64,000 nt of DNA from Sphingopyxis yananensis (lineage in GTDB: Bacteria; Pseudomonadota; Alphaproteobacteria; Sphingomonadales; Sphingomonadaceae), in contig NZ_JAJEWI010000007.1 of assembly GCF_020687785.1 (NCBI RefSeq), positions 1 to 64,000 of the forward strand, in the 5' to 3' direction. Both the position numbers and the translations under genes were made by a program. The notes beneath the pieces were generated by a model. That model saw only the letters and a program-made list of their open reading frames with translations, ran no database searches and was not told the DNA's origin. Positions 1 to 64,000 of this stretch are shown here, piece by piece (the stretch's first letter is position 1; the number at the start of each line of letters is the position of its first letter).

Positions 1-119
1 AAAAAATCGCTGGAAACTGGCCCGCTTCCCGCTGGGACGAACTCATGCCGTGGAACTGGAAACCCGAGCTGAAAACTACACGTCAAGCAGCATAAGCGCG
101 GCCTGCAGAACTCGCTTAC
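1..119 (+). mobile_element. Right end of an IS66-family element (TnpC tail plus terminal repeat)
   Basis: Frame starting at 3 reads the last residues of an IS66 TnpC transposase, including the motif DELMPWNW, and stops at 93-95. The segment ends with CGCTTAC (113-119), the complement of the GTAAGCG that starts IS66-family terminal repeats. The nhaA reading frame resumes directly after it, so the element is inserted in nhaA. Bases 120-127 are the expected 8-bp target duplication; its partner copy lies left of the window. The rest of the element is not visible. Confidence 0.75.
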
Positions 120-1086
120 GGATGGCCAGCTAGCGACATGGCTGCGACGAATTCTTCCTGGCGTGGCTGCTGCAGGTGGCATGATCATCCCTGCCTTAAT
201 TTATCTGGCTTTTAATCGGGGGCCAACTGCGGTTGGATGGACTATTCCGACAGCTACTGACATTGCCTTTGCGCTAGGCGTTATCGCGCTTCTGGGAAAT
301 CGAGTTCTCGCCTCGCTTCGTGTATTTTTGGCAGCGCTCGCCATTATCGACGACCTTGGGGCGGTTTTGATCATCGAGCTGTTTTACAACGCTGATATAG
401 CGTAGTTTGACCTTCTCGCCGCGAGTACCCCTCTTGCATTTTTATTCAGTCTTAATTGGTGCGGCACTCGGCATCTGACGCCATATCTTGCCCTAGGAAT
501 ATTATTATGAGTTTTTATGCTGCGCTCCGGCGTACAAGCGACAATACCAGGTGTTATGCTTGCGCTCACGATCCCAGTGGATCGCACCCCAGCTAAGCCG
601 GATGCCAATACGCATAGTCCTTTGCACCGCCTTGAGCGAGGTCTACATTTCCCCGTCACATTCCTAATACTCCCGATTTTTGCGCTCGTTAATGCTGCGA
701 TCCCGATAATTGGATTGCCCTCAAGTGCATTATTTACACCCATTACATTTGGTGTTGCTGAAGGGCTGCTGATCGGCAAGGTAATCGGCGTATTTGGCTT
801 TGCGACGCTAGCGATTCAACTGGGGCTCGCGGATATGCCAGCGAACGGGGGGCGTATGCAATTGCTCGGTGTCGCCTTACCATGCGGCATTGGCTTCACC
901 ATGAGCATCTTTATTACGCTATTGGCATTCCCCGACAGCAGCTTGCTTCAGGTAGAAGCGAAAATCGCGGTGTTAGCGGGTTCGCTAGTCGCCGGTTCGC
1001 TGGGCTTTGTTATCTTGCGCATGGCAAAACCCGAATGTCCGCCTTCTTCATGTTGGATGGCTCACCAGATTATACGCAGCGGCTGA
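120..1086 (+). pseudogene. nhaA: Na+/H+ antiporter NhaA, broken by IS66 and two nonsense codons
   Basis: The translated frame carries classic NhaA segments: the [11 protein letters not shown] stretch, the [13 protein letters not shown] stretch with the paired ion-binding region, and [13 protein letters not shown]. Later come the SGVQATIPGV region and C-terminal helices ending at 1084-1086. The whole segment stays in one frame but has TAG at 403-405 and TGA at 508-510; the second sits where relatives usually have Trp. The 5' end is removed by the IS66 insertion at 119/120. NhaA is an inner-membrane antiporter that would fit the salt theme of the neighbouring ectoine operon, but this copy should be inactive. 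It converges with the proP-like gene, 32 bp between stops. Confidence 0.85.
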
Positions 1087-1118
1087 GCGTGAACTGATCA
1101 ATGTGCGCATTCTCCCCA

Positions 1119-2465
1119 TTATTCACTTCTATTTATTTTACGTGCAAATGGATCGTCGCGCAGGGATCTGCCTGCTGTTTCCGGCATATAGCGGAGGGCC
1201 ACAAGGCCGACGAGGCACGCTAACATCATATAAAATGCAGGCATTAAAGGATTACCCGTGATGCTAATCAGACCGCTGCCAATCATTGGCGCAGTTCCGC
1301 CAAATAGCGATGTGGAAACATTATAGGCGATAGCAAATCCCGCAAATCGTACTGCGGTCGGAAACATTGCTGGAAAGGTGGCGGAGATCGTGGCCAGTTG
1401 TGGGACATAGAGCAAACCAAGCAGAATGAAACCGATCATCGCGCCCACAAATCCCGTTCCGATGAGTATATATAGCGGAGCGACGAGGATAAATAGGCTG
1501 ATCAGCGACCATTTCCACATTGGCCGCCGGCCTACTCGATCCGATAGAGCCCCCGCGAAGGGGATGAAAAGCATCATGAAAACCATGCCAATAATGGGGA
1601 TGAGCAGGGCCTGTTCGTCAGTTAGTCCGATGCGCCGCTGTAGATAGGTCGGCATATAGCTGAGGAGAGAATAGTTGACGACATTCAGCGCAACGACGAG
1701 GCCGCCGACGACGAGCAAAGGGCGCCAGAAATGGCGTGTGAGATAGCCAATCGTTGGTGGCTTTCTATGCTCCACTGCGGCCATTTCTTCGCGGAAGATA
1801 GGCGTATCTTCCATTTTTGAGCGCACGTACATCCCAATTAAGCCAATCGGACCGGCGATTAGAAATGGAATGCGCCAGCCCCAATCATGCATCGCATCAG
1901 AACCTAGATAGAAAGAAAAGAGCAGCATTAAGGTGGCACCAAATGAAAATCCCGCCAATGTGCCAAATTCTAGAAAACTGCCGTAAAAGCCGCGTTGATC
2001 ATCAGGGGCATATTCGGCCATGAAAGTGGCGGCTCCGCCATATTCGCCGCCCGTTGAAAAGCCCTGAAGCATTCGGAAAAACACGAGCAGCGTCGGTGCC
2101 CAAAAACCAATATCGGAATAGGAAGGGATGAAACCGACAGCAACGGTTGCGCCAGCCATCAACAGGATGGTCATTGCCAAAACGGATTTGCGGCCAATAC
2201 TATCACCCAGCGGTCCCCAGAAAAGCCCCCCAAGCGGGCGAACAAGGAAAGATATTGCAAAGGTAGCCAGTGCGAATAGGACGGCTTCTTCTGCTTCCCC
2301 TGGGAAAAGGGCTGCCGAAATATAGGTGACGCCATAGGCGTAAATACCATAATCAAACCATTCCACAGCATTGCCCAGTGCCGAGGCACCTACGGCGCGG
2401 TGTAATTGCGTCTTCTCTGATGAGGACAAATGTTCGGATGCGTTGATCGTGACGGATTTGTCCAT
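1119..2465 (-). CDS. ProP-type MFS transporter (metabolite:H+ symporter family)
   Basis: The product is a 448-residue, 12-helix major facilitator protein of the MHS subfamily that includes ProP and ShiA. Visible signatures are GNAVEWFDYGIY near residue 30, the loop motif GDSIGRK around residues 107-113, and the GFSTGGEYGGAA stretch in the middle of helix 5. The long C-terminal extension with a coiled coil seen in E. coli ProP is absent. It is the last gene of the ectoine operon, starting 3 bp after the upstream MFS stop, with an AGGTGAAAC ribosome site. Family knowledge suggests compatible-solute uptake by proton symport; ectoine or hydroxyectoine as substrate is inferred from context. Confidence 0.85.
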   Translation of the reverse strand: MDKSVTINASEHLSSSEKTQLHRAVGASALGNAVEWFDYGIYAYGVTYISAALFPGEAEEAVLFALATFAISFLVRPLGGLFWGPLGDSIGRKSVLAMTILLMAGATVAVGFIPSYSDIGFWAPTLLVFFRMLQGFSTGGEYGGAATFMAEYAPDDQRGFYGSFLEFGTLAGFSFGATLMLLFSFYLGSDAMHDWGWRIPFLIAGPIGLIGMYVRSKMEDTPIFREEMAAVEHRKPPTIGYLTRHFWRPLLVVGGLVVALNVVNYSLLSYMPTYLQRRIGLTDEQALLIPIIGMVFMMLFIPFAGALSDRVGRRPMWKWSLISLFILVAPLYILIGTGFVGAMIGFILLGLLYVPQLATISATFPAMFPTAVRFAGFAIAYNVSTSLFGGTAPMIGSGLISITGNPLMPAFYMMLACLVGLVALRYMPETAGRSLRDDPFARKINRSE

Positions 2466-2468
2466 GTT

Positions 2469-3731
2469 TCACCTATTTTTTCTGTTGGTGGTGGGTGAGC
2501 TTGAAGGCGCAATGCCAGCTGGATCGAGCAGCGAGGCAACGGGTGTCGTTCGCGGCAGAATTTGGAAATCCTGCTGCTCTGTGCCGGGAACGGGATCGCT
2601 GATTATCAGGCGCCAAAGCCCGAAGACCATCATGACGATGGCTATGATGGCGATGAAATAGAATAGACCGCCTGCGCCCGCACCCAATTGTTCCATTGCG
2701 GCAGCAGCGCCCAATGGCCCCAATGCGGCCCCAACGGAATAAAGAAGTACGAGTTGGCTGCTGGCTGCGACCCGTTCCGAAGATGTGAGCCGATCATTGG
2801 CATGGGCAACACACAGCGGATATAATGCAAAGGCCAATCCGCCAAAAGCGGCGCCCAGCAAAAAGAGCCACAATCCCTTTATTCCCATCCCAAGAGCGAT
2901 GCTGACGATAAAGGTCGCCGCGAAACAGACAATGATGATGTGGCGACGATCGAAGCGATCAGATAATCGGCCTAGCGGCCATTGTAGTGCGACGCCGCCC
3001 AAAATGACAGTCGTCATAAAGTTTGCGGTGCTTTGCAGATCCAAACCGCTGCGCCGCACGAATATTGCCGCCAAGCCATAAAAAGCGCCTAGCATCAATC
3101 CCGTGAAACCCGCGCCCGCGACGCCAAGAGGAGATGCTTCAAACAAGCGGTGAAAAGGGAGAGAGGCCGCATCCTGCAATATCGGTGCGACGCTTTTTGT
3201 TAGGCATACTGGCACAATAGCGAGTGAAATGAGGACGGAAGCCATTTCAAACGGAATTTGCGGTGCGCTTTGCCCTGTACTAAGAAGAAATTGTCCCAAA
3301 GCCTGCCCAGAATAAAGCGCGATCATATAAGTAGCGAGAAGCACGCCGCGGGATTTACTGTCCGCGGACTCGTTCAGCCAGCTTTCGATGCAAATGAATA
3401 TCCCAGCGACGCAGATGCCATCAATCAGTCGTAACACCCCCCATAAGGCAGGCTGGTCGACCAGCGCATAGGTTAAAGTGCTGGTCGAATGTAAGGCGAC
3501 GAAGACAGCAAAGGCACGGATATGGCCCACGCGGCGAACGACGGAGGCCGCTTTTAGGGCACCCATGATGAGACCAATAAAATAGGCGGTTGCCACCGTG
3601 CCAATGACAATGGTGCTGCTGCCTCCGCGCTCTAGGCGCAGCGCGATGAGTGTTGAAAGAAAGCCGCTGCCCGCCATCATCACGAAAATCGCGATCAACA
3701 GGCTTCGGACGGGCAAAATGGCTTGTAGCAT
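2469..3731 (-). CDS. MFS transporter of unknown substrate in the ectoine operon
   Basis: The 420-residue protein has about 12 hydrophobic segments and the loop motif GRLSDRFDRR around residue 258, typical of MFS. The first half resembles YcaD-like sugar/drug-type MFS proteins (ICIESWLNE around residue 115). It lies between ask_ect (20 bp gap) and the ProP-like gene (3 bp gap), so it is almost certainly co-transcribed with them. A role in moving ectoine, a precursor or another osmolyte is inference from position only. Confidence 0.75.
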   Translation of the reverse strand: MLQAILPVRSLLIAIFVMMAGSGFLSTLIALRLERGGSSTIVIGTVATAYFIGLIMGALKAASVVRRVGHIRAFAVFVALHSTSTLTYALVDQPALWGVLRLIDGICVAGIFICIESWLNESADSKSRGVLLATYMIALYSGQALGQFLLSTGQSAPQIPFEMASVLISLAIVPVCLTKSVAPILQDAASLPFHRLFEASPLGVAGAGFTGLMLGAFYGLAAIFVRRSGLDLQSTANFMTTVILGGVALQWPLGRLSDRFDRRHIIIVCFAATFIVSIALGMGIKGLWLFLLGAAFGGLAFALYPLCVAHANDRLTSSERVAASSQLVLLYSVGAALGPLGAAAAMEQLGAGAGGLFYFIAIIAIVMMVFGLWRLIISDPVPGTEQQDFQILPRTTPVASLLDPAGIAPSSSPTTNRKNR

Positions 3732-3751
3732 GATGGATATAGTTAGCGTCC

Positions 3752-5191
3752 TTAAGCGGCGCGCCGTTCCTTCATGATATGCTCCACATCTTCGATAAGA
3801 GCTTTGTGCAGCGCTCTGATGGCTTCGTCGAAATCATCGCTTGGAATGATGAATTGCACATCCACGGTGCGGATTTGATGTTGCAGCGCGTTGATTGCAA
3901 TCCCGTGCGCCGTTAGTGCACGGAGTGCATCGGAGACTAGGTCCGGGCGAGAAATGTCACTTCCAATGGCCGCTACCATCGCCGCGGTTTCATGTGAAAT
4001 ATCTGCTTCTGGAAAGGATTGCTGCAATTCTATCAGAGCCGGTTGGACGGCCTGAGCTGTTGCCGATAAATAATGGGTGATGGTATTGGCGTTGGATGAT
4101 TTGCTGACAATCGGCAGATTGTGCCGCGTTAAGGTGTCAAGAATGGCAGCATCATAACCTTTTACACCCACCATATTCTGGTCAAAGAAAGTGAAGGCCT
4201 GCATTTCACGAATGCCGGTAATGATCTCAACACGGGGCACTTCGGAAATATACTTGCTGCTCACTAAGGTACCGCTATCTTCCCGATCAAAGCTATTGCG
4301 GACACGCAACGGAATATCGGTTTGCCGAAGTCCGCGCGCTGCGCCGGAGTGGATTGCCTCCATTCCCAAATTTGCCAATTGATCGGCTACATCATAATTT
4401 GTGCGACCGATTTTATGGACTTTGTCTTCCCCGACGAGCTTTGGATCGGCGCTTGATAAGTGAAATTCTTTGTGAATTACGGCTTCGCGCGCTCCGGTTA
4501 AAACCGCTAAGCGTGAGAAGGTCATTTCCGTATATCCTCGTGCATAGCGGCGAACCATCCCGCCTTCACAGCCAGCGTAGCCGGTCACAATTGGCAGGAC
4601 AGACTTCAGATCAATCGTCGCGAACACGTCGCTCAAGCGGGCATCAAGACTGCGCAAATCCTGTTGATCCCACAAGGTTAGATCAATGAAACGCGCATTC
4701 ACGCCGCGATCGCGCAGCAACAAGGCTGTGCTGTGCGCGCTATGTGCCTCTCCAATACCAGCAAGCAATTCGCGAACCGTCATTAGTGCATCTTTCAGGC
4801 AAAAATGACCATGCTGGCGCAGGCGGGCTAGATCGTTGAGGCAGCTTGTCACCAATGCGATCCGTTCATTAACGAAAATATTGGCTTCTTCGTGGCTATA
4901 TTTATCGGTGAAGATCGCGGCATTGCGTGCATGCATGGCCTGACGGACTTTATCCATCGCACCATGCCAATGCTCATCGCCTTCATTGGCCAGAAAGCGG
5001 CCATAAACACCAGGCAATCCGCTTTTCTTGTTTTCCAACAATAAGTCGGTCATGCCGCCATAGGCGGAAACGACAAAAATACGTTTATATAGCTCTGCCT
5101 CCGTTCGATCAGCGATCAGGATGTTGTCGAACAGAGCGTCCGTAGCGGACATTGATGTACCGCCGATTTTTTCGACGCTATGAAGGCTCAT
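3752..5191 (-). CDS. ask_ect: Ectoine-specific aspartate kinase
   Basis: Makes aspartyl phosphate from aspartate and ATP, feeding aspartate semialdehyde to EctB. The 479-residue product opens with HSVEKIGGTSM, the phosphate-binding start of the Ask_Ect class, and has ACT-like regulatory sequence at the C-terminus. The ATG at 5191 overlaps the ectD stop as ATGA, so the longer reading frame upstream is rejected. Ask_Ect enzymes are known to be less feedback-inhibited than housekeeping aspartokinases; this is family knowledge, not shown here. It is the fifth gene of the operon and appears intact. Confidence 0.93.
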   Translation of the reverse strand: MSLHSVEKIGGTSMSATDALFDNILIADRTEAELYKRIFVVSAYGGMTDLLLENKKSGLPGVYGRFLANEGDEHWHGAMDKVRQAMHARNAAIFTDKYSHEEANIFVNERIALVTSCLNDLARLRQHGHFCLKDALMTVRELLAGIGEAHSAHSTALLLRDRGVNARFIDLTLWDQQDLRSLDARLSDVFATIDLKSVLPIVTGYAGCEGGMVRRYARGYTEMTFSRLAVLTGAREAVIHKEFHLSSADPKLVGEDKVHKIGRTNYDVADQLANLGMEAIHSGAARGLRQTDIPLRVRNSFDREDSGTLVSSKYISEVPRVEIITGIREMQAFTFFDQNMVGVKGYDAAILDTLTRHNLPIVSKSSNANTITHYLSATAQAVQPALIELQQSFPEADISHETAAMVAAIGSDISRPDLVSDALRALTAHGIAINALQHQIRTVDVQFIIPSDDFDEAIRALHKALIEDVEHIMKERRAA

Positions 5192-6108
5192 GCTGCGACA
5201 GTCTCCCTGATTGGTCCGCGCTGGATCGAAATTGGATCGGGCATTCCGCGTTGGGCAAGGAACCAAGGACGCGGTTTTTCGGTGCCAAATGGCTGCTCAA
5301 GTTGATTGCTTATGGCATTGTAAACGAGGAAGGCATTGGCGCGCGGAAACGGCGTAATATTGCCATTGGACCCGTGCATCAAATTGCAATCAAACAATAT
5401 GACCGTGCCGGGCTTTCCCAGCGGCGCAATAATGCCATGCTCTTGCGCCAAATCGCCCAAGCTTTGTGCATCCGGCACGCCATATTCTTGTTTCTTAAGC
5501 GAATGAAGGTAATGATCATCCGGCGTTTCCCCAACGCAGGTTAAATAACGGCGGTGTGAGCCAGGGATCAGCATGAGGGGACCGTTGTGCGGCGTATTTT
5601 CGGCCAGTAGCAGCGACATGGATAAAGCGCGCATTCGCGGCATGCCGTCTTCAACATGCCATGTTTCGAAATCACTGTGCCAATAAAATTCGCGGCCTTT
5701 GAAACCTGGTTTATAATTGAGGCGCGATTGGTGAATATAAACATCATCATTCAAAAGAAAGCGCGCCACATCAGCCAATCGCGCGTCACTTGCTAAACGG
5801 GCCATCACAGGATTTTGGGTATGAATGTCAAAGATCGACCGAATTTCGTCGCTTTGCGGTTCCGTTACGATGGTGGCAGCATTCAGCGTAGACGGTGATG
5901 CCAAAAGCTGATGGGCAGAATCCTGAAGGAAGGCAATTTCCTCATCCGAAAAGAGGTTTTCGAGAATGAGATATCCGTCTTGATCAAATTGCTGGGCCTG
6001 CTGTGCGCTAATAGGGGCTTCGTCGTTCCAACGAGAGTACAGAACGGGATCCAATCTCGGGCGCATCTCGGGTGTAGATGCGTAGCGTGAGGGGTAAAAA
6101 TCTTGCAT
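5188..6108 (-). CDS. ectD: Ectoine 5-hydroxylase
   Basis: An Fe(II)/2-oxoglutarate dioxygenase that converts ectoine to 5-hydroxyectoine. The 306-residue length matches the family. The signature FYWHSDFETWHVEDGMP lies at about 141-157. The iron ligands read as His144, Asp146 and His245 (LMHGSNGN). IPGSHRRYL at about 181-189 follows the usual pattern. Its stop overlaps the ask_ect start by four bases, and it begins 32 bp after ectC. All catalytic residues I can check are present, so the strain should be able to make 5-hydroxyectoine. Confidence 0.95.
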   Translation of the reverse strand: MQDFYPSRYASTPEMRPRLDPVLYSRWNDEAPISAQQAQQFDQDGYLILENLFSDEEIAFLQDSAHQLLASPSTLNAATIVTEPQSDEIRSIFDIHTQNPVMARLASDARLADVARFLLNDDVYIHQSRLNYKPGFKGREFYWHSDFETWHVEDGMPRMRALSMSLLLAENTPHNGPLMLIPGSHRRYLTCVGETPDDHYLHSLKKQEYGVPDAQSLGDLAQEHGIIAPLGKPGTVILFDCNLMHGSNGNITPFPRANAFLVYNAISNQLEQPFGTEKPRPWFLAQRGMPDPISIQRGPIRETVAA

Positions 6109-6140
6109 AGCGAGATTCCCTTCTTTTCATAAATTATAGT

Positions 6141-6554
6141 TTAATCAGTGGGAACTGGCGCGCGGAGCATGTCAGGGTCAGCGGGATAGGCGCCTGTTTC
6201 ATCATGCACTTCGCGGCCCGTCACCGGGGGATTGAAAACGCACGCAGTGAGAATGTCTGTCGCGGGCCGAACGATATGCCGATCATGCTCATTGAGCACA
6301 TATAGCACGCCTGGTTCCAGCTTATGGATTTCGCCTGTTTCCAAATTTTCAATTGTGCCTGTACCCTTTAAAACGAAGACGGATTCTAGATGATTTTGAT
6401 AATGCATCTTAAGCTCTGTGCCTGCGAACATAGTTGTAATGTGGAATGAAAAGCCCATTCCATCATCTTTGAGCAACATGCGTGCGCTGACCCAGCCATC
6501 CGATCGGATATTGTGTTCGGAGCTACGAATTTCATTTAAATGGCGGATGATCAT
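6141..6554 (-). CDS. ectC: Ectoine synthase
   Basis: Closes N-gamma-acetyl-diaminobutyrate to ectoine. The 137-residue protein starts MIIRHLNEI and has the cupin core: GFSFHITT at about 50, HYQNHLESVFVLKGTGTIE at about 65-85, and LYVLNEHDRHIVR at about 100. The ATG at 6554 is chosen because known EctC proteins start with this sequence; the longer frame would run into ectB. It lies 13 bp after ectB and 32 bp before ectD. Confidence 0.95.
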   Translation of the reverse strand: MIIRHLNEIRSSEHNIRSDGWVSARMLLKDDGMGFSFHITTMFAGTELKMHYQNHLESVFVLKGTGTIENLETGEIHKLEPGVLYVLNEHDRHIVRPATDILTACVFNPPVTGREVHDETGAYPADPDMLRAPVPTD

Positions 6555-6567
6555 TATAAGAATTTCC

Positions 6568-7872
6568 TTATTCGGCTGCGACGGCCATGTCGGCTGCGAC
6601 GGCTTCACGGATTTGCGTTTCAAGAATGTCGAGGCCCGTTTCGAGCAGGGCATCATCGATGATGAGCGGCGCTAAAACTTTGATAACTTCATCATAAGCA
6701 CCGCTTGTCTCGATAACGAGGCCCGCGTCAAAACAGGCTGCTGTGATCGTGCTTGCTAAGACGCCGGAGCCCACATTGACGCCGCGCATCATTCCGCGCC
6801 CTCTGGTTTCAAAACCATGCTCTGCAGCGATACGCGTAAGCCGCTTTTCTAATAACTCGCCTTTTCGGAAGATTTCGTGCTGGAAATCCGCCGAGTGCCA
6901 GAAGTGCCGGAGTGTTGCAGCGGCTGTGACAAAGGCGTGGTTATTACCACGGAATGTGCCATTATGTTCACCGGGGGCCCACCGATCAAATTCAGGGCGC
7001 AATAAGGTCAAAGCGAAGGGCAGCCCCATTCCTGACAGCGATTTGGCTAGCGTAATGATATCAGGAACGAAGCCCATATCTTCGAAGCTGAAAAAACCTC
7101 CCGTTCGCCCGCAGCCTGCCTGAATGTCATCGATGATGAACAACGCCCCATGGGCTTTCGCGATTTCGGCGATACGGCGTAGCCATGCCGGGGATGCTAC
7201 ATTCAGGCCGCCTTCTCCTTGTACAGTTTCAACGAGAATGGCGGCTGGAGCATCGAGCCCGCTTGAGGGATCACTCAGGCGTTGCTCCAAGAGATCGGCT
7301 GTGTTGACCTCTGCGCCATAATAACCGTCATAGGGTTCATGGGCGACATGGCTGAGAGGAACGCCAGCTCCGCCGCGCTTCCCCGCATTGCCGGTGCAAG
7401 CTAGCGCCCCCAATGTCATGCCGTGAAAGCCGTTGGTGAAGGCAATCACCAATTCGCGCCCAGTAACTTTACGTGCGAGTTTTATGGCGGCTTCTACGGC
7501 ATTGGTGCCAGTAGGCCCTGTGAACATCACGCGATGATCGAGCCCGCGTGGCTTGAGGATCAGCCTTTCAAATGTCTCGAGAAAGTTCTCCTTGGCATCG
7601 GTATGAAGGTCCAGACCATGAGCAATGCCGTCGGCGGCGATATAATTCAGCAGCGCTTCTTTGGGGACGGGATGGTTATGTCCATAATTGAGTGTGGAGC
7701 AGCCCGATAAAAAGTCGAGATAGCGCCCGCCTTGATCATCATGCATCCAAACATCTTCGGCGCGGTTAAACTGGCGCGGCATAGATCGTGCATAGCTACG
7801 AACAGCAGATTCTCGCCGTTCGTAAATCGCCCTGTCCGGAATTGAGCCAGACGGATATGGTATCATATTCAT
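6568..7872 (-). CDS. ectB: L-2,4-diaminobutyrate transaminase
   Basis: A PLP-dependent class III aminotransferase that makes diaminobutyrate from aspartate semialdehyde and glutamate. The 434-residue product has FTGPTGTNAVEAA at about 117-129 for phosphate binding, the IIDDIQAG aspartates at 248-249, and the Schiff-base lysine in ITLAKSLSG at about Lys277. A strong GGGGGTAAG ribosome site precedes the ATG at 7872, only 4 bp after the ectA stop. The longer frame upstream lies inside ectA and is rejected. Confidence 0.95.
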   Translation of the reverse strand: MNMIPYPSGSIPDRAIYERRESAVRSYARSMPRQFNRAEDVWMHDDQGGRYLDFLSGCSTLNYGHNHPVPKEALLNYIAADGIAHGLDLHTDAKENFLETFERLILKPRGLDHRVMFTGPTGTNAVEAAIKLARKVTGRELVIAFTNGFHGMTLGALACTGNAGKRGGAGVPLSHVAHEPYDGYYGAEVNTADLLEQRLSDPSSGLDAPAAILVETVQGEGGLNVASPAWLRRIAEIAKAHGALFIIDDIQAGCGRTGGFFSFEDMGFVPDIITLAKSLSGMGLPFALTLLRPEFDRWAPGEHNGTFRGNNHAFVTAAATLRHFWHSADFQHEIFRKGELLEKRLTRIAAEHGFETRGRGMMRGVNVGSGVLASTITAACFDAGLVIETSGAYDEVIKVLAPLIIDDALLETGLDILETQIREAVAADMAVAAE

Positions 7873-7876
7873 ATTC

Positions 7877-8401
7877 TTACCCCCGTTTGTTCTGGATTTT
7901 TTCGCTGCTGGCTGGGCGGATGACCGCCAAATATTCCGTGTTATGCGTTCCCGCGAAATGGATGTTTCGCTCGAACAAAGCACTGCGCTCAAGCGTTGCG
8001 CCCCAATCACGTGCGAGGCTGCGGAATAGGGCCCAAGAAGCCTGATTATCATCTGTGACCGTCGTGAGGAGGTGCGTAACGCCGCGCTGCGCGGGCCGTA
8101 AAAGCAATTCTGTGATCATCCGGTTTGCAAGTCGGCGGCCTCTACCTTCGGTTGCAACGGCAACTTGCCACACAAAAAAGGCGTCTGGATTAGAGGGCGG
8201 CCGATAACCGGATACCCAGCCCATGATGCGCTGTGAATTTTCCGCAACAATACAATGGTCTGCGAAATGCTCGCACTGCAAAAGATTGCAATAGCGCGAA
8301 TTGCGATCCAGCGGCGGACATGCGGCAATTAACGTTGTGACGGCAGGGCCGTCCTTAGAGCGGGGTGGCCGGAACCGAACATCCGCCGATAGAGATGGCA
8401 C
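7877..8401 (-). CDS. ectA: Diaminobutyrate acetyltransferase
   Basis: A GNAT enzyme that acetylates diaminobutyrate with acetyl-CoA, first gene of the operon. The sequence shows CPPLDRNSRYCNLLQCEHF, a hallmark of EctA substrate binding, and the acetyl-CoA loop VATEGRGRRLANRM. No ATG fits the N-terminus. A GTG at 8401 has AGGGA about 8 bases upstream and gives 174 residues; a TTG at 8425 would add 8 residues but has no visible ribosome site. Transcribed away from the MarR gene. Confidence 0.92.
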   Translation of the reverse strand: MPSLSADVRFRPPRSKDGPAVTTLIAACPPLDRNSRYCNLLQCEHFADHCIVAENSQRIMGWVSGYRPPSNPDAFFVWQVAVATEGRGRRLANRMITELLLRPAQRGVTHLLTTVTDDNQASWALFRSLARDWGATLERSALFERNIHFAGTHNTEYLAVIRPASSEKIQNKRG

Positions 8402-8575
8402 GTTAAATTCCCTGTTTTGAAACAATGGTATCGCTTCATTGCAATTTTCGTCCTTTGTGTGACGATTTAATATATTTCATCTCCCGAAATAGATTTTTGA
8501 GCCTCACATATATGCAGCCCCATGATTCGACGGAAATCATAAGGAAAATGAAATCTCCTTCAACCCCGAATGGGA

Positions 8576-8602
8576 ATTTTATTTCAAAAAATGAAATAAA
8601 AT
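8576..8602. promoter_or_regulatory. Perfect 11-bp inverted repeat, candidate operator of the MarR regulator
   Basis: Left arm ATTTTATTTCA (8576-8586) and right arm TGAAATAAAAT (8592-8602) are exact complements with a 5-bp AAAAA spacer. The site lies between ectA and the MarR gene, 32 bp before the latter's ATG, in an AT-rich 233-bp divergent promoter region. MarR proteins bind such palindromes and often repress themselves, so this is the best operator candidate. A weaker ATTTC/GAAAT pair occurs near 8476-8492. Confidence 0.6.
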
Positions 8603-8634
8603 ATTGTGTCGCCGTAAAAAATTAGATTTGGCAG

Positions 8635-9141
8635 ATGTCTGAGGACGAGCTAGGATTTGGTATGGATTCAGAGATCGCCAATGCCACGTTGAAAGCGTTG
8701 CGCCGCGTCTTGCGCGCAACGGAGGGGGGCACGCGTAAATTGGCTGCCGCAACCGGCTTGACGCCGTCGCAATTATTAGTGCTTCGTGACATAGATTCAG
8801 GTCGTGACGTGACGCCAGGGTTTGTTGCGCAGAGGCTGCAATTTGGCCATGCGACAATTACAGCGATTGTCGATCGCCTTGTTGCATTAAAGCTGGTTAC
8901 TCGCTCGCGTAGTGAGCAGGATAAGCGCCGTATATTGCTGAATGTTACGGAAGCTGGTCAGCAATGCCTCATGGACGCGCCGGATATGCTGCAAGAAATA
9001 TTTGCTGTGCGCTTTGCAGCATTGCCGATGTGGGAGCAGGCGATGATCCTCGCTGGGACGGAGCGTTTAGCATATATTTTGGGAGCGGCGGATATGGATG
9101 CGGCCCCGTTATTGGATGTTGGATTAATCGATCGGGCTTGA
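8635..9141 (+). CDS. ectR: MarR-family regulator, EctR-like
   Basis: The 168-residue protein carries a winged-helix MarR fold: the recognition region DVTPGFVAQRLQFGHATITAIVDRL at about 59-83 and the wing with RSRSEQDKRRILL. It is divergent from ectA. MarR-type EctR proteins repress ectoine genes in halophilic methylotrophs, and position supports the same role here. A second start at 8662 (MDSEIANATL) has a better ribosome site (AGGA, about 8 bases upstream) and may be the real one. Confidence 0.8.
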   Translation: MSEDELGFGMDSEIANATLKALRRVLRATEGGTRKLAAATGLTPSQLLVLRDIDSGRDVTPGFVAQRLQFGHATITAIVDRLVALKLVTRSRSEQDKRRILLNVTEAGQQCLMDAPDMLQEIFAVRFAALPMWEQAMILAGTERLAYILGAADMDAAPLLDVGLIDRA

Positions 9142-9316
9142 TCGACTGAATTGCATTTCATTTTCCCAATTGCCTCTGAACATTAGAGCATTAGAGCATA
9201 TTGCTCTGCGCCCATGGGAGGCAAAAAAATATCTCCTCGCTTGCATCCTATCTGCGGATGAATAATCATTCTGCAACAAGAACCTAATGCGGGAAGCGCG
9301 TAAGTAAGGGAGCATT

Positions 9317-11119
9317 ATGAACGATATCATCACGGCGTTGATGACCAATGATGCTCTTCAAGGTTTGATTTTCATTGTTGTCCTATTTGTTGTTTTTGCT
9401 GCAGAGCGCCTTCCGCCAGTGACCATTGCGGTCATTGCTGCGGCCGCGATGATCTTATTCGGCTGGCTTACGCCTGATCTTATCACGGCGGCCTTTGCAA
9501 ACCCCGCACCGATTACCATTGCTAGTTTTTTCATTCTCTCGGGCGCGCTGGTGCGAACAGGTGCCGTAGAGACAATAACGAGTTTTATTATAAGGCGAGC
9601 GCGCCTATTGCCGCAGCGAACGATCGCGGGCGTCTTTGCAGGTGCGGGGATTATTCCTGCCTTCGTCAACAACACGCCGGTTGTTATGATATTGATCCCT
9701 GTCGTCACCCGCTTAGCGCGTGCAGTAGGGATCGCATCAACACGTTTGTTGATCCCTTTATCTTATCTGTCAATTTTGGGCGGAACGCTAACCTTGATCG
9801 GAACATCGACCAATTTGTTGGTTGACGGTGTCGCCCGCGCAAATGGCCAGCCGGGTTTTGGTATATTTGATATCACGGCAGTGGGCCTCGTTTCCATGAC
9901 GGCAGGGGGCATCATATTGCTTTTGCTTGGTCCGCGCCTGTTACCAGACCGCCCAGATGGGAATGCAGCAGACCCGCACCGGCTGGATTATTTGACAGAA
10001 TTGAGCCTTACCCCGCAATATCACGGCAAAGTGGGAAGCATTGCCGATCTCTCCTTCTTGAAACGGGATGCGGTTCGGTTGATCGCGGTTAAGCGCGGCG
10101 CAACAATTTTAAGAGACATTGGGCCATCTACATTGGTTGAGCGCGGTGATCGATTTGTTGTTGCGGCGTCTGCTGATGAATTGGATAGTCTTGCACGCAG
10201 CAAAACCGTTGTGGTTGGATTGCAAAATGTCGGCCACCAAATACGACTTGCTGAAGATGAGCGGACCAGTGACGTGCGCTTGGTCGGTTTAACAATTGCG
10301 CCGTCTCATCCAGCTATTGGTGGTCGCTTGGACCATATTCCATTCCTCTCAAATTTGCCGGCGCGTATTCTTGGCATTGGGCGCGCTCGGCATTTGCCTG
10401 GGCCTGATATTGCTAGCGTTCGCTTGCGGGCCGCTGACAGTTTATTGGTGGCCGCCGAAGCACCAGCCGTTGAGGCTTTGCATGGCAACATGCACCTGAT
10501 TGCTGAAGATACCAGCCGTGTTCGGCGTTATCGCCGAAATCGCGCGCACGTCGCTATTTTAACGCTTGCAGCCGTTGTGATGTTAGCGGCGGCATCCGTG
10601 GCACCCATCCTTTCCTTAGCCCTAATTGGCGTAGGAATCGTCTTGGTAACGGGATGTATTGATCCAGCGGATGCGTGGGATTCTATCGACGGCAGCGTGC
10701 TGGTTCTAATTTTTGCGATGCTAGGTATCGGAAGCGGGCTGGAAGCGATTGGCACGATAGATCTAGTCGTTGACACAGTCGCGCCATGGCTTCGTGGTTT
10801 GTCGCCATTTGCGATCATTATAGTGTTATATTTTCTGACATCGCTTTTGACGGAAACGGTAACCAATAATGCAGTTGCTGTCATAATGACACCAATTGCC
10901 ATCGCATTAGGGCAAGCCACACATCAGGACCCACAAGCCTTGATTGTGGCTGTGATGTTTGCAGCGTCTGCCAGTTTCGCAACGCCTATTGGGTATCAAA
11001 CTAATACGATGGTTTATGCCGCTGCAGATTATCGTTTCTCTGATTTCCTGAAATTAGGGATTCCAATGAACATCGGTGTTGGAATTGCTACCTGCATTGC
11101 CATCCATTACCTCATTTAA
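9317..11119 (+). CDS. SLC13/DASS-type permease with central RCK-C domains
   Basis: The 600-residue protein has two hydrophobic halves. The first contains the SLC13 motif region TLTLIGTSTNLLV at about 155-167; the second has LTETVTNNAVAVIMTPI near 520. Between them (about 225-410) lies a soluble stretch with two repeated RCK-C (TrkA-C-like) units. The ATG at 9317 has a GGGAG ribosome site. Family members move dicarboxylates, sulfate or other anions with Na+; the substrate here is unknown. Its place next to ectR suggests, but does not prove, a link to salt stress. Confidence 0.8.
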   Translation: MNDIITALMTNDALQGLIFIVVLFVVFAAERLPPVTIAVIAAAAMILFGWLTPDLITAAFANPAPITIASFFILSGALVRTGAVETITSFIIRRARLLPQRTIAGVFAGAGIIPAFVNNTPVVMILIPVVTRLARAVGIASTRLLIPLSYLSILGGTLTLIGTSTNLLVDGVARANGQPGFGIFDITAVGLVSMTAGGIILLLLGPRLLPDRPDGNAADPHRLDYLTELSLTPQYHGKVGSIADLSFLKRDAVRLIAVKRGATILRDIGPSTLVERGDRFVVAASADELDSLARSKTVVVGLQNVGHQIRLAEDERTSDVRLVGLTIAPSHPAIGGRLDHIPFLSNLPARILGIGRARHLPGPDIASVRLRAADSLLVAAEAPAVEALHGNMHLIAEDTSRVRRYRRNRAHVAILTLAAVVMLAAASVAPILSLALIGVGIVLVTGCIDPADAWDSIDGSVLVLIFAMLGIGSGLEAIGTIDLVVDTVAPWLRGLSPFAIIIVLYFLTSLLTETVTNNAVAVIMTPIAIALGQATHQDPQALIVAVMFAASASFATPIGYQTNTMVYAAADYRFSDFLKLGIPMNIGVGIATCIAIHYLI

Positions 11120-11242
11120 ACTGAATCCGACCTCTATTTGCTAGCTAAAGAATCGGGATAAAGGGGCTCGTTAATAGCAGTTAACGCGCTTTTATTCCTC
11201 AAAACCCGCCAGTCCGAAAACGGCCCATTAGCTGCCCCTTCG

Positions 11243-12445
11243 TCACATCGGAAGCCCCTTCCCCTGTAACTTCAAGGCATCCAGATAGTCACTCCACCAT
11301 TGATACATGTCGACCCTCTCATTCCAATATTGGCTACGATTATAGATACGCCGAATAGCGTCTCGGTCGACATGAGCCAAAGACCGCTCAATGGCATCAG
11401 CACTCCACTTCCCGCTCTCGTTTAACATGGTCGACGCCGTCGTACGCAAGCCGTGTGCCGTGAGCTCCTCTGAGGAGTAGCCCATGCGCCGGAAAGCCTG
11501 ATTGATTGTATTCTCGCTTAGCGGTCGTCGCGATGTATGAAATGCTGGAAGTATGTAACCGCTCGGTCCGGTCAGTTCATGCAGCTCTGAAAGCATTTGT
11601 AGAACTTGGCGCGACAGCGGGACCGCATGCGCTTGCCTCATTTTCATGCGCTCGGCAGGGATCGCCCATATCGCCGTTTCAGCACTAATCTCGTCCCATG
11701 TAGCTTTACGCAATTCGCCCGGCCGTACCATTAGATGAGGCAGAAGTCGCATAGCCATGCGCGTCAGCTGGTTACCGGAATAATGTTCTACCGATCGCAA
11801 AAGTTCGCCAACTGCACTAGGATCCAGAAGAGCGCTTCTGTGCTTTACGGTGGGAACAATTAAAGCCCCCTTCAAAACAGCTGTTGGGTCAGCCTCCGCA
11901 CGTCCTGTTGCCACAGCGTAGCGAAATACTCGGCTAGCAAAGGAACGGCTTCGCCTTGCTGTCTCATATTTTCCGCGGGCTTCTATACGCTTTAAAGCAG
12001 ACAAAACTTCGAGTGGCTTTAACTCGCTTACAGGAAGGGATGCGATCGGAGACAGTTGGTCCAGTATCCAGTTCGCCTTGACGATTGTTACATCGGCCAG
12101 TCCATCTTTGACCATCTTGTCAATATATTCGCGGGCTACGTCGCCAAAGCTGTTCGCACCGCGATAAGCGGCCACCAACTTGTCCCGCTTTCTTTCCGAG
12201 ACTGGATCCAAACCGTCTTGAATTTGGCGCCGGGCATCGTCTCGCGCTCGGCGCGCATCCGCCAAGCCAACATCTGGGTAGCGGCCGATAGCTATACGCT
12301 TATCCTTCCCAGCCAACCGATATTTGAAACGCCACAACTTCGAGCCATTGGGATGAACCTCTAAATAGAGGCCCCGCTCATCAGCTTTCTTATAAATGCG
12401 GTCACGGCCAACAAGGGCGCGAATTTCCAAATCCCTGAGTGCCAA
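11243..12445 (-). CDS. Tyrosine integrase, DUF4102 type (island 1)
   Basis: The 400-residue protein has an N-terminal DUF4102 arm-binding domain, a core-binding domain at about 100-190, and a catalytic domain. Catalytic signatures include the first Arg in VRPGELRKATW, His-x-x-Arg in AHGLRTTAS, SLAHVDRDAIRR, and the Tyr in RRIYNRSQYW. It appears intact. The gene starts 232 bp left of a tRNA-Thr-like att site at 12677-12702, as expected for an integrase that serves a tRNA target. It is clearly related to the integrase at 50313-51581. Confidence 0.93.
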   Translation of the reverse strand: MALRDLEIRALVGRDRIYKKADERGLYLEVHPNGSKLWRFKYRLAGKDKRIAIGRYPDVGLADARRARDDARRQIQDGLDPVSERKRDKLVAAYRGANSFGDVAREYIDKMVKDGLADVTIVKANWILDQLSPIASLPVSELKPLEVLSALKRIEARGKYETARRSRSFASRVFRYAVATGRAEADPTAVLKGALIVPTVKHRSALLDPSAVGELLRSVEHYSGNQLTRMAMRLLPHLMVRPGELRKATWDEISAETAIWAIPAERMKMRQAHAVPLSRQVLQMLSELHELTGPSGYILPAFHTSRRPLSENTINQAFRRMGYSSEELTAHGLRTTASTMLNESGKWSADAIERSLAHVDRDAIRRIYNRSQYWNERVDMYQWWSDYLDALKLQGKGLPM

Positions 12446-12676
12446 GGCATCTCTCCCAATTGATCATCGGGATTTGCCGCCGCTATGCCATCTGATAACG
12501 TCCTTTTCAGGTCCAGGGGGCCACCACAATTCATGATCTTGGTAATGGCCCAAACGATGGCCCTATTACCCCATGAGATGGCCCCAGATCCGATGGAACG
12601 CCACGAGACAAATCCAAGAACAAATTGGCAGTTTTCTGCCGTTTTGTCGATGGCTGCGAGATGTTTTGGGAATAGA

Positions 12677-12702
12677 AAATGGTGCCGCTTACAGAACTCG
12701 AA
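12677..12702 (-). other. Short copy of the tRNA-Thr 3' end, candidate att site
   Basis: This 26-bp stretch matches 51748-51773 at 25 of 26 positions. On the minus strand it reads the T-arm and acceptor end of a tRNA up to CCA. Similarity stops in the T loop, so it is too short to be a tRNA. It lies next to integrase 1 and probably marks the junction between the ectoine block and the catabolic island. Confidence 0.7.
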
Positions 12703-13037
12703 GACAGGATCAATACACTGATTTATATCTCTAAAACGATAAAATAATTTTTTGTTACCGCCAATCTGGCGACTACATTGGACTGCGGCGGTGGTTAGAT
12801 CCCAATTATCGACGAAGCGTTACTATAGCAAGATGGGGCGTACGTTGATTAGCTCAATTTCCGACTTTTACAGTGCGAGCCTTACGTATGCTTGATCACC
12901 TAATCCATCTCCCTTTGCGAGATCAAAGCACTCGGGTGACCAGCCAGAACCGATACCGCCCCAATTCTCGCCGCAAGCAAATCCAACCGGCTGCAAAGTG
13001 TATCGCAGCTGAAGCCGTCCCATTCCATCAAAAGATG
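12703..13037. other. Intergenic stretch, no gene recognised
   Basis: An AT-rich start (12720-12760) is followed by mixed sequence. Short open frames on both strands match nothing I recognise. It probably holds debris of earlier insertions between the att site and the inverted repeat. Confidence 0.5.
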
Positions 13038-13102
13038 GATCTGTCCCCTTCTGAGTGCTCCAAAATATCATCAATTTTGGAGCACTCAGAAGGGGACAGA
13101 TC
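13038..13102. repeat. Perfect 29-bp inverted repeat with 7-bp spacer
   Basis: Arms 13038-13066 and 13074-13102 are exact reverse complements, beginning GATCTGTCCCCTTCTGAG; the spacer is ATCATCA. There is no T-run on either side, so it is not a standard terminator. It may be two ends of one insertion sequence left in contact. I could not assign the family. Confidence 0.85.
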
Positions 13103-13109
13103 AGCAGGA

Positions 13110-13514
13110 GTTTGACGGTTTAGGCCGATGACCAAGGCACTCATCGGTATGAGGGCGCGAGCATCCCTATCGCTGCAAACGCATGATCTGTTTGGCGGAC
13201 TAAGAATTGTCCTTGCAGTGTCAAAATATGGAATCCCATATCCGCAGAGTCTTGATTGGTGGTCCGCGCGGCGGATGTCCGAGCGTGAAGGTCTCGATAT
13301 CACAGACATCTGCCCGCAGCAGCAGGGCCACAGCGGGATCGTTGATACCGCCACCCCACTTTGGCCGTCTTCCCGCGGCGAGGCAACCTTCAGCAGTTTG
13401 CGTGCCAGCGCAATGCTGCCTTCGCGCGTTAAGCTCGCCAGCAAGCCATAATGACGGATGCCATGGCACATGAAGCAAGAAGCGGTGGATGAACTCATCA
13501 GCGCTCAGTCTCAT
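13110..13514 (-). pseudogene. IS91-like transposase C-terminal remnant, frameshifted
   Basis: On the minus strand the frame from 13514 reads MRLSADEFIHRFLLH. The neighbouring frame continues GIRHYGLLASLTREGSIALARKLL. Together these resemble the C-terminal part of IS91-family (Y2) transposases, which carry a phrase close to RLSADEFIRRFLLHVLP.GFHRIRHYGLL. A small deletion between the two causes the frame change. The catalytic tyrosines are not in this piece. The left limit is approximate. Confidence 0.65.
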
Positions 13515-13623
13515 TGTTTGGCGGCGCTCCGTACCGCTGCGGCGCTAGGGTCAGGCCCCATTGAAATGATCGACATCGTGCGCAGTTGACACACTAGAAA
13601 GAAATGTCATATATCGTCCGATA

Positions 13624-13638
13624 GATCGATAATCGCAC
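13624..13638 (+). promoter_or_regulatory. IclR/PcaR-like box upstream of TonB receptor 1
   Basis: The 15-mer GATCGATAATCGCAC differs in one base from the PcaR box of pseudomonads as I remember it (GTTCGATAATCGCAC has T at position 2). It lies 37 bp before the TTG start. The IclR protein encoded at 42663-43481 is the natural candidate to bind it. Confidence 0.6.
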
Positions 13639-13674
13639 ATTTGTTCAATTGCGAATTTTAAGGGGAGAGGCACG

Positions 13675-15855
13675 TTGCCCAAGCCGCAGTTTATTTCACT
13701 TGTTTGCCGAGGCGCGTCGCTGAGCGCGTTGGTTTTAGCAACATTGCAACCGGTTTCCGCGCAAACCCTGGCAGGTTCGAGTGGTGATATTCGCGCGCAG
13801 ACAGCAGATGATGAAAACGGGGCGAATGACATCGTCGTGACCGCGCAAAAGCGCAGCGAGCGCCTGCAAGACGTTCCAATTTCCATTTCGGCTGTGACAT
13901 CTGATACGCTGCAAAAACAAAGCGTTATGCAGGTTTCTCAACTTTCATTAGCAGTCCCTGCTGTACGCATCGACTTCAGCGGAAACACGGTACAGCCAAC
14001 CATTCGCGGCGTCGGTAGCGCCATCGCTGGGCCGGGCACCAATTCGAATATCCCAACCTATATTGACGGATATTATATCCCGAATCCTGTTGCGACCGAT
14101 CTTGCTCTGATCAATATCGCTGGCCTCAGCGTTTTGAAAGGGCCGCAGGGCACATTATTCGGGCGCAACGCCACGGGCGGCGCGATTCAGGTAACCACCA
14201 AAGCACCGCAGCATGACACCAATATTCTCGCGCGGTTAAGCTACGCTTCCTTCAACCACATCACAGCGGGCGTTTATGGCTCGACCGGCCTGACGCCAAA
14301 TCTCGCGATCGACCTTGCCGCCTCCTATGAATATGGTGACGGCTTCAAGCGCAATATCGTGACGGGCCAAAGAAATGTTGGCCAGTTCAGCCGCTGGTCC
14401 GTGCGGTCCAAGGCTCTGTGGGAACCAACCGACGGCGTCATCTTTACGCTCGCTTATGGCCACACCTATAGTGACGATCCGACACCCAATATGGTCAACG
14501 CCCGCAACGGTATGAGTGCTGGCGCGCTGATTCCAGGCAATGTGGTGGCCTCGGGTCGTCGGGACATGTCAAACGGCAGCCCCAATTATGATTATCTGAC
14601 GACAGATGCCGTAACGCTGACCAGCAATTTTGATCTCGGTTTTGCCGATTTGACGTCTTACACGGCTTATCGCAAAGAAAGTGATGATCAGGGTTTTGAT
14701 TATGATGCATCCCCCGCTTTCATTCAGGCGGCGAAATGGACGATTCCGGAAAAAACCTTCACACAAGAAATCAACCTGACATCCAAGGGCGGCGGTCGCT
14801 TCAACTGGGTGCTGGGCGCGTTTTATCTGTATAACAGCAGCGAATATCATTATAATATCGCGGCGGGTAGCAATGACTATAGCCGCCTGTTCGACAGCCG
14901 AAACAAGACCAATTCCTATGCGGTTTTCGCAGACGGCACCTATGAAGTGATGGACAAGCTGTTTGTTACGGTCGGTGGCCGTTACAGCATCGACAAACCC
15001 CATGTCGCGTTCAACCTGATGGACACGGTAATAGACGAAGGCGGCGCTACCTTTAAGAATTTCTCGCCGCGCGCCGTGGTACGTTATGAAATCAACCGTG
15101 GATCAAGTGTCTATGGCTCTTTCACCAAGGGTTATAAGTCCGGCATTCTGCCTGCGGCTTCCTTCTCGACCGTCGCGGTGGAGCCAGAAAGCATCGATGC
15201 CTTTGAACTGGGTTATAAAATTTCCCAAGGGCCGCTGCGCTTCAACCTCGCCGGATTTTATTATGACTATAAGGATGTGCAAGTTGCATCCTTCTTCGCG
15301 CAGGGTGTTTCCGTCGTGCGCAACGCCGCCAGCGCGGAAATCTATGGTGTTGATGGTGAACTCAGCTATGATGTGACGCCTGATTTTACCCTGTCGGCCA
15401 GCGCGGCTTATACCCATGCGGACTATAAAAAATTCCAGAACGCTATCGGCTACGAACAGGATCTTGACCCAAGCAGCCAAACATATTCGACGTTCCAACC
15501 CGTGAATGTTGATGCATCGGGCTTTCAGGTTCTGAGATCCCCTCGTTTGGCGTTTAATGTTGGGGCCAATTATGGCTTTAACTTGGCGAACGGCCGCATG
15601 GCGTTGAACGCCAACTATTATCGCACCAGCAAATTCTACTTCGATGCGGTGGAACAATTTGGCCAAAAAGCTTATGGCCTATTGAACTTGCGCGCGACGT
15701 GGACGGACCCGTCGGAACGGATGGATGTCTCTATTTTTGGCACCAACGTTACCAACACCAACTATATCACGCAGACGCTGCCTGATACGGTCGCCATCCG
15801 CCAAGCCTATGGCGAGCCTGCGGCCTTTGGTGCGGCACTGACCTTCCGCTACTAA
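13675..15855 (+). CDS. TonB-dependent outer-membrane receptor 1
   Basis: The 726-residue protein starts at a TTG with an AAGGGGAGAG ribosome site, then has a signal peptide ending near PVSAQT. A TonB-box-like segment DIVVTAQKR at about 45-53 is followed by the plug with VLKGPQGTLFGRNATGGAI at about 150-168. The 22-strand barrel ends in a terminal aromatic (LTFRY). Such receptors import large or hydrophobic substrates in sphingomonads. It is similar to receptor 2 (20393-22561), sharing IRGVGS..AGPG and DG.YIPN. It has its own terminator, so it is probably transcribed alone. Confidence 0.92.
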   Translation: MPKPQFISLVCRGASLSALVLATLQPVSAQTLAGSSGDIRAQTADDENGANDIVVTAQKRSERLQDVPISISAVTSDTLQKQSVMQVSQLSLAVPAVRIDFSGNTVQPTIRGVGSAIAGPGTNSNIPTYIDGYYIPNPVATDLALINIAGLSVLKGPQGTLFGRNATGGAIQVTTKAPQHDTNILARLSYASFNHITAGVYGSTGLTPNLAIDLAASYEYGDGFKRNIVTGQRNVGQFSRWSVRSKALWEPTDGVIFTLAYGHTYSDDPTPNMVNARNGMSAGALIPGNVVASGRRDMSNGSPNYDYLTTDAVTLTSNFDLGFADLTSYTAYRKESDDQGFDYDASPAFIQAAKWTIPEKTFTQEINLTSKGGGRFNWVLGAFYLYNSSEYHYNIAAGSNDYSRLFDSRNKTNSYAVFADGTYEVMDKLFVTVGGRYSIDKPHVAFNLMDTVIDEGGATFKNFSPRAVVRYEINRGSSVYGSFTKGYKSGILPAASFSTVAVEPESIDAFELGYKISQGPLRFNLAGFYYDYKDVQVASFFAQGVSVVRNAASAEIYGVDGELSYDVTPDFTLSASAAYTHADYKKFQNAIGYEQDLDPSSQTYSTFQPVNVDASGFQVLRSPRLAFNVGANYGFNLANGRMALNANYYRTSKFYFDAVEQFGQKAYGLLNLRATWTDPSERMDVSIFGTNVTNTNYITQTLPDTVAIRQAYGEPAAFGAALTFRY

Positions 15856-15861
15856 GTCAAA

Positions 15862-15907
15862 AATGGCTGGCTTTCCTCTCATCTGGAAGGCCAGCCATTG
15901 TTTTTTT
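15862..15907 (+). terminator. Rho-independent terminator after TonB receptor 1
   Basis: A 15-bp stem (15862-15876 with 15885-15899, one mismatch) and an 8-base loop are followed by a run of seven Ts. It starts 7 bp after the receptor stop. Confidence 0.9.
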
Positions 15908-15989
15908 GTTGAGCAGAATGTCGATTGCGACCTGCTCGGCCCATGCCGATCATTTTTACAGCCATTTGTGTATTAGGAGCAATTTTGGG

Positions 15990-16679
15990 ATGATCGATAA
16001 AAGCATCGCCTCCGCTGCCGATGCCGTCGCAGACATTCAAGATGGTGCATCGGTGATGATCGGGGGCTTTGGCACGGCCGGTATGCCCGATCAGTTAATT
16101 GACGCCCTGATTGCCCGAAATGTGAATGATTTAACGATCATCAACAACAATGCTGGCAATGGTGAAACGGGCTTAGCCGCTTTGCTAAAAGCAGGGTGCG
16201 TCAAAAAAATCATCTGCTCCTTTCCCCGCCAATCGGACTCCCACCATTTCGATGCCCTATACCGATCCGGCCAGATAGAATTGGAATTGGTACCACAGGG
16301 CAATCTTGCTGCGCGTATTCAAGCCGCAGGGGCAGGATTGGGTGCGATCTTTACCCCCACAGGCTATGGAACATTGCTGGCAGAGGGCAAAGAAACGCGC
16401 GAGATTGAAGGCGTAAATTACGTGCTTGAATATCCTATTCACGCCGATTTCGCGCTGATCAAAGCGCAACAAGGCGATCGTTGGGGCAATTTGGTGTACC
16501 GCAAGACGGCGCGCAATTTTGGACCAATTATGGCGATGGCAGCCAAGACGACGATCGCCCAAGTTTGCGACATTGTCCCACTGGGCAGCCTGGACCCTGA
16601 AACGGTCATCACCCCCGGAATATTTGTTCAGCGCGTGGTCGAAATTGGCGGCGTCGCCAGCGTTGCCGCTGAAGCTTGA
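15990..16679 (+). CDS. 3-oxoacid CoA-transferase subunit A (PcaI/ScoA-like)
   Basis: The 229-residue protein starts MIDKSIASAADAV at an ATG preceded by AGGAG. GGFGTAGMPDQLIDAL at about 24-39 and the NNNAGNGETGLAALL stretch at about 50 are typical of subunit A of class I CoA-transferases, which move CoA from succinyl-CoA to a 3-oxoacid. It is directly followed by subunit B and a thiolase, the order seen in pcaIJF sets. Substrate could be 3-oxoadipate or another 3-oxo or ring-cleavage acid of this pathway. Confidence 0.88.
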   Translation: MIDKSIASAADAVADIQDGASVMIGGFGTAGMPDQLIDALIARNVNDLTIINNNAGNGETGLAALLKAGCVKKIICSFPRQSDSHHFDALYRSGQIELELVPQGNLAARIQAAGAGLGAIFTPTGYGTLLAEGKETREIEGVNYVLEYPIHADFALIKAQQGDRWGNLVYRKTARNFGPIMAMAAKTTIAQVCDIVPLGSLDPETVITPGIFVQRVVEIGGVASVAAEA

Positions 16680-16696
16680 TCCAGAAAGCCAAGAAT

Positions 16697-17380
16697 ATGA
16701 TCCGTTTGACCCGCGACCAAATGGCCGCCCGCGTCGCCCTCGATATTCCCGAAGGTTCCTATGTCAATCTGGGCATTGGCCTACCCACCAAAGTTGCCAA
16801 TTATCTGCCCCAAGATCGCGACATTTTTCTGCAAAGCGAAAATGGCTTGCTGGGCATGGGCCCTGCCCCTGCTTCGGGCGAAGAAGATTGGGATTTGATC
16901 AATGCTGGTAAACAAGCCGTAACCTTGTTGGCGGGCGGCAGCTACTTTCATCATGCCGATAGTTTCGCGATGATGCGCGGCGGCCATATCGACATCTGCG
17001 TTTTGGGTGCATTTCAGGTCGCTATAAACGGCGATCTGGCGAATTGGCACACCGGCGAAGCAGACGCAATTCCTGCTGTTGGCGGGGCGATGGATTTGGC
17101 CATCGGCGCCAAAAAAACCTTTGTGATGATGGATTTGCTAACCAAGCAGGGACAAAGTAAATTGGTTGAACACTGCACCTATCCCTTAACCGGATTGGGC
17201 TGTGTTTCGCGGATTTACACCGACCTTGCGATATTCGACGTCGGGCCACGCGGCGCGCAAGTGGTCGAGATGGTCGACGACCTTTCGCTGGACGAATTAC
17301 GCACATTGACGGGCGTACCGCTTGTCATGACCACCGCCAATATGGCGGAAGGTCTGCCAACAGGAACAACCCATGACTGA
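16697..17380 (+). CDS. 3-oxoacid CoA-transferase subunit B (PcaJ/ScoB-like)
   Basis: The 227-residue subunit carries LGIGLPTKVANYL at about 28-40 and SENGLLGMGPAP near 53-64; the Glu in this motif is the one that forms the CoA thioester. Its presence argues for a true transferase and against the hydrolase-like IpdB proteins of steroid degradation. The ATG at 16697 gives the usual start MIRLTRDQMAARVA; a TTG at 16676 overlapping the subunit A stop is an alternative. Its stop overlaps the thiolase start by 8 bp. Confidence 0.88.
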   Translation: MIRLTRDQMAARVALDIPEGSYVNLGIGLPTKVANYLPQDRDIFLQSENGLLGMGPAPASGEEDWDLINAGKQAVTLLAGGSYFHHADSFAMMRGGHIDICVLGAFQVAINGDLANWHTGEADAIPAVGGAMDLAIGAKKTFVMMDLLTKQGQSKLVEHCTYPLTGLGCVSRIYTDLAIFDVGPRGAQVVEMVDDLSLDELRTLTGVPLVMTTANMAEGLPTGTTHD

Positions 17381-18581
17381 AGCCTTTATCTGCGACGCCA
17401 TCCGCACCCCAATTGGCCGATATGGCGGCGGCTTGTCCGAAATCCGCACCGACGATCTGGGTGCCATTCCCCTGCGGGCGCTGATCGCTCGCAACCCACA
17501 ATTGGATCCGGCGGCGATTGAAGAGCTATTTTACGGCTGCGCCAATCAATCGGGCGAGGATAATCGCAACGTTGCGCGCATGAGCCTGCTGCTCGCAGGC
17601 CTGCCATATCAGGTGGCGGGGGTAACGCTGAACCGCTTGTGTGCATCTGGCCTCGAAGCGGTTGGCGCGGCGGCGCGGGCAATCCGTGCCGATGAAATGC
17701 AATTAGCGATGGCAGGGGGCGTTGAAAATATGACGCGCGCGCCCTTTGTTATGGGCAAGGCAGACGGCGCCTTTGGCCGTAACCAGAAAATCGAGGATAC
17801 AACCATGGGCTGGCGCTTCGTCAACCCAGCCCTTGATGCGCTATATGGCACCGAAACCATGCCCCGCACGGGCGAAAATGTGGCGGAGGATTATGGCATC
17901 AGCCGCGCGGATCAGGATGCTTTTGCACTGCAAAGCCAGTTGCGGGCCAAGGCCGCTCAAAATAATGGCTTTTTTGCGAAAGAAATTATTCCCGTCATCG
18001 TCCCCGGCAGAAAACGCGGTGAAACATATGAGTTGTCAATCGACGAACATCCGCGCGCGGATACGACATTAGAAACGCTGCAAAAACTACGGCCTTTATT
18101 CGGTCCAAATGGCACCGTTACGGCGGGCAATGCATCGGGTATCAATGATGGGGCTGCCGCGATGATAATAGTCAGCGAAGCGGCTGCAAAGGCCCATGGC
18201 CTTGTGCCCCGCGCGCGTATTTTGGGCATGGCGTCGGCTGGCGTCGAACCGCGCATCATGGGTATTGGCCCCGTTGCGGCGACGCAAAAACTGATGACCC
18301 GCCTTGGCATGTCGATTGGCGATTTCGATGCCATTGAATTAAACGAAGCCTTCGCCAGTCAGGGGCTTGCTGTCATGCGCCAGCTCGGCCTTGCGGATGA
18401 TGCCCCGCATGTAAACCCTAATGGCGGGGCGATTGCGCTTGGCCATCCGCTGGGCATGTCCGGTGCCCGCATCGCGATGACGCTGGTGAATCATTTGGAA
18501 CAAACCGGCGGCAAGCGCGGCCTCGCCACGCTGTGCATCGGCGTCGGCATGGGGCTGGCGCTAGCCATCGAGCGCGTCTGA
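17373..18581 (+). CDS. 3-oxoadipyl-CoA/acetyl-CoA acyltransferase (thiolase, PcaF-like)
   Basis: The 402-residue thiolase has the nucleophile Cys90 in NRLCASGLEA, His358 in GGAIALGHPLG, and the second Cys388 in LCIGVGMG. It ends operon 15990-18581, overlapping subunit B by 8 bp. The length and active-site phrases fit PcaF, which releases succinyl-CoA and acetyl-CoA from 3-oxoadipyl-CoA; a related 3-oxoacyl-CoA is equally possible. Confidence 0.88.
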   Translation: MTEAFICDAIRTPIGRYGGGLSEIRTDDLGAIPLRALIARNPQLDPAAIEELFYGCANQSGEDNRNVARMSLLLAGLPYQVAGVTLNRLCASGLEAVGAAARAIRADEMQLAMAGGVENMTRAPFVMGKADGAFGRNQKIEDTTMGWRFVNPALDALYGTETMPRTGENVAEDYGISRADQDAFALQSQLRAKAAQNNGFFAKEIIPVIVPGRKRGETYELSIDEHPRADTTLETLQKLRPLFGPNGTVTAGNASGINDGAAAMIIVSEAAAKAHGLVPRARILGMASAGVEPRIMGIGPVAATQKLMTRLGMSIGDFDAIELNEAFASQGLAVMRQLGLADDAPHVNPNGGAIALGHPLGMSGARIAMTLVNHLEQTGGKRGLATLCIGVGMGLALAIERV

Positions 18582-18670
18582 CGTCAGCGCGCCGAACCGG
18601 GCGAGTGACTAACAAAGAAAAGCTGAAGCGTCTTGTCGCCAGCTGCATCAGAATTTGATTATATCACATA

Positions 18671-18709
18671 AAAAAGCGGACGGGATTTGAACAACCCCGT
18701 CCGCTTTTT
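18671..18709. terminator. Bidirectional terminator between thiolase and hydratase genes
   Basis: A 14-bp perfect stem with AAAAAGCGGACGGG on one side and its complement on the other, with an 11-base loop, works for both converging operons because each arm ends in A/T runs. Confidence 0.9.
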
Positions 18710-18737
18710 CATGATGATGCCGTCATGGCGCGGTCGG

Positions 18738-19544
18738 TTATTGACCCGTGAATTTTGGCGCACGTTTTTCAAGGAACGCCTTGGTGCCTTCGGCATGATC
18801 CTTGGTAAACAGCGTCAGTTGATCATAGGCTTGCGACATTTCAAAAGCGCCTGCGGTCAATTGCTTGATCATCAAATTGATCGACATCTTGCTATAATTA
18901 ATCGCCAGCGGCGCACCTGCTGCCAGTTTCTTGGCATATCCATCTACAAAATCATCCAATTCTGCATCAGGCACGCAATAGTTGATCAAGCCCATTTCCG
19001 CTGCTTTCGCCGCATCAATGGGATCACCCGTCATCATATATTCCTTGGCTTTATGAAAACCGATCAGCAGCGGCCACAGCGCCGGACCGCCATCGCCTGC
19101 GGCAATGCCCATGCGCACATGGCTGTCGCAAAAACGCGCGCCTTCCGCTGCAATCACCATATCCGCCGCAATGGCAACATTCACGCCAGCGCCATAAGCT
19201 GGGCCGCGCACTTTCGCGATAATCGGCTTTTCGCAATCAAGCATGTTCCAAAACAGACGTCGCGCCGCGCCCGTCATAGGTTTTTTCACGCGGCCCGCTT
19301 CATTTTCGGCATCCTGCACGCTCAAATCTGTACCAGCGCAAAAAGCATTGCCCTCGCCCGTCAGGATGACCACACGGATATCATCATCCATATCCACATC
19401 GGCCCAAATAAACTGCAATTCACGGTGCATGGGCCGCGACAGGGCATTTTTCTTGGTCGGATTGTTCAAGGTCAGCGTCGCGACCCCATCATCCCGCTTG
19501 TCGATCTTAATCCATTCATATTTACTGGGATCTATCGCTGGCAT
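18738..19544 (-). CDS. Enoyl-CoA hydratase/isomerase family protein
   Basis: The 268-residue crotonase-fold protein has NPTKKNALSRPMHREL at about 28-43, an oxyanion loop FCAGTDLS at about 68-75, and the second oxyanion segment PAYGAGVNVAIAADMV. The usual first catalytic Glu position reads HVRMGIAAGDGG, so the hydratase Glu pair is not clear and the reaction (hydration, isomerisation or hydrolysis) is uncertain. It overlaps the upstream hydratase gene by 13 bp, so the two are coupled. Confidence 0.85.
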   Translation of the reverse strand: MPAIDPSKYEWIKIDKRDDGVATLTLNNPTKKNALSRPMHRELQFIWADVDMDDDIRVVILTGEGNAFCAGTDLSVQDAENEAGRVKKPMTGAARRLFWNMLDCEKPIIAKVRGPAYGAGVNVAIAADMVIAAEGARFCDSHVRMGIAAGDGGPALWPLLIGFHKAKEYMMTGDPIDAAKAAEMGLINYCVPDAELDDFVDGYAKKLAAGAPLAINYSKMSINLMIKQLTAGAFEMSQAYDQLTLFTKDHAEGTKAFLEKRAPKFTGQ

Positions 19545-20317
19545 ATCGTTAAAACTCCTATTTGGTCATCCGTGTCAGCACAGCCACTGGGCATGGCGAC
19601 ATAATCTTTGTGTCCGGCGCGCCAACGTTCCTGCACAAACTCTTCCTGCGCAAGGGCGCGATCCAGCGCAACGCCATCTTGATCGTCTAAGGCCTGCATC
19701 TGCCACTGAACCGAGCGAGCGTCACAGGCCGCAATCAGGGCCGCTAGCGCAAGGCAGCGGTGCATCAACTGGTCGCTGGGCACCACTTCATTGGCGATGC
19801 CCCATGCACAGGCGGTTGGTGCATCAATGAAATCGCCCGTCAACATCATGTGGCGGGCCCGGCGCAACCCAATGGCGCGCGGTAACAAGGCGCTTTGGCC
19901 CCATGCCGGAAAAATACCAATTTTTGCGTGCGTATCCGCAAAGGTCGCGCGATCCGATGCGATAATGAAACTGCAACTCAGCGCAATTTCCAATCCGCCC
20001 GTAACACACGGCCCATCGACCGCCGCGATGATCGGTTTACGCAAGGCGCGAATGGCCTCGGCAGGATGCGGACGCACGAGCGGCCCCGGATCCGCCCGAC
20101 TTTCGCGAATATCCGAACCAGCGGTGAACACACCGTCCGCGCCCGCCAAAATAATAGAATGGACGCTGGGATCGCTGTCGGCCTCTGCCAACAAGATCGC
20201 CAGCCTACGTCGCATCGCACGGGACAGCGCATTACGCGCTGCTGGCCGATAAAAAATCAATATGCGCACGCCGCCATCATCCTGAACGATGATCCGCGCA
20301 TTTCCATCGTCCGTCAT
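19532..20317 (-). CDS. Enoyl-CoA hydratase/isomerase family protein
   Basis: The 261-residue crotonase family member shows RPAARNALSRAMRRRL near 24-39, the oxyanion loop FTAGSDIRES at about 64-73, and DGPCVTGGLEIALSC near 100. AKIGIFPAWGQSALLPRAIG corresponds to the active-site helix; the usual Glu is missing there. First gene of a two-gene unit, overlapping the next by 13 bp. It lies just downstream of TonB receptor 2 on the same strand. Confidence 0.82.
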   Translation of the reverse strand: MTDDGNARIIVQDDGGVRILIFYRPAARNALSRAMRRRLAILLAEADSDPSVHSIILAGADGVFTAGSDIRESRADPGPLVRPHPAEAIRALRKPIIAAVDGPCVTGGLEIALSCSFIIASDRATFADTHAKIGIFPAWGQSALLPRAIGLRRARHMMLTGDFIDAPTACAWGIANEVVPSDQLMHRCLALAALIAACDARSVQWQMQALDDQDGVALDRALAQEEFVQERWRAGHKDYVAMPSGCADTDDQIGVLTICQR

Positions 20318-20392
20318 ATCCGGCCTGCCATCAGCGCCGGATGAACCATCCCATCATAAAGCAAAGAGAATAGGTTCATCCGGCCACCCTGA

Positions 20393-22561
20393 TTAATGAA
20401 AGCGGAACTGAACCGAAGCACCGACAGACGCCGGTTCGCCATAGCCTTGCTGCACAGCCGCCGTGGCGGGCTGAACCTGATTGCGATAAGCTTTATCCGT
20501 CACATTCGTACCATAGATCGAGAAGGACCACGCCGTGTCGGGCAAAGTATATGTCGCCCGCAAGTTGAGCAGCGCATATTTATTCTGATAAAATTGTTCA
20601 ACCGGATCAAAATAAATGCGGCTGGTGTAGTAAAGATTGCCATTTAACAGCAATTCGCCGCCACCCACAGGCAGCTTGTAATTCACATCCGCCGATCCTG
20701 TAAAACGGGGCGCGCGCTGCATTGCAAAGCCACTGGCATCAACCGTTTCGACAGCGAAGAATCCCGATGGCTGCTGCACATAGCGTACCGCGGTATCAAA
20801 ATCCTTGTACTGGCCATGGGTATAGGCACCGCCCAAAGTGACGCTGAAGCGAGGGGTAAGTTCGGCGGTGATTTGTGCATCCACACCATAGATTTCGGCA
20901 GACGCCGCATTGCGAACAATCGATCCTGGTGACAGGAAAGCCGTTACCTGAAGATCCTTATAGTCATAATAATAAGCCGACATATCGAACCGCAGGCCGG
21001 GCCGTGCCATTTTATAACCAATTTCAAACGCGTCGATTTTTTCGGGATCAACAGGCAGAATACGGTTGCTGCTGGCGGGAAGCTGGCCTGATTTAAAGCC
21101 CTTGCTGTAGGACGCATAAATGCTGGCACGATCCGCCACTTCATAGCGCACGACCGCGCGCGGGGTCAGGCTTTTCCATGTGCGCTCGCCATGATGGATG
21201 CCATCGCTGGGCAAATCCAGATGCAGATCGGCCTTTTCGATGCTGTAACGAAGCCCGCCCGTCAGGAACAAACGATCGCCAATCTTATAAGTACCATCGG
21301 CAAATATAGCATAAGCATTGGTGGTGTTGACCGACCCTTGCGTTTTCACAAAGGGTGCACCGAGTGATGAAACATTGACCGAAGGATAGGCAATGTCATT
21401 CCAGAAATAATATCCGCCTAGGAACCAGTTAAAACGGTCCCCCATGCTGCCAGACAGATTCAGTTCTTGCGTGAAGGCCTTATCGATGGATTGATAATTG
21501 GAATGCACAATCGATTCCGACGATGAATCATTGTCATTAGCAATGAAAACCCGTTCGTCGCGATATTGCGTATAGGATTTTAGGGTCACATCACCCAGAT
21601 CAAATTCACCGGTCAAATATACCGCATCGCCGTTAATGCGGCTTTGCGTTTCATAATTATTGGCAACATCGCCGCGATCCGATGGGATTAAGGCACCGGA
21701 AACTTCCGATCCGGCAGACAGGCCACGATAGACATTTTTGGCCACAAAGGTTGGGTCATCCGAACGCTGATGCGAATAAGCCAAAGTCAGCTTGGCATGG
21801 TCGCTCAATTCGGCAAGCAGCTTGGACCGCACGGCCCATTTTTCGAACCGCGCTTCGGAATGGCCGTCGATCAGGCTTGTAACAAATCCGTCGCCGCGCT
21901 CATAATATCCGGTCACATCCAAAGCGAGCTTGTCGGTCAGACCGGTGGACGCGTAGAAGCCCAAATTCAGACGATCAAAGCTTTGATAGCTAGCCCGCGC
22001 CATCATCGTTGGGGTGAAAGACGGGGCCTTGGTGGTCACCAAAATCGCACCACCCGTGGCATTGCGGCCAAATAAAGTGCCTTGTGGCCCCTTAAGCACC
22101 TGCACATTTTCCACGCTCATGAACGACAGATCAGACGTCAGGCTGTTCGGAATATAAAAACCGTCAACATAGGTGCCAACATTGGAACTAAGGCCCGGCC
22201 CTGCGACCGAGCTGCCCACGCCGCGAATGGTCGGCTGCGCGAAAGTACCGGACTGGTCAAGGCGCAAACCGGGAACCAGCGCTGGCAATTGGCTGACCCG
22301 CGTAACGCCTGAATTTTCCAGCGCCGCGCCGCCGATGGACGCAATGGAGATAGGCACATCTTCCAAACGTTCTTGCCGCCGCTGTGCGGTGACGACGATG
22401 TCCATGGAATCGACCACAGCCTGCTCCTGAGGCAGCGCGGTATCCTGCGCCAAGGCCGCACCGCCCACACCCGCCAGCACCAAGGCAGACATGGCGGCAG
22501 ATACCCGCAACCCACGCGCAACGGCGCGAGGCGAATGCAGATAGGAAACAGTGATCGTCAT
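20393..22561 (-). CDS. TonB-dependent outer-membrane receptor 2
   Basis: The 722-residue receptor begins MTITVSYLHSPRAV at an ATG preceded by GGGAG. A signal peptide ends near GGAALAQD, a TonB box region has MDIVVTAQRRQERL, and the plug has VQVLKGPQGTLFGRNATGGAI. The barrel ends in VQFRFH. It is a paralogue of receptor 1 with the same plug phrases, and likely imports the same class of compound. A palindromic site at 22577-22591 may control it. Confidence 0.92.
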   Translation of the reverse strand: MTITVSYLHSPRAVARGLRVSAAMSALVLAGVGGAALAQDTALPQEQAVVDSMDIVVTAQRRQERLEDVPISIASIGGAALENSGVTRVSQLPALVPGLRLDQSGTFAQPTIRGVGSSVAGPGLSSNVGTYVDGFYIPNSLTSDLSFMSVENVQVLKGPQGTLFGRNATGGAILVTTKAPSFTPTMMARASYQSFDRLNLGFYASTGLTDKLALDVTGYYERGDGFVTSLIDGHSEARFEKWAVRSKLLAELSDHAKLTLAYSHQRSDDPTFVAKNVYRGLSAGSEVSGALIPSDRGDVANNYETQSRINGDAVYLTGEFDLGDVTLKSYTQYRDERVFIANDNDSSSESIVHSNYQSIDKAFTQELNLSGSMGDRFNWFLGGYYFWNDIAYPSVNVSSLGAPFVKTQGSVNTTNAYAIFADGTYKIGDRLFLTGGLRYSIEKADLHLDLPSDGIHHGERTWKSLTPRAVVRYEVADRASIYASYSKGFKSGQLPASSNRILPVDPEKIDAFEIGYKMARPGLRFDMSAYYYDYKDLQVTAFLSPGSIVRNAASAEIYGVDAQITAELTPRFSVTLGGAYTHGQYKDFDTAVRYVQQPSGFFAVETVDASGFAMQRAPRFTGSADVNYKLPVGGGELLLNGNLYYTSRIYFDPVEQFYQNKYALLNLRATYTLPDTAWSFSIYGTNVTDKAYRNQVQPATAAVQQGYGEPASVGASVQFRFH

Positions 22562-22576
22562 AACATCTCCCAAGAT

Positions 22577-22591
22577 GTACGTTATTCGTAC
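22577..22591 (-). promoter_or_regulatory. 15-bp palindrome upstream of TonB receptor 2
   Basis: GTACG and CGTAC arms flank a 5-bp TTATT centre, 15-30 bp before the ATG. Spacing and size match the IclR/PcaR-like boxes elsewhere in the island, but only 10 of 15 bases agree, so assignment to the IclR regulator is tentative. Confidence 0.4.
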
Positions 22592-22603
22592 GTTTGTAAC
22601 CAT

Positions 22604-23444
22604 TTATTATATAAGTCGGCAAATTTTTTCTGTCAACGGCGTATGTTTTGCAAGTCGCTGAAACAGGAATGGAAATTATGAAACGCCCATCCAAACTGCG
22701 CGCGGGATGTGCCGCTAGCGAGCAGGATCAGCCATCGCGCAGGTAAAATTAAAGCGCGCTATGCGCTGCGGTGCGGTCCTAAATATCATCGCCCCGTGCG
22801 TCGCGGCGGCATCATGGCTGGCAAATCCGATCAACATTGCGCGGCCCCCGCAACGGACAATGGACCGCTTTCGGAATCAGCGCCCACGCAGAACCGCTTT
22901 GTAACCATTATGCGTGCTGGCGCTCCGTTTCAGCGGCGATAGATTATGCGTCCCCACCAACATCAACGGATATCATCTGCGCTGCCGTCCGCGATCATCC
23001 AGTCCAACAATTGGGCGCATGATGATTTGTGATGAAACAAACCCTGCACCAGCCCGCATCCCAATCCGTGGATGAACATGACAGCCACACCCATGTGCAC
23101 CGCAGCGCGCACATGGCGCACAGCCGTGCATTTATGGATGATGGGAAGACCGCTGCCTTAGACACATCGCCTTGCTCTTGCGGTGTATATCCAGCCATTT
23201 CGACAATGCTGACCCCGCCCTTGATAATAGCCTGATGATAGTTGGCACAAGATGGCGGGGTCATGGTCGGCAAAATGGTCAGAATAAAACCACAGGATGA
23301 TCAGTCATCGCGCGTCAGCTCGGTCAGCCGCCCCTACCCAGCGGCGTTCGAAACAGCCGCCGCCAGTTCTGCTCGGCCAATTCATTACATCCGGCCCTGA
23401 ACGATCAGAAGGGTGACACCGACTTGCGGTGCCACGCCAGAGGA
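22604..23444. other. Long gene-free stretch, probably degenerate
   Basis: About 840 bp between the receptor 2 promoter and the aldehyde dehydrogenase stop. All six frames are broken into short pieces that I cannot match to a family. It may hold the promoter of receptor 2 plus the remains of a lost gene. Confidence 0.5.
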
Positions 23445-24947
23445 TCATGTGGCCGGCGTCTCGGCTTGACGATGCGAGGGCATGCCATCAAGCAACAACA
23501 CCTTGGTTTCCAAATAAGGGCGCAGTCCCTCTATCCCACCTTCACGGCCCACGCCGGATTGCTTGTAACCACCAAAAGCAATGGTGAAATCCATACGGAT
23601 CGAATTGTGACCGACGGTGCCGGAACGCAATTCGCGGCCCGCCGCATAGGCTCTGTCCACGTCATTGGTGAAAATCGAGCCATTTAGGCCGAATGGGCTG
23701 TCATTGGCGATGGCCAGCAGATCCGCTTCGCTGTCGGCTGGAATAACCGACAGGACAGGTCCGAATATTTCTTCCTGCGCAATCACCGATTTATTGTCGA
23801 CATGGCCAAAAACAGTTGGTTCAACAAAATAGCCCCGTTCCAGATGCGATGGACGACAACCGCCCGTTCCCACCGTAAAGCCGTCGGCCTTGCCCTGTGC
23901 AATATAGCCCTCCACCCGTTCGCGCTGGCGTGCCGTTGCCAGCGGCCCCATGCCGGATGCGGGATCAAAAGGATCACCCACCCGCACCTTGCCCATTTCC
24001 GCGCTTAAGGCTTCCAGCAATTGGTCGTGGCGATGGCGGCTGACGATCACGCGCGTCAGCGAGGCGCAAACTTGCCCCGTCATATCCGGCGCCGCAGCAG
24101 CAATGGTGCGCGCCGCCGTTTCGATGTCATAATCATCCAAGATAACAGCGGCGGATTTTCCGCCCAATTCCATGGTGTAACGCGCCATGCGGCCACCCAG
24201 AACCGATGCGATATTTTTCCCCGCAGCAGTCGACCCCGTAAAAGAAATCTTGTCGATGCCGGGGTGGCTAACCAAGGCTTCCGATGGGCCGCGATCCGCC
24301 GTGACCACGTTGATCACGCCGCGCGGCAAGCCCGCCGCTTCGGCGATTTCAGCCATCAACAAGGCATGGCCAGGCGCTTCTGGTGACGCTTTAATCACCA
24401 CGGTGCAGCCAGCGATTAAAGCGGGAGCAAGCTTGAACGCAATCAAGGAAATGGGGCCATTCCATGGAATGATCGCGCCGACTACGCCCACCGGCTCACG
24501 CACCAGCAATCCAGCCTTGGCTCCCGAAAATGTACGATGCTCTTCTTCGAACGGGAAACGTGTCGCCAGACTGGCATAATATTTATACAGTCCGCTGACG
24601 CCTGTGGCGTGGGCGCTGGCTGTGCTGTGCAATATGCCCATTTCATTGGGCCAGATATAAGCAACATCGGCGGCGCGTGCATCAAGCAAACGCGCCATTT
24701 CCATCATATAGCCAGCGCGTTCAACATGGCTCATGCGCGGCCATGGACCGGTATCAAATGCCGCGCGCGCCGATGCGACAGCGCGGTTGATATCAACTGC
24801 TGTCGCGGCGGCCACACGCACAAATAATTCTTCGGTCGCGGGTGCAATAACGTCAATCGTTTCGCCGCTAGAAGCAGCGACCCATTCCCCATCAATAAAC
24901 AGCTTGTCAGCTTGGCTGATCGGAAAGTCGCGGATGGCCTGTGTCAT
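23445..24947 (-). CDS. NAD(P)+-dependent aldehyde dehydrogenase
   Basis: The 500-residue ALDH superfamily protein has Asn163 in IPWNGP, the NAD-binding FTGSTAAGK near 236-244, the general base Glu260 in MELGGKS, and nucleophile Cys294 in GQVCASLTR. ATG at 24947 follows TTGGAGAC. It is the last gene of the operon starting with the acyl-CoA dehydrogenases. It could oxidise the aldehyde made by P450 plus alcohol oxidation before CoA ligation; this order is inference. Confidence 0.9.
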   Translation of the reverse strand: MTQAIRDFPISQADKLFIDGEWVAASSGETIDVIAPATEELFVRVAAATAVDINRAVASARAAFDTGPWPRMSHVERAGYMMEMARLLDARAADVAYIWPNEMGILHSTASAHATGVSGLYKYYASLATRFPFEEEHRTFSGAKAGLLVREPVGVVGAIIPWNGPISLIAFKLAPALIAGCTVVIKASPEAPGHALLMAEIAEAAGLPRGVINVVTADRGPSEALVSHPGIDKISFTGSTAAGKNIASVLGGRMARYTMELGGKSAAVILDDYDIETAARTIAAAAPDMTGQVCASLTRVIVSRHRHDQLLEALSAEMGKVRVGDPFDPASGMGPLATARQRERVEGYIAQGKADGFTVGTGGCRPSHLERGYFVEPTVFGHVDNKSVIAQEEIFGPVLSVIPADSEADLLAIANDSPFGLNGSIFTNDVDRAYAAGRELRSGTVGHNSIRMDFTIAFGGYKQSGVGREGGIEGLRPYLETKVLLLDGMPSHRQAETPAT

Positions 24948-24982
24948 GATCGTCTCCAATTATTTTTGAACCGCAGCGCCGA

Positions 24983-26149
24983 TCAGGCCTGCCCTGCCTT
25001 TTTCAGACGGTCGGTTACCGCGTCCTGAAACATGCGAATTTGGATTTCCATGCCGCCCAGATGAACTTCCTTCATCGTGCCGGAACGCAGGCCCTTGTCA
25101 CACATTTCAGCCGCCCAATAATCTTCCTGACCAAAAGCGCGGCCCATCAGTTCAAACGACCGGCGCATACGATTTTCCGTCTTCTCATCCGCCGGTGGCT
25201 GATTAATCAACATATAATAATCGACTTCGCATTGATCGGTGGCGATCGGGCGCACGATACCCAGACTGATAAATTCCGGGCTGGCGACAATGATGCCGTT
25301 CGGGAATGGGATATAAGAAAACACCATCATTTGGCGCATTTCTTCGAAATCTGTCGAAATCTTGGTTTTTTCGAAATTGCCACGATGCGCTGCGTTGCGA
25401 ATATGCGGTCCGATGCGATCAATGACATTTTCGGAATCAACAAAGAAACGGGCCAAACTATCCTTGTGCAATCGCGTCACATGATAGCTGTCGAGCATGG
25501 AATCCATGACCAGCTTCCAATTCGCACCAACCTTGAACGTGGTTCGATCATAAACCTGCATCCGGCCCAGACCCAGCGCATCAAAATCGGCTTCCAATTC
25601 GCCGCGCACCTGTGCGAAATCTGGCGGATTATCGGCATCAAGACCAACCCAGATCAACCCGCCCGCTTCCACGCAAGGCAATGGGAACAGTCCCAAATCC
25701 TTCTTGTCCAAGCCCGGAAAAGTTTCCGCGCGCGGCAAGCCAATCAGCGCGCCGTCCATATCATAGGTCCAAGCATGATAAGGGCATACAATGCGTCCAG
25801 CCTTCACTGGATCATTCGAAACGCACAATTTCATGCCGCGATGGCGGCACACATTGGCAAAGGCTTTCGCTTCGCCATCTTTGTTGCGGGTAATCAGCAC
25901 GGGCATCCCAGCCAGATCGACACGGGTATAAGCCCGCGCTTCGGGCAGCAAAGCCGAAGGACAAGCCAAAACGGGTTCACGGCGGAAAATCGTTACCATC
26001 TCTGCGTCAAAGCGCGCAGGATCGATATAATTGGCAGCGGGAATGGCATCGCGCACTTGGGGAAAAGCGCAATCCGCCAATTCCGGCATAGCGTTTAGCA
26101 AACGCTGTTGGCCTTCGGTAAGCGTGGTGTTGATCATATCCTGACCCAT
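24983..26149 (-). CDS. Rieske non-heme iron oxygenase, alpha subunit
   Basis: The 388-residue protein has a Rieske [2Fe-2S] site with Cys101-x-His103 in VCRHRGMKLC and Cys122-x2-His125 in VCPYHAWTYD. The catalytic Fe(II) site includes His223 and His228 in DSYHVTRLHKD. The ATG at 26149 has its ribosome site in the overlapping upstream ATGGAGAAC. It should hydroxylate a ring or alkyl position of the substrate. No beta subunit, ferredoxin or reductase gene lies nearby, so electron transfer partners must come from elsewhere. Confidence 0.9.
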   Translation of the reverse strand: MGQDMINTTLTEGQQRLLNAMPELADCAFPQVRDAIPAANYIDPARFDAEMVTIFRREPVLACPSALLPEARAYTRVDLAGMPVLITRNKDGEAKAFANVCRHRGMKLCVSNDPVKAGRIVCPYHAWTYDMDGALIGLPRAETFPGLDKKDLGLFPLPCVEAGGLIWVGLDADNPPDFAQVRGELEADFDALGLGRMQVYDRTTFKVGANWKLVMDSMLDSYHVTRLHKDSLARFFVDSENVIDRIGPHIRNAAHRGNFEKTKISTDFEEMRQMMVFSYIPFPNGIIVASPEFISLGIVRPIATDQCEVDYYMLINQPPADEKTENRMRRSFELMGRAFGQEDYWAAEMCDKGLRSGTMKEVHLGGMEIQIRMFQDAVTDRLKKAGQA

Positions 26150-26220
26150 GATGTTCTCCATCAGATCCTGTTAAACTCTAAGCGGAGGAATTTGCGTTGC
26201 TGATTTGCCGACTGGTCGCC

Positions 26221-27345
26221 TTAACAGCCGTCCTCGGCTGCTATCCCAAACCCAGGAAAAGCAAGGCGTGCGACCCGTTCTTTATGCTGAGCGCTGTTGC
26301 CAAAAATTTGTTGGTTCAGCTTCGCTCGCTTCAAGAATAAATGGCACACATGCTCCCATGTGAAACCAATGCCGCCGTGCAACTGAATGGCGTCGGCCGC
26401 CAAAGCGGCATAGACATCGCAGCAATAAAATTTTGCGCTGGCCGCCAAAGTTTCGGCATCCGCTTCTTGGGCAGCGACGGCTTCGGCGGCATGGCGCGCC
26501 AAGGCGGTTGCCGCTTCCAACTGGACTTTCCAATTGGCCGCGCGATGCTTCAACGCCTGAAATGAACCAATGGGCCGTCCAAATTGTTCGCGCACGCCCA
26601 GATATTCAATCGTCCGCTCCAACGCCGCAGCCGCTCCACCAACCGCGTCACAGGCCAGCGCAACGTCACCATGGCTGCGTAAAATGGCAAGCAGCCGATC
26701 CGTTAGCGGGATCAAGTCTTGGGCCTGCACCGCAACATCGGTCAGGTGGACGGCGCCAAGGGTACGGGTCAAGTCAACCGCAGGCTGGCGGCGCACCGAC
26801 ACACCATCGCCGTCCGCCTTCAGCAGCGCCAGACCCAGCGTCGCATCAGCCTGAACGACGGGCAGCAAAAACAACGACGCGGCATCGGCAAATGGCACAT
26901 GATCATAGACGCCATTGATCCGGCCATCGACCACCGCTGGCAAAACCGCCGAAGCCGTTACGGCAAAAGGCAGCATGATAGATGCCATAACGCCGCCAGC
27001 AGCCATGTCGGGAAGCCAAGCCGCTTGCTGGGCATCGCTGCCGCCTTGACCAATTGCCTCAGCAGCAATCAGCGTGGTTGTCACGGGAACAGAAGCAAGG
27101 CTGCGCCCCAATTCTTCATGCAGCACGGCCACATGCGCCGCGCCCAATCCCAGCCCACCAAATTTTTCATCAATGCCCAGCGCCAGCCAGCCAAGATTGG
27201 TCATTTGGGCCCATAAATTTTGATCAAGCGGGCGCCCATTCTCGTCGGGAATTTGATCCCCTACTTGGGCGTGATGTTCGCTCAGAACCTGCCGAATTGA
27301 ATCGCGTAATTCGTCAAGCGCAATGCCATTTTCTTCCATTGCCAT
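26221..27345 (-). CDS. Acyl-CoA dehydrogenase, beta-type subunit 2
   Basis: The 374-residue protein has an N-terminal helical domain with LGWLALGIDEKFGGLGLG at about 51-68 and the C-terminal IQLHGGIGFTWEH near 333-345. That last phrase is typical of the FadE subunits that pair in alpha2-beta2 heteromers in steroid and terpenoid degradation. It is the fourth of four consecutive acyl-CoA dehydrogenase genes, 4 bp after the previous one. Pairing with one of the larger subunits is inferred. Confidence 0.87.
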   Translation of the reverse strand: MAMEENGIALDELRDSIRQVLSEHHAQVGDQIPDENGRPLDQNLWAQMTNLGWLALGIDEKFGGLGLGAAHVAVLHEELGRSLASVPVTTTLIAAEAIGQGGSDAQQAAWLPDMAAGGVMASIMLPFAVTASAVLPAVVDGRINGVYDHVPFADAASLFLLPVVQADATLGLALLKADGDGVSVRRQPAVDLTRTLGAVHLTDVAVQAQDLIPLTDRLLAILRSHGDVALACDAVGGAAAALERTIEYLGVREQFGRPIGSFQALKHRAANWKVQLEAATALARHAAEAVAAQEADAETLAASAKFYCCDVYAALAADAIQLHGGIGFTWEHVCHLFLKRAKLNQQIFGNSAQHKERVARLAFPGFGIAAEDGC

Positions 27346-27349
27346 CTCC

Positions 27350-28321
27350 TTACGCCGCTTCGCTGCGCGCTGCGCTGGTCAGATTTACAGGCTGCGTTCC
27401 ATCTGACCATAGCCGGTCAGCAATATCGATCGCTGCGCCATAAACACCGCCCGCTTCGGCTTGTAATGCGCGAATGCGATAGGTCCAGAAATGCAACATA
27501 TGTTCCGTTGTCACACCCATTCCGCCATGGAATTGATGCATATCAAACAATAGTTTCTGAACGCCCTGCTGGGCATGGCAGGCCGCAAAATCAGCATGGA
27601 CCGGATCGGCGCTCCACGCCGCCCGCATAGCCAGATAATGGGTGGCCATGGCATAGGCTTTGCATTGCACCAATCGATGCTTCACCGCTTGGAATGAGCC
27701 CACGGGCTTTCCAAACACATGCCGCTGCTTCACATAATCCACGGTGAAATCAATGGCCGCCATGGACGCCGCTGCCGTTTCAACGGCGATGGCCACACGC
27801 CACCATTGCCGCAGCACCGCGCCCTGGCCAACCAATAGCCGAGCCGTCGCCAAATCTGGCGGCGTCACAAAGCGGCCATATGGATAGCCATAGATGCTGT
27901 TAACGGGCTCTACTTGCGCGGGATCAATGGTCAAAATGGCAACATCATCGCCCATATCGACCAGCATGGTTTGGGCGATGGTCAGATTGCGGTGCGCTTT
28001 TTCAAGATTCCGCACGCTGGCCAGCGCCACCGGACCGGCCAGTTTTTCGCCCGCCAGCACCATCGGTGCCACCAGCCCCGTTGCGGATGTTTCCACCATC
28101 ACGGGCAATTTTGCTGTTTCAGCCACCACCAGCGCGGCTTCCAAGGCGCCGATGTCATGACCAGCGTCCAGAAAACCACTTTCCGTCAAAATTTTCTGAA
28201 GCGTTTCATTGAAATAGCAATAGCTGAAACGCTCCGCCTGCGGCAGTTCGGCATGGTCCTGCAAAATTGATTGCAACGCGCAAACCAGGGCATCCTGATC
28301 TTCTGTAAAGTGAAAGTCCAT
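27350..28321 (-). CDS. Acyl-CoA dehydrogenase, short beta-type subunit 1
   Basis: At 323 residues it is shorter than usual (about 380) because the middle beta domain is reduced. The N-terminus MDFHFTEDQDALV and the C-terminal MHQFHGGMGVTTEH are still clear. RHVFGKPVGSFQAVKHRL near 211-228 is the FAD-contact helix. The usual catalytic Glu near the C-terminus is not obvious, which fits a structural partner in a heteromer. It starts 3 bp after the previous gene. Confidence 0.83.
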   Translation of the reverse strand: MDFHFTEDQDALVCALQSILQDHAELPQAERFSYCYFNETLQKILTESGFLDAGHDIGALEAALVVAETAKLPVMVETSATGLVAPMVLAGEKLAGPVALASVRNLEKAHRNLTIAQTMLVDMGDDVAILTIDPAQVEPVNSIYGYPYGRFVTPPDLATARLLVGQGAVLRQWWRVAIAVETAAASMAAIDFTVDYVKQRHVFGKPVGSFQAVKHRLVQCKAYAMATHYLAMRAAWSADPVHADFAACHAQQGVQKLLFDMHQFHGGMGVTTEHMLHFWTYRIRALQAEAGGVYGAAIDIADRLWSDGTQPVNLTSAARSEAA

Positions 28322-28324
28322 AAA

Positions 28325-29467
28325 TCAGCCCCGTGGCAGACCCAGCCCATTATGGGCCACCAAGTCTAGTTGGATTTCATTGGTTCCGCCGGTAACCCCC
28401 GCCGGAATATTGATGCGGTAATAATCCTCCAGCAAGGGGTCGCCCCCAGCCAGCGCATCGGGCAGAAATTCTGCCAGAAAGTTCATCAGGTCCGTCACCG
28501 CGTCCAAGGAGCCAACGCGCGACAGATTGGCATCAGTATTAGGTGGCAAACGCTTCACGCGCTGATCCACCACCAAATAGGTCAGCATTCTTGCGCCTTC
28601 AAATTTGGCAGCAATCATCCCAGCCCGCGATTGGACGATGGGATCATTGTCATATCGCCCTTCTTGCTTCAGTTGTTCGATCGCCAGCTTCAACGCTTCC
28701 AGTCCGACATGATAGCGCGGCACACCCACACGTTCATAGGACAGAGCATGGGTCACAATCTTCCACGCCTCGCCCTCTCCGCCCACGCGATTTTCCACAG
28801 GCACACGCACGTCTGTAAAGAAAACTTCGTTCAGATGCCCGTCCTTGATCAGCCCAGGGAAAGAGGTGACCGACACGCCTGGCGTATCCATCGGCACGAG
28901 CAAAATGGAGATATCTTTCCGGCTTGGTCCCGTGCGCGCTAACAGGAAACACCAATCTGCTAAACGCGCATAGGATGTCCAAATCTTGGATCCATTGACG
29001 ACATAATGATCACCATCGCGCTCAGCTCGCGTGCGCAGCGACGCCAGATCCGTACCCGCATTGGGTTCGGAAAAACCCTGACACCAAATTACTTTGCCAC
29101 TGGATATTCCCGTGACATGTTGTTGTTTTTGCTCTTCCGAACCATATTGCATCAGCGTGGGGCCGATCCAATTGACGTTCATATATTGCGGCCCGCGCGG
29201 CTCGCCTGCGGCCTTCATTTCTTCGCCAAGGATGAAATGATCCCAGTCCGCACCGCCAGCACCGCCAAATTCCGGGGGCCAATGCGGCACTAGTAAACCA
29301 CGCTGGGCTAGTTTCGCGCAAAATTCGCGTGAAAACTCAATTTGCAAATCCGAGGCATAGCTTTCTGGAACATAGGTTTCGTCCCAATTATCCGGCAACA
29401 GGTCATCCAACGCCGCGCGAACGCGCTGACGATATTCTTCCTGCTGCGATGTCCATCCAAACTCCAT
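28325..29467 (-). CDS. Acyl-CoA dehydrogenase, alpha-type subunit 2
   Basis: The 380-residue protein has WCQGFSEPNAGTDLASLRTRA at about 128-148 (FAD/substrate site), NEVFFTDVRVPVENRVGG near 213, and a C-terminal GVTGGTNEIQLDLVA. The motif set resembles FadE26/FadE28-like large subunits. Second gene of the operon, 27 bp after the first and 3 bp before the short subunit. Dehydrogenates an acyl-CoA at the alpha-beta position; the true substrate is unknown. Confidence 0.88.
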   Translation of the reverse strand: MEFGWTSQQEEYRQRVRAALDDLLPDNWDETYVPESYASDLQIEFSREFCAKLAQRGLLVPHWPPEFGGAGGADWDHFILGEEMKAAGEPRGPQYMNVNWIGPTLMQYGSEEQKQQHVTGISSGKVIWCQGFSEPNAGTDLASLRTRAERDGDHYVVNGSKIWTSYARLADWCFLLARTGPSRKDISILLVPMDTPGVSVTSFPGLIKDGHLNEVFFTDVRVPVENRVGGEGEAWKIVTHALSYERVGVPRYHVGLEALKLAIEQLKQEGRYDNDPIVQSRAGMIAAKFEGARMLTYLVVDQRVKRLPPNTDANLSRVGSLDAVTDLMNFLAEFLPDALAGGDPLLEDYYRINIPAGVTGGTNEIQLDLVAHNGLGLPRG

Positions 29468-29494
29468 GTCACCACCTTGTCGATTGTGCGGCCG

Positions 29495-30709
29495 TCACTT
29501 GACGCCGGCCAGCTTGGGTTCACGCGGCAAATTGAGCGCGCGTTCCGCGATAATATTGCGTTGAATTTCGCTGCTGCCGCCGGAAATGGTCCACGCCCAG
29601 GAATAGAGATAATCCTGCATCCAATTGCCGGTTTCATTGCCGCAACCCATCAGCACAGGCTGTAGATATTGCGCGTTCGCACCGCCCAGCGTGACCCCCA
29701 GATCGGTAAAATCGCGCAGCAAATCACTATAATATACTTTGATGATCGACGGTTCGACACCAGCCCCAGCGCCTTCCATCACGCGGGTCAGCATATTGTT
29801 GACTAACAGCCGCAGCGCCTGAATGCGCGCATATATATCAACCAGTCGGCGACGAATTTCATCATCGTCAATCAATCGGCCACCCATTGGTGACGGCGAT
29901 TGGGCAGCATCCAACAGCATTTGAAAACCATGGCGCATCCGTTCAGCCAGTTCCAAAATGGTCAGGCCGCGCTCCGACGACAAGGTCGATTGCGCCACAG
30001 CCCAACCGCCATGTTCGGGACCAATCAGATTTTCGACTGGAATTTTGACATCATCCAGAAAAATCTCGTTAAAATGCGATGCCCCCGTGATCTGCTTAAT
30101 CGGCCGCAGCGACACGCCGGGCGTTTGCAGATCCAAAATCATATAAGATATGCCGCGCGTTTTGGTCGCCGTGGGGTCGGTCCGCGTCAGCAACAGGCAA
30201 TAACGGGCGTGATGCGCATTGGACGACCATGTTTTTTGGCCGTTCACAACATAATGATCGCCGCGTCGTTCGGCACGGCAACGCAGACTAGCCAGATCGG
30301 ACCCCGCATTGGGTTCCGAAAAGCCCTGACACCAAATTTCGTCGCCGCTTAACACCGCTGGCAAATGGCGACGACGCTGCTCATCCGTCCCCCATGCAAG
30401 CAAAGTCGCAGGCACATGGTAGAGCGCGATAAAATATAAAATCAGCCGAGGTGCGCCCGCGCGTGCAATTTCTTCATACAGGACAATTTGCTGCGCAAAA
30501 GAAAATCCGCTGCCGCCCCATTCGGCGGGCCAATGCGGAGCGCCATATCCGCCGTCCATCATTTTGCGGAACCAGAATTTCTGGAAAGCAACATGCTCTT
30601 CCTCAGACGCTCCGGTCATCCGTTCTTGCCAGTCTGCCGGCAGGTTGGCCTGTAACCAGCCCCTGACCTCTTGCCGGAATCCTTCAAGATGCTTCAACTC
30701 ATTGATCAT
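29495..30709 (-). CDS. Acyl-CoA dehydrogenase, alpha-type subunit 1
   Basis: The 404-residue first gene of the operon shows WCQGFSEPNAGSDLASLRCRA at about 126-146, SASHFNEIFLDDVKIPVENLIG-like text near 208-228, and ISGGSSEIQRNIIAERALNLPRE at the C-terminus. This is the FadE-type large subunit pattern found in sterol side-chain degradation. The operon has the order alpha, alpha, beta, beta, then Rieske and ALDH, all on the minus strand. An IclR-like box lies 185 bp upstream. Confidence 0.88.
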   Translation of the reverse strand: MINELKHLEGFRQEVRGWLQANLPADWQERMTGASEEEHVAFQKFWFRKMMDGGYGAPHWPAEWGGSGFSFAQQIVLYEEIARAGAPRLILYFIALYHVPATLLAWGTDEQRRRHLPAVLSGDEIWCQGFSEPNAGSDLASLRCRAERRGDHYVVNGQKTWSSNAHHARYCLLLTRTDPTATKTRGISYMILDLQTPGVSLRPIKQITGASHFNEIFLDDVKIPVENLIGPEHGGWAVAQSTLSSERGLTILELAERMRHGFQMLLDAAQSPSPMGGRLIDDDEIRRRLVDIYARIQALRLLVNNMLTRVMEGAGAGVEPSIIKVYYSDLLRDFTDLGVTLGGANAQYLQPVLMGCGNETGNWMQDYLYSWAWTISGGSSEIQRNIIAERALNLPREPKLAGVK

Positions 30710-30893
30710 ATAAGCCCCTGAGCATTATCCCGACATCCTTATTCCCTATGCGATACGCCGCCCTGTCGCTTGCGCAACAATGGCCAAAACCAACCACTGC
30801 TGAAGACGCTGCGGGCGATCACCCAATTCCTCCGATTCTGATGGGAAACCCCATCCATGGAAGAAAAGAGTCCGTCTTTCGCATTTTCAATTT

Positions 30894-30908
30894 GTGCGAT
30901 TAACGTTC
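30894..30908 (-). promoter_or_regulatory. IclR/PcaR-like box in the divergent region before the acyl-CoA dehydrogenase operon
   Basis: On the minus strand it reads GAACGTTAATCGCAC, 11 of 15 bases equal to the PcaR consensus as I remember it, including the full TAATCGCAC half. The 347-bp region 30710-31056 between the divergent FadE operon and the phosphoesterase holds nothing else recognised. Confidence 0.5.
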
Positions 30909-31056
30909 GCGTGTTCTATATAAGATCATTGTCTTCTTTTACGATGCTTGTCAAGCGGTTGCCGGACACAGAATCTAACAAGTGGATCAGGATCAGGCTT
31001 TGCCAGCGATCATCCCGTAAAAGCTGCGCAAGAAGGGCGAAAAAGGCTGTTAAAAA

Positions 31057-31638
31057 ATGCGACTGGGAATCATTTCCGATATTCATGGCAACGCCGCCGC
31101 GCTGAATATGGCGCTGGAAAAAATGGGCGACATTGATCAACTTTTTTGCCTAGGGGACGCCATCGATCAATTTCGTTTTTCCAATGATGTTGTCGGCATC
31201 CTCAAGGAACGGGATGCCCTGACCATTTGGGGCAATCATGAAGAGATGTTCTTCAGCCCCCTGCATTCCCGCGCGCGGTCTGCGGAATGGATTGATCCAG
31301 AACTGCTGGAGTGGCTGAGGACAAGGCCTCGCCGCCTTGAACTCGACATGGATGGCCTGCATATTTTGCTGACCCATGCGACATCATGGTCCGATCGCTA
31401 TGACTATATTTTCCCGCACAGTCCCGATTTCACTCGCTTCGGCGATTGCGGCCGTGACCTCTTATTCTATGGCCACACGCACCATCCGGTTTTGCAAATG
31501 GTGCAGGATGTCTATGTCGTCAATCCGGGATCGCTGGGCCATGGCCGCTTGGTCGATGACCAGAACATGCTCAGCTACGCCATATTTGATACCCAAGTTG
31601 GTGAGGCGGAGATCGCCGATTTCTGCCTCACCAATTGA
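31057..31638 (+). CDS. Metallophosphoesterase (calcineurin-like)
   Basis: The 193-residue protein contains the full di-metal motif set: D-x-H in ISDIHGN at about 6-12, GDAID at about 33-37, GNHE at about 59-62, THA near 105, and GHTHHPV near 138. The YfcE/MJ0936-type size suggests a small phosphodiesterase or phosphatase. It lies alone on the plus strand between catabolic genes, converging with the P450 gene (12 bp between stops). No link to the pathway is evident. Confidence 0.88.
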   Translation: MRLGIISDIHGNAAALNMALEKMGDIDQLFCLGDAIDQFRFSNDVVGILKERDALTIWGNHEEMFFSPLHSRARSAEWIDPELLEWLRTRPRRLELDMDGLHILLTHATSWSDRYDYIFPHSPDFTRFGDCGRDLLFYGHTHHPVLQMVQDVYVVNPGSLGHGRLVDDQNMLSYAIFDTQVGEAEIADFCLTN

Positions 31639-31650
31639 TATAGCCTATGC

Positions 31651-32868
31651 TTAGGCCTGCGGCTTGTCCCACTGTAAATATAAATCAGACAGGGCCGCAA
31701 CGCCGCCGGCGCGCCAATGGGCCTGCGTGCCCGGCTTAATCCAAAAGCGTGGAATACGCCGCGTCCATTCCTGAACCATGATGCGCATTTCCATGCGCGC
31801 CAGAAAATTGCCGATGCAAACATGCGGGCCGGTAGAAAATGCCAGATGGCTGCGATTGGCACGATCAATATCGATCACGTCTGGATTGTCATTCTTGCGA
31901 TCATCCATTCCGCCCAACATCAACGGACAGGACACCATGTCACCCACATGAAAATGCGCGCCTGCCAGTTCGAAATCCTTTTTCACGACCCGCGTTTGCT
32001 GCACGATGGAACAGCGCCGTAACGCTTCTTCGACAAAATTTTGCGCGCATTCAGGATCCGCGACCAAGCGATCCTGTAAAGTGGGATGCAGCGCCAATTG
32101 GCGGAATGTGAATCCCAGCGTATTGGCAACTGTATCCAACCCCGCAATAAACAGCAAAAACCCGATGGACTGCAGTTCTTCGTCCGTTAGCGGGCGCCCC
32201 TTTACCTTTTCATTGACCAGCTTGGTCATCAAATCGTCACGCGGATCGGTTTTGCGCTGTTCAAATTCGTCCCACATGACTTTCATCATATGCTCCTGCA
32301 ATTCGATGCGGCGTTCCAACGTGGTCGGACCAAAATATTCCAGCACAATCACCCGAAATTCTTCGAACCGTTCCAGCGGCAATCCCATAAGTTCCATGAA
32401 CACCGATACGGGGAACGCAGCGCCAACGCCTTCGGCAAATTCGCATTCACCCTTGTCGATCACCGCATCAATCAGCCGATTGGCCCATTCCCGCAGCTTT
32501 GGCTCCATGGCGCGGATGGTCTTGGGATCAAAATGCCGCATCAAAGCCATGCGGAATGGCAAGTGATCCGGCGGATCAAGGTTCAGCGGAATCATCACAA
32601 ACGGGCTGTTGGATTTGGGGATATCCAGTTCCCGATTGGAAAAATGCTCGGTATCGCGCAGCACTTTTTCCATCAGGTCATAGCGTGTTACCACCCAAAA
32701 ACCGCCATTGCGCGGAGTATAGAAAATGTCCGGCGCCTCGCGGTGCAGGCTGCTATACCCTTTTTGCAAGTCCACTTCGAACCGGCGATCCATAAAATGG
32801 TCAAATTCAAAAATCTGCTCGTCTTTGACATAATCTGGGACGAGCGCCCGTAAGGACTGATCCGTCAT
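31651..32868 (-). CDS. Cytochrome P450, CYP101 (P450cam)-like
   Basis: The 405-residue soluble P450 has the I-helix IAGLDTVANT with the proton-relay pair Asp245-Thr246, the K-helix ExxR at 281-284, and the heme loop FSTGPHVCIGNFLAR with Cys351. The spacing and sequence GGMDDRKNDNPDVIDIDR strongly recall P450cam and other CYP101/CYP111 enzymes that oxidise monoterpenoids and norisoprenoids. It likely starts substrate oxidation. It needs a ferredoxin and reductase, neither of which is in the window. Confidence 0.93.
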   Translation of the reverse strand: MTDQSLRALVPDYVKDEQIFEFDHFMDRRFEVDLQKGYSSLHREAPDIFYTPRNGGFWVVTRYDLMEKVLRDTEHFSNRELDIPKSNSPFVMIPLNLDPPDHLPFRMALMRHFDPKTIRAMEPKLREWANRLIDAVIDKGECEFAEGVGAAFPVSVFMELMGLPLERFEEFRVIVLEYFGPTTLERRIELQEHMMKVMWDEFEQRKTDPRDDLMTKLVNEKVKGRPLTDEELQSIGFLLFIAGLDTVANTLGFTFRQLALHPTLQDRLVADPECAQNFVEEALRRCSIVQQTRVVKKDFELAGAHFHVGDMVSCPLMLGGMDDRKNDNPDVIDIDRANRSHLAFSTGPHVCIGNFLARMEMRIMVQEWTRRIPRFWIKPGTQAHWRAGGVAALSDLYLQWDKPQA

Positions 32869-32944
32869 ATTCTCTCTCCTGTGGATCGGGTCATCCCTCG
32901 ATCGTCATATTGTTTAAAAACCTAGGTCTCGTCGGGCACTGATG

Positions 32945-34591
32945 TCATTTTCCGGCGGTGAACCCAGCCGCATCTTCCAAAATCAAGTCCGCACCGCGCC
33001 ATGCCAGCGCCATCGCTGGTGCCTGTGTATTGCCCGCCAACATAAACGGAAAAACAGACGTATCGGCTACCCGCAATCCATCGACGCCGCGCACGCGCAA
33101 GCGTGGATCAATGGGCGCACTATCATCTTGTCCCATTCGGCATGTGCCGCAGGCGTGATAATTGGCATAACCAAATCGGCGATGCGCTTCCGCCAGTTCA
33201 TCGTCACTTTGATATTGCGATCCCGGCCGCGTTTCCTCGATCACATAAGGGGCGAGCGCGGATTGCTGAACATAATCGCGTGCATGTCGCATCAATGCCA
33301 GCATGTGGCTGCGATCTTCGGTTGCGGTCGCAAAACGCGGAGATATGACAGGCAGATCGGTGGACGCCGCCGTACGGATCATTACGGTGCCAGTGGATGC
33401 AGGGCGCAGCATATAGGCACAGATATTGATTCCACCAAATGGCTCCACCCGCAATTTCGGACTGTCATAGTCAAAGGTATAAGGTGCAATCAGAAATTGG
33501 CTGTCCAGTCTTGTGCTGTCCGGCAACAGCTTGAACCAAGCCCCGATTTCATAGGCCGCGCTGGCCATGGGGCCATTTTTACAAAGTGCATAACGGATGG
33601 CGTTACGCACCAGACGCCAGCCCTGAAATTGGCGATTTTCCGATGCCTTGTCCCGCACCCGCCATTGCATCACAATGCCGCGATGTTCGCGCAAATTGGC
33701 CCCAACTTCCGGTGCATCCTGAACCACATCGATGCCAAGGGCCGACAATGGACCAGCCGGACCAATGCCCGACCGCTGAAGTATGGCCGGTGTGGCCAAG
33801 GCCCCAGCAGTTAGGATCGTGTCCCGCGATGCCCAATATTCCACCGATGCACCGTGCCGCGTGCCGCGAACGCCCGCGACGCGGCGCCCGTCAAACAGCA
33901 AATGATCCACAACCACGCCCGTGACCACGGTTAAATTGGGACGTGACCGAATGGGATGCAGAAACGCCGTCGCCGCGCTTTCCCGCTTGCCACGATAGAT
34001 AGTACGCGGCGCATAGCCCACACGCGCATCGTCGGACGGATCATTGACGTCCCGTTGCTCGGCATAGCCCATTTCGACACCGGCCGCGATGGCAGCATCC
34101 GTTAATGGGCTGCGGTCCGTTGGCATGGTGACGTGCAGCGGCCCTTGATCGCCGCGCGTTTCCGCTGCGCCCAATTCGTGCTGCTCCAGCGATTTATAGG
34201 CGGCACCCATATGCGCCCAGTCCCAATCAGCGCTAGTCTGTTCAGCCAGTGCATCATAATCCGACGCCTGCCCCCGCACATACATCATGCCGTTAATCGC
34301 GCTCGAGCCACCCAATGTGCGTCCACGCGCCCAATATTCGCCAGCATTGTTGGATGCGGGCTCGGCCTCGGTCATAAAAGGCCAGATCAGTTTCAAATTG
34401 CCAATGATTTTAGCCAAGCCCTTGGGCATATGAATGAAGGGGTGACGATCAGCGCCGCCCGCTTCGATCAGCAAAACGCGATGCGCCGGATTTTCCGACA
34501 GGCGATTCGCCATAATGCAGCCTGCCGACCCCGCGCCGACAATGATATAGTCATATTGGTCGCCCATCCGCTCTATATAAGCCGCGCTCAT
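32945..34591 (-). CDS. GMC-family FAD oxidoreductase (alcohol dehydrogenase)
   Basis: The flavoprotein carries the FAD-binding YDYIIVGAGSAGCIMANRL near the N-terminus, a GMC signature with GRTLGGSSAINGM near 100, and the C-terminal GTCRMGQDDSAPIDPRLRVRGVDGLRVADTS with the catalytic His in YHACGTCRMG. It would oxidise a primary alcohol to aldehyde, a step between P450 and ALDH. The start at 34591 (548 residues, GGTGG about 6 bp upstream) is preferred. Starting at 34669 would place the coding region over the palindromic operator; 34567 is a third option. Confidence 0.87.
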   Translation of the reverse strand: MSAAYIERMGDQYDYIIVGAGSAGCIMANRLSENPAHRVLLIEAGGADRHPFIHMPKGLAKIIGNLKLIWPFMTEAEPASNNAGEYWARGRTLGGSSAINGMMYVRGQASDYDALAEQTSADWDWAHMGAAYKSLEQHELGAAETRGDQGPLHVTMPTDRSPLTDAAIAAGVEMGYAEQRDVNDPSDDARVGYAPRTIYRGKRESAATAFLHPIRSRPNLTVVTGVVVDHLLFDGRRVAGVRGTRHGASVEYWASRDTILTAGALATPAILQRSGIGPAGPLSALGIDVVQDAPEVGANLREHRGIVMQWRVRDKASENRQFQGWRLVRNAIRYALCKNGPMASAAYEIGAWFKLLPDSTRLDSQFLIAPYTFDYDSPKLRVEPFGGINICAYMLRPASTGTVMIRTAASTDLPVISPRFATATEDRSHMLALMRHARDYVQQSALAPYVIEETRPGSQYQSDDELAEAHRRFGYANYHACGTCRMGQDDSAPIDPRLRVRGVDGLRVADTSVFPFMLAGNTQAPAMALAWRGADLILEDAAGFTAGK

Positions 34592-34648
34592 GCGAAGCCA
34601 CCGGATGCTACACTGCGAACCATCATGTAAGACATTCCATTCTCTCCG

Positions 34649-34690
34649 CGTAAGTCGATTATCGCTCATACGTGCTGAAATCGACTTACG
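34649..34690. promoter_or_regulatory. 12-bp inverted repeat with IclR-like core between GMC and P450 genes
   Basis: Arms CGTAAGTCGATT (34649-34660) and AATCGACTTACG (34679-34690) match perfectly with an 18-bp spacer. The CGATTATCG inside (34656-34664) is the complement of the CGATAATCG core seen in the other boxes. The site lies upstream of the GMC start chosen here and is the best operator candidate for the minus-strand promoter. Confidence 0.6.
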
Positions 34691-34840
34691 CTAACAAACT
34701 CACTGACGTCAAGATTCCAATCATATCCCAAGAATATGATCCAAAACCTAGCACTGCATTTCATGTGGCGGCTCGGAAATTCGCACGCGCGCATCACCAG
34801 CGGATCACGGCTTGACAGTGCCCATAACCCGCGCTCAAAA

Positions 34841-34874
34841 GTGCGAATATATACCATATGAACGATAATCGCCC
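34841..34874 (+). promoter_or_regulatory. Two IclR-like half boxes just upstream of P450 2
   Basis: GTGCGAATATATACC (34841-34855) and GAACGATAATCGCCC (34860-34874; 12 of 15 bases agree with the PcaR consensus) lie before the ATG at 34891. Their position is one reason to prefer that start over 34858. Confidence 0.5.
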
Positions 34875-34890
34875 GAATGTCGGAGACTAT

Positions 34891-36078
34891 ATGCCACAGC
34901 TCATTTTGCCAGACCTTGATATACACGCACCCGATGCCCGCGACGGGGCGGAAGAGATCTGGGCTGCTATGCGCGACGCCGATGGACTGGCTTTCATGCC
35001 CAGCCATGGCGGCTTCCATATTGTCGCACGGCATCAAGATTTGATGACCGCCCTGCTCGATCCCCGCCGCTTTGCTTCGGGCGATGGCATAACGGTGCCA
35101 GCCCCCGACGGTGTTCGCAGCCCCCATATACCAGCCGAAGTCGATCCCCCGCTGCATCGCGGCTATCGTGCTTTGCTCACTCCTTTTCTGACCCCTCAAA
35201 AAATACGCGAACGCGAGCCGTCCGTTCGCCGCATTGTGACGGGGCTGCTGGACAAGATTGGTGATCAATTGCGATTTGATGTTGTCGACCGTCTTGCTCG
35301 GCCGTTGCCCGTATTGGGGACCATCGATCTGCTGGGCCTTCCCATGGACGATGCGATGGTGCTGGACGAATTGGTCGTGGAATTGCACCAAGAGGTCGCG
35401 ACCGGCGTACGAACAGGCGCCGCACAGAAATTAACCGATTATGTCGGTCGGATCATCACCGAGCGCCGCCCCCATGCCAAGGACGCAAAAGCAGATTTGC
35501 TTTCGTCCATTCTGATGGGAACGGTCGATGGCCGCAATTTAACCCACGACGAACAAGTGTCGATGATCCGCCTGTTTCTGATTGGCGGATTTGATACAAC
35601 AGCCATAGCCTTGGCAACCGCGATCTGGTGGCTGGCCCAGCACCCTGATGATGTCGCACGTCTTCGGGCAGACCCTGCCCTTATCGACAATCTGATCGAG
35701 GATGCCGTGCGCTTTGCTTCACCCTCCACCTATTTGCGACGTATCGTAACGGCGGACACCCAATTGGGCGGCACGTCATTGCAGGCGGGGGACCAATTGC
35801 TCTTGGCCTTTGCCGCGGCCAATCGCGATCCGGCACATTTTGACCAACCCGACGATATCCGGCTTGATCGTTGCCCGAACCAGCATCTTGGTTTTGGTGC
35901 GGGCCATCATCGCTGCGTCGGATCTTTTTTCGCCAAGTTGGAAATGCGCGTGGCCTTACAGGAAATATTGGCACGCTATGCCAATTTTCAGCTCGATCCC
36001 GAACGGCCCTGCAAATTGGGATCAGGCCTCAATCAAGGCTTGACCAGCCTGCCCATGATTTTCGAACGCCATAGCTGA
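34891..36078 (+). CDS. Cytochrome P450 2 (soluble, CYP family not assigned)
   Basis: The 395-residue protein has the I-helix IGGFDTT with Asp235-Thr236, and the heme loop LGFGAGHHRCVGSFFAK with Cys342. The ATG at 34891 follows GGAG with about 8 bases between; an upstream ATG at 34858 lacks a ribosome site and overlaps operator-like sequence. The K-helix reads DAVR at 271-274, so the otherwise near-invariant Glu of ExxR is Asp. It is divergent from the GMC gene and may act on the same substrate as P450 1 at another carbon. Confidence 0.9.
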   Translation: MPQLILPDLDIHAPDARDGAEEIWAAMRDADGLAFMPSHGGFHIVARHQDLMTALLDPRRFASGDGITVPAPDGVRSPHIPAEVDPPLHRGYRALLTPFLTPQKIREREPSVRRIVTGLLDKIGDQLRFDVVDRLARPLPVLGTIDLLGLPMDDAMVLDELVVELHQEVATGVRTGAAQKLTDYVGRIITERRPHAKDAKADLLSSILMGTVDGRNLTHDEQVSMIRLFLIGGFDTTAIALATAIWWLAQHPDDVARLRADPALIDNLIEDAVRFASPSTYLRRIVTADTQLGGTSLQAGDQLLLAFAAANRDPAHFDQPDDIRLDRCPNQHLGFGAGHHRCVGSFFAKLEMRVALQEILARYANFQLDPERPCKLGSGLNQGLTSLPMIFERHS

Positions 36079-36284
36079 CAGCCCAGCCATGGGCGGCGCG
36101 CAATATATGCACTATATGAAACGGATACGCCGCCTAGTTTTGCGGATACAGGCCAGTAATGTTGCAAAGCAGATTGCAGCCCGTCAAACTTGGCGCTATA
36201 CGATGATCGACCAAACGTACTATATTCGACCATTCTCACTTCATGGGAATGGGGCCTAGCATAAGCAGGCCAGAGGGAGCAGAG

Positions 36285-36746
36285 ATGGACTATAAGTTCG
36301 AGCAAGTGAAGATCGTGGGCGGCATTGGCGCAGACGATGAATTTTGGCGCGGGCTGGAACGCGGAGAATTTTGCCTTCCAACATGCGCATCCTGCAACAC
36401 GTGGATGTGGCCCGCACATTTTCGCTGCGGCAGTTGCGGCGCGTGGGAAATGCGCTGGAATGTCGTCGAGCCAAAGGGCAAAATTTTCACATGGACGCGC
36501 AGTTGGTATGCGTTTGATCGCGTATCTGAACGCGCCGAGGACGTGCCTTATGTTTCAGCGGTGGTCGAAATTCCCCATGCTGGCGGCGCGCGCGTGATGG
36601 GTATGTTCGACGGCACAATGGATGGCCTCAACGAAGATCCGCGTATTGGAACGGATGTTGTCGGCCACATTCTGCCCCCATCAGAAAAGACAAAGGGATA
36701 TCCCTCCATCGTCTGGCGGCCCGTGGCATCGGGCCTTCGCGCCTAA
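36285..36746 (+). CDS. DUF35 OB-fold protein with zinc ribbon, partner of thiolase-like protein
   Basis: The 153-residue protein has an N-terminal rubredoxin-like zinc site with Cys34, Cys37, Cys48 and Cys51 (CASC and CGSC), then a C-terminal OB-fold with KIFTWTRSWYAF and PYVSAVVEI. ATG at 36285 follows AGGGAGCAG. DUF35 proteins form complexes with thiolase-like enzymes, for example the Ltp2 aldolase of sterol side-chain degradation. It is 31 bp upstream of such a gene, so the pair is the likely unit. Confidence 0.85.
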   Translation: MDYKFEQVKIVGGIGADDEFWRGLERGEFCLPTCASCNTWMWPAHFRCGSCGAWEMRWNVVEPKGKIFTWTRSWYAFDRVSERAEDVPYVSAVVEIPHAGGARVMGMFDGTMDGLNEDPRIGTDVVGHILPPSEKTKGYPSIVWRPVASGLRA

Positions 36747-36777
36747 GGCGCTTTTTCCCATATTTCTAAAGGATATT

Positions 36778-37944
36778 ATGATGTCGAAGTTGCGCGGCGC
36801 AGCCGCCATAGTCGGGATCGGCCAGACGCCTTATTATAAGCGCGGCGCATCCCCCCATCCGGAACTGAAGCTGGCGTTGCAGGCAATTGTCGGCGCGTGC
36901 GAAGATGCAGGCATCGATCCTGCAGATGTCGACGGCTTTATTTCCTATGCTTCTGAACGCAATGACGCGCAAAAACTCATGTCGGCGTTGGGCACGAAAG
37001 AAGTGCGCTTTGCATCTCTTGCATGGATCCACGGCGGCGGCATTCCTGGCGCGCTTAGCATTGCGGCCATGGCCGTTGCCACCGGACAAGCCAAAGCGGT
37101 CGTCGTCTATCGCGCCATGGCGGAAAGCAGCACGCAGCGCCTGCGCGTTATGGTGGCACAAGGCGATACGGCGGCCCAATATCTGGTCAACGGTCTGGAA
37201 TCGCCAGCCCAAATCCTTGCCCTGCGCAGCCAGCGCATGATTGAAAAACATGGCGTCCCGCGCGATACACTCAAAGCCATGGCGCAAGCGACCTATCATC
37301 ATGCCCGAACCAATCCGCGCGCTTATGGTCGCAACACCGTGTTGGATGATGAAACATATGACAACGCGCGCTTGATTTCAGAACCCTATAATCTGTTCGA
37401 TTGTTCGCGGGAAAATGACGGTGCCTGCGCTGTCTTGGTCGTGTCCGCAGAGCACGCTCGCGATCTGGCCAAAAAGCCAGCCTATATTTTGTCCGCACCC
37501 ATGGGCACATTAAACGGCGGCGGTGCCTTGGAAGAAAATATCCGCCCCTATAGCTTTGCCGGACAAGTGGGTGTCGCAACCCGCATGTGGGCTGAATCGG
37601 GCTATGGTCCAAAAGATGTTGATGTCGCGCAAATTTATCAGAATATGACCGGCATGGGCGTTGGTTCTTTGATCGACCATGGGTTTTGCACGCCAGAAAA
37701 TGCGGGCGAATTCATCCGGTTCGACAATTTGATCGTATCGGGCGGAACATTGCCAGTGAACACGTCGGGCGGCGATCTGGCCGAAGGCTTTATTCACGGC
37801 ATGGGTTTGGTCGCCGAAGCGGTACGCCAGATACGCGGAGATTCCGTCAATCAGGTAATGGGCGCCAAATTGTCCCTCATGACCGGCGGCCCCGGCGATA
37901 CGATGAGCAGCACCGGCCTGCTGGGTAGCGAAGAAACATTATGA
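36778..37944 (+). CDS. Thiolase-like protein, Ltp2/SCPx class (probable acyl-CoA retro-aldolase)
   Basis: The 388-residue thiolase-fold protein opens LRGAAAIVGIGQTPYYKRG and has the C-terminal VNTSGGDLAEGFIHGMGLVAEAVRQIRG. The Cys of true thiolases is missing: the region reads AWIHGGGIPGALSIA near 82-96. In Ltp2-type proteins the loss of this Cys goes with aldolase activity together with DUF35. So a retro-aldol C-C cleavage of a hydroxyacyl-CoA is the best inference. ATG at 36778 follows AAAGGA; 36781 is equally possible. Confidence 0.82.
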   Translation: MMSKLRGAAAIVGIGQTPYYKRGASPHPELKLALQAIVGACEDAGIDPADVDGFISYASERNDAQKLMSALGTKEVRFASLAWIHGGGIPGALSIAAMAVATGQAKAVVVYRAMAESSTQRLRVMVAQGDTAAQYLVNGLESPAQILALRSQRMIEKHGVPRDTLKAMAQATYHHARTNPRAYGRNTVLDDETYDNARLISEPYNLFDCSRENDGACAVLVVSAEHARDLAKKPAYILSAPMGTLNGGGALEENIRPYSFAGQVGVATRMWAESGYGPKDVDVAQIYQNMTGMGVGSLIDHGFCTPENAGEFIRFDNLIVSGGTLPVNTSGGDLAEGFIHGMGLVAEAVRQIRGDSVNQVMGAKLSLMTGGPGDTMSSTGLLGSEETL

Positions 37945-37976
37945 CCCCAACCACATCCACACGAAAAGGCCGATAA

Positions 37977-39491
37977 ATGTCCTTTACCGTTGCCAGCGCC
38001 CTTAATTGGTGGGCGAGAGAAATTCCCGACAATGTTGCACTCAGCGTTGATGATGACGCGGTCAGCTATGCCCAAATTCATGACTGGTCCGCCCGTGTTG
38101 GACACCATCTGCTGAACAATGGCGTGCGGTCCGGTGATCGGGTCATGATCGTATCGCTCAATTCCCTGCCCTATGCTGTTTTGATTTTGGCATTGGCCAA
38201 AATTGGGGCCATCGGTACACCATTAACCTTTCGTTCCAGCCCCCTAGAAATTGCTGAAGCGATTGAGAATTTTGAACCAAGCTTCTTGTTTACCGATGCC
38301 GAACGCGAAGCGGTGGCAATTGAGGGATTGGGTGATCGCGGTACCACCATCTTGCGTAGCCTAGATGACATCAGCGCCTTGCGCCACGGCGCGCGGCAAG
38401 ATTTGCCGTTGATGGCCGATGAAAATGCCCCAATGTTCGTCATCGCCACCAGCGGGTCTACGGCCAAATCCAAGGGCGTTATCCAAACGCAGCGCGGGGT
38501 CATGACCTATGCCTGCGAATTTGCGGTCATGGAACCGCGCTGCGGCAAGGGCGCACGGTTTCTCTCGCTTGGACCGTTCAGCTCTCAATCGGGATATTTG
38601 TTGTTTCTGCAATTTCTGGCGACCGGCGTCAGCATTTATATGGAAACCAAATTCGAACCGGAACGCGCCTTACGCCTGTTGGTCGAAAAACAGATCAGCA
38701 TGTTTTTGGCCGTGCCTATCTTTTTTGAACGCATAGCCGCCCTTCCTAGCTTTGCGGATGCCGATCTTTCCAACCTATATTTCGGTCAGATTGCGGGCGC
38801 CCGCGTCAAGGTATCGCTGCTCAAATTATGGCGCGACAAGGGCGTTATTTTGCGCCAAGCCTATGGCTGTACCGAAGCTGGCGGCGGCTGGGCCGCGCGC
38901 GACGATACCGCAGTCGTCGCACCGGAAAAATGCGGCCGTGGCGGCTTGTTTAACGAATTCGCTATTGCGGGCGAGGATGGCCAACTGGCCCCGCCCGGAA
39001 CCGTCGGTGAAATCCTGTTTCGTGGATCGTCCCTGATGGGCGGATATTGGAATAATCCCGAAGCAACAGCCGACGCGCTGAAAGACGGATGGTTTCACAC
39101 CGGCGATTTGGGCCAAGTGGATGAAATCGGCAATGTGACCTTCGTGGATCGTTTAAAAGATATCATCATTTCCGGTGGGCTGAATATTTCGGCGGCGGAA
39201 ATTGAAAAAGTGATCGCGGAAATCGACGGTGTCGAGGAAGTGGCTGTTATCGCAGCCAATGACGATGCTTTTGGCGAAACGCCTATGGCGGTAATTTATG
39301 GCGAAACGGCAAAATTGTCGATCGCGGATATCATCGCCCACTGCGACCGCGCGCTCGCTAGCTATAAAGTGCCGCGCTATGTCACGCTAGAGGATGAGCC
39401 ACTGCCCCGTCTGCCATCCGGCAAAATTTCAAAGCCCGCTTTGCGCGCCCTCTATCAAGATGCGTCCGCCCGCCTTCAACGCGTGCGCTGA
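37977..39491 (+). CDS. AMP-forming acyl-CoA synthetase/ligase
   Basis: The 504-residue adenylate-forming enzyme has the P-loop-like IATSGSTAKSKGV near 154-166, the adenine motif AYGCTEAGG near 296-304, and the hinge GWFHTGDLGQVDEIGNVTFVDRLKDIIISGG near 371-400. The C-terminal Lys in PSGKISKPAL is the adenylation lysine. It would activate the pathway acid with CoA. It sits in an operon of five genes, 36285-41067. Confidence 0.9.
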   Translation: MSFTVASALNWWAREIPDNVALSVDDDAVSYAQIHDWSARVGHHLLNNGVRSGDRVMIVSLNSLPYAVLILALAKIGAIGTPLTFRSSPLEIAEAIENFEPSFLFTDAEREAVAIEGLGDRGTTILRSLDDISALRHGARQDLPLMADENAPMFVIATSGSTAKSKGVIQTQRGVMTYACEFAVMEPRCGKGARFLSLGPFSSQSGYLLFLQFLATGVSIYMETKFEPERALRLLVEKQISMFLAVPIFFERIAALPSFADADLSNLYFGQIAGARVKVSLLKLWRDKGVILRQAYGCTEAGGGWAARDDTAVVAPEKCGRGGLFNEFAIAGEDGQLAPPGTVGEILFRGSSLMGGYWNNPEATADALKDGWFHTGDLGQVDEIGNVTFVDRLKDIIISGGLNISAAEIEKVIAEIDGVEEVAVIAANDDAFGETPMAVIYGETAKLSIADIIAHCDRALASYKVPRYVTLEDEPLPRLPSGKISKPALRALYQDASARLQRVR

Positions 39492-39508
39492 CCAACAAAG
39501 GATAATTT

Positions 39509-40288
39509 ATGATCGTTTCCGGATGCTCCGCCGTTGTAACCGGCGGGGCCAGTGGCTTGGGCGAAGCAACAGCACGCGCTTTGGCGGCGGCTGGTGTCGA
39601 AGTCGCTCTGTTTGACCTAAACCGCGAACGCGGTGAAGCCGTCGCCGCCGACATCGGCGGCCTGATGTGCGAAGTGGATATTACTAGCGATCAATCGGTT
39701 GCCGCTGGATTTGAAAAAGCACGGGCCGCCCATGGGCAAGAACGTATTTTGATCAACTGTGCAGGGCGCGGCAATTCGTTTAAAACCGCATCGCGCAACA
39801 GGGAAACTGGCGCGATTGAAACCTTTCCTCTGGATGGTTTTGAAAAAGTAATTTTGCTGAACATCGTTGGCACCTTTCGCTGCATCACCCAAGCGGCAGC
39901 GGGCATGATGACGCTCGACCCCATGGAAGATGGCGAGCGCGGCGTGATCATCAACACCGCATCTGTCGCGGCAGAGGATGGCCAAATGGGTCAAGCCGCT
40001 TATGCATCGTCCAAAGCGGCCATCGTGGGCCTGACGTTGCCCGTCGCCCGCGATTTGATGCGCGAAGGCATTCGTGTGAACGCCATTCTTCCTGGCATTT
40101 TCGATACGCCTTTATTCGCTACAGCCAAGCCGCAGGTCAAAGAAACGCTTGCCGCCAATGTGCCCTTCCCCAAGCGTTTGGGCAGCCCAGCGGAATATGC
40201 CAGCCTCGCGCTGGAAATGTGCCGCAACAGCTATTTCAACGGCGAGGACGTGCGCTTGGATGGCGCGCTGCGCATGGGGCCGCGCTGA
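39509..40288 (+). CDS. Short-chain dehydrogenase, 3-hydroxyacyl-CoA dehydrogenase type II-like
   Basis: The 259-residue SDR has the cofactor loop TGGASGLGEATA at about 11-22, the NCAGRG turn near 84, and the Ser-Tyr-Lys triad in NTASVAAEDGQMGQAAYASSK (Ser near 154, Tyr near 167, Lys near 171). The inserted loop and sequence resemble HSD10-type enzymes that oxidise 3-hydroxyacyl-CoA. Its stop overlaps the next ATG (TGATG). A beta-oxidation step is inferred. Confidence 0.87.
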   Translation: MIVSGCSAVVTGGASGLGEATARALAAAGVEVALFDLNRERGEAVAADIGGLMCEVDITSDQSVAAGFEKARAAHGQERILINCAGRGNSFKTASRNRETGAIETFPLDGFEKVILLNIVGTFRCITQAAAGMMTLDPMEDGERGVIINTASVAAEDGQMGQAAYASSKAAIVGLTLPVARDLMREGIRVNAILPGIFDTPLFATAKPQVKETLAANVPFPKRLGSPAEYASLALEMCRNSYFNGEDVRLDGALRMGPR

Positions 40289-41067
40289 TGAATTATGAAT
40301 TTATCACGGTGGATCGGGACGGGCCGATCACCACCATAACGCTGAATCGGCCACAATCCCGCAATGCGCTGCATCCCCCCGCGCATTGGGAATGCCATCA
40401 TGCCCTCGATGCATTTGAAGCGGATAGCGATCAGTGGGTCGCCATCATCACTGGCGCGGGGGATCAATCCTTTTGCGCTGGTAATGATTTGAAATTTCAG
40501 GCCAGCGGGGTTACGCCCGTACTGCCGTCGTCGGGCTTTGCTGGACTGACGGCTCGTACCAATAACGTAAAGCCAGTGATTGCGGCGGTAAATGGCTATG
40601 CGCTGGGCGGCGGTTTTGAAATTGCCTTGGCCTGTGATATTTTGCTGGCAGCGGAAACAGCATCATTCAGCCTTCCCGAAGCACGGATCGGTATGGCCGC
40701 GCTGGCCGGAGGATTGCACCGTTTGCCACGGGCGATCGGCCCACGCCGCGCGATGCAGATGATCATGACGTGCGAGCGCGTATCCGCACAACAGGGGCTG
40801 GAACTGGGCTTTGTGAACGACGTGATCGGCGAAGAAGGCGTTCTTCCCGCCGCAAAACGCTGGGCCCGCGAAATTTGCAAAGCCAGCCCGCTGGCCATTC
40901 AAGCGGCAAAACAAGCCATGCAGCATGGCCTAGATCGCCCCATCGCGGACGCCATGATCGCCCAATGGGGATGCCAAGCGATGCGCGACCTTCGCACATC
41001 CCAAGACTGGGTTGAAGGCCCGCGCGCCTTTGCTGAAAAACGTGCCCCAGTTTGGACGGGGCGTTAA
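40288..41067 (+). CDS. Enoyl-CoA hydratase family protein
   Basis: The 259-residue crotonase has RPQSRNALHPPAHWE near 22-36, FCAGNDLKFQ near 66-75, the oxyanion segment YALGGGFEIALACDI near 103-117, and SLPEARIGMAALAGG, where Glu follows Pro as in active hydratases. The chosen ATG overlaps the SDR stop. Last gene of the operon, ending at a strong terminator. Confidence 0.88.
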   Translation: MNYEFITVDRDGPITTITLNRPQSRNALHPPAHWECHHALDAFEADSDQWVAIITGAGDQSFCAGNDLKFQASGVTPVLPSSGFAGLTARTNNVKPVIAAVNGYALGGGFEIALACDILLAAETASFSLPEARIGMAALAGGLHRLPRAIGPRRAMQMIMTCERVSAQQGLELGFVNDVIGEEGVLPAAKRWAREICKASPLAIQAAKQAMQHGLDRPIADAMIAQWGCQAMRDLRTSQDWVEGPRAFAEKRAPVWTGR

Positions 41068-41104
41068 CGCCCACAAAACAGCTCCTATCAGAACCCAGCC
41101 ATTA

Positions 41105-41137
41105 ATCGCCGACCCGAATAGGTCGGCGATTTTTTTG
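41105..41137. terminator. Rho-independent terminator between hydratase and MFS genes
   Basis: A 10-bp perfect stem (ATCGCCGACC with GGTCGGCGAT) with a 6-base loop and a T-run; it serves the plus-strand operon and probably also the converging MFS gene, whose stop is at 41150. Confidence 0.9.
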
Positions 41138-41149
41138 TCTTCGTAATGC

Positions 41150-42481
41150 TCATGCCAGATATTTCAGGTCCAGCCGACTACGGGCATGATAACGCAAGGT
41201 GAAGGCCAGCATCGCCATAACAATCGGCAACACCGCCCCCGCAAGGATCGACAAGGAAAGCGACATAGGGTGATCCGCAAACCCCAGATTGTCACTGATC
41301 AAACCCGCCAACACTGGACCAAGGCCCGTTCCAAACATCGCCGCCACCGCCGCCAATACCGCCAGCGCTTGTGCCCGCAAATGAACGGGGGCAATATATT
41401 GGAATGGCAAAGACGACAGACTGGTTACCGAACTCAGCAGAAACAGGGCAACACCCATTAAGGCCAGTTCAAGATGAAAAGACGATCCAAGCAGGCCAAA
41501 TGCGCCAATAGGCCACAGCAACGCCAACATCAGCAGCATATAGCGTAAAATCGCCTTCACGGGATCAGTCCCCCCGCGTAGGCTAATCAAAATACCCGCC
41601 GAAATTGTGCCGCTTGCCCCCGCCAACAAATAAATCGGGCCAAATAAAGTGCCCATTGTCGCCTCGTCCACACCCTTGGATCGCATGATGGCGGCGGGCA
41701 GCCATGTGACATAGCTGCTCAACACCGTCATCAACAGGCCGACCGCCAGACAATATACGCCTGCAACGCGCCATTCCTGCCGGAAGAACTGCACCAATTC
41801 GCCAACGCCCTTGCGTTGCACATGGACGGGCGGTTTCTGATCGCGGATCAGCAACAGCAGCAAGGCCGCAATCAAACCCGGCGCGCCGACAATTAAAAAC
41901 ACCCATTGCCAATCTTCGAGCCCCGAGAATATCGGCAGATCCGTCCGATCCCAACGACCAATTGCGGCATAAAGCGCCCCGCCGCCAGCCAAGGCAAACC
42001 CTCCGCCCAAAAAGGGCGCCAGCATGAAGAGAGACGTGGCGGTGGCCAGTCGACGGGTGTCAAAACGGTCGGCTAGGGTGGATAGCGCCGCAGGAGGCAA
42101 ACCGGACTCGCCCGCCGCAATGCCAATACGCGCGGCCAGCATTTGCCAGAAGTTTCCGGCAAAAGCACAGGCCATCGTCATCAAGCTCCAAAAGGTGACG
42201 CACACACTAATCAAGCGTGAACGACGTGTTCGATCGGCCAACCACGCCAACGGCAACGACGCCGCCACATAAAAGAAAGAAAAGCTAACCCCCTGCATCA
42301 AGCCGAACTGTGTGTCTGTAAGTTCAAGCGACCGCTTGATGGGTTCAATCAGCAGGCTGATGATCTGTCGATCAATATAAGACAGTGTGTAGCAGGCCGC
42401 CAACAGCGCCGCGATCAGCCAATTGCGCCAACCGGCCCCCTTTTCGGTCCCCGCTTTACCCACAATCTCAGCATCGGCCAT
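41150..42481 (-). CDS. MFS transporter, spinster-like
   Basis: The 443-residue, 12-helix protein has YTLSYIDRQIISLLIEPIKRSL near 31-52, LADRTRRSRLI near 81-91, and GIAAGESGLPPAALS near 119-133. These are the features of Spns/GudP-like MFS proteins common in sphingomonad catabolic islands. It may take up the substrate or export a product. Transcribed towards the hydratase and away from the IclR region. Confidence 0.85.
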   Translation of the reverse strand: MADAEIVGKAGTEKGAGWRNWLIAALLAACYTLSYIDRQIISLLIEPIKRSLELTDTQFGLMQGVSFSFFYVAASLPLAWLADRTRRSRLISVCVTFWSLMTMACAFAGNFWQMLAARIGIAAGESGLPPAALSTLADRFDTRRLATATSLFMLAPFLGGGFALAGGGALYAAIGRWDRTDLPIFSGLEDWQWVFLIVGAPGLIAALLLLLIRDQKPPVHVQRKGVGELVQFFRQEWRVAGVYCLAVGLLMTVLSSYVTWLPAAIMRSKGVDEATMGTLFGPIYLLAGASGTISAGILISLRGGTDPVKAILRYMLLMLALLWPIGAFGLLGSSFHLELALMGVALFLLSSVTSLSSLPFQYIAPVHLRAQALAVLAAVAAMFGTGLGPVLAGLISDNLGFADHPMSLSLSILAGAVLPIVMAMLAFTLRYHARSRLDLKYLA

Positions 42482-42539
42482 ATAAATATCCTCCCCAACG
42501 ATATCGCTAGATAGGATATCATTTTATATTCGTACAATA

Positions 42540-42554
42540 GTGCGATATTTGACT
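42540..42554 (-). promoter_or_regulatory. IclR-like box upstream of the MFS transporter
   Basis: The minus strand reads AGTCAAATATCGCAC, ending ATCGCAC like the PcaR consensus. It lies 59 bp before the MFS start. Fits the same recurring motif; moderate match only. Confidence 0.45.
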
Positions 42555-42662
42555 AATATAAAATGCCGGTCAACCGCTAAATGCTAATCGAACCAAAGAT
42601 ATGGGGTAAGTTTTGGGGCGGCATTATCCACCGCCCCTTTCGTTCATCGAAAAACGCGAGCC

Positions 42663-43481
42663 TTACGGCAGAATGGCAGCCAACTGTGCCCGAGCGTCCA
42701 GCAGCGGCGGCAAAATCTCTTCGCGCAGGCGATCAATCTCCGCCCGCACCGCATGCACCCCCACAGTGATCGCAGCGATTGTCTGTCCCGAAAAATTCAC
42801 AATTGGCACAGCAATGGATCGCGACCCGATTTCCATTTCCTGATCAATAATCGAATAACCATTTTCCCGCACCTGCTTCAGTTCAGCCATAATGTCCGAA
42901 ACCTTGGTTAAGGTATGACTGGTGATCGCAGGACGTTCGCTATTGGTCAAAATAGCTTTGGCCTGATCCACTGGCAACGCCGCTAGCATCACGCGGCCAA
43001 GCGACGAACAAAAAGCAGGCAATCGGCTGCCTGGATGCAACCCCGGCCCAATAATGCGGTGGTGCGCCGCGCGGGCGATATACACCACCTCATGCCCATC
43101 AAGCACCGCTGCAGAGCAGGATTCAAGCAGCTTATCAGAAAGTTGGTCCAGCGTCGGCTGAATCAGTCTGGGCAATGATGCCGCCAAATAAGAATGGCCC
43201 AATCGCAAAATGCGCGGCGTCAGTTCAAAATAGCGCCCGTCCGTTGTCGCATAACGCGCCTCGACCAATGTCAACAAGCATCGCCGTGCCGACGCACGAT
43301 CAAGCCCGCTCAAGCGCGCGACCTCGGCAATCGTCAATGTATTGCGCCCTTGTCCAAAAGCCTCAATCACGGCCAAGCCTTTGGCAAATCCGCCCATGCG
43401 GTCGACACTTTGCAAATAACGACCCTCCGGCGGGCTGCTGCCTTGCAGCTCTGCACCGGTCTTTGCAATTTTGGTGTCCAC
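42663..43481 (-). CDS. IclR-family regulator, PcaR/PobR-like
   Basis: The 272-residue protein has an N-terminal winged helix with TIAEVARLSGLDRASARRCLLTL at about 50-72. The effector domain contains LPAFCSSLGRVMLAALP near 154-170, a phrase shared with PcaR, PcaU and PobR, and SIAVPIVNFSGQTIAAITVG near 224. PcaR-type proteins bind 15-bp boxes and respond to aromatic-pathway acids. It is the only clear regulator in the island and probably controls the boxes at 13624, 30894, 34649-34874, 42540 and 43521. Confidence 0.9.
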   Translation of the reverse strand: MDTKIAKTGAELQGSSPPEGRYLQSVDRMGGFAKGLAVIEAFGQGRNTLTIAEVARLSGLDRASARRCLLTLVEARYATTDGRYFELTPRILRLGHSYLAASLPRLIQPTLDQLSDKLLESCSAAVLDGHEVVYIARAAHHRIIGPGLHPGSRLPAFCSSLGRVMLAALPVDQAKAILTNSERPAITSHTLTKVSDIMAELKQVRENGYSIIDQEMEIGSRSIAVPIVNFSGQTIAAITVGVHAVRAEIDRLREEILPPLLDARAQLAAILP

Positions 43482-43520
43482 TCTAGCTTAACTCCTTATA
43501 TCCCCCCAACCGCACTCTAT

Positions 43521-43535
43521 GTGCGATTATTGACC
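43521..43535 (-). promoter_or_regulatory. IclR-like box between the IclR gene and thiolase 2
   Basis: The minus strand reads GGTCAATAATCGCAC, 12 of 15 bases equal to the PcaR consensus as I remember it. It lies 40 bp upstream of the IclR start, as expected for autoregulation, and in the shared region with the divergent thiolase. Confidence 0.55.
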
Positions 43536-43704
43536 AAACCTCTCACAATTTATGCCATCTCGTCAAGCCATTGAAGGGATTGACAGCAGCGTGAAGATAT
43601 TAGAACGGGTCGAATATAGAACATACGGACTAAAATCGCCCATATTAATCCAATATGCGCTTGACGATGGTCCAGATTTTAATAGCTGACCCAAGGAGCA
43701 TGAT

Positions 43705-44934
43705 GTGGAAGATGTTTGGATTATCGATGCAGTGCGAACACCACGGGGCATCGGCAAGGCTGGCGCAGGCGCATTGGCCGACATTCATCCGCAACGCTTA
43801 CTCTCATCTTTGCTGGTTGCCCTACAGCAACGGCATGCGCTGACTACAGCCGATGTTGATGACGTCATTGCCGGCGTCAACACCCAGCAGGGAAAACAAG
43901 GCCTGAATCTGGCGCGCATGGCGGCGCTGGATGCAGGTTATGACTATAAAGTCCCCGGTTTTTCGCTTGATCGCTTTTGCGGGTCGGGGCTGACGGCTCT
44001 GAATTTGGGTGCCATGGGCATTATGTCGGGCGCACAAAATCTGGTGATTGCAGGCGGCGTTGAATCCATGTCACATGCCCGCACATTGCCGCGTGAATTT
44101 ATGATGGATTCTGGAAATCTCGCGCTCCGCAAGTGCATCCCCCAACCCCATCAGGGCATTGCCGCTGATTTAATCGCGACATTAGACGGTATTGGCCGCG
44201 CTGAATTGGATGCACTGGCGCTGCTCAGCCAACAACGCGCCGATCAGGCCATTCGCGAAGGGCGCTTTGCCAAAAGCTTAATTCCCGTTTTGACGGAAGC
44301 TGGTGACGTAGCGCTGGACCAAGAACAATATCCCCGCCCGCAAACGACCGCCGAAGCGCTCGCCAATCTCAAGCCGGCCTTTTCGGCATTGTTTGATCGC
44401 GTGATTGATGACGAAGGCAATAGCTATGGCTCGTTATTACGACTGGTCTATCCCGATATCGACATTCAATATATCCATACCGCCGCGACCAGTTCCGGCG
44501 TGGTCGATGGCGCAGGTGCGCTGTTGCTGGCCTCGCCTTCCTATGCAAAAGCCAATGGCCTAAAACCGCGCGCGCGTATCCGCGCCTTAACAACGGTTGG
44601 CGATGATCCGACATTGATGCTGAACGGTCCGGTGCCAGCCACCCAAAAGGCGCTGGCGCAAGCCGGGATGGAAATTGGCGATATTGACCTGTTCGAAGTG
44701 AACGAAGCCTTTGCCGTTGTCCCCTTGAAGTTCATGCGCGATCTGAACGTCGATCCGGATAAGGTCAATGTGAATGGCGGCGCTTTGGCGTTGGGCCACC
44801 CGATTGGTGCAACAGGCGCCATTCTTGCGGGCACATTGTTGGATGAATTGGAACGCAGAGATTTATCGACAGGCTTGATTACCATGTGCGCCGCTGGCGG
44901 ATTGGCCCCTGCGACCATCATCGAACGCATCTAA
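43705..44934 (+). CDS. Acetyl-CoA acetyltransferase/3-ketoacyl-CoA thiolase
   Basis: The 409-residue thiolase has nucleophile Cys92 in DRFCGSGLTAL, the His in GGALALGHPIGATG and the second Cys in TMCAAGG. The start is GTG with AAGGAG six bases upstream; overlapping ATGs are out of frame. The pattern resembles FadA6/FadI-like thiolases. Divergent from the IclR gene and followed after 29 bp by an SDR, suggesting a two-gene unit. Confidence 0.88.
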   Translation: MEDVWIIDAVRTPRGIGKAGAGALADIHPQRLLSSLLVALQQRHALTTADVDDVIAGVNTQQGKQGLNLARMAALDAGYDYKVPGFSLDRFCGSGLTALNLGAMGIMSGAQNLVIAGGVESMSHARTLPREFMMDSGNLALRKCIPQPHQGIAADLIATLDGIGRAELDALALLSQQRADQAIREGRFAKSLIPVLTEAGDVALDQEQYPRPQTTAEALANLKPAFSALFDRVIDDEGNSYGSLLRLVYPDIDIQYIHTAATSSGVVDGAGALLLASPSYAKANGLKPRARIRALTTVGDDPTLMLNGPVPATQKALAQAGMEIGDIDLFEVNEAFAVVPLKFMRDLNVDPDKVNVNGGALALGHPIGATGAILAGTLLDELERRDLSTGLITMCAAGGLAPATIIERI

Positions 44935-44963
44935 TCCTATATTTTGATAAAAGGATAAACCAA

Positions 44964-45713
44964 ATGGCCACTTCGTATAAAACAGCTATCGTCACCGGCG
45001 GCGGCAGCGGCATCGGTGCCGCCACCGCCATGTTGCTGGCTCAGGAAAATTGGCGTGTCATGGTCGCCGATATCGATGAAGCGGGTGGCCAAAATATTGT
45101 CGATACTATTCGGAATATGGGCGGCATCGCGGATTTCATGGCAACAAATGTCATGCACGAAGACAGTGTTTCCGCCCTAGTGGAAGCTACACTGGAAAAA
45201 TTCGGACGACTGGATGCCGCCGTGAACAGCGCAGGCGTCGGCCAACGCGGCCAATCCATATGGGAATTGGATGCAGATGCATGGGATCATTGTCAGGAAA
45301 TTAACCTGCGCGGAATGTTCCTGTGTATCAAGCATCAATCTGCAGCGATGGTCGGCCAAGGCGATGGTGCCATTGTCGCCATTTCTTCGGCAGCAGCAAC
45401 AAAGGGACTAATTAATAGTAGCGATTATTGTGCAGCAAAGGCCGGTGTCACCGGCCTTGTACGGGGAGCCGCCGTGGATTGCGCACCGCATAATATCCGA
45501 GTGAACGCCTTATTACCTGGTGGCACCAACACGCCGCTTGCCGAACGATCCAGTGCCTCCACCCCCGGACTAGCAGGCACATTACGTGTTCCGATGAATC
45601 GGATGGCCACACCACATGAAATTGCGGCCACGGCCACATGGCTCGTTTCCGATGCGGCATCCTATATAACCGGCGCGAGCATCGCCGTCGATGGTGGCAT
45701 GGCAATCGCCTAA
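44964..45713 (+). CDS. Short-chain dehydrogenase/reductase
   Basis: The 249-residue classical SDR has TGGGSGIGAAT near 11-21, NSAGVGQRG near 86, the catalytic Ser in ISSAAATKG and Tyr-x3-Lys in YCAAKAG near 152-158, and the C-terminal ITGASIAVDGGM. ATG at 44964 follows AAAGGA. Probably oxidises a hydroxyl group of an intermediate. Last recognised catabolic gene of the island. Confidence 0.87.
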   Translation: MATSYKTAIVTGGGSGIGAATAMLLAQENWRVMVADIDEAGGQNIVDTIRNMGGIADFMATNVMHEDSVSALVEATLEKFGRLDAAVNSAGVGQRGQSIWELDADAWDHCQEINLRGMFLCIKHQSAAMVGQGDGAIVAISSAAATKGLINSSDYCAAKAGVTGLVRGAAVDCAPHNIRVNALLPGGTNTPLAERSSASTPGLAGTLRVPMNRMATPHEIAATATWLVSDAASYITGASIAVDGGMAIA

Positions 45714-46785
45714 GCAACAGACAACAGCGGCGGGAAGGATGCAGCAGCATCATCCCGCTCGCATTCGAAATAAAGATAGGATCATATTATAAGTTATTAA
45801 TTTTAAATTATAAAAATTAATTATTTATCACATAAGCCTGCTACTTATGGATGTCAATTTTGCGGCTGTCGCAGCGAAAATCATACAACCGTAATGGGAA
45901 GCAAAGCAGTACTACTAGCGCAACCGCAGCCCAATCCGAACACACGCTTCAACTCCATCGTTCTTCTTGCTGTCATTTGGGCCCCGTCAATCGCCCTCAC
46001 CGCGATTCCCATGCGGTCTTCCATTTTTTTCCATCACCTGATGATCGGTTCGCCGAACCAGCTTCGCGCTGCGCTCCTGCCGTTCTGCTACCAGCTCCGG
46101 CGTGAGCTTCACGCCTGGCCTTCGGCCTGTTTAGCTCCTGGTTTTCGAGGTGGTTTCAGCTTTCAAGCCCTGCTGTCGTTCGAATTCGACGGGTGACAGC
46201 ATCTCCTTCAAGATATGCAAGGCACGGCGCCATTGACGCCGCCGTATATCATAGCTGTGTACCGTAGAATACGCATCTTAACGATGCCCTGCCGGTCGAA
46301 AGAATGACGTCAGCGCCGTGGGGGTCTAATCGCGCCGCGCCCAAAGCGTGATGCACCGCTGTGCCGCAGCTGCGGATCCGCCCCAGACGCACCTGGAAAT
46401 CATCATCTGGACTGCTCATCTGGGCGAGGCCGTCATTGGCGGATAATCTGCCATACGCGATTGTATGGATTTATCGTGATTTTGAGGAATGAAAGCTGGC
46501 AGGCCTACGCGTCTGCCATACAGAAAAATCCTACCTAACCAATCACATAGACCTCGCCTTCTGGCGGTCCTTTTATCTTGCCATCCCCTCTCCCTTCCCC
46601 CCTGCCTCCCACAGATTGTCCGCCAAGCCCCGCCATTATAAGCAAATCTACTATTGCATGCGATCAACGAGATCATCGCGGAGCTCGCTGAGAAAGGGCT
46701 ACAAATAGGCTCGTTTCTAGTTCTGGAGCAGGTGATGTTTGCGGTTTTTCAGTCACCTGATCGATAGCCGCCGTGTCGCTTTGCC
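45714..46785. other. Degenerate zone between catabolic genes and integrative-element remnant
   Basis: About 1.07 kb with an AT-rich stretch (45780-45840), a transposase tail (listed separately) and further broken sequence. No intact gene is recognised. It marks the seam between the pathway genes and the transfer-type genes. Confidence 0.6.
46131..46250 (-). pseudogene. IS3-like transposase C-terminal tail
   Basis: Minus-strand frame reads RRALHILKEMLSPVEFER and then a stop at 46131-46133. The SPVEFER phrase is typical of the last part of IS3-family OrfB proteins. Upstream sequence has diverged. Only a short tail remains, so assignment is moderate. Confidence 0.45.
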
Positions 46786-47075
46786 TCAGCACTGGCGGCA
46801 CATTATCCTAGCGCAGAAACAGCGGCGCGTGCGCCCATGAGCCTTTAGCGGCGCTGGCATAAACGGGCCGTTTGACGATACCCCGTCCACCGATCGACTG
46901 AGCTTAGTAAGATAGCTGCGTGTTTCATGTGGGAGTGGCCGTCCGTTCTTGAGATGCTCGTCATAGCGTCCAGGTCCCGCATTATAAGCAGCCAACATGC
47001 CGACCGGATTACCGTATCGATCGTGCAGTTCGCGCAGATATGCTGTTCCAGCGATGATGTTGTCGCGCGGACGCC
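46786..47075 (-). pseudogene. Lytic transglycosylase C-terminal fragment (conjugation-type)
   Basis: Minus-strand frame contains PRDNIIAGTAYLRELHDRYGNPVG and AAYNAGPGRYDEH, the end of a soluble lytic transglycosylase domain as in TrbN/VirB1-type proteins. The N-terminal half with the catalytic Glu is missing. The fragment joins a truncated TraF gene in a different frame. It is a deletion remnant of a conjugative transfer region. Confidence 0.75.
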
Positions 47076-47363
47076 GAACCTGCAAACAACCTGCCCAGCG
47101 ACCGCCGCGATTTCTTTGATCAGCGGTAGGCCAAGCGGAAGATAGCCGCGCTCCGCTAGAAAGCCTGCAACGGTCGGAGGCGGCATGATCGCGGCCAAAT
47201 CGCCACTCCTCGGCATAGTGCCGACATCCACCCAATAGAGGCCAATCGGCACGCTCGGGCTCGCATTCCACAGCAATCGCAGCGTCGGATCGATCATCAT
47301 GACTGCGGCGGTCGCGCAAATGGCAGCCGCCATAACGGCTAATGTTGTACGCGCGTTCTTCAT
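47066..47363 (-). pseudogene. TraF-type signal peptidase, 3'-truncated
   Basis: The frame from the ATG at 47363 has an N-terminal membrane segment (TTLAVMAAAICATAAVM) and then SPSVPIGLYWVD, the S26 signal-peptidase signature region of conjugal TraF proteins. LIKEIAAVAGQVVCRFGV is the lysine region. The protein is cut after about 100 residues and runs on into transglycosylase sequence out of frame. TraF normally matures pilin subunits. Confidence 0.75.
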
Positions 47364-47374
47364 TGCACCGCACC

Positions 47375-47824
47375 TTACCGAGCAAGCCACGCGTCATGAC
47401 GCTGCACCGTGTAAGCGCGGGGCGCGTCATGTGCCGTCATCCGATTGTGCACATGGCGCCAATGATCGGGAGCCACATCCGCTGGATCGATCCTCAATGC
47501 GTCAACGATCGCTTCCAATACGCGCTGAACCTTTGGCCAGCCGGATTGTCGCAGAAGCAGCTCTCCGCCTGGATTGACACTGGGGATCGTCTGATAGCCT
47601 TCACCCAGTCTGACAGTGCGAACGATGTCGATCCTCGACATTGCGGTGCCATAGTCGTTGGCTACCCAGCGTATGAAAGCAAACACGCTGCCTGGCAAAC
47701 GCCGGCGACGTCGGTCTAAGACTTGCTCCTCGGCGACCCGGCCAAAGCGGATCCAGTGCTCGACGCGGCTCTCGATCCACAACAGATCAACCGTAGCGCC
47801 ACCTTGGAAAGATACAGCGCTCAT
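47375..47824 (-). CDS. DUF2840 domain protein
   Basis: The 149-residue protein has WIESRVEHWIRFGRVAEEQVLDRRRR near 16-41 and GWPKVQRVLEAIVDAL near 95-110, matching DUF2840. This family is known from alphaproteobacterial integrative elements, next to traF. Its function is not known. It lies 11 bp upstream of the traF remnant and appears intact. Confidence 0.8.
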   Translation of the reverse strand: MSAVSFQGGATVDLLWIESRVEHWIRFGRVAEEQVLDRRRRRLPGSVFAFIRWVANDYGTAMSRIDIVRTVRLGEGYQTIPSVNPGGELLLRQSGWPKVQRVLEAIVDALRIDPADVAPDHWRHVHNRMTAHDAPRAYTVQRHDAWLAR

Positions 47825-48019
47825 GCTGCCCTCTCCTGCTCACAATCACCTACTGCCTGATGCGAGATCACCCGGCAGCAGCGAGATCGAGAGGGCCGCA
47901 TTCCGCCTGCTCGCCGCCGCGCGAGCGCTCCTCTCGTTAGCAAGAATCCGAAGGATTCTGTGTTAGCATTGTTAAGGGCCAGATTCGGCGCTGTGTTCCA
48001 ATAGCTTGGATGCACTTTC

Positions 48020-48087
48020 GGTTTTTGATAGTCCGAGTCTTCGGTTACCGATAGTCCGAGTCCGGCGGTTAATGATAGTCCGAGTCT
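48020..48087 (+). repeat. Three iteron-like direct repeats
   Basis: The core GATAGTCCGAGTC follows GGTT in three units starting at 48020, 48043 and 48067 (spacing 23 and 24 bp, about two helix turns). Such iterons bind plasmid or element initiator proteins. No replication initiator gene is visible nearby. Confidence 0.75.
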
Positions 48088-48096
48088 CATGGCAAG

Positions 48097-48105
48097 TTAT
48101 CCACA
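48097..48105 (+). promoter_or_regulatory. DnaA box next to the iterons
   Basis: TTATCCACA is an exact DnaA box. With the three iterons 10 bp to the left it forms a plausible replication origin for the former integrative element. Confidence 0.6.
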
Positions 48106-48275
48106 GGCCAGATGAGATTTATCATGAGAGCTAGAGGGTCGCCTTCTTGCCTACTCAGAGACGATTCTCCGCAACCCAAAACGAAGGGACGCAAGGGCGC
48201 AGATCAGCCATCGCCCACCGCGGTGCATTCTCTTTGCTTATCGTCAAAGCCAATATATTGAAGCTAAACGGAGCG

Positions 48276-49214
48276 TCAGGCCTTTGGCGGCAGCACGCCA
48301 GCGGTTCGGCGCAATTCCGCAAGCCGTTCTGAACAAATTGCATGCACGACCTGGCCAAGTTCTTCAACGCGGGCTTCAAGCCAGCGAAGTTCATCTTCAG
48401 TGATGCGGTAGTGCTTCGAATATCGCGCTTTCACATAGGCTTCTTTGAGCTTTTCGAAGCGTGAACGATCCGACTTCAGCTCGCGCGGCCAGACATCAAC
48501 CAGCCGCATGTCTATGCGCTCAGCTTGCGTTCGCAGGAACGCCAGATTGTGAACGTGTGGCGTATAGAAACTGCACACAAGAAGGACCGTATGGAACAGT
48601 CGCTCAGTAGATTGGTGCAGGTCAAATGCAGCATCCTTTAGATGCCCTTGTCCTCGATAATACTGCGCTCCACCGAAGCGCTTCATTGCACTGGGAAACC
48701 ATTCATCAAAATACTCCTGTGCCATGTCAAGCGCCTGATCGGGCGTCTTCGGTCTAGGCTTGTGGAGCGGCTTGTCGTCGGACTGATACAGCGCGATGCC
48801 GTCCTTCGCGACGTCCATGAAGAAGTAGCGCCCATGCGCCAGTCCATCATTCACTTCCTGTAGTGTGTGCACGATGAAGTTGACCGGTGTGTGCAGCGTC
48901 TTGTCGATGATCAGCTCACGGTTCAGCCGGTCTTCCAGCTTCAGCCAATAATCGACCTTGTCGGTTAGGCGCTTGTCGCTGACGATGATCAGCAGATCAA
49001 AATCTGAGCGATACCCTTTGGCGGTGTGCGGCTCATCCACCCAGCCGCCGCGCGCATAGCTGCCATAGAGCAGGATCTTATCGATCCGTCCCTTCTTCTT
49101 CCAGCTTGCTGCGCTCATCGCCATGGCATCTTCAAACTCTTCGAAGATGAGTGTCGTCACCCGTTCCAGCTCACGCTGTTTGTTGGCCGGAAGATGATCA
49201 AGATCTGTGCGCAT
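48276..49214 (-). CDS. MNT nucleotidyltransferase fused to HEPN domain
   Basis: The 312-residue protein has the nucleotidyltransferase motif LLYGSYARGG at about 49-58 and DFD at 71-73, then a C-terminal HEPN-like helical region (about 180-300). Separate MNT and HEPN proteins form toxin-antitoxin pairs in which MNT AMPylates the HEPN RNase. Here both sit in one chain, a form found on integrative elements. Whether it is a defence or stability module is inference. The start at 49214 gives MRTDLDHLPANK. Confidence 0.8.
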   Translation of the reverse strand: MRTDLDHLPANKQRELERVTTLIFEEFEDAMAMSAASWKKKGRIDKILLYGSYARGGWVDEPHTAKGYRSDFDLLIIVSDKRLTDKVDYWLKLEDRLNRELIIDKTLHTPVNFIVHTLQEVNDGLAHGRYFFMDVAKDGIALYQSDDKPLHKPRPKTPDQALDMAQEYFDEWFPSAMKRFGGAQYYRGQGHLKDAAFDLHQSTERLFHTVLLVCSFYTPHVHNLAFLRTQAERIDMRLVDVWPRELKSDRSRFEKLKEAYVKARYSKHYRITEDELRWLEARVEELGQVVHAICSERLAELRRTAGVLPPKA

Positions 49215-49283
49215 ATCGCTGGTCACCCTGCAAGGCGATGGGCGGGATGGCAAGTGTCATCCCGCCCATCGCGATTTCTAATC

Positions 49284-49532
49284 CTAGAAACGCAGCCACC
49301 ACGGGTCTTTCTCCTCCAAAGTGACAGCCACGATTGCTAAGCTGCGGCATAAGGACCGCTCCACCTCTTCGGTCGTGATCCCAAACTGTGCCGCCAGCTC
49401 ACGGTAGGAAAGGTCCTCGACAATATGGCCGAGGAAGATTTGCCGATCGACGTTGCTCATCCGCGTCGCCGCGCGCTCATAGCGGCGCAGTTTTCTCCGC
49501 TCGTTTCGGTATTTCAGGACCTTATGTCTCAT
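49284..49532 (-). CDS. Small sigma-70 region 4-like DNA-binding protein
   Basis: The 82-residue protein reads VDRQIFLGHIVEDLSYRELAAQFGITTEEVERSL at about 28-61, the helix-turn-helix of sigma region 4, without the core sigma domains. Small sigma-like proteins occur on alphaproteobacterial integrative elements. It could be a regulator of element genes. Confidence 0.75.
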   Translation of the reverse strand: MRHKVLKYRNERRKLRRYERAATRMSNVDRQIFLGHIVEDLSYRELAAQFGITTEEVERSLCRSLAIVAVTLEEKDPWWLRF

Positions 49533-50071
49533 ATCCCTTCTCCTTCAAACCACCGCAACCGGCCCGAAAGGGGGCTGGGTGGGTGGCAGGAGAGAGCGGG
49601 TTGGCCCGCACCACCGGGCGGGCTGCATCCGCAGGACCGAAACTAAGTGGCGGACCCGCTTGCGGGTTGCGGCCCGTCCGAGCGGGACTAAGGCGAAGGA
49701 CGCCCACCTAGCCCCCTTCATGTCGGTACCAACAACGCCGCCGCGGTGCGGCGACCATTTGGCGCAGCGGCGCCACCAGACTTACGAATCAAGAAAAGTT
49801 CACGCCGCACGCGGTGTGTCATTTGAGAAGCGCGGCCGCGATGAGCGGCCCCAATTGCCTGAGCCACGACCCCAAAGGGGATATTGGCGAAAAATATTTC
49901 CCTTACGCCATCGCCGCACGGAGAACGCCGCGACAAGCCGCGTCACGCCATTACCCTACGCCATGCTACGACACAGAAAATCACGACTTTCTCAGGAGTT
50001 GACGCATCCAGAAAGCTTGGTCTTCTTGAGGCATCAGAAAGACAAAATCAGCTTATTGGGAGAGGTCCGCC
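49533..50071. other. GC-rich gene-free stretch
   Basis: About 540 bp with several short GC-rich palindromes, such as ACCCGC/GCGGGT near 49645-49665. No gene or tRNA is recognised. A transfer origin or the promoter of the AlpA gene could lie here, but nothing specific supports this. Confidence 0.5.
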
Positions 50072-50350
50072 ATGATATCACAGCCGCATCTTCGCTTCTT
50101 ACGCCTCAACCAAATTCTCGATCTCACAGGGCTGAGCCGTGCCACCCTCTACCGAAAAATAGCCGCCGGCACCTTCCCGCCGCCGTATCGGATATCGGAG
50201 CGCTGTTCTGGCTGGCGAACCGGCGAAGTCGAGGTGTGGCTCCACAACCCCGTCTCCTTCACCATGGATTATCTTGACCGCACGGACATCGCCCCGCCCA
50301 TGACGCCCACGCTTACCAAACCCTATCGCCGGACCCAATTGCCGAACTAG
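50072..50350 (+). CDS. AlpA-family regulator/excisionase
   Basis: The 92-residue protein has RLNQILDLTGLSRATLYRKIAAGTFPPPYRI near 11-41, the helix-turn-helix of AlpA proteins, which control integrase genes and excision. It converges with integrase 2 and overlaps its 3' end by 38 bp. ATG at 50072 follows GGAGAGGTC. Together they form the excision module of the island. Confidence 0.85.
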   Translation: MISQPHLRFLRLNQILDLTGLSRATLYRKIAAGTFPPPYRISERCSGWRTGEVEVWLHNPVSFTMDYLDRTDIAPPMTPTLTKPYRRTQLPN

Positions 50351-51581
50351 CCGCAGCGCTTTGCCGGCGAGGAAAGCGGCCCCGCGCCGGAGCTCCGCCA
50401 GCCTGCAGCTCATCGAGCCGGTTCGACCAATATTCCATCATCTGAACCCGCTCGGCCCAATGTTCCCCGCGCACATAAGCACGGCGAACATCATTATTCT
50501 CCAAATGTCCTAATTGGCGTTCGATCGCATCGGGATGCCATTTGCCGCATTCGTTGAGAATGGTCGCCGCCATCGCCCTAAAGCCATGGGCTGTCATTTC
50601 ATCCTTGGCATAGCCAAGGCGGCGCAGCGCGGCATTCAGCGTATTATCCGACATCGCTCGGTCCGCCGAGCGTACGCTGGGAAACAGCAGCTTGCCTGCC
50701 CCCGTCATAGCATCCAGCTCCTCGAACAAGGATAAGACTTGGTCGGTTAGAGGGACCTTGTGCGGGCGGCGCATTTTGGTGCGCTCCGCAGGTATCGCCC
50801 AAATGCCAATCTCAAAATCAAACTCCGACCAAGATGCCAGTCGCAGCTCACCAGGGCGCATAAACAAATGGGCGGATAGCAACAGAGCAATGCGCACGAT
50901 CTTACTGCCATCATAGCCGTCAATGGCCCGCAATAGGCCGCCCACCTTTGCGGGGTCCGTAATCGCCGCGCGGTGGGTCACCTTTGGTGTGATCAGCGCC
51001 CCGCGAAGATCGCCAGCGGGATCTCTGTCCGCGCGGCCCGTCGCAATCGCAAAGCGGAACAAGGAACTGAGCGTTCCTCTCAGTCGGTTGGCCGTCTCAT
51101 ATTTGCCGCAAGCCTCGATCTTTTGCAGGACCTCCAAAAGATCTGGCGCATGGATATCCCGCATCCGGCGCTTGCCGATAAACGGCCGGGCATGCTCCAT
51201 CAGCCATATATTCTTCCCGATGGTTGCCTCGGAGCGCCCCTGCATTCGCAGGCGGCGGATATATTCATCGGCCAGAACATCGAAGCAATCGCTCTCGACC
51301 GCTTGCAAAGCATTGGGCCGAACACGCCGCGTCGTAGAGGGGTCTTCTCCGTTTGCGACTAGCCTGCGGGCAGCGTCTCGCTTCGCGCGAGCATCGGCCA
51401 AGGTGACATCAGGATAAAGTCCAAGCGAGATGGTTCGGCGCTTGCCTTCGAATCTATAATCGAAGCGCCAACGCGGCGCGCCTTTCGGCACCACGACCAA
51501 ATATAGGCCTCGATCGTCCCAAAGTTTATAAGGTGCAGATTGCGGCTTGGCCTGAGCGACAGCTTTAGCGCTTAATTGCAT
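50313..51581 (-). CDS. Tyrosine integrase, DUF4102 type (island 2)
   Basis: The 422-residue protein has the DUF4102 domain (KLWDDRGLYLVV), and a catalytic domain with MRPGELRLASW, AHGFRAMAA and a final Tyr in RRAYVRGEHWAERVQMMEYW. ATG at 51581 follows AGGAGAG. It lies about 170 bp left of the tRNA-Thr 3' half at 51751-51796 and is related to integrase 1. The active-site residues look intact, so the catabolic island could still be mobile if excision partners exist. Confidence 0.93.
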   Translation of the reverse strand: MQLSAKAVAQAKPQSAPYKLWDDRGLYLVVVPKGAPRWRFDYRFEGKRRTISLGLYPDVTLADARAKRDAARRLVANGEDPSTTRRVRPNALQAVESDCFDVLADEYIRRLRMQGRSEATIGKNIWLMEHARPFIGKRRMRDIHAPDLLEVLQKIEACGKYETANRLRGTLSSLFRFAIATGRADRDPAGDLRGALITPKVTHRAAITDPAKVGGLLRAIDGYDGSKIVRIALLLSAHLFMRPGELRLASWSEFDFEIGIWAIPAERTKMRRPHKVPLTDQVLSLFEELDAMTGAGKLLFPSVRSADRAMSDNTLNAALRRLGYAKDEMTAHGFRAMAATILNECGKWHPDAIERQLGHLENNDVRRAYVRGEHWAERVQMMEYWSNRLDELQAGGAPARGRFPRRQSAAASSAIGSGDRVW

Positions 51582-51750
51582 GGCAAACTCTCCTGACGGT
51601 ATCTTTTGCGTTTTAGATACCGTCAACCATGCAAAAAAGGGGCTGAGATGCAAATCGACGCCCTGAGACGTCGCGAACCATTAAATGGCCTATTTACAAT
51701 ATTTTAGTGATTTTCAATGAGACCAGTTGAGATGTTCTGATGAGAACAAA

Positions 51751-51796
51751 TGGTGCCGCTTACAGGACTCGAACCTGTGACCCCATCATTACGAAT
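51751..51796 (-). other. 3' half of tRNA-Thr(CGU), attachment site of island 2
   Basis: On the minus strand the 46 nt run from the anticodon loop (TTCGTAA, anticodon CGT) through anticodon 3' stem, variable loop, T arm GGTTCGAGTCC and acceptor to CCA. The 5' half (D arm and acceptor 5' strand) is absent. This is the typical att block of an integrase that crosses over in the anticodon loop. It is not a functional tRNA. Confidence 0.85.
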
Positions 51797-52120
51797 ACAA
51801 CTGAAGGGTTCGGACAGGCCGAGCATTTCCAATGATCGCACATTGTTTGGTGTGCCGATTTCGCGACGAACCCATCGACGACCCAAACCGGCCAAAGTCC
51901 GTATATGAATTTTATCAATCGGCCAGCCTTAGGTAAGATTGGACACCCAAAAGTGGACCCATCCCTGCCCCACGCCCAAATTAATCTATATTTTTCATGC
52001 CGATGATTTCGCTACCAGATGCCTATGGCGATTGCGGGCCGCTTGAAGCCCAAATTTCGCTTGCCTCAACTGACGAGCCGACATAATTTCGCCACCGAGA
52101 TTTGCAGTAGCAATCCGATT

Positions 52121-52298
52121 GAGGACAGTGGGGCGCGTTTTAGACGGCCTAGTATGCGAGCAGTAAGCTCTCCCGCCTCAGGACGGCCTAGCGCCGTTGC
52201 ATACCACTTGGGGACAGTGGAGGCACGCTATAGACGGCCCAGTATGCGAGCATGAGCTCACCCGCCCCAGGACGGCCAAGTGTCGGTGCATACCACAA
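52121..52298. repeat. Tandem duplicated unit of about 89 bp
   Basis: Unit 1 (52121-52210) and unit 2 (52211-52298) share GACAGTGG, AGACGGCC.AGTATGCGAGCA, ACGGCC.AG and TGCATACCAC in the same order, with scattered differences. GACGGCC occurs twice in each unit. No coding capacity is evident. It may be a structured leader or a protein-binding array before the HNH gene. Confidence 0.75.
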
Positions 52299-52328
52299 TG
52301 ATTTTTTTGATCATTGAGGGTATTGTTG

Positions 52329-52745
52329 ATGAGAATACAGAAAATCCGGTATCAGAAGTTCATCGAGCAGAAGGGCAAATGCTTCTATTGCCAAAGCCCC
52401 ATGTGCGCCCACGATATCAGCACCTTTGCCAAGCAACATGGTCTAACATCCCGGCGGGCTCGCCTGTTTTTCGTCACGGCTGAACATCTGACCGCCAAAT
52501 CTTGCGGTGGCCGAGACACCCATCAGAACATCGTCGCTGTTTGCTTATACTGCAACAGGACACGGCATTTCGCCAAGCGCCCACTTGATCCGCACAGATA
52601 TGCGGTGAAGGTGCAGGCGGCCTTAGGTCGCGGAAAATGGCATGGATGGCAACAGGCGGCACAACGGCAACATTCTACTAGCCATCATGACCAGCCGGTT
52701 CGCCCTGTCGATCTTCATGAGATAGAATGCCGCATATCGATTTAA
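52329..52745 (+). CDS. HNH endonuclease
   Basis: The 138-residue protein has a zinc site CFYC near 18-21 and CLYC near 73-76, and the HNH core with TAEHLTAKSCGG near 50-61 and THQNIVAVC. This pattern fits small HNH nucleases of phages and mobile elements. ATG at 52329 has GAGGG upstream. It may cut DNA for defence or mobility; the target is unknown. Confidence 0.85.
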   Translation: MRIQKIRYQKFIEQKGKCFYCQSPMCAHDISTFAKQHGLTSRRARLFFVTAEHLTAKSCGGRDTHQNIVAVCLYCNRTRHFAKRPLDPHRYAVKVQAALGRGKWHGWQQAAQRQHSTSHHDQPVRPVDLHEIECRISI

Positions 52746-52761
52746 AAAAATAAAGGCCAGC

Positions 52762-52793
52762 CAGCCCTAACTCCATATGATGAAGCTAGGGCC
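52762..52793 (-). terminator. 32-bp repeated hairpin (copy 1), terminator of the repeat-protein gene
   Basis: Identical to 53311-53342. GCCCTA pairs with TAGGGC around an imperfect stem; on the minus strand it is followed by GGCCTTTATTTTTTT, which fits a terminator 21 bp after the gene's stop. Confidence 0.7.
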
Positions 52794-52813
52794 GGTAGGA
52801 TCGCTATTTCATC

Positions 52814-53236
52814 CTAATTGCAAATGGTTTGATTGCCGATGATGTGGCAAACTGTTCCATCGCTATTAAAAATTTGATTACCTATTTGCCGCGAGGTTGT
52901 TCCATTGCTGTGGTATGTGCCATTACCAATGCGAGTGGAGGTAGACCCATCGCTGTGATAGCTGTGATTGCCGATATGCGTCGAATTGGAGCCATCACTG
53001 CGAAAAGTCTGATTTCCAATTCGAGTGGAACTCGAGCCGTCGCTGTGAAATGTGTTGTCTCCTATCCGAGTTGATGTGGAGCCCGCCCCTCCGCTGTTAG
53101 GAGCCGGGTTATAAGGGTTCTGATACACATCGGGCACCACCGGCTGCACCGTGCTCGGCACAGGATTCCACATTATTTGTTGTGCGCAGACAGGCGTAGC
53201 ACCTGCCAACAGCAACACGGTAAACAGCTTTTTCAA
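52814..53236 (-). CDS. Secreted protein with six 15-residue repeats
   Basis: The 140-residue product starts at a TTG with a strong GAGGAGGG ribosome site; no ATG fits. A signal peptide KKLFTVLLLAGATPVCAQQ is followed by a Pro-rich linker. Six tandem repeats of about 15 residues have the pattern GS.STRIGN.TFHSD. The last repeat has two Cys. The family name is not known to me; the regular repeat suggests a beta-solenoid or adhesive structure outside the cytoplasm. It is flanked by two copies of a 32-bp sequence. Confidence 0.75.
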   Translation of the reverse strand: MKKLFTVLLLAGATPVCAQQIMWNPVPSTVQPVVPDVYQNPYNPAPNSGGAGSTSTRIGDNTFHSDGSSSTRIGNQTFRSDGSNSTHIGNHSYHSDGSTSTRIGNGTYHSNGTTSRQIGNQIFNSDGTVCHIIGNQTICN

Positions 53237-53310
53237 TGCACCCTCCTCTTGATATCGAATCGAGCCAGCCTTCTCTACCTGTCCCGTTAAAATCGAATTA
53301 AACGACATTC

Positions 53311-53342
53311 AGCCCTAACTCCATATGATGAAGCTAGGGCCA
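53311..53342 (-). terminator. 32-bp repeated hairpin (copy 2), after integrase 3
   Basis: Identical to 52762-52793 in the same orientation, 11 bp beyond the integrase 3 stop. It could end that gene, but lacks the clear T-run of copy 1. The pair of copies may reflect duplication or insertion of the repeat-protein gene. Confidence 0.6.
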
Positions 53343-53352
53343 GTTGGTTTCG

Positions 53353-54507
53353 TCAGATTGTCATTGCGTTCGCAGCACCGGCCTCGACCGCCGCCAGCAG
53401 GGTATCATCGGCAAGGTGGCTGTAACGCATGGTGGATTGGTAATCGGCATGTCCCAGCACCTTTCCTACGGCAAATAGGTTCACTCCCGCATTGATCATG
53501 AACGATGCCGCAGAGTGCCGGAGATCATGGATACGCAGCTTCGGTAGCCCCGCTTCCCTTCGCGCCACCTGCCAAGAATGCTTGATGTCGGTGAAGGGCA
53601 GCTTAGTAGCCGGATTGGGGAGAAGCCACGGGCAACCAGTGAGACGAGGAAGCCCATCGATGACGCCCAACGCTTGCTGCGACAAGGGCACATAGCGCGA
53701 CTTTGCCGTCTTGCTGTCTGGGATCAACCACTGGCGCCTTTCCTGATCGACATGCTCCCATTTGGCCGTCAGCAGCTCCATCTTGCGAGCACCCGTCAGC
53801 ACCAACAGTTTCGCAATCGCTTCAAGGCTGCGGTTCTGCGATCCAGCACAGGCACGGAACAGCTTCTCGGCCTGCAGCGGCGTCAGAAACGTCTCCTTTT
53901 TGTTATCGAAACGAAGCTTCTGCACTGCCCGGACAGGATTGGTTGTGACGCCCGCGACCTGCCATTTGATTGCAAGCTCAAACGATCGGTTCAGAGTGAC
54001 ACGGATCTTTTCCACCGTAGCCGGTGCAAGACCATCTTTGCGCTTGTCTGCCAGCCACTCACCAATCGCTTGCGGGGTCATTTCAGTGACACGTACCTTG
54101 GCCCATTTTGGCAGCAGGTGACATTTGATGATGCGATCGGTGTTTTCTGGCCGCTTCTGATAGGTCGAGTTGTGTTTGATGTGCATGACCGCAAGCTCAC
54201 CATAGGTTGGAATAGCCTTACGCTCAGCTTTCTCGGCCTTCGGATCACTGCCAAGCTGCGTTTCGGCCCATAGGCTCTGCGCCTTTTTGCGAGCTTCAGC
54301 ATTGGAGACGGCGTTATAGTCGCTGATCGTGGTTTGGGCCTGTTTGCCATATTGATCGCGGTAGCGGAACGCATAGGACTTTCCGCCACTGGCTCGGCAT
54401 TCCAAAATGAAGCCCTTGATGATCGTATCGTAGTAATCTGTCCGCTTCTTACCAGCCTCGACCGTAGCGGCCTGACAGAAGGCGTGATCCAGCTTTGCTT
54501 TAGGCAT
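53353..54507 (-). CDS. Tyrosine integrase (phage type, element 3)
   Basis: The 384-residue protein has an N-terminal DUF4102-like region (FILECRASGGKSYAFRYRDQYGKQ), a SAM-like core domain, and catalytic residues in LTGARKMELLTAKW (Arg), HDLRHSAAS (His-x2-Arg), LGHADYQSTMRYSHL (His and Tyr). The ATG at 54507 is chosen because the upstream extension lacks domain homology. It is different from integrases 1 and 2, so belongs to a separate element. Confidence 0.92.
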   Translation of the reverse strand: MPKAKLDHAFCQAATVEAGKKRTDYYDTIIKGFILECRASGGKSYAFRYRDQYGKQAQTTISDYNAVSNAEARKKAQSLWAETQLGSDPKAEKAERKAIPTYGELAVMHIKHNSTYQKRPENTDRIIKCHLLPKWAKVRVTEMTPQAIGEWLADKRKDGLAPATVEKIRVTLNRSFELAIKWQVAGVTTNPVRAVQKLRFDNKKETFLTPLQAEKLFRACAGSQNRSLEAIAKLLVLTGARKMELLTAKWEHVDQERRQWLIPDSKTAKSRYVPLSQQALGVIDGLPRLTGCPWLLPNPATKLPFTDIKHSWQVARREAGLPKLRIHDLRHSAASFMINAGVNLFAVGKVLGHADYQSTMRYSHLADDTLLAAVEAGAANAMTI

Positions 54508-54684
54508 AGTGGCATCCTTTCGATTTTGGGAAAATGAGGGGCCAGAGCGCACGCGGGGCCTCTGGGATGGGATGGTTAGCGCACCCGAGCGAGGCACCTC
54601 TGGAGGCCGCGCTGGGGCAAATTGGGCATATTCCGGCCCAGGGTGGGAGCGCCGAAATCGACGCCCCCAGCATTTCCGTTTCCG

Positions 54685-57267
54685 CTAAAAATTAGCGGCA
54701 GGGGCAGTTTTGGCACCGACGGACGGCTCCAAAGCCGGTAAAGGCGGAGAAACGGTCCCGGCGACCTCCCCCTTTACCGCCTTTACCACCTTCCAACCCT
54801 TCCGTTCGCTCATGGCTACAGCCTGCAAACTGTATCCCCCGACAATACGATTTGCGTTCTTCTTCAAATACCAGCCGAGCTTGTACCGGTTGATGGTTCC
54901 GCCTTGCTGTCCAGGAAGGTCTTCAAATTCTTCATGCAATTGGACGACATTCATGTCTGCCAAGATTGCCCGGACAGTCTTAGCTTGCTCCCCATAGGCA
55001 CGATACCACACACCCAGTATTCGCTCGAGGTTTTGCGACTCCGGATCTACGCACATTTGATCGATCAGACTGCTGGCAGGATCAGGAAGGCCAAGCCAGC
55101 AGAGGGGTTGCCGGCAAAGTTCGGACCAGTCTCCATTATAACTCGCGATCGGTGGAATATCCGCTTTGGGCCGCCCATTTGCTTTCCAAGCTTCAATAAT
55201 CGTCAAGGCCGCCGCCACGTACATACCTCGGTTCTCGCGCAACATGCGGACTGGTTCGACCTTATAGGCAATAGTGCCCGGCACGGCTGTCCGTGTATCC
55301 AAGTTAATGGTGGCAACCCTCCGTCGCAGATCGCGCAGAGGCTCTATATTATTCCCAGACCCAATCACCAAGGCGCGGGTCGACACGGTCACAGTCCGGC
55401 TGTGACCCAACAGTCGTTCACTAATAGATGAAGACGTTAGCATACGATTGATCATGCCGTGCGGAATCCAATCGCTATCCATGTCATCAAATTCTATGAC
55501 CGCAGGCGACGATAGCAACGCAGCGGCCATCGCCTTAGATGCTTCCTCAGAAGACTTCGGGTAGCTCATCCGCGAAGGCTCTCCACCCCCTGCAAAACCA
55601 CTGATAATTTCACATAGATAAGACTTTCCCGACCCCGAGGCGGGCGCGGTAACATTAAAGGCTGGGGCAAGCTCGAAACTTGAGCGCACAACAGCCGTCA
55701 AGATAGCGGCCAATGCGGCTGCCCGATCAGTTTCTGATCCGAAGTGAAATTCGCTAAGCAGATCTGTGATCACACGAAGTGCCCGCTCTGCGTCATCTCG
55801 AGATGTGCCTACAGTTGGGAAGTCTGCGCTGTCGAACACAGCCAACATCTTTGTCTGCTGATCATATCCAGCCGCCGTGATGAGCCGCCCATCTTCAGCA
55901 AAATATGGTTGGCGTGTTAGCCCCGCCACCTGCCGTAGATGTTTAAAACTGCTGCTTCGATGCAGACTTCGCACATATAGGCCATTTGGATCTTTACGAG
56001 CCCACTTATCCTTACCTGAATTGAACTGTTCCCAAGTGGCAGCCTTGGAAAGGATACGCATCAACTCATCCTCCCCAAGCGCAAATAAACGCCAATCCTT
56101 TACATCTTCCTTGTAAACCGCCTTAACGATTGAACCGCCACTCACATACACGTTCGGTTGTCGTGCCAATATCTGCTCGGCGGCATCGACGATCCGGTCC
56201 ATTTCGCCTGGAACCATGCGGATGACAGGCTTATTCGCAGCTTGCGCGATGGTTAGGCCAAATTGCTCAACGACCTGCTGAATATGATATTTATCACCAT
56301 GCGAATGCTGGCAGCGAAAGCCACCAACGTCGGACATATCGTTAGGTTCATAATACACCGCACCCGTGTCGATCCGGTCCGTATGCTCATCAACCCATGG
56401 GCAAGTGACATCATGCTTCCCATGCTCCAATTGTTTCTTGTGGAGCCCCGCATCAATGAATGCGGATAGCACGGGATTCACAGATGCTTGCGGTTGAAAA
56501 ACATGGCAAGCAGCCCGATCACCGGTCCCGACTGTCATCGGCACGCTCACCTGCGCAATGGGCGTTGCAGGCGACAAGCCAAGCGTCTCTGCGAGTTGCT
56601 CCACCGAGAAGGCCTTGCCGGGATTCCATTCGATTAACTTGCAATCAAATGGTTTACCGTCAGTCCGATACTTCTCCTTTCCGTTGATACCCTCAGGCAA
56701 ACGCATCCAACGTGCCATCCCACCGGCACCTTTGTCCGACAGGCCAGCTTGGACGATGCGCTTTTGCAAGGCTTCCACTTCAGCAACATTGTGTAGCGGA
56801 GGGCTTAGCTTGAAGCCCACTTGAAAGTTATCCGGGCTCGTTTCCAGCTTCCATGTGGGCACAACGCCGTCAAGCAATTGCAGGTTAGCCTTCGTACCAA
56901 CATCATCCAGCACAAGGACGTGATACGATGCAGCCTGATCTTTCTTTGCAGCGAGCCCCCCATCCGCGTCAGGGACAAATGTGGAACAATTGAAATAGTT
57001 ATTGTGGTTCGGTGAGCACAACCCGCCCACCTGATCCATCGGGCTCGGCAACCAAGACCCGAATTGCGGATCACCCGATTTGGACGCGACAAGGCCCACT
57101 TCGCCTTCCCCGCGATCCGAAAAGATCACTTCGCAAAATTCTGCGTTGCTGACTTTAAAGCCGGAAAAGGGGGTAATGTCACCATCTCCCCCGCCTTTAC
57201 CGCCTTTACCAACACTCGACGTATTTTCAGCGGGCAAAGTTCCGCCGTTCAGCGATGGACGTTCCAT
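54685..57267 (-). CDS. Primase/helicase-like replication protein of a mobile element
   Basis: The 860-residue protein has an N-terminal prim-pol-like part (HVLVLDDVGTKANL, FQVGFKLSPPL), a zinc-finger-like middle (CPWVDEHT and CQHSHGDKYH), and a helicase-type ATPase with Walker A APASGSGKS near 548-556 and a Walker B-like VIEFDDMD near 597. ATG follows AAGGAGAACGG. Such proteins replicate integrative elements. The order with integrase 3 suggests a self-replicating phage-like island. Confidence 0.85.
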   Translation of the reverse strand: MERPSLNGGTLPAENTSSVGKGGKGGGDGDITPFSGFKVSNAEFCEVIFSDRGEGEVGLVASKSGDPQFGSWLPSPMDQVGGLCSPNHNNYFNCSTFVPDADGGLAAKKDQAASYHVLVLDDVGTKANLQLLDGVVPTWKLETSPDNFQVGFKLSPPLHNVAEVEALQKRIVQAGLSDKGAGGMARWMRLPEGINGKEKYRTDGKPFDCKLIEWNPGKAFSVEQLAETLGLSPATPIAQVSVPMTVGTGDRAACHVFQPQASVNPVLSAFIDAGLHKKQLEHGKHDVTCPWVDEHTDRIDTGAVYYEPNDMSDVGGFRCQHSHGDKYHIQQVVEQFGLTIAQAANKPVIRMVPGEMDRIVDAAEQILARQPNVYVSGGSIVKAVYKEDVKDWRLFALGEDELMRILSKAATWEQFNSGKDKWARKDPNGLYVRSLHRSSSFKHLRQVAGLTRQPYFAEDGRLITAAGYDQQTKMLAVFDSADFPTVGTSRDDAERALRVITDLLSEFHFGSETDRAAALAAILTAVVRSSFELAPAFNVTAPASGSGKSYLCEIISGFAGGGEPSRMSYPKSSEEASKAMAAALLSSPAVIEFDDMDSDWIPHGMINRMLTSSSISERLLGHSRTVTVSTRALVIGSGNNIEPLRDLRRRVATINLDTRTAVPGTIAYKVEPVRMLRENRGMYVAAALTIIEAWKANGRPKADIPPIASYNGDWSELCRQPLCWLGLPDPASSLIDQMCVDPESQNLERILGVWYRAYGEQAKTVRAILADMNVVQLHEEFEDLPGQQGGTINRYKLGWYLKKNANRIVGGYSLQAVAMSERKGWKVVKAVKGEVAGTVSPPLPALEPSVGAKTAPAANF

Positions 57268-57622
57268 CTCCGTTCTCCTTAATTCGATCTAAAAATTGAA
57301 ATGTCAGACAGGCTCTCGAGCCCGGCCATGCCCCGCTGTCAGGGCTAAATGTTTGGCGTCATCCGATATCCTCCAAGCAACAGTGGCCAGCACCCAAGTC
57401 CGATGCGGCTGACCAGCTAGGGGGGTGAATGACCTCGTCGGAAAAGCATGTAAACCCCTGCCAAATTTCTGAGATATGCGAGGATTAAAGCTAAATTTTT
57501 TCCAATCAGACTTACGCATCTTTACTAGATACAGAAATTGCATAACCCCCTAACTGCGACCCAGAAATTTTTTTTATTGATGGCGCTTGGCCACCGACTT
57601 TTCGGTGTTTGGAGTAAAGATT

Positions 57623-57949
57623 GTGGCGAGAAACGACCGAATCGCTAACCTACGGACCGCTTGGCTGCAGGCACTTATCAGCGTTGCCGAGACGGGCACC
57701 GCCAGCGATGCCTCTCGCGAATTGGATGTGTCCCAGCCAACGATAAGCCGCGATCTAAAAAAATTAAACGAATGGGCTGGCAGGCCGATCACAGTGAAAT
57801 ACGCGACCCCTACGTCCAAGCCATTCACGCTCACGGATGAGGGGTTCGAACTTCTAGCCATCGCCAAAGAGTTCATAGCAAAACTAGAGGCGCTCGATCT
57901 TCCGGGGGAGGCTGAGCTTGAACGTGGGGCAGTACCACCGAGATGTTGA
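57623..57949 (+). CDS. LysR-type DNA-binding domain protein, no effector domain
   Basis: The 108-residue product contains the LysR HTH: WLQALISVAETGTASDASRELDVSQPTISRDLKKLNEWAG near 13-52, then TDEGFELLAIAKEF. The effector-binding half is missing, so it is a stand-alone DNA-binding protein or a truncated regulator. The GTG start at 57623 follows GGAG. It runs divergently from the primase gene and could control it. Confidence 0.7.
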   Translation: MARNDRIANLRTAWLQALISVAETGTASDASRELDVSQPTISRDLKKLNEWAGRPITVKYATPTSKPFTLTDEGFELLAIAKEFIAKLEALDLPGEAELERGAVPPRC

Positions 57950-58222
57950 GCAAATAGAGCGTACGGAAAGGCTAGGCTCTATCACGCGCACCTCCCCATC
58001 TCTTTATCAATGGCATTGTGGAGGTATCGGCCGGTACCAACACGGAAGCGCTTTTGTGATATGTCATGGTGCCCCATCAAGCCAGCCGCCGATAAGCACG
58101 TTAAATTAATGATCCTTCCCTCCCCGGCTTTCGCTCAAAAGGACTGCGATGCATGGCCGAGCAGGAGAGGAATTTTTCACCATGAGGCAATCAAAGCCCA
58201 CTCGTTTGTCATGACGATGGGT

Positions 58223-58471
58223 TCACCGTTCCAGCCACTTCAAGAGAGCGAAAATAAGCAACAAGCCAGTTCCTATCGTTAATGCCCCGGCCGGATAGTC
58301 CCGGATCAGGGCCAGCACACCCATGAAGATGATGGCGTACAGCACGTCTTTGGGGTGCATGATGAAGGCGACGAGGATCAGGCCGATCAATCCTACCACC
58401 AATAGCTTCGCCGCCTGAGCCACCGCTGAAACGATCAGTAGCCCAATAAAGAGATATCCGGCGATCTTCAT
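58223..58471 (-). CDS. Small membrane protein, three helices, unknown
   Basis: The 82-residue protein has hydrophobic segments at about 4-20, 24-40 and 48-75 with charged ends. The ATG overlaps the upstream stop (ATGA), so the two genes are translated together. No family is recognised. Confidence 0.65.
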   Translation of the reverse strand: MKIAGYLFIGLLIVSAVAQAAKLLVVGLIGLILVAFIMHPKDVLYAIIFMGVLALIRDYPAGALTIGTGLLLIFALLKWLER

Positions 58472-58845
58472 GCTGCCCACGCCCTGCACATGGCGACCAA
58501 ACCGGGAAATTCGCTTTCTGTATTTTCGATCAACAGGATGAAGGCGAAGCCATCATCGCTGACGGTGTGAACCAATTGGAACCATGAGCCCGCCCTGGCC
58601 AGCCATGCCCAATAAGGTTCAAACTCCGGGTCATCATAGCGGATAGCCGTGATAGGATTGGTGACAGGCGAGAAGCCCAGTTCGGCCACCACATCGGCTT
58701 CTGTGTCATCCGGTTGAATGACCAGCAGGACGGTTAAGCTTTCCAGCCCCTGCAAGCGCGCAAGGGACAGATGGCTATCGAGCAAGGCATGCAATTCATA
58801 CGGCAGTGCGTTCGGGCAATCATTTGCATTATCAATAACGATCAT
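58468..58845 (-). CDS. Unknown small protein, paralogue of 58927-59292
   Basis: The 125-residue protein ends in SWFQLVHTVSDDGFAFILL, matched by NWIELVFILSDDGFGVVLL in the next upstream gene; both finish with a similar MCRAWA/LCEQAM tail. GGAG lies about 10 bases before ATG 58845. It overlaps the small membrane protein gene. Function unknown; duplicated neighbours suggest a linked system. Confidence 0.65.
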   Translation of the reverse strand: MIVIDNANDCPNALPYELHALLDSHLSLARLQGLESLTVLLVIQPDDTEADVVAELGFSPVTNPITAIRYDDPEFEPYWAWLARAGSWFQLVHTVSDDGFAFILLIENTESEFPGLVAMCRAWAA

Positions 58846-58863
58846 TGTGTTTTCTCCGGGCAC

Positions 58864-58895
58864 AAAAAAAGCGCCGGTGCGGGATGCACAGACGC
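58864..58895 (-). terminator. Terminator after gene 58927-59292
   Basis: On the minus strand GCGTCTGTGC pairs with GCACCGGCGC (two mismatches) and a run of seven Ts follows. It separates the two paralogues. Confidence 0.75.
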
Positions 58896-58926
58896 GGACA
58901 AATGGTTGGGTGGGTTTGGTGGTCGA

Positions 58927-59292
58927 TTAGGTCATGGCTTGCTCACACAGGGCCAGAAAAGCGGGTTCAGCATCGGTTGGCACCAACAGCACCACGCCAA
59001 AGCCGTCATCGGACAGGATGAAGACCAGCTCTATCCAGTTTTGGTGCCTTGTTGCAGTCTCTACCGGCCGGAAACATCTATCACCTTCAAGCAATTGGTG
59101 GCCGGTTTCCACCTCCACCGCTGCCAGTTCCGCCATCGAGCCAAGGATGCAGATGATTGCCAGCTCGGGTAGATCATAGCCGTCATAAGCCTGCAATCGA
59201 TCGAGCCAGCTATTCAGAATATCAGCGATTTCAGTATTTTGTGAGCAGTCCACCGACCCGGCCAACTGCTCAAACGTTCGAATAATTTGCAT
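58927..59292 (-). CDS. Unknown small protein, paralogue of 58468-58845
   Basis: The 121-residue acidic protein shares the ELVFILSDDGFGVVLLVPTDAEPAFLALC region with its neighbour. The start at 59292 (MQIIRTFEQLAG) is favoured over a longer frame that reads through a terminator. No family is recognised. Confidence 0.6.
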   Translation of the reverse strand: MQIIRTFEQLAGSVDCSQNTEIADILNSWLDRLQAYDGYDLPELAIICILGSMAELAAVEVETGHQLLEGDRCFRPVETATRHQNWIELVFILSDDGFGVVLLVPTDAEPAFLALCEQAMT

Positions 59293-59305
59293 GAATTTAA
59301 TCCAC

Positions 59306-59337
59306 AAAAAAAGGCCCCCGGACATGATCCGAGAGCC
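59306..59337 (-). terminator. Terminator after gene 59361-59876
   Basis: On the minus strand AGGCTCTCGGA pairs with TCCGGGGGCCT and is followed by seven Ts; loop TCATG. Confidence 0.8.
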
Positions 59338-59360
59338 TCGCGGTAAAATGGGAAATTTGG

Positions 59361-59876
59361 TCAGATCAGGAAGGGAGACTCGTTGTTAGGCATGGCGGAA
59401 TTGGACGTGTCAAAAATGTCGGGATAGGCCTCCCGCACGGTTGCTCGATGTTTTTTGTTGATGGCCGAACCTCGCCACAAACCGAACAACAACGGGATAA
59501 AGCCCAATCCGCCGAGGTGGATCAGGCAGATACCCCCGACGATGCAACCAATGACCAACCAGTTTTCACCGGGCGACCAAAGTTTGCGGGCCTCTCTCTT
59601 CAGCAGACTGTCTATCTTGGCATGCTTCAATCCCTCAACGTCGAGCGGTGGTAGCGGTTGATCGACAATGGAAAGCTCATCTCCGTTGCCCACCACCGCA
59701 ACGCCGTTTATCGATAGCTCGGCAGCGATGGTGTCCACAGCAGCCTCTTTTTGCTGTTGAAGAGCAAGTTGACGTTGTGCCGTGGCGACAGCGGCTTTCG
59801 CTCCTGCCTCCCTCTCCTGTTGAGCTAACTGTGCGCGGCGTGCAGCGACCTTTGATTGCATATCGTCCATTGCCAT
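59361..59876 (-). CDS. Membrane protein with N-terminal coiled coil, unknown
   Basis: The 171-residue protein has an Ala/Gln/Glu-rich coiled-coil stretch at about 5-50, a soluble middle, and one or two membrane helices around GENWLVIGCIVGGICLIHLGGLGFIPLLFGLW at about 104-135. It overlaps the upstream gene by one base (TAATG). No family is recognised. Confidence 0.7.
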   Translation of the reverse strand: MAMDDMQSKVAARRAQLAQQEREAGAKAAVATAQRQLALQQQKEAAVDTIAAELSINGVAVVGNGDELSIVDQPLPPLDVEGLKHAKIDSLLKREARKLWSPGENWLVIGCIVGGICLIHLGGLGFIPLLFGLWRGSAINKKHRATVREAYPDIFDTSNSAMPNNESPFLI

Positions 59877-60253
59877 TATGCACTCTCGCCGTTGGAAAGA
59901 AGGCTGCCCAGAAGAGCCGTTCCCGCCACCAGACCGACAGCCCCTACCGCCGCCCGGTGACCGACGCGCTTGGCCCCGTCTTCTGCAGCAATCACGTCGT
60001 CGATGCAGCGAGCAGCACGAGCTTCCTGCTGATCTTCCGGTACTCTGCGTTCAAATGTAATCATTAATGTTTCGCGGTCAGAGGCGACCAAATGGCGCTG
60101 CATGACATTTGACATGAAAATCATCCGCCAGCCGTCCGCAGCCATCGCATTTATATATGCTTCCAACACGCTGGTTTCGATGCGCCCTTCACCGAGCAGA
60201 ACGGAACTGATCGATCCATCGGCCACATCAATGACTTTATACTCATATTCCAA
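59876..60253 (-). CDS. DUF4177-like small protein with C-terminal membrane segment
   Basis: The 125-residue product begins EYEYKVIDVADG, as DUF4177 proteins do, and has DGWRMIFMSNVMQRHLVAS near 48-66. A glycine-rich hydrophobic segment (AVGAVGLVAGTALLGSLL) lies near the end. Start is a TTG with AGGGGGAG upstream; a longer frame begins at 60274. Coupled to the next gene. Confidence 0.6.
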   Translation of the reverse strand: MEYEYKVIDVADGSISSVLLGEGRIETSVLEAYINAMAADGWRMIFMSNVMQRHLVASDRETLMITFERRVPEDQQEARAARCIDDVIAAEDGAKRVGHRAAVGAVGLVAGTALLGSLLSNGESA

Positions 60254-60405
60254 AACTTTTCTCCCCCTCGTCAATCAATAGACACGACCCAACGATTATC
60301 GGAACATTAGACTGACGCTAGTTAAATTTAGGTTGCACGAAATATTGCAGATAATGTTTATATTAATGATACTTTCTCCAGCAGCACTAAAACTCTTCGA
60401 GCAAG

Positions 60406-60432
60406 AAAAAACCCCCGGAGGTTATCCGAGGG
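60406..60432 (-). terminator. Terminator after the SHOCT-DUF805 gene
   Basis: On the minus strand CCCTCGGA pairs with TCCGGGGG (one G-T) with loop TAACC, followed by six Ts. Confidence 0.8.
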
Positions 60433-60455
60433 TCCCAATGTGTGGATTTGATGGA

Positions 60456-61019
60456 TCAACCCTGTTTGGGATCAGGCCCATATGTGTTTTCGCCCTCGGT
60501 TCCCGGGACACACATGAATGCCAGGACGATCAGGAACCCCAGATAAGGGATCAAATTAAACAGGGCGAGAAAACCGGTTCTATCTTGGTCATGCAAGCGC
60601 CGAACCTGAGCTGCAATCAGCGGAACAATGACGCCGAGAAATGTAAGTGCAATCATACCAAAGGCCAAATTGCCCATCGCCCCCGTGTGACCGTAATTAG
60701 TGTCCGCCAATGCAATGAGAACCAGAGCAAAAGTGACAATATTGCAGCCAAGCATGAACATCCAAAATTCTTTGCGGGTGGAGCGGCCAGTGAAATCGGC
60801 ATAACGGCGCAGCGGCAATAATGCCCACGCAACATAGTCATCATCAGCCGGAAGACTCGTATCGCTATCAGCCTTCGTGACTGGAGAGTTGGCTTTTGGC
60901 TTTGATTTTCCCTGAAGTATCTTGTCTTTCGCTACATCGAAATCTTCAGAGGCAATGACGCCATCATTCTTGAGCTGATGCAGGCGTTCAATGTTTTTCA
61001 ATGATTCTTCGTCGATCAT
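60456..61019 (-). CDS. SHOCT plus DUF805 membrane protein
   Basis: The 187-residue protein has an N-terminal SHOCT-like motif (LHQLKNDGVIASEDFDVAKDKIL, about 13-35) and a C-terminal DUF805 domain with ADFTGRSTRKEFW near 73-85, four membrane helices and RRLHDQDRTGFLALFNLIPY near 148-167. These proteins are common and of unknown role. ATG at 61019 follows AGAAAGAACAG. Confidence 0.85.
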   Translation of the reverse strand: MIDEESLKNIERLHQLKNDGVIASEDFDVAKDKILQGKSKPKANSPVTKADSDTSLPADDDYVAWALLPLRRYADFTGRSTRKEFWMFMLGCNIVTFALVLIALADTNYGHTGAMGNLAFGMIALTFLGVIVPLIAAQVRRLHDQDRTGFLALFNLIPYLGFLIVLAFMCVPGTEGENTYGPDPKQG

Positions 61020-61448
61020 GTCTGTTCTTTCTAAATGCGTTGAGAAACCATGCCGGTTGGGCACAGTGAACAGACCGTTATGATGCTTGCGGATTCATGC
61101 GCTCGCCCCCTCACGCCAGATGGGAGCGACGATCGACTTTGACCCTAACGCCGCCCCTATGTACCTCTCGGGAGCAACGGCCAAAGCCGGATGTTGGAAA
61201 CCTGTTCAGAGAGCAGGCGCATGCGCCTTTACCCTCGCGGGCTGGACATGCGCGCATGCCACCCGGCCTCCAAATCTGGTGACCGAGCAACTCTGAACGG
61301 GGTTTCCACGCCCCACCTTCCGGCTTTCACGGAAGGCAGGTGTCTTTTGGCGAAAGTTGAACACAATCGCAAGCAATCCTGGGCCTGTTCATATAAGATG
61401 GCTGAATTTGCGCAGTGACTTTGCAGAAAGGTTTGATAATTTACCTCT
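61020..61448. other. Gene-free stretch upstream of the Mrr operon
   Basis: About 430 bp. It contains two hairpin-capable blocks near 61300-61345 (ACGGGG with CGCCCC; CTTCC with GGAAG). No gene is recognised. It holds the promoters of the flanking divergent genes and may carry a regulatory structure for the Mrr operon. Confidence 0.55.
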
Positions 61449-62372
61449 ATGGCCATTCCTGACTACCAGACCCTCATGCTTCCCGTTTTGAAGATTGCCG
61501 CAGAAGGAGAAACACGGGTCCCGCTGGTTGCAGAAATTATCGCTGATCAATTTTGCCTGTCAGACGAGGAACGCGAAGAGATGCTCCCAAGCGGGAAACA
61601 GCGTTTGCTGCATAATCGCGTTCACTGGGCAAAATTCTATATGTCGAAGGCTGGCCTCTTAAACAGCCCAAAGCGCGGGGTGTTCGAAGCTTCGCTTGAA
61701 GGCAAGGCGCTACTTTCCACGAAACCGGAACGCATCGATGTCGAAACGTTGAAGTCCTGCCCTCGGTTCGCCGAATTTTACGGGCAGACAGGTGCGGGTA
61801 AAGAGCCGGATCATGTTTCCGCTGCCAAGGCCGCCACAACGTCTGACGCGACACCGGAAGAGCAAATTGATGCCGCACAGGCCGTGCTAGCTGCTGCTTT
61901 AAAGGCCGACCTCCTGCAGCGAGTTTTGGAACAATCACCTGCCTTTTTTGAGCGGCTGATAGTCGACCTCTTAGTTGCAATGGGATATGGCGGTTCGCAC
62001 GACAATGCTGCTCGCCAATTGGGTAAGTCCGGTGACGGCGGCATAGATGGCATTATTGATGAAGATCGTCTGGGATTAGATCGAATTTATGTCCAGGCTA
62101 AACGATACGCCTCAACCGTGATCGGACGACCCGAAATTCAGGGCTTTGTCGGAAGCCTTGTGGGACTTGGTGCCAATAAAGGTGTTTTTGTCACCACATC
62201 CACTTTTAGTAAACAAGCTATCGACTACGCTAAAGCGCTACAGCAGAGAGTTATTTTGATTGATGGCGCAAAACTCAGTGAACTGATGATCGAATTCGGT
62301 GTTGGAGTGCGCTCCAGCCGAGTAATTGACGTGAAGCGGTTGGATGAAGACTTCTTTGCAGACGAGGCATGA
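61449..62372 (+). CDS. mrr: Mrr-family restriction endonuclease
   Basis: The 307-residue protein has an N-terminal Mrr_N winged-helix domain (about 1-95) and a C-terminal Mrr_cat domain. The nuclease core reads FFERLIVDLL (Glu168), GDGGIDG (Asp200) and YVQAKRY (Gln216, Lys218), the usual Mrr catalytic set. Mrr enzymes cleave methylated DNA. Its stop overlaps the ATG of the EEP nuclease (ATGA), so both are made together, suggesting joint defence action. Confidence 0.9.
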   Translation: MAIPDYQTLMLPVLKIAAEGETRVPLVAEIIADQFCLSDEEREEMLPSGKQRLLHNRVHWAKFYMSKAGLLNSPKRGVFEASLEGKALLSTKPERIDVETLKSCPRFAEFYGQTGAGKEPDHVSAAKAATTSDATPEEQIDAAQAVLAAALKADLLQRVLEQSPAFFERLIVDLLVAMGYGGSHDNAARQLGKSGDGGIDGIIDEDRLGLDRIYVQAKRYASTVIGRPEIQGFVGSLVGLGANKGVFVTTSTFSKQAIDYAKALQQRVILIDGAKLSELMIEFGVGVRSSRVIDVKRLDEDFFADEA

Positions 62373-63088
62373 GACTTGTCACGTGGAACTGCAACGGGGC
62401 ACTTCGGCGCAAACATGCGCTCCTCGAGGCACTTGATGCTGACATTCTAGTGATTCAAGAATGTGAAGACCCTTCACAATCAACCGCTGAATATCAGGCA
62501 TGGGCGAAAGATTACGCTTGGATCGGCTATGGCAAAAACAAAGGCATCGGAATTTTTCCGCGACGTGGCCAACGCATTGAACCGCTAGACTGGCCCGCTA
62601 GTGATTTAAAATTGTTCTTGCCCGTCAGAGTGGATGATAAATATGATGTTGTTGGTGTTTGGACCCAAAAAGGCTCCCCATCAAACACTTCCTATATCGG
62701 TCAGTTTTGGCATTACTTGCGAGCCCATGGAGAACGTTTCGGCCAGCATACCATTATTGCCGGTGATCTGAACAGCAACGCTATCTGGGACAAGCCACGC
62801 CGCTTATGGAATCATTCCGACTGTGTGCGAGAAATGGCAATGAACGGGTTTCATAGCTTATATCATCTGGCCCAATCTGAAGACCAAGGAATGGAGCGAC
62901 AGCCGACATTCTACCTGCACCGTTCAGAGCTAAAACCCTACCACATAGACTATATCTTCGCTCATGATGCACTGCTAAACGGTGTCCGACCCTCGGTAGA
63001 GGTCGGCAATCGGGCAAGCTGGATCGATGCTAGCGATCACATGCCCATAACGGTGGACCTACCAGATCTTAGGGTCAGGAATCATTGA
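62369..63088 (+). CDS. Endonuclease/exonuclease/phosphatase (EEP) family nuclease
   Basis: The 239-residue protein has N7 in LVTWNCNG, Glu31 in VIQECED, AGDLNSN at 131-137 with Asp133 and Asn135, HIDYIF at 192-197, and SDHMPI at 222-227 with Asp223-His224. These are all active-site residues of the EEP (exonuclease III/DNase I) fold. It is coupled to mrr. It may degrade the DNA cut by Mrr or act on nucleotides; the target is unknown. Confidence 0.85.
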   Translation: MRLVTWNCNGALRRKHALLEALDADILVIQECEDPSQSTAEYQAWAKDYAWIGYGKNKGIGIFPRRGQRIEPLDWPASDLKLFLPVRVDDKYDVVGVWTQKGSPSNTSYIGQFWHYLRAHGERFGQHTIIAGDLNSNAIWDKPRRLWNHSDCVREMAMNGFHSLYHLAQSEDQGMERQPTFYLHRSELKPYHIDYIFAHDALLNGVRPSVEVGNRASWIDASDHMPITVDLPDLRVRNH

Positions 63089-63127
63089 CGATCACAGCCA
63101 GAAAATGACCGTTGCGACGAGGGCGAC

Positions 63128-63625
63128 GACGACTTCTCACGCTATATCATTGCTTGGAAGCTGTGCACGACCATGAAGGCAGCGGACGTCACCGACACGC
63201 TTGATATGGCCCTTGCCGCGTCAGGCTGTGACAGTGCCACCGTTCTGCATAAGCCGAGGTTGCTGAGCGACAATGGGCCCAGCTATATTGCGGGGGAACT
63301 GGCCGACTATATCGAAGCGCAGAATATGAGCCATGTTCGCGGGGCCCCGATGCACCCACAGACACAGGGCAAAATCGAACGCTGGCATCAGACACTCAAG
63401 AACCGCATCCTGTTAGAAAATTACTTTCTGCCCGGTGACCTTGAGGCTCAGATCAAGGCGTTCATCGAGCACTACAACCATCAGCGCTACCATGAGAGCC
63501 TGAGCAATGTGACACCCGCCGATGCTTACTTTGGAAGGGCGCCCGCCATCATCAAGCAGCGTGAGAGGACCAAGCGACAGACCATCGATTATCGGCGCTT
63601 GCAACACCGCAAGATCGCCGCTTAA
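63128..63625 (+). pseudogene. IS3-family transposase OrfB, 5'-truncated
   Basis: The frame from about 63128 reads DDFSRYIIAWKLCTTMKA, then SDNGPSY, GAPMHPQTQGKIERWHQTLKNRI and FIEHYNHQRYHESL, the last part of the DDE integrase core. The Asp of SDNG and the Glu of GKIERW are kept, the first Asp region is cut. The upstream gene is missing, so the copy is dead. Its insertion lies 3' of the EEP gene. Confidence 0.88.
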
Positions 63626-63699
63626 TATCAATCCACCAGATGAGGCCAACACTCCGTTAATTTACGCCGACATCTGTGCCAAATGTGCTGACGACGGAC

Positions 63700-63881
63700 A
63701 CTCAGTGGAAATCCCGGGTCACTTCTCAGCGGCAATCAACAGCCAGTTCATCATGAGCATCAATGACCATCCGGACGTACGCGAGATCTTCGCCGGCTTT
63801 GACCAGGAGGAAGTGCGGTGCCGCTATACCGTTGGCGGCGCGGCCAACGCCAAGGATACTGGTGAATTGGTGATTAGGTAA
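63700..63881 (+). pseudogene. D12-class adenine-specific DNA methylase, C-terminal remnant
   Basis: Reads INSQFIMSINDHPDVREIF and GFDQEEVRCRYTVGG to a stop at 63879-63881, which matches the end of D12 (Dam-like) adenine methylases (FILSIND.PEVRELF). The catalytic DPPY part is missing, lost with the IS3 insertion or earlier. Limits on the left are uncertain. Confidence 0.7.
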
Positions 63882-64000
63882 ATATGTGAAGGTGGCTGAC
63901 GCGTCGTCGCCCTCTTCTGCCTAAGGCTTTAATCTTGTCGATGCTGCACCACGACCAGAATGTCACGGTGCAGCACCTACGATTCATTGAATTAGAAGCG

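What the first reader, a model, noticed from the sequence alone, without database searches (positions are those of the whole stretch)
61449..63088. Coupled Mrr endonuclease and EEP nuclease, possible new defence pair
Both genes have complete active sites and overlap as ATGA. A methyl-directed endonuclease followed by an exonuclease-type enzyme is not a standard pair that I know, and it lies in a mobile region.
Basis: partly seen in the sequence, partly recalled or inferred. Interest (0 to 1): 0.7.

Follow-up and report, generated by a model that had tools for sequence, protein, structure and literature searches.

The report
Restriction enzyme with optional nuclease partner
A bacterial enzyme of the type that cuts chemically marked foreign DNA sits in one operon with a second, uncharacterised nuclease-type enzyme; similar pairings have arisen several times, but the second enzyme usually lives elsewhere, so this looks like an optional helper and not a fixed two-part defence system.

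Summary
An Mrr-type endonuclease (61449-62372) and an EEP-fold nuclease (62369-63088) overlap as ATGA, both with conserved active sites. The Mrr belongs to the known type IV family. The EEP belongs to a compact, uncharacterised subfamily found in several phyla (80 loci examined). In 70 of 80 loci it has neither of its two recurrent partners within the held flanks. Mrr lies there in 5 of 80, directly adjacent in 3 of 80. That is far above random placement (about 0.04 expected, 5 seen) but partly reflects defence-island clustering. The pairings differ in order and spacing and are scattered in both gene trees (at least 4 of 5 changes forced in each), so they were probably assembled or broken up repeatedly. 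A close relative of one paired Mrr lacks the EEP. The second partner is a GIY-YIG + DUF4357 protein (5 of 80), plausibly another modification-dependent endonuclease. Best reading: a free-standing mobile nuclease, optionally coupled to modification-dependent endonucleases and probably processing the DNA they cut. Defence, substrate and cooperation are untested.

The parts
61449..62372 (+). Mrr-type (type IV) restriction endonuclease, 307 aa: Mrr_N domain (residues 6-90) and Mrr_cat PD-QxK nuclease (161-280; D200, Q216, K218)
   Evidence: Pfam and PADLOC; residue conservation 42 of 42 rows
62369..63088 (+). EEP-fold nuclease, 239 aa, of an uncharacterised subfamily (putative catalytic set N7, E31, Y109, D133, N135, D194, D223, H224)
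   Evidence: Pfam PF03372; conservation in 73 sequences; model pLDDT 94.4 and Foldseek. Roles of the residues are recalled from ExoIII/APE1, from no call.
62369..62372 (+). ATGA start/stop overlap of the two genes
   Evidence: sequence
63173..63625 (+). C-terminal fragment of an IS3/IS481-type DDE transposase just downstream (context, not part of the pair)
   Evidence: NCBIfam NF033516 positions 255-367 of 369; Pfam rve_3
53353..54597 (-). tyrosine integrase (context)
   Evidence: Pfam
50313..51653 (-). tyrosine integrase (context)
   Evidence: Pfam

Best explanation
The window carries a type IV (modification-dependent) Mrr endonuclease whose operon has picked up a mobile, self-sufficient EEP nuclease as an optional helper. 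Mrr would bind modified incoming DNA and cut or nick it; the EEP enzyme, made from the same message, would then work on the broken DNA (3'-end trimming, gap widening or further nicking), so that the ends cannot simply be rejoined. Shown: the two genes, their overlap, intact conserved active sites, the EEP fold, side-by-side placement with Mrr and with a second kind of protein in scattered branches of the tree, and an Mrr close to a paired one that lacks the EEP. Inferred: translational coupling, that the two act on the same DNA, the order of action, modification dependence, and protection against phages or plasmids.
For: Direct same-strand neighbours with tight spacing in three other loci: L007 gap 7, L016 gap 32, L022 overlap 4 in reverse order; L014 has one gene between. 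Of 16 Mrr places in 15 of 78 EEP genomes, 5 lie on the EEP's contig, all within about 5 kb, against about 0.04 expected at random. Scattered pairing: 5 label changes, at least 4 forced, 0 of 200 bootstrap trees with one, on the EEP tree and likewise on the Mrr tree. Of neighbour families seen in three or more loci, the only other one directly adjacent in three or more loci outside a shared gene block is GIY-YIG + DUF4357 (PADLOC PDC-S14), spacing -1 to 54 nt in 5 of 80 loci, also scattered (4 changes). PMC11037411 (passages) notes GIY-YIG-RAMA proteins as possible type IV enzymes, and DUF4357 is also fused to GmrSD homologues (PMC4619093, passages). The closest folds include DNA-cutting enzymes (LINE-1 EN, XthA, APE1, NExo).
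Against: 70 of 80 EEP loci have neither partner in the held flanks. The window EEP's closest kin L002, L003, L004 have no Mrr there (L009 is cut inside the EEP and says nothing about upstream), and L004's genome holds its Mrr on another contig. A separate sample, 8 EEP loci in 369 genomes, had neither partner. L131 has the Mrr without the EEP. The adjacency preference beyond island clustering is modest (p about 0.009 to 0.06 under rough nulls). Repeated loss from an old pair would also scatter the labels. Fold similarity cannot tell DNase from phosphatase, AP-endonuclease or other EEP roles.
Confidence: 0.45

Rival explanations
1. Independent cargo: the two genes are separate mobile or defence genes that ended up side by side in the same islands; the EEP does its own job and does not cooperate with Mrr.
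For: No Mrr in the flanks of 75 of 80 EEP loci or in 63 of 78 EEP genomes; closest EEP relatives without Mrr; an Mrr locus 82% identical to L007's lacks the EEP; the EEP sits at different places of one gene block in Flavobacterium; the L016 pair lies in front of a type I system.
Against: Repeated same-strand adjacency with spacing of -4 to 32 nt, and with a second protein kind, is tighter than loose island neighbourhood.
Confidence: 0.35
2. Host protection: the EEP is a 3'-end cleaning or AP-type repair nuclease that mends host DNA nicked by Mrr (or by other endonucleases), lowering self-damage.
For: Closest folds include repair enzymes XthA, APE1, NExo and TDP2; weak ExoIII match. Mrr can induce SOS in its own host (PMC12707154, passages).
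Against: The genome already has four other PF03372 genes; ExoIII cut-off far from met (28.3 against 99.05 bits); Mrr is common without this EEP nearby (27 of 27 other genomes).
Confidence: 0.14
3. Obligate new two-gene defence system.
For: ATGA overlap and recurrence.
Against: Pair not conserved: 3 of 80 EEP loci directly adjacent; 0 of 27 other Mrr genomes; order reverses in L022.
Confidence: 0.06

Closest known systems
Mrr-family type IV restriction endonuclease (EcoKMrr; PADLOC mREase_IV)
   Same: Mrr_N plus Mrr_cat with PD-QxK site, full length, 6e-104 to the PADLOC model
   Different: Followed by an EEP gene; specificity unknown. PMC12707154 (passages) describes EcoKMrr as winged helix + PD-QxK with no in vitro activity described.
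Exonuclease III / AP endonuclease group of the EEP superfamily (XthA, APE1, NExo), with LINE-1 EN and TDP2
   Same: Fold (Foldseek prob 1.00, TM to query 0.59-0.73 in the 50 rows shown) and catalytic residue pattern
   Different: 15-20% identity in those rows; fails the ExoIII equivalog cut-off; own near-invariant motifs QECExP, GDxNSNxxWD and SxYH
GIY-YIG + DUF4357 protein (PADLOC PDC-S14), the EEP's other partner
   Same: Same EEP subfamily, same tight placement
   Different: Unrelated to Mrr by family; GIY-YIG match weak (best 7.4e-5, first member 0.014 and under the cut-off) and not confirmed by fold search
CMoRE (PD-T4-3), GIY-YIG type IV enzyme (PMC12923530; abstract, outline and passages seen)
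   Same: GIY-YIG nuclease with a C-terminal modification reader, conceptually like the S14 partner
   Different: The S14 profile found no GIY-YIG chain in the PDB copy (I did not check whether CMoRE is in that copy); no EEP partner in the passages seen

Membership tests
Mrr type IV restriction endonuclease | Mrr_N + Mrr_cat domain architecture | tested here: met
   94.2 bits (cut-off 29.5) and 121.9 bits (cut-off 21)
Mrr type IV restriction endonuclease | PD-QxK catalytic residues | tested here: met
   D200, Q216, K218 in 42 of 42 rows
Mrr type IV restriction endonuclease | cleavage depends on DNA modification | not testable with these tools
   needs experiment; family inference only
Mrr type IV restriction endonuclease | no cognate methyltransferase beside it | tested here: inconclusive
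   the matches of two methyltransferase families in the genome lie on contigs C5 and C3, not C10; other methyltransferase families were not sought
EEP (Exo_endo_phos) superfamily | full-length PF03372 match over cut-off | tested here: met
   52.5 bits against 24.5
EEP (Exo_endo_phos) superfamily | conserved catalytic set and EEP fold | tested here: met
   each residue in at least 70 of 73 rows
Exonuclease III (XthA) | NCBIfam equivalog cut-off | tested here: not met
   28.3 bits against 99.05 (TIGR00633)
Two-gene Mrr-EEP defence system | conserved co-occurrence of both genes | tested here: not met
   3 of 80 EEP loci directly adjacent, 5 of 80 within held flanks; 0 of 27 other Mrr genomes
Two-gene Mrr-EEP defence system | protection against phage or plasmid | not testable with these tools
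   needs experiment

The most novel reading that the evidence does not exclude
This EEP subfamily is a general, swappable accessory nuclease for modification-dependent (type IV) endonucleases of unrelated folds: Mrr (PD-QxK) in some loci, GIY-YIG-DUF4357 in others. It would be a second-step enzyme that turns a type IV cut into irreversible loss of the invading DNA, and where unlinked it would serve other nucleases in trans.
Probability: 0.25. Interest if true: 0.65.

Novelty: new variant of a known kind. Interest (0 to 1): 0.4.

Why it matters
Single-gene type IV enzymes such as Mrr are usually described as acting alone (my knowledge of the field). A nuclease that repeatedly joins two unrelated kinds of modification-dependent endonuclease would point to a neglected second step in destroying modified phage or plasmid DNA, and there is a natural comparison: closely related Mrr genes (82% DNA identity) with (L007) and without (L131) the EEP. 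If cooperation is not found, the EEP subfamily is still a widespread, uncharacterised mobile nuclease with no match in the defence library searched.

Tried and rejected
Plasmid spread of the pair: EEP in 7 plasmid records, Mrr in 62; none of the 7 is among the 60 Mrr records listed (2 not shown). Conservation within the family: EEP in 1 of 199 genomes, the window's own.

Single origin with no later loss was rejected by the trees: 0 of 200 bootstrap trees with one change for either gene. My first count on the EEP tree (three changes) compared the Mrr-linked rows only with the five S14-linked rows; one search repeats it against all rows and gives five. Label shuffles show no clustering for Mrr-linked rows (500 of 500 as low on both trees) and slight clustering for S14 (42 of 500). 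Repeated loss is not excluded. Eight of 80 EEP loci with broken or odd-length frames were left out of the EEP tree; the Mrr tree left out duplicates, short matches and frames with stops.

Defence-island test: 84 same-strand neighbours of EEP (at least 90 aa, gap under 260) of 86 found in 76 loci; the two longest, from L023 and L030, were left out, and L023's was later scanned without a hit. They were compared with 72 control neighbours from 20 regions of 7 genomes. mREase_IV 3 and PDC-S14 5 of 84 against 0 of 72 (Fisher p 0.008). At 1e-5 the EEP set touched 42 PADLOC families, the control 13 (one member each). The families tested were chosen after seeing the data, and the control genomes are of the window's phylum and come from the Mrr hit list, so this is only indicative. 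Ten large neighbours scanned one by one gave two with hits.

S14 structure: model poor (mean pLDDT 75.4) and Foldseek found no match at E below 0.001; the GIY-YIG name rests on motif and weak Pfam matches (5 of 5 members at E up to 5). PDB sequence search with the single proteins gave nothing. Promoter and terminator scans were uninformative. Flanks were shorter than 5 kb in many loci, so counts of absence are upper bounds.

Print: the listings seen (titles, starts of abstracts, term counts) show no paper on an Mrr-EEP pair; the EEP terms had zero occurrences in the papers listed. The library is open-access, and the usual family name with slashes cannot be searched, so this is weak.

Full report
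OBSERVATION. The first has the full Mrr_N plus Mrr_cat architecture and matches PADLOC's type IV model at 6e-104. The second matches Exo_endo_phos over its whole length and has no PADLOC match. GC of the two genes, 51.5% and 49.4%, is slightly below the window's 54.0%. The surroundings look mobile: two tyrosine integrases about 7 and 10 kb upstream, a truncated transposase directly downstream, on a contig of 68,377 bases.

THE Mrr. The Mrr sequences aligned here (42 rows, 41 different; duplicates, short matches and frames with stops left out) keep D196, D200, Q216, A217 and K218 without exception. It is a regular member of a known family. In a sample of 398 genomes of the phylum, 28 carry such a gene and 5 carry the EEP; both are found in the window's genome and in G211, where they lie on different contigs and the EEP match is partial. 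In three loci seen, such an Mrr stands beside type I genes: HsdR, HsdM, HsdS, Mrr on an Acetobacter plasmid; a relative matching in two pieces after a methylase and a specificity subunit on a Zymomonas plasmid; and L016. The function in vivo is inferred: EcoKMrr is described as a winged helix fused to a PD-QxK nuclease, with sensitivity conferred by both 6mA and 5mC (PMC12707154, passages). Zymomonas mrr (ZMO0028, not compared here) had a reported effect on uptake of one vector and none on others (PMC8432527, passages).

THE EEP. A scan of 84,980 species genomes confirmed 117 relatives and kept the best 80, from Pseudomonadota, Bacteroidota, Cyanobacteriota, Bacillota and others. In 73 aligned sequences (window plus 72 of 80 loci) the residues matching the ExoIII catalytic set (recalled: N7, E31, Y109, D133, N135, D194, D223, H224) are each present in at least 70, together with motifs of the subfamily's own (QECExP, GDxNSNxxWD, SxYH). 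The model has mean pLDDT 94.4, and the PDB matches shown are LINE-1 endonuclease, XthA, APE1, NExo, TDP2 and kin with TM 0.59-0.73 to the query. A profile search of PDB sequences agrees. It is not ExoIII by the curated cut-off (28.3 against 99.05 bits). The window's genome has four further PF03372 genes. The substrate cannot be read from this.

IS THE PAIR CONSERVED? Mostly not. Mrr lies in the held flanks of 5 of 80 EEP loci: directly upstream in L007 and L016, directly downstream in L022, one gene away in L014, and about 4 kb away in L012. In the 78 EEP genomes that could be searched (L080 not held; L020 and L038 share one genome), 15 have an Mrr at E up to 1e-25, 16 places in all; 5 places lie on the EEP's own contig and near it, 11 on other contigs. 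Random placement would give about 0.04 near ones, so linkage is real, but islands alone could give much of it. Three of the five are directly adjacent and codirectional, p 0.009 if one expects 10% and 0.058 if one expects 20%. From the Mrr side, 27 of 27 other genomes in the phylum sample have no EEP of this subfamily in the up to 1.5 kb held on each side.

SCATTERED PAIRING. Counted against all other rows, the Mrr-linked genes need five label changes on the EEP tree and five on the Mrr tree, at least four forced by supported branches in each, and no bootstrap tree of 200 has a single change. The window EEP groups with Novosphingobium genes that have no Mrr in their flanks. L007 and L131 share an 82% identical Mrr (929 bases) and an 85% identical 677-base stretch farther on, which in L131 runs into an ArdC gene. 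Between these two blocks L007 has about 1.75 kb with the EEP and a reverse-strand HNH gene, L131 about 40 bases. So the EEP is optional behind this Mrr; gain and loss cannot be told apart.

A SECOND PARTNER. Clustering all neighbours of at least 80 aa gave one other family directly beside EEPs in three or more loci outside a shared gene block: a protein of about 280-300 aa in five of 80 loci, spacing -1 to 54 nt, scattered on the EEP tree (four changes, all forced). A short protein in four related clostridial loci and a Flavobacterium gene block also recur, among close relatives only. The five match PADLOC PDC-S14, DUF4357 in 5 of 5 and GIY-YIG in 5 of 5 (weakly, best 7.4e-5), with a sub-threshold RAMA match in 3 of 5. 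The predicted structure was too poor to confirm the fold. The literature notes GIY-YIG-RAMA fusions as possible type IV enzymes, while saying that RAMA's preference for methylated adenine could not be confirmed (PMC11037411, passages), and places DUF4357 in GmrSD homologues (PMC4619093, passages). If right, both recurrent partners are modification-dependent endonucleases of unrelated folds. This is the most interesting lead, and it is inference.

MECHANISM. The best-supported reading is a type IV endonuclease with an optional second nuclease that acts on cut or nicked DNA. Genes and fold are shown; joint action is inferred. The closest rival, unrelated cargo in the same islands, is nearly as likely. 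Host-protective repair is possible. An obligate new two-gene system is unlikely, because the pair is not conserved.

VERDICT. Observation confirmed, interpretation partly supported, new variant of a known kind, interest 0.4.

Noticed in passing
L015:4104-4946, L029:4073-4978, L039:5706-6566, L044:5702-6580, L053:5702-6580: GIY-YIG + DUF4357 (PDC-S14) proteins tightly placed beside the same EEP subfamily, before it in two loci and after it in three.
   Followed up: partly
L007:4591-6338 against L131:5718-5758: An EEP gene plus a reverse-strand HNH_2 gene are present in one and absent in the other between the same Mrr gene and the same downstream stretch.
   Followed up: partly
L031, L045, L056, L059: In Flavobacterium the EEP sits at two different places within one conserved gene block, as if inserted twice in a hotspot.
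   Followed up: no
L010:4246-5699: Two different EEP-fold genes directly adjacent on the same strand.
   Followed up: no
L122, L192, L016: Mrr genes of this kind next to type I restriction genes (HsdR-M-S-Mrr on an Acetobacter plasmid; a relative in two pieces after a specificity subunit on a Zymomonas plasmid; Mrr-EEP-HsdM-HsdS-HsdR in Haliea).
   Followed up: no
L130:3992-7594 (63992-67594 of the window's contig, mostly beyond the window): A 1200-aa reverse-strand frame that looks by eye like an autotransporter.
   Followed up: no
G000:C1:979259-979609: A second Mrr_cat gene in the same genome, near a contig end.
   Followed up: no
window:54685-57267: An 860-aa reverse-strand protein with a RepB-primase N-terminal match beside an integrase, suggesting a satellite-like or integrative element upstream of the pair.
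   Followed up: no
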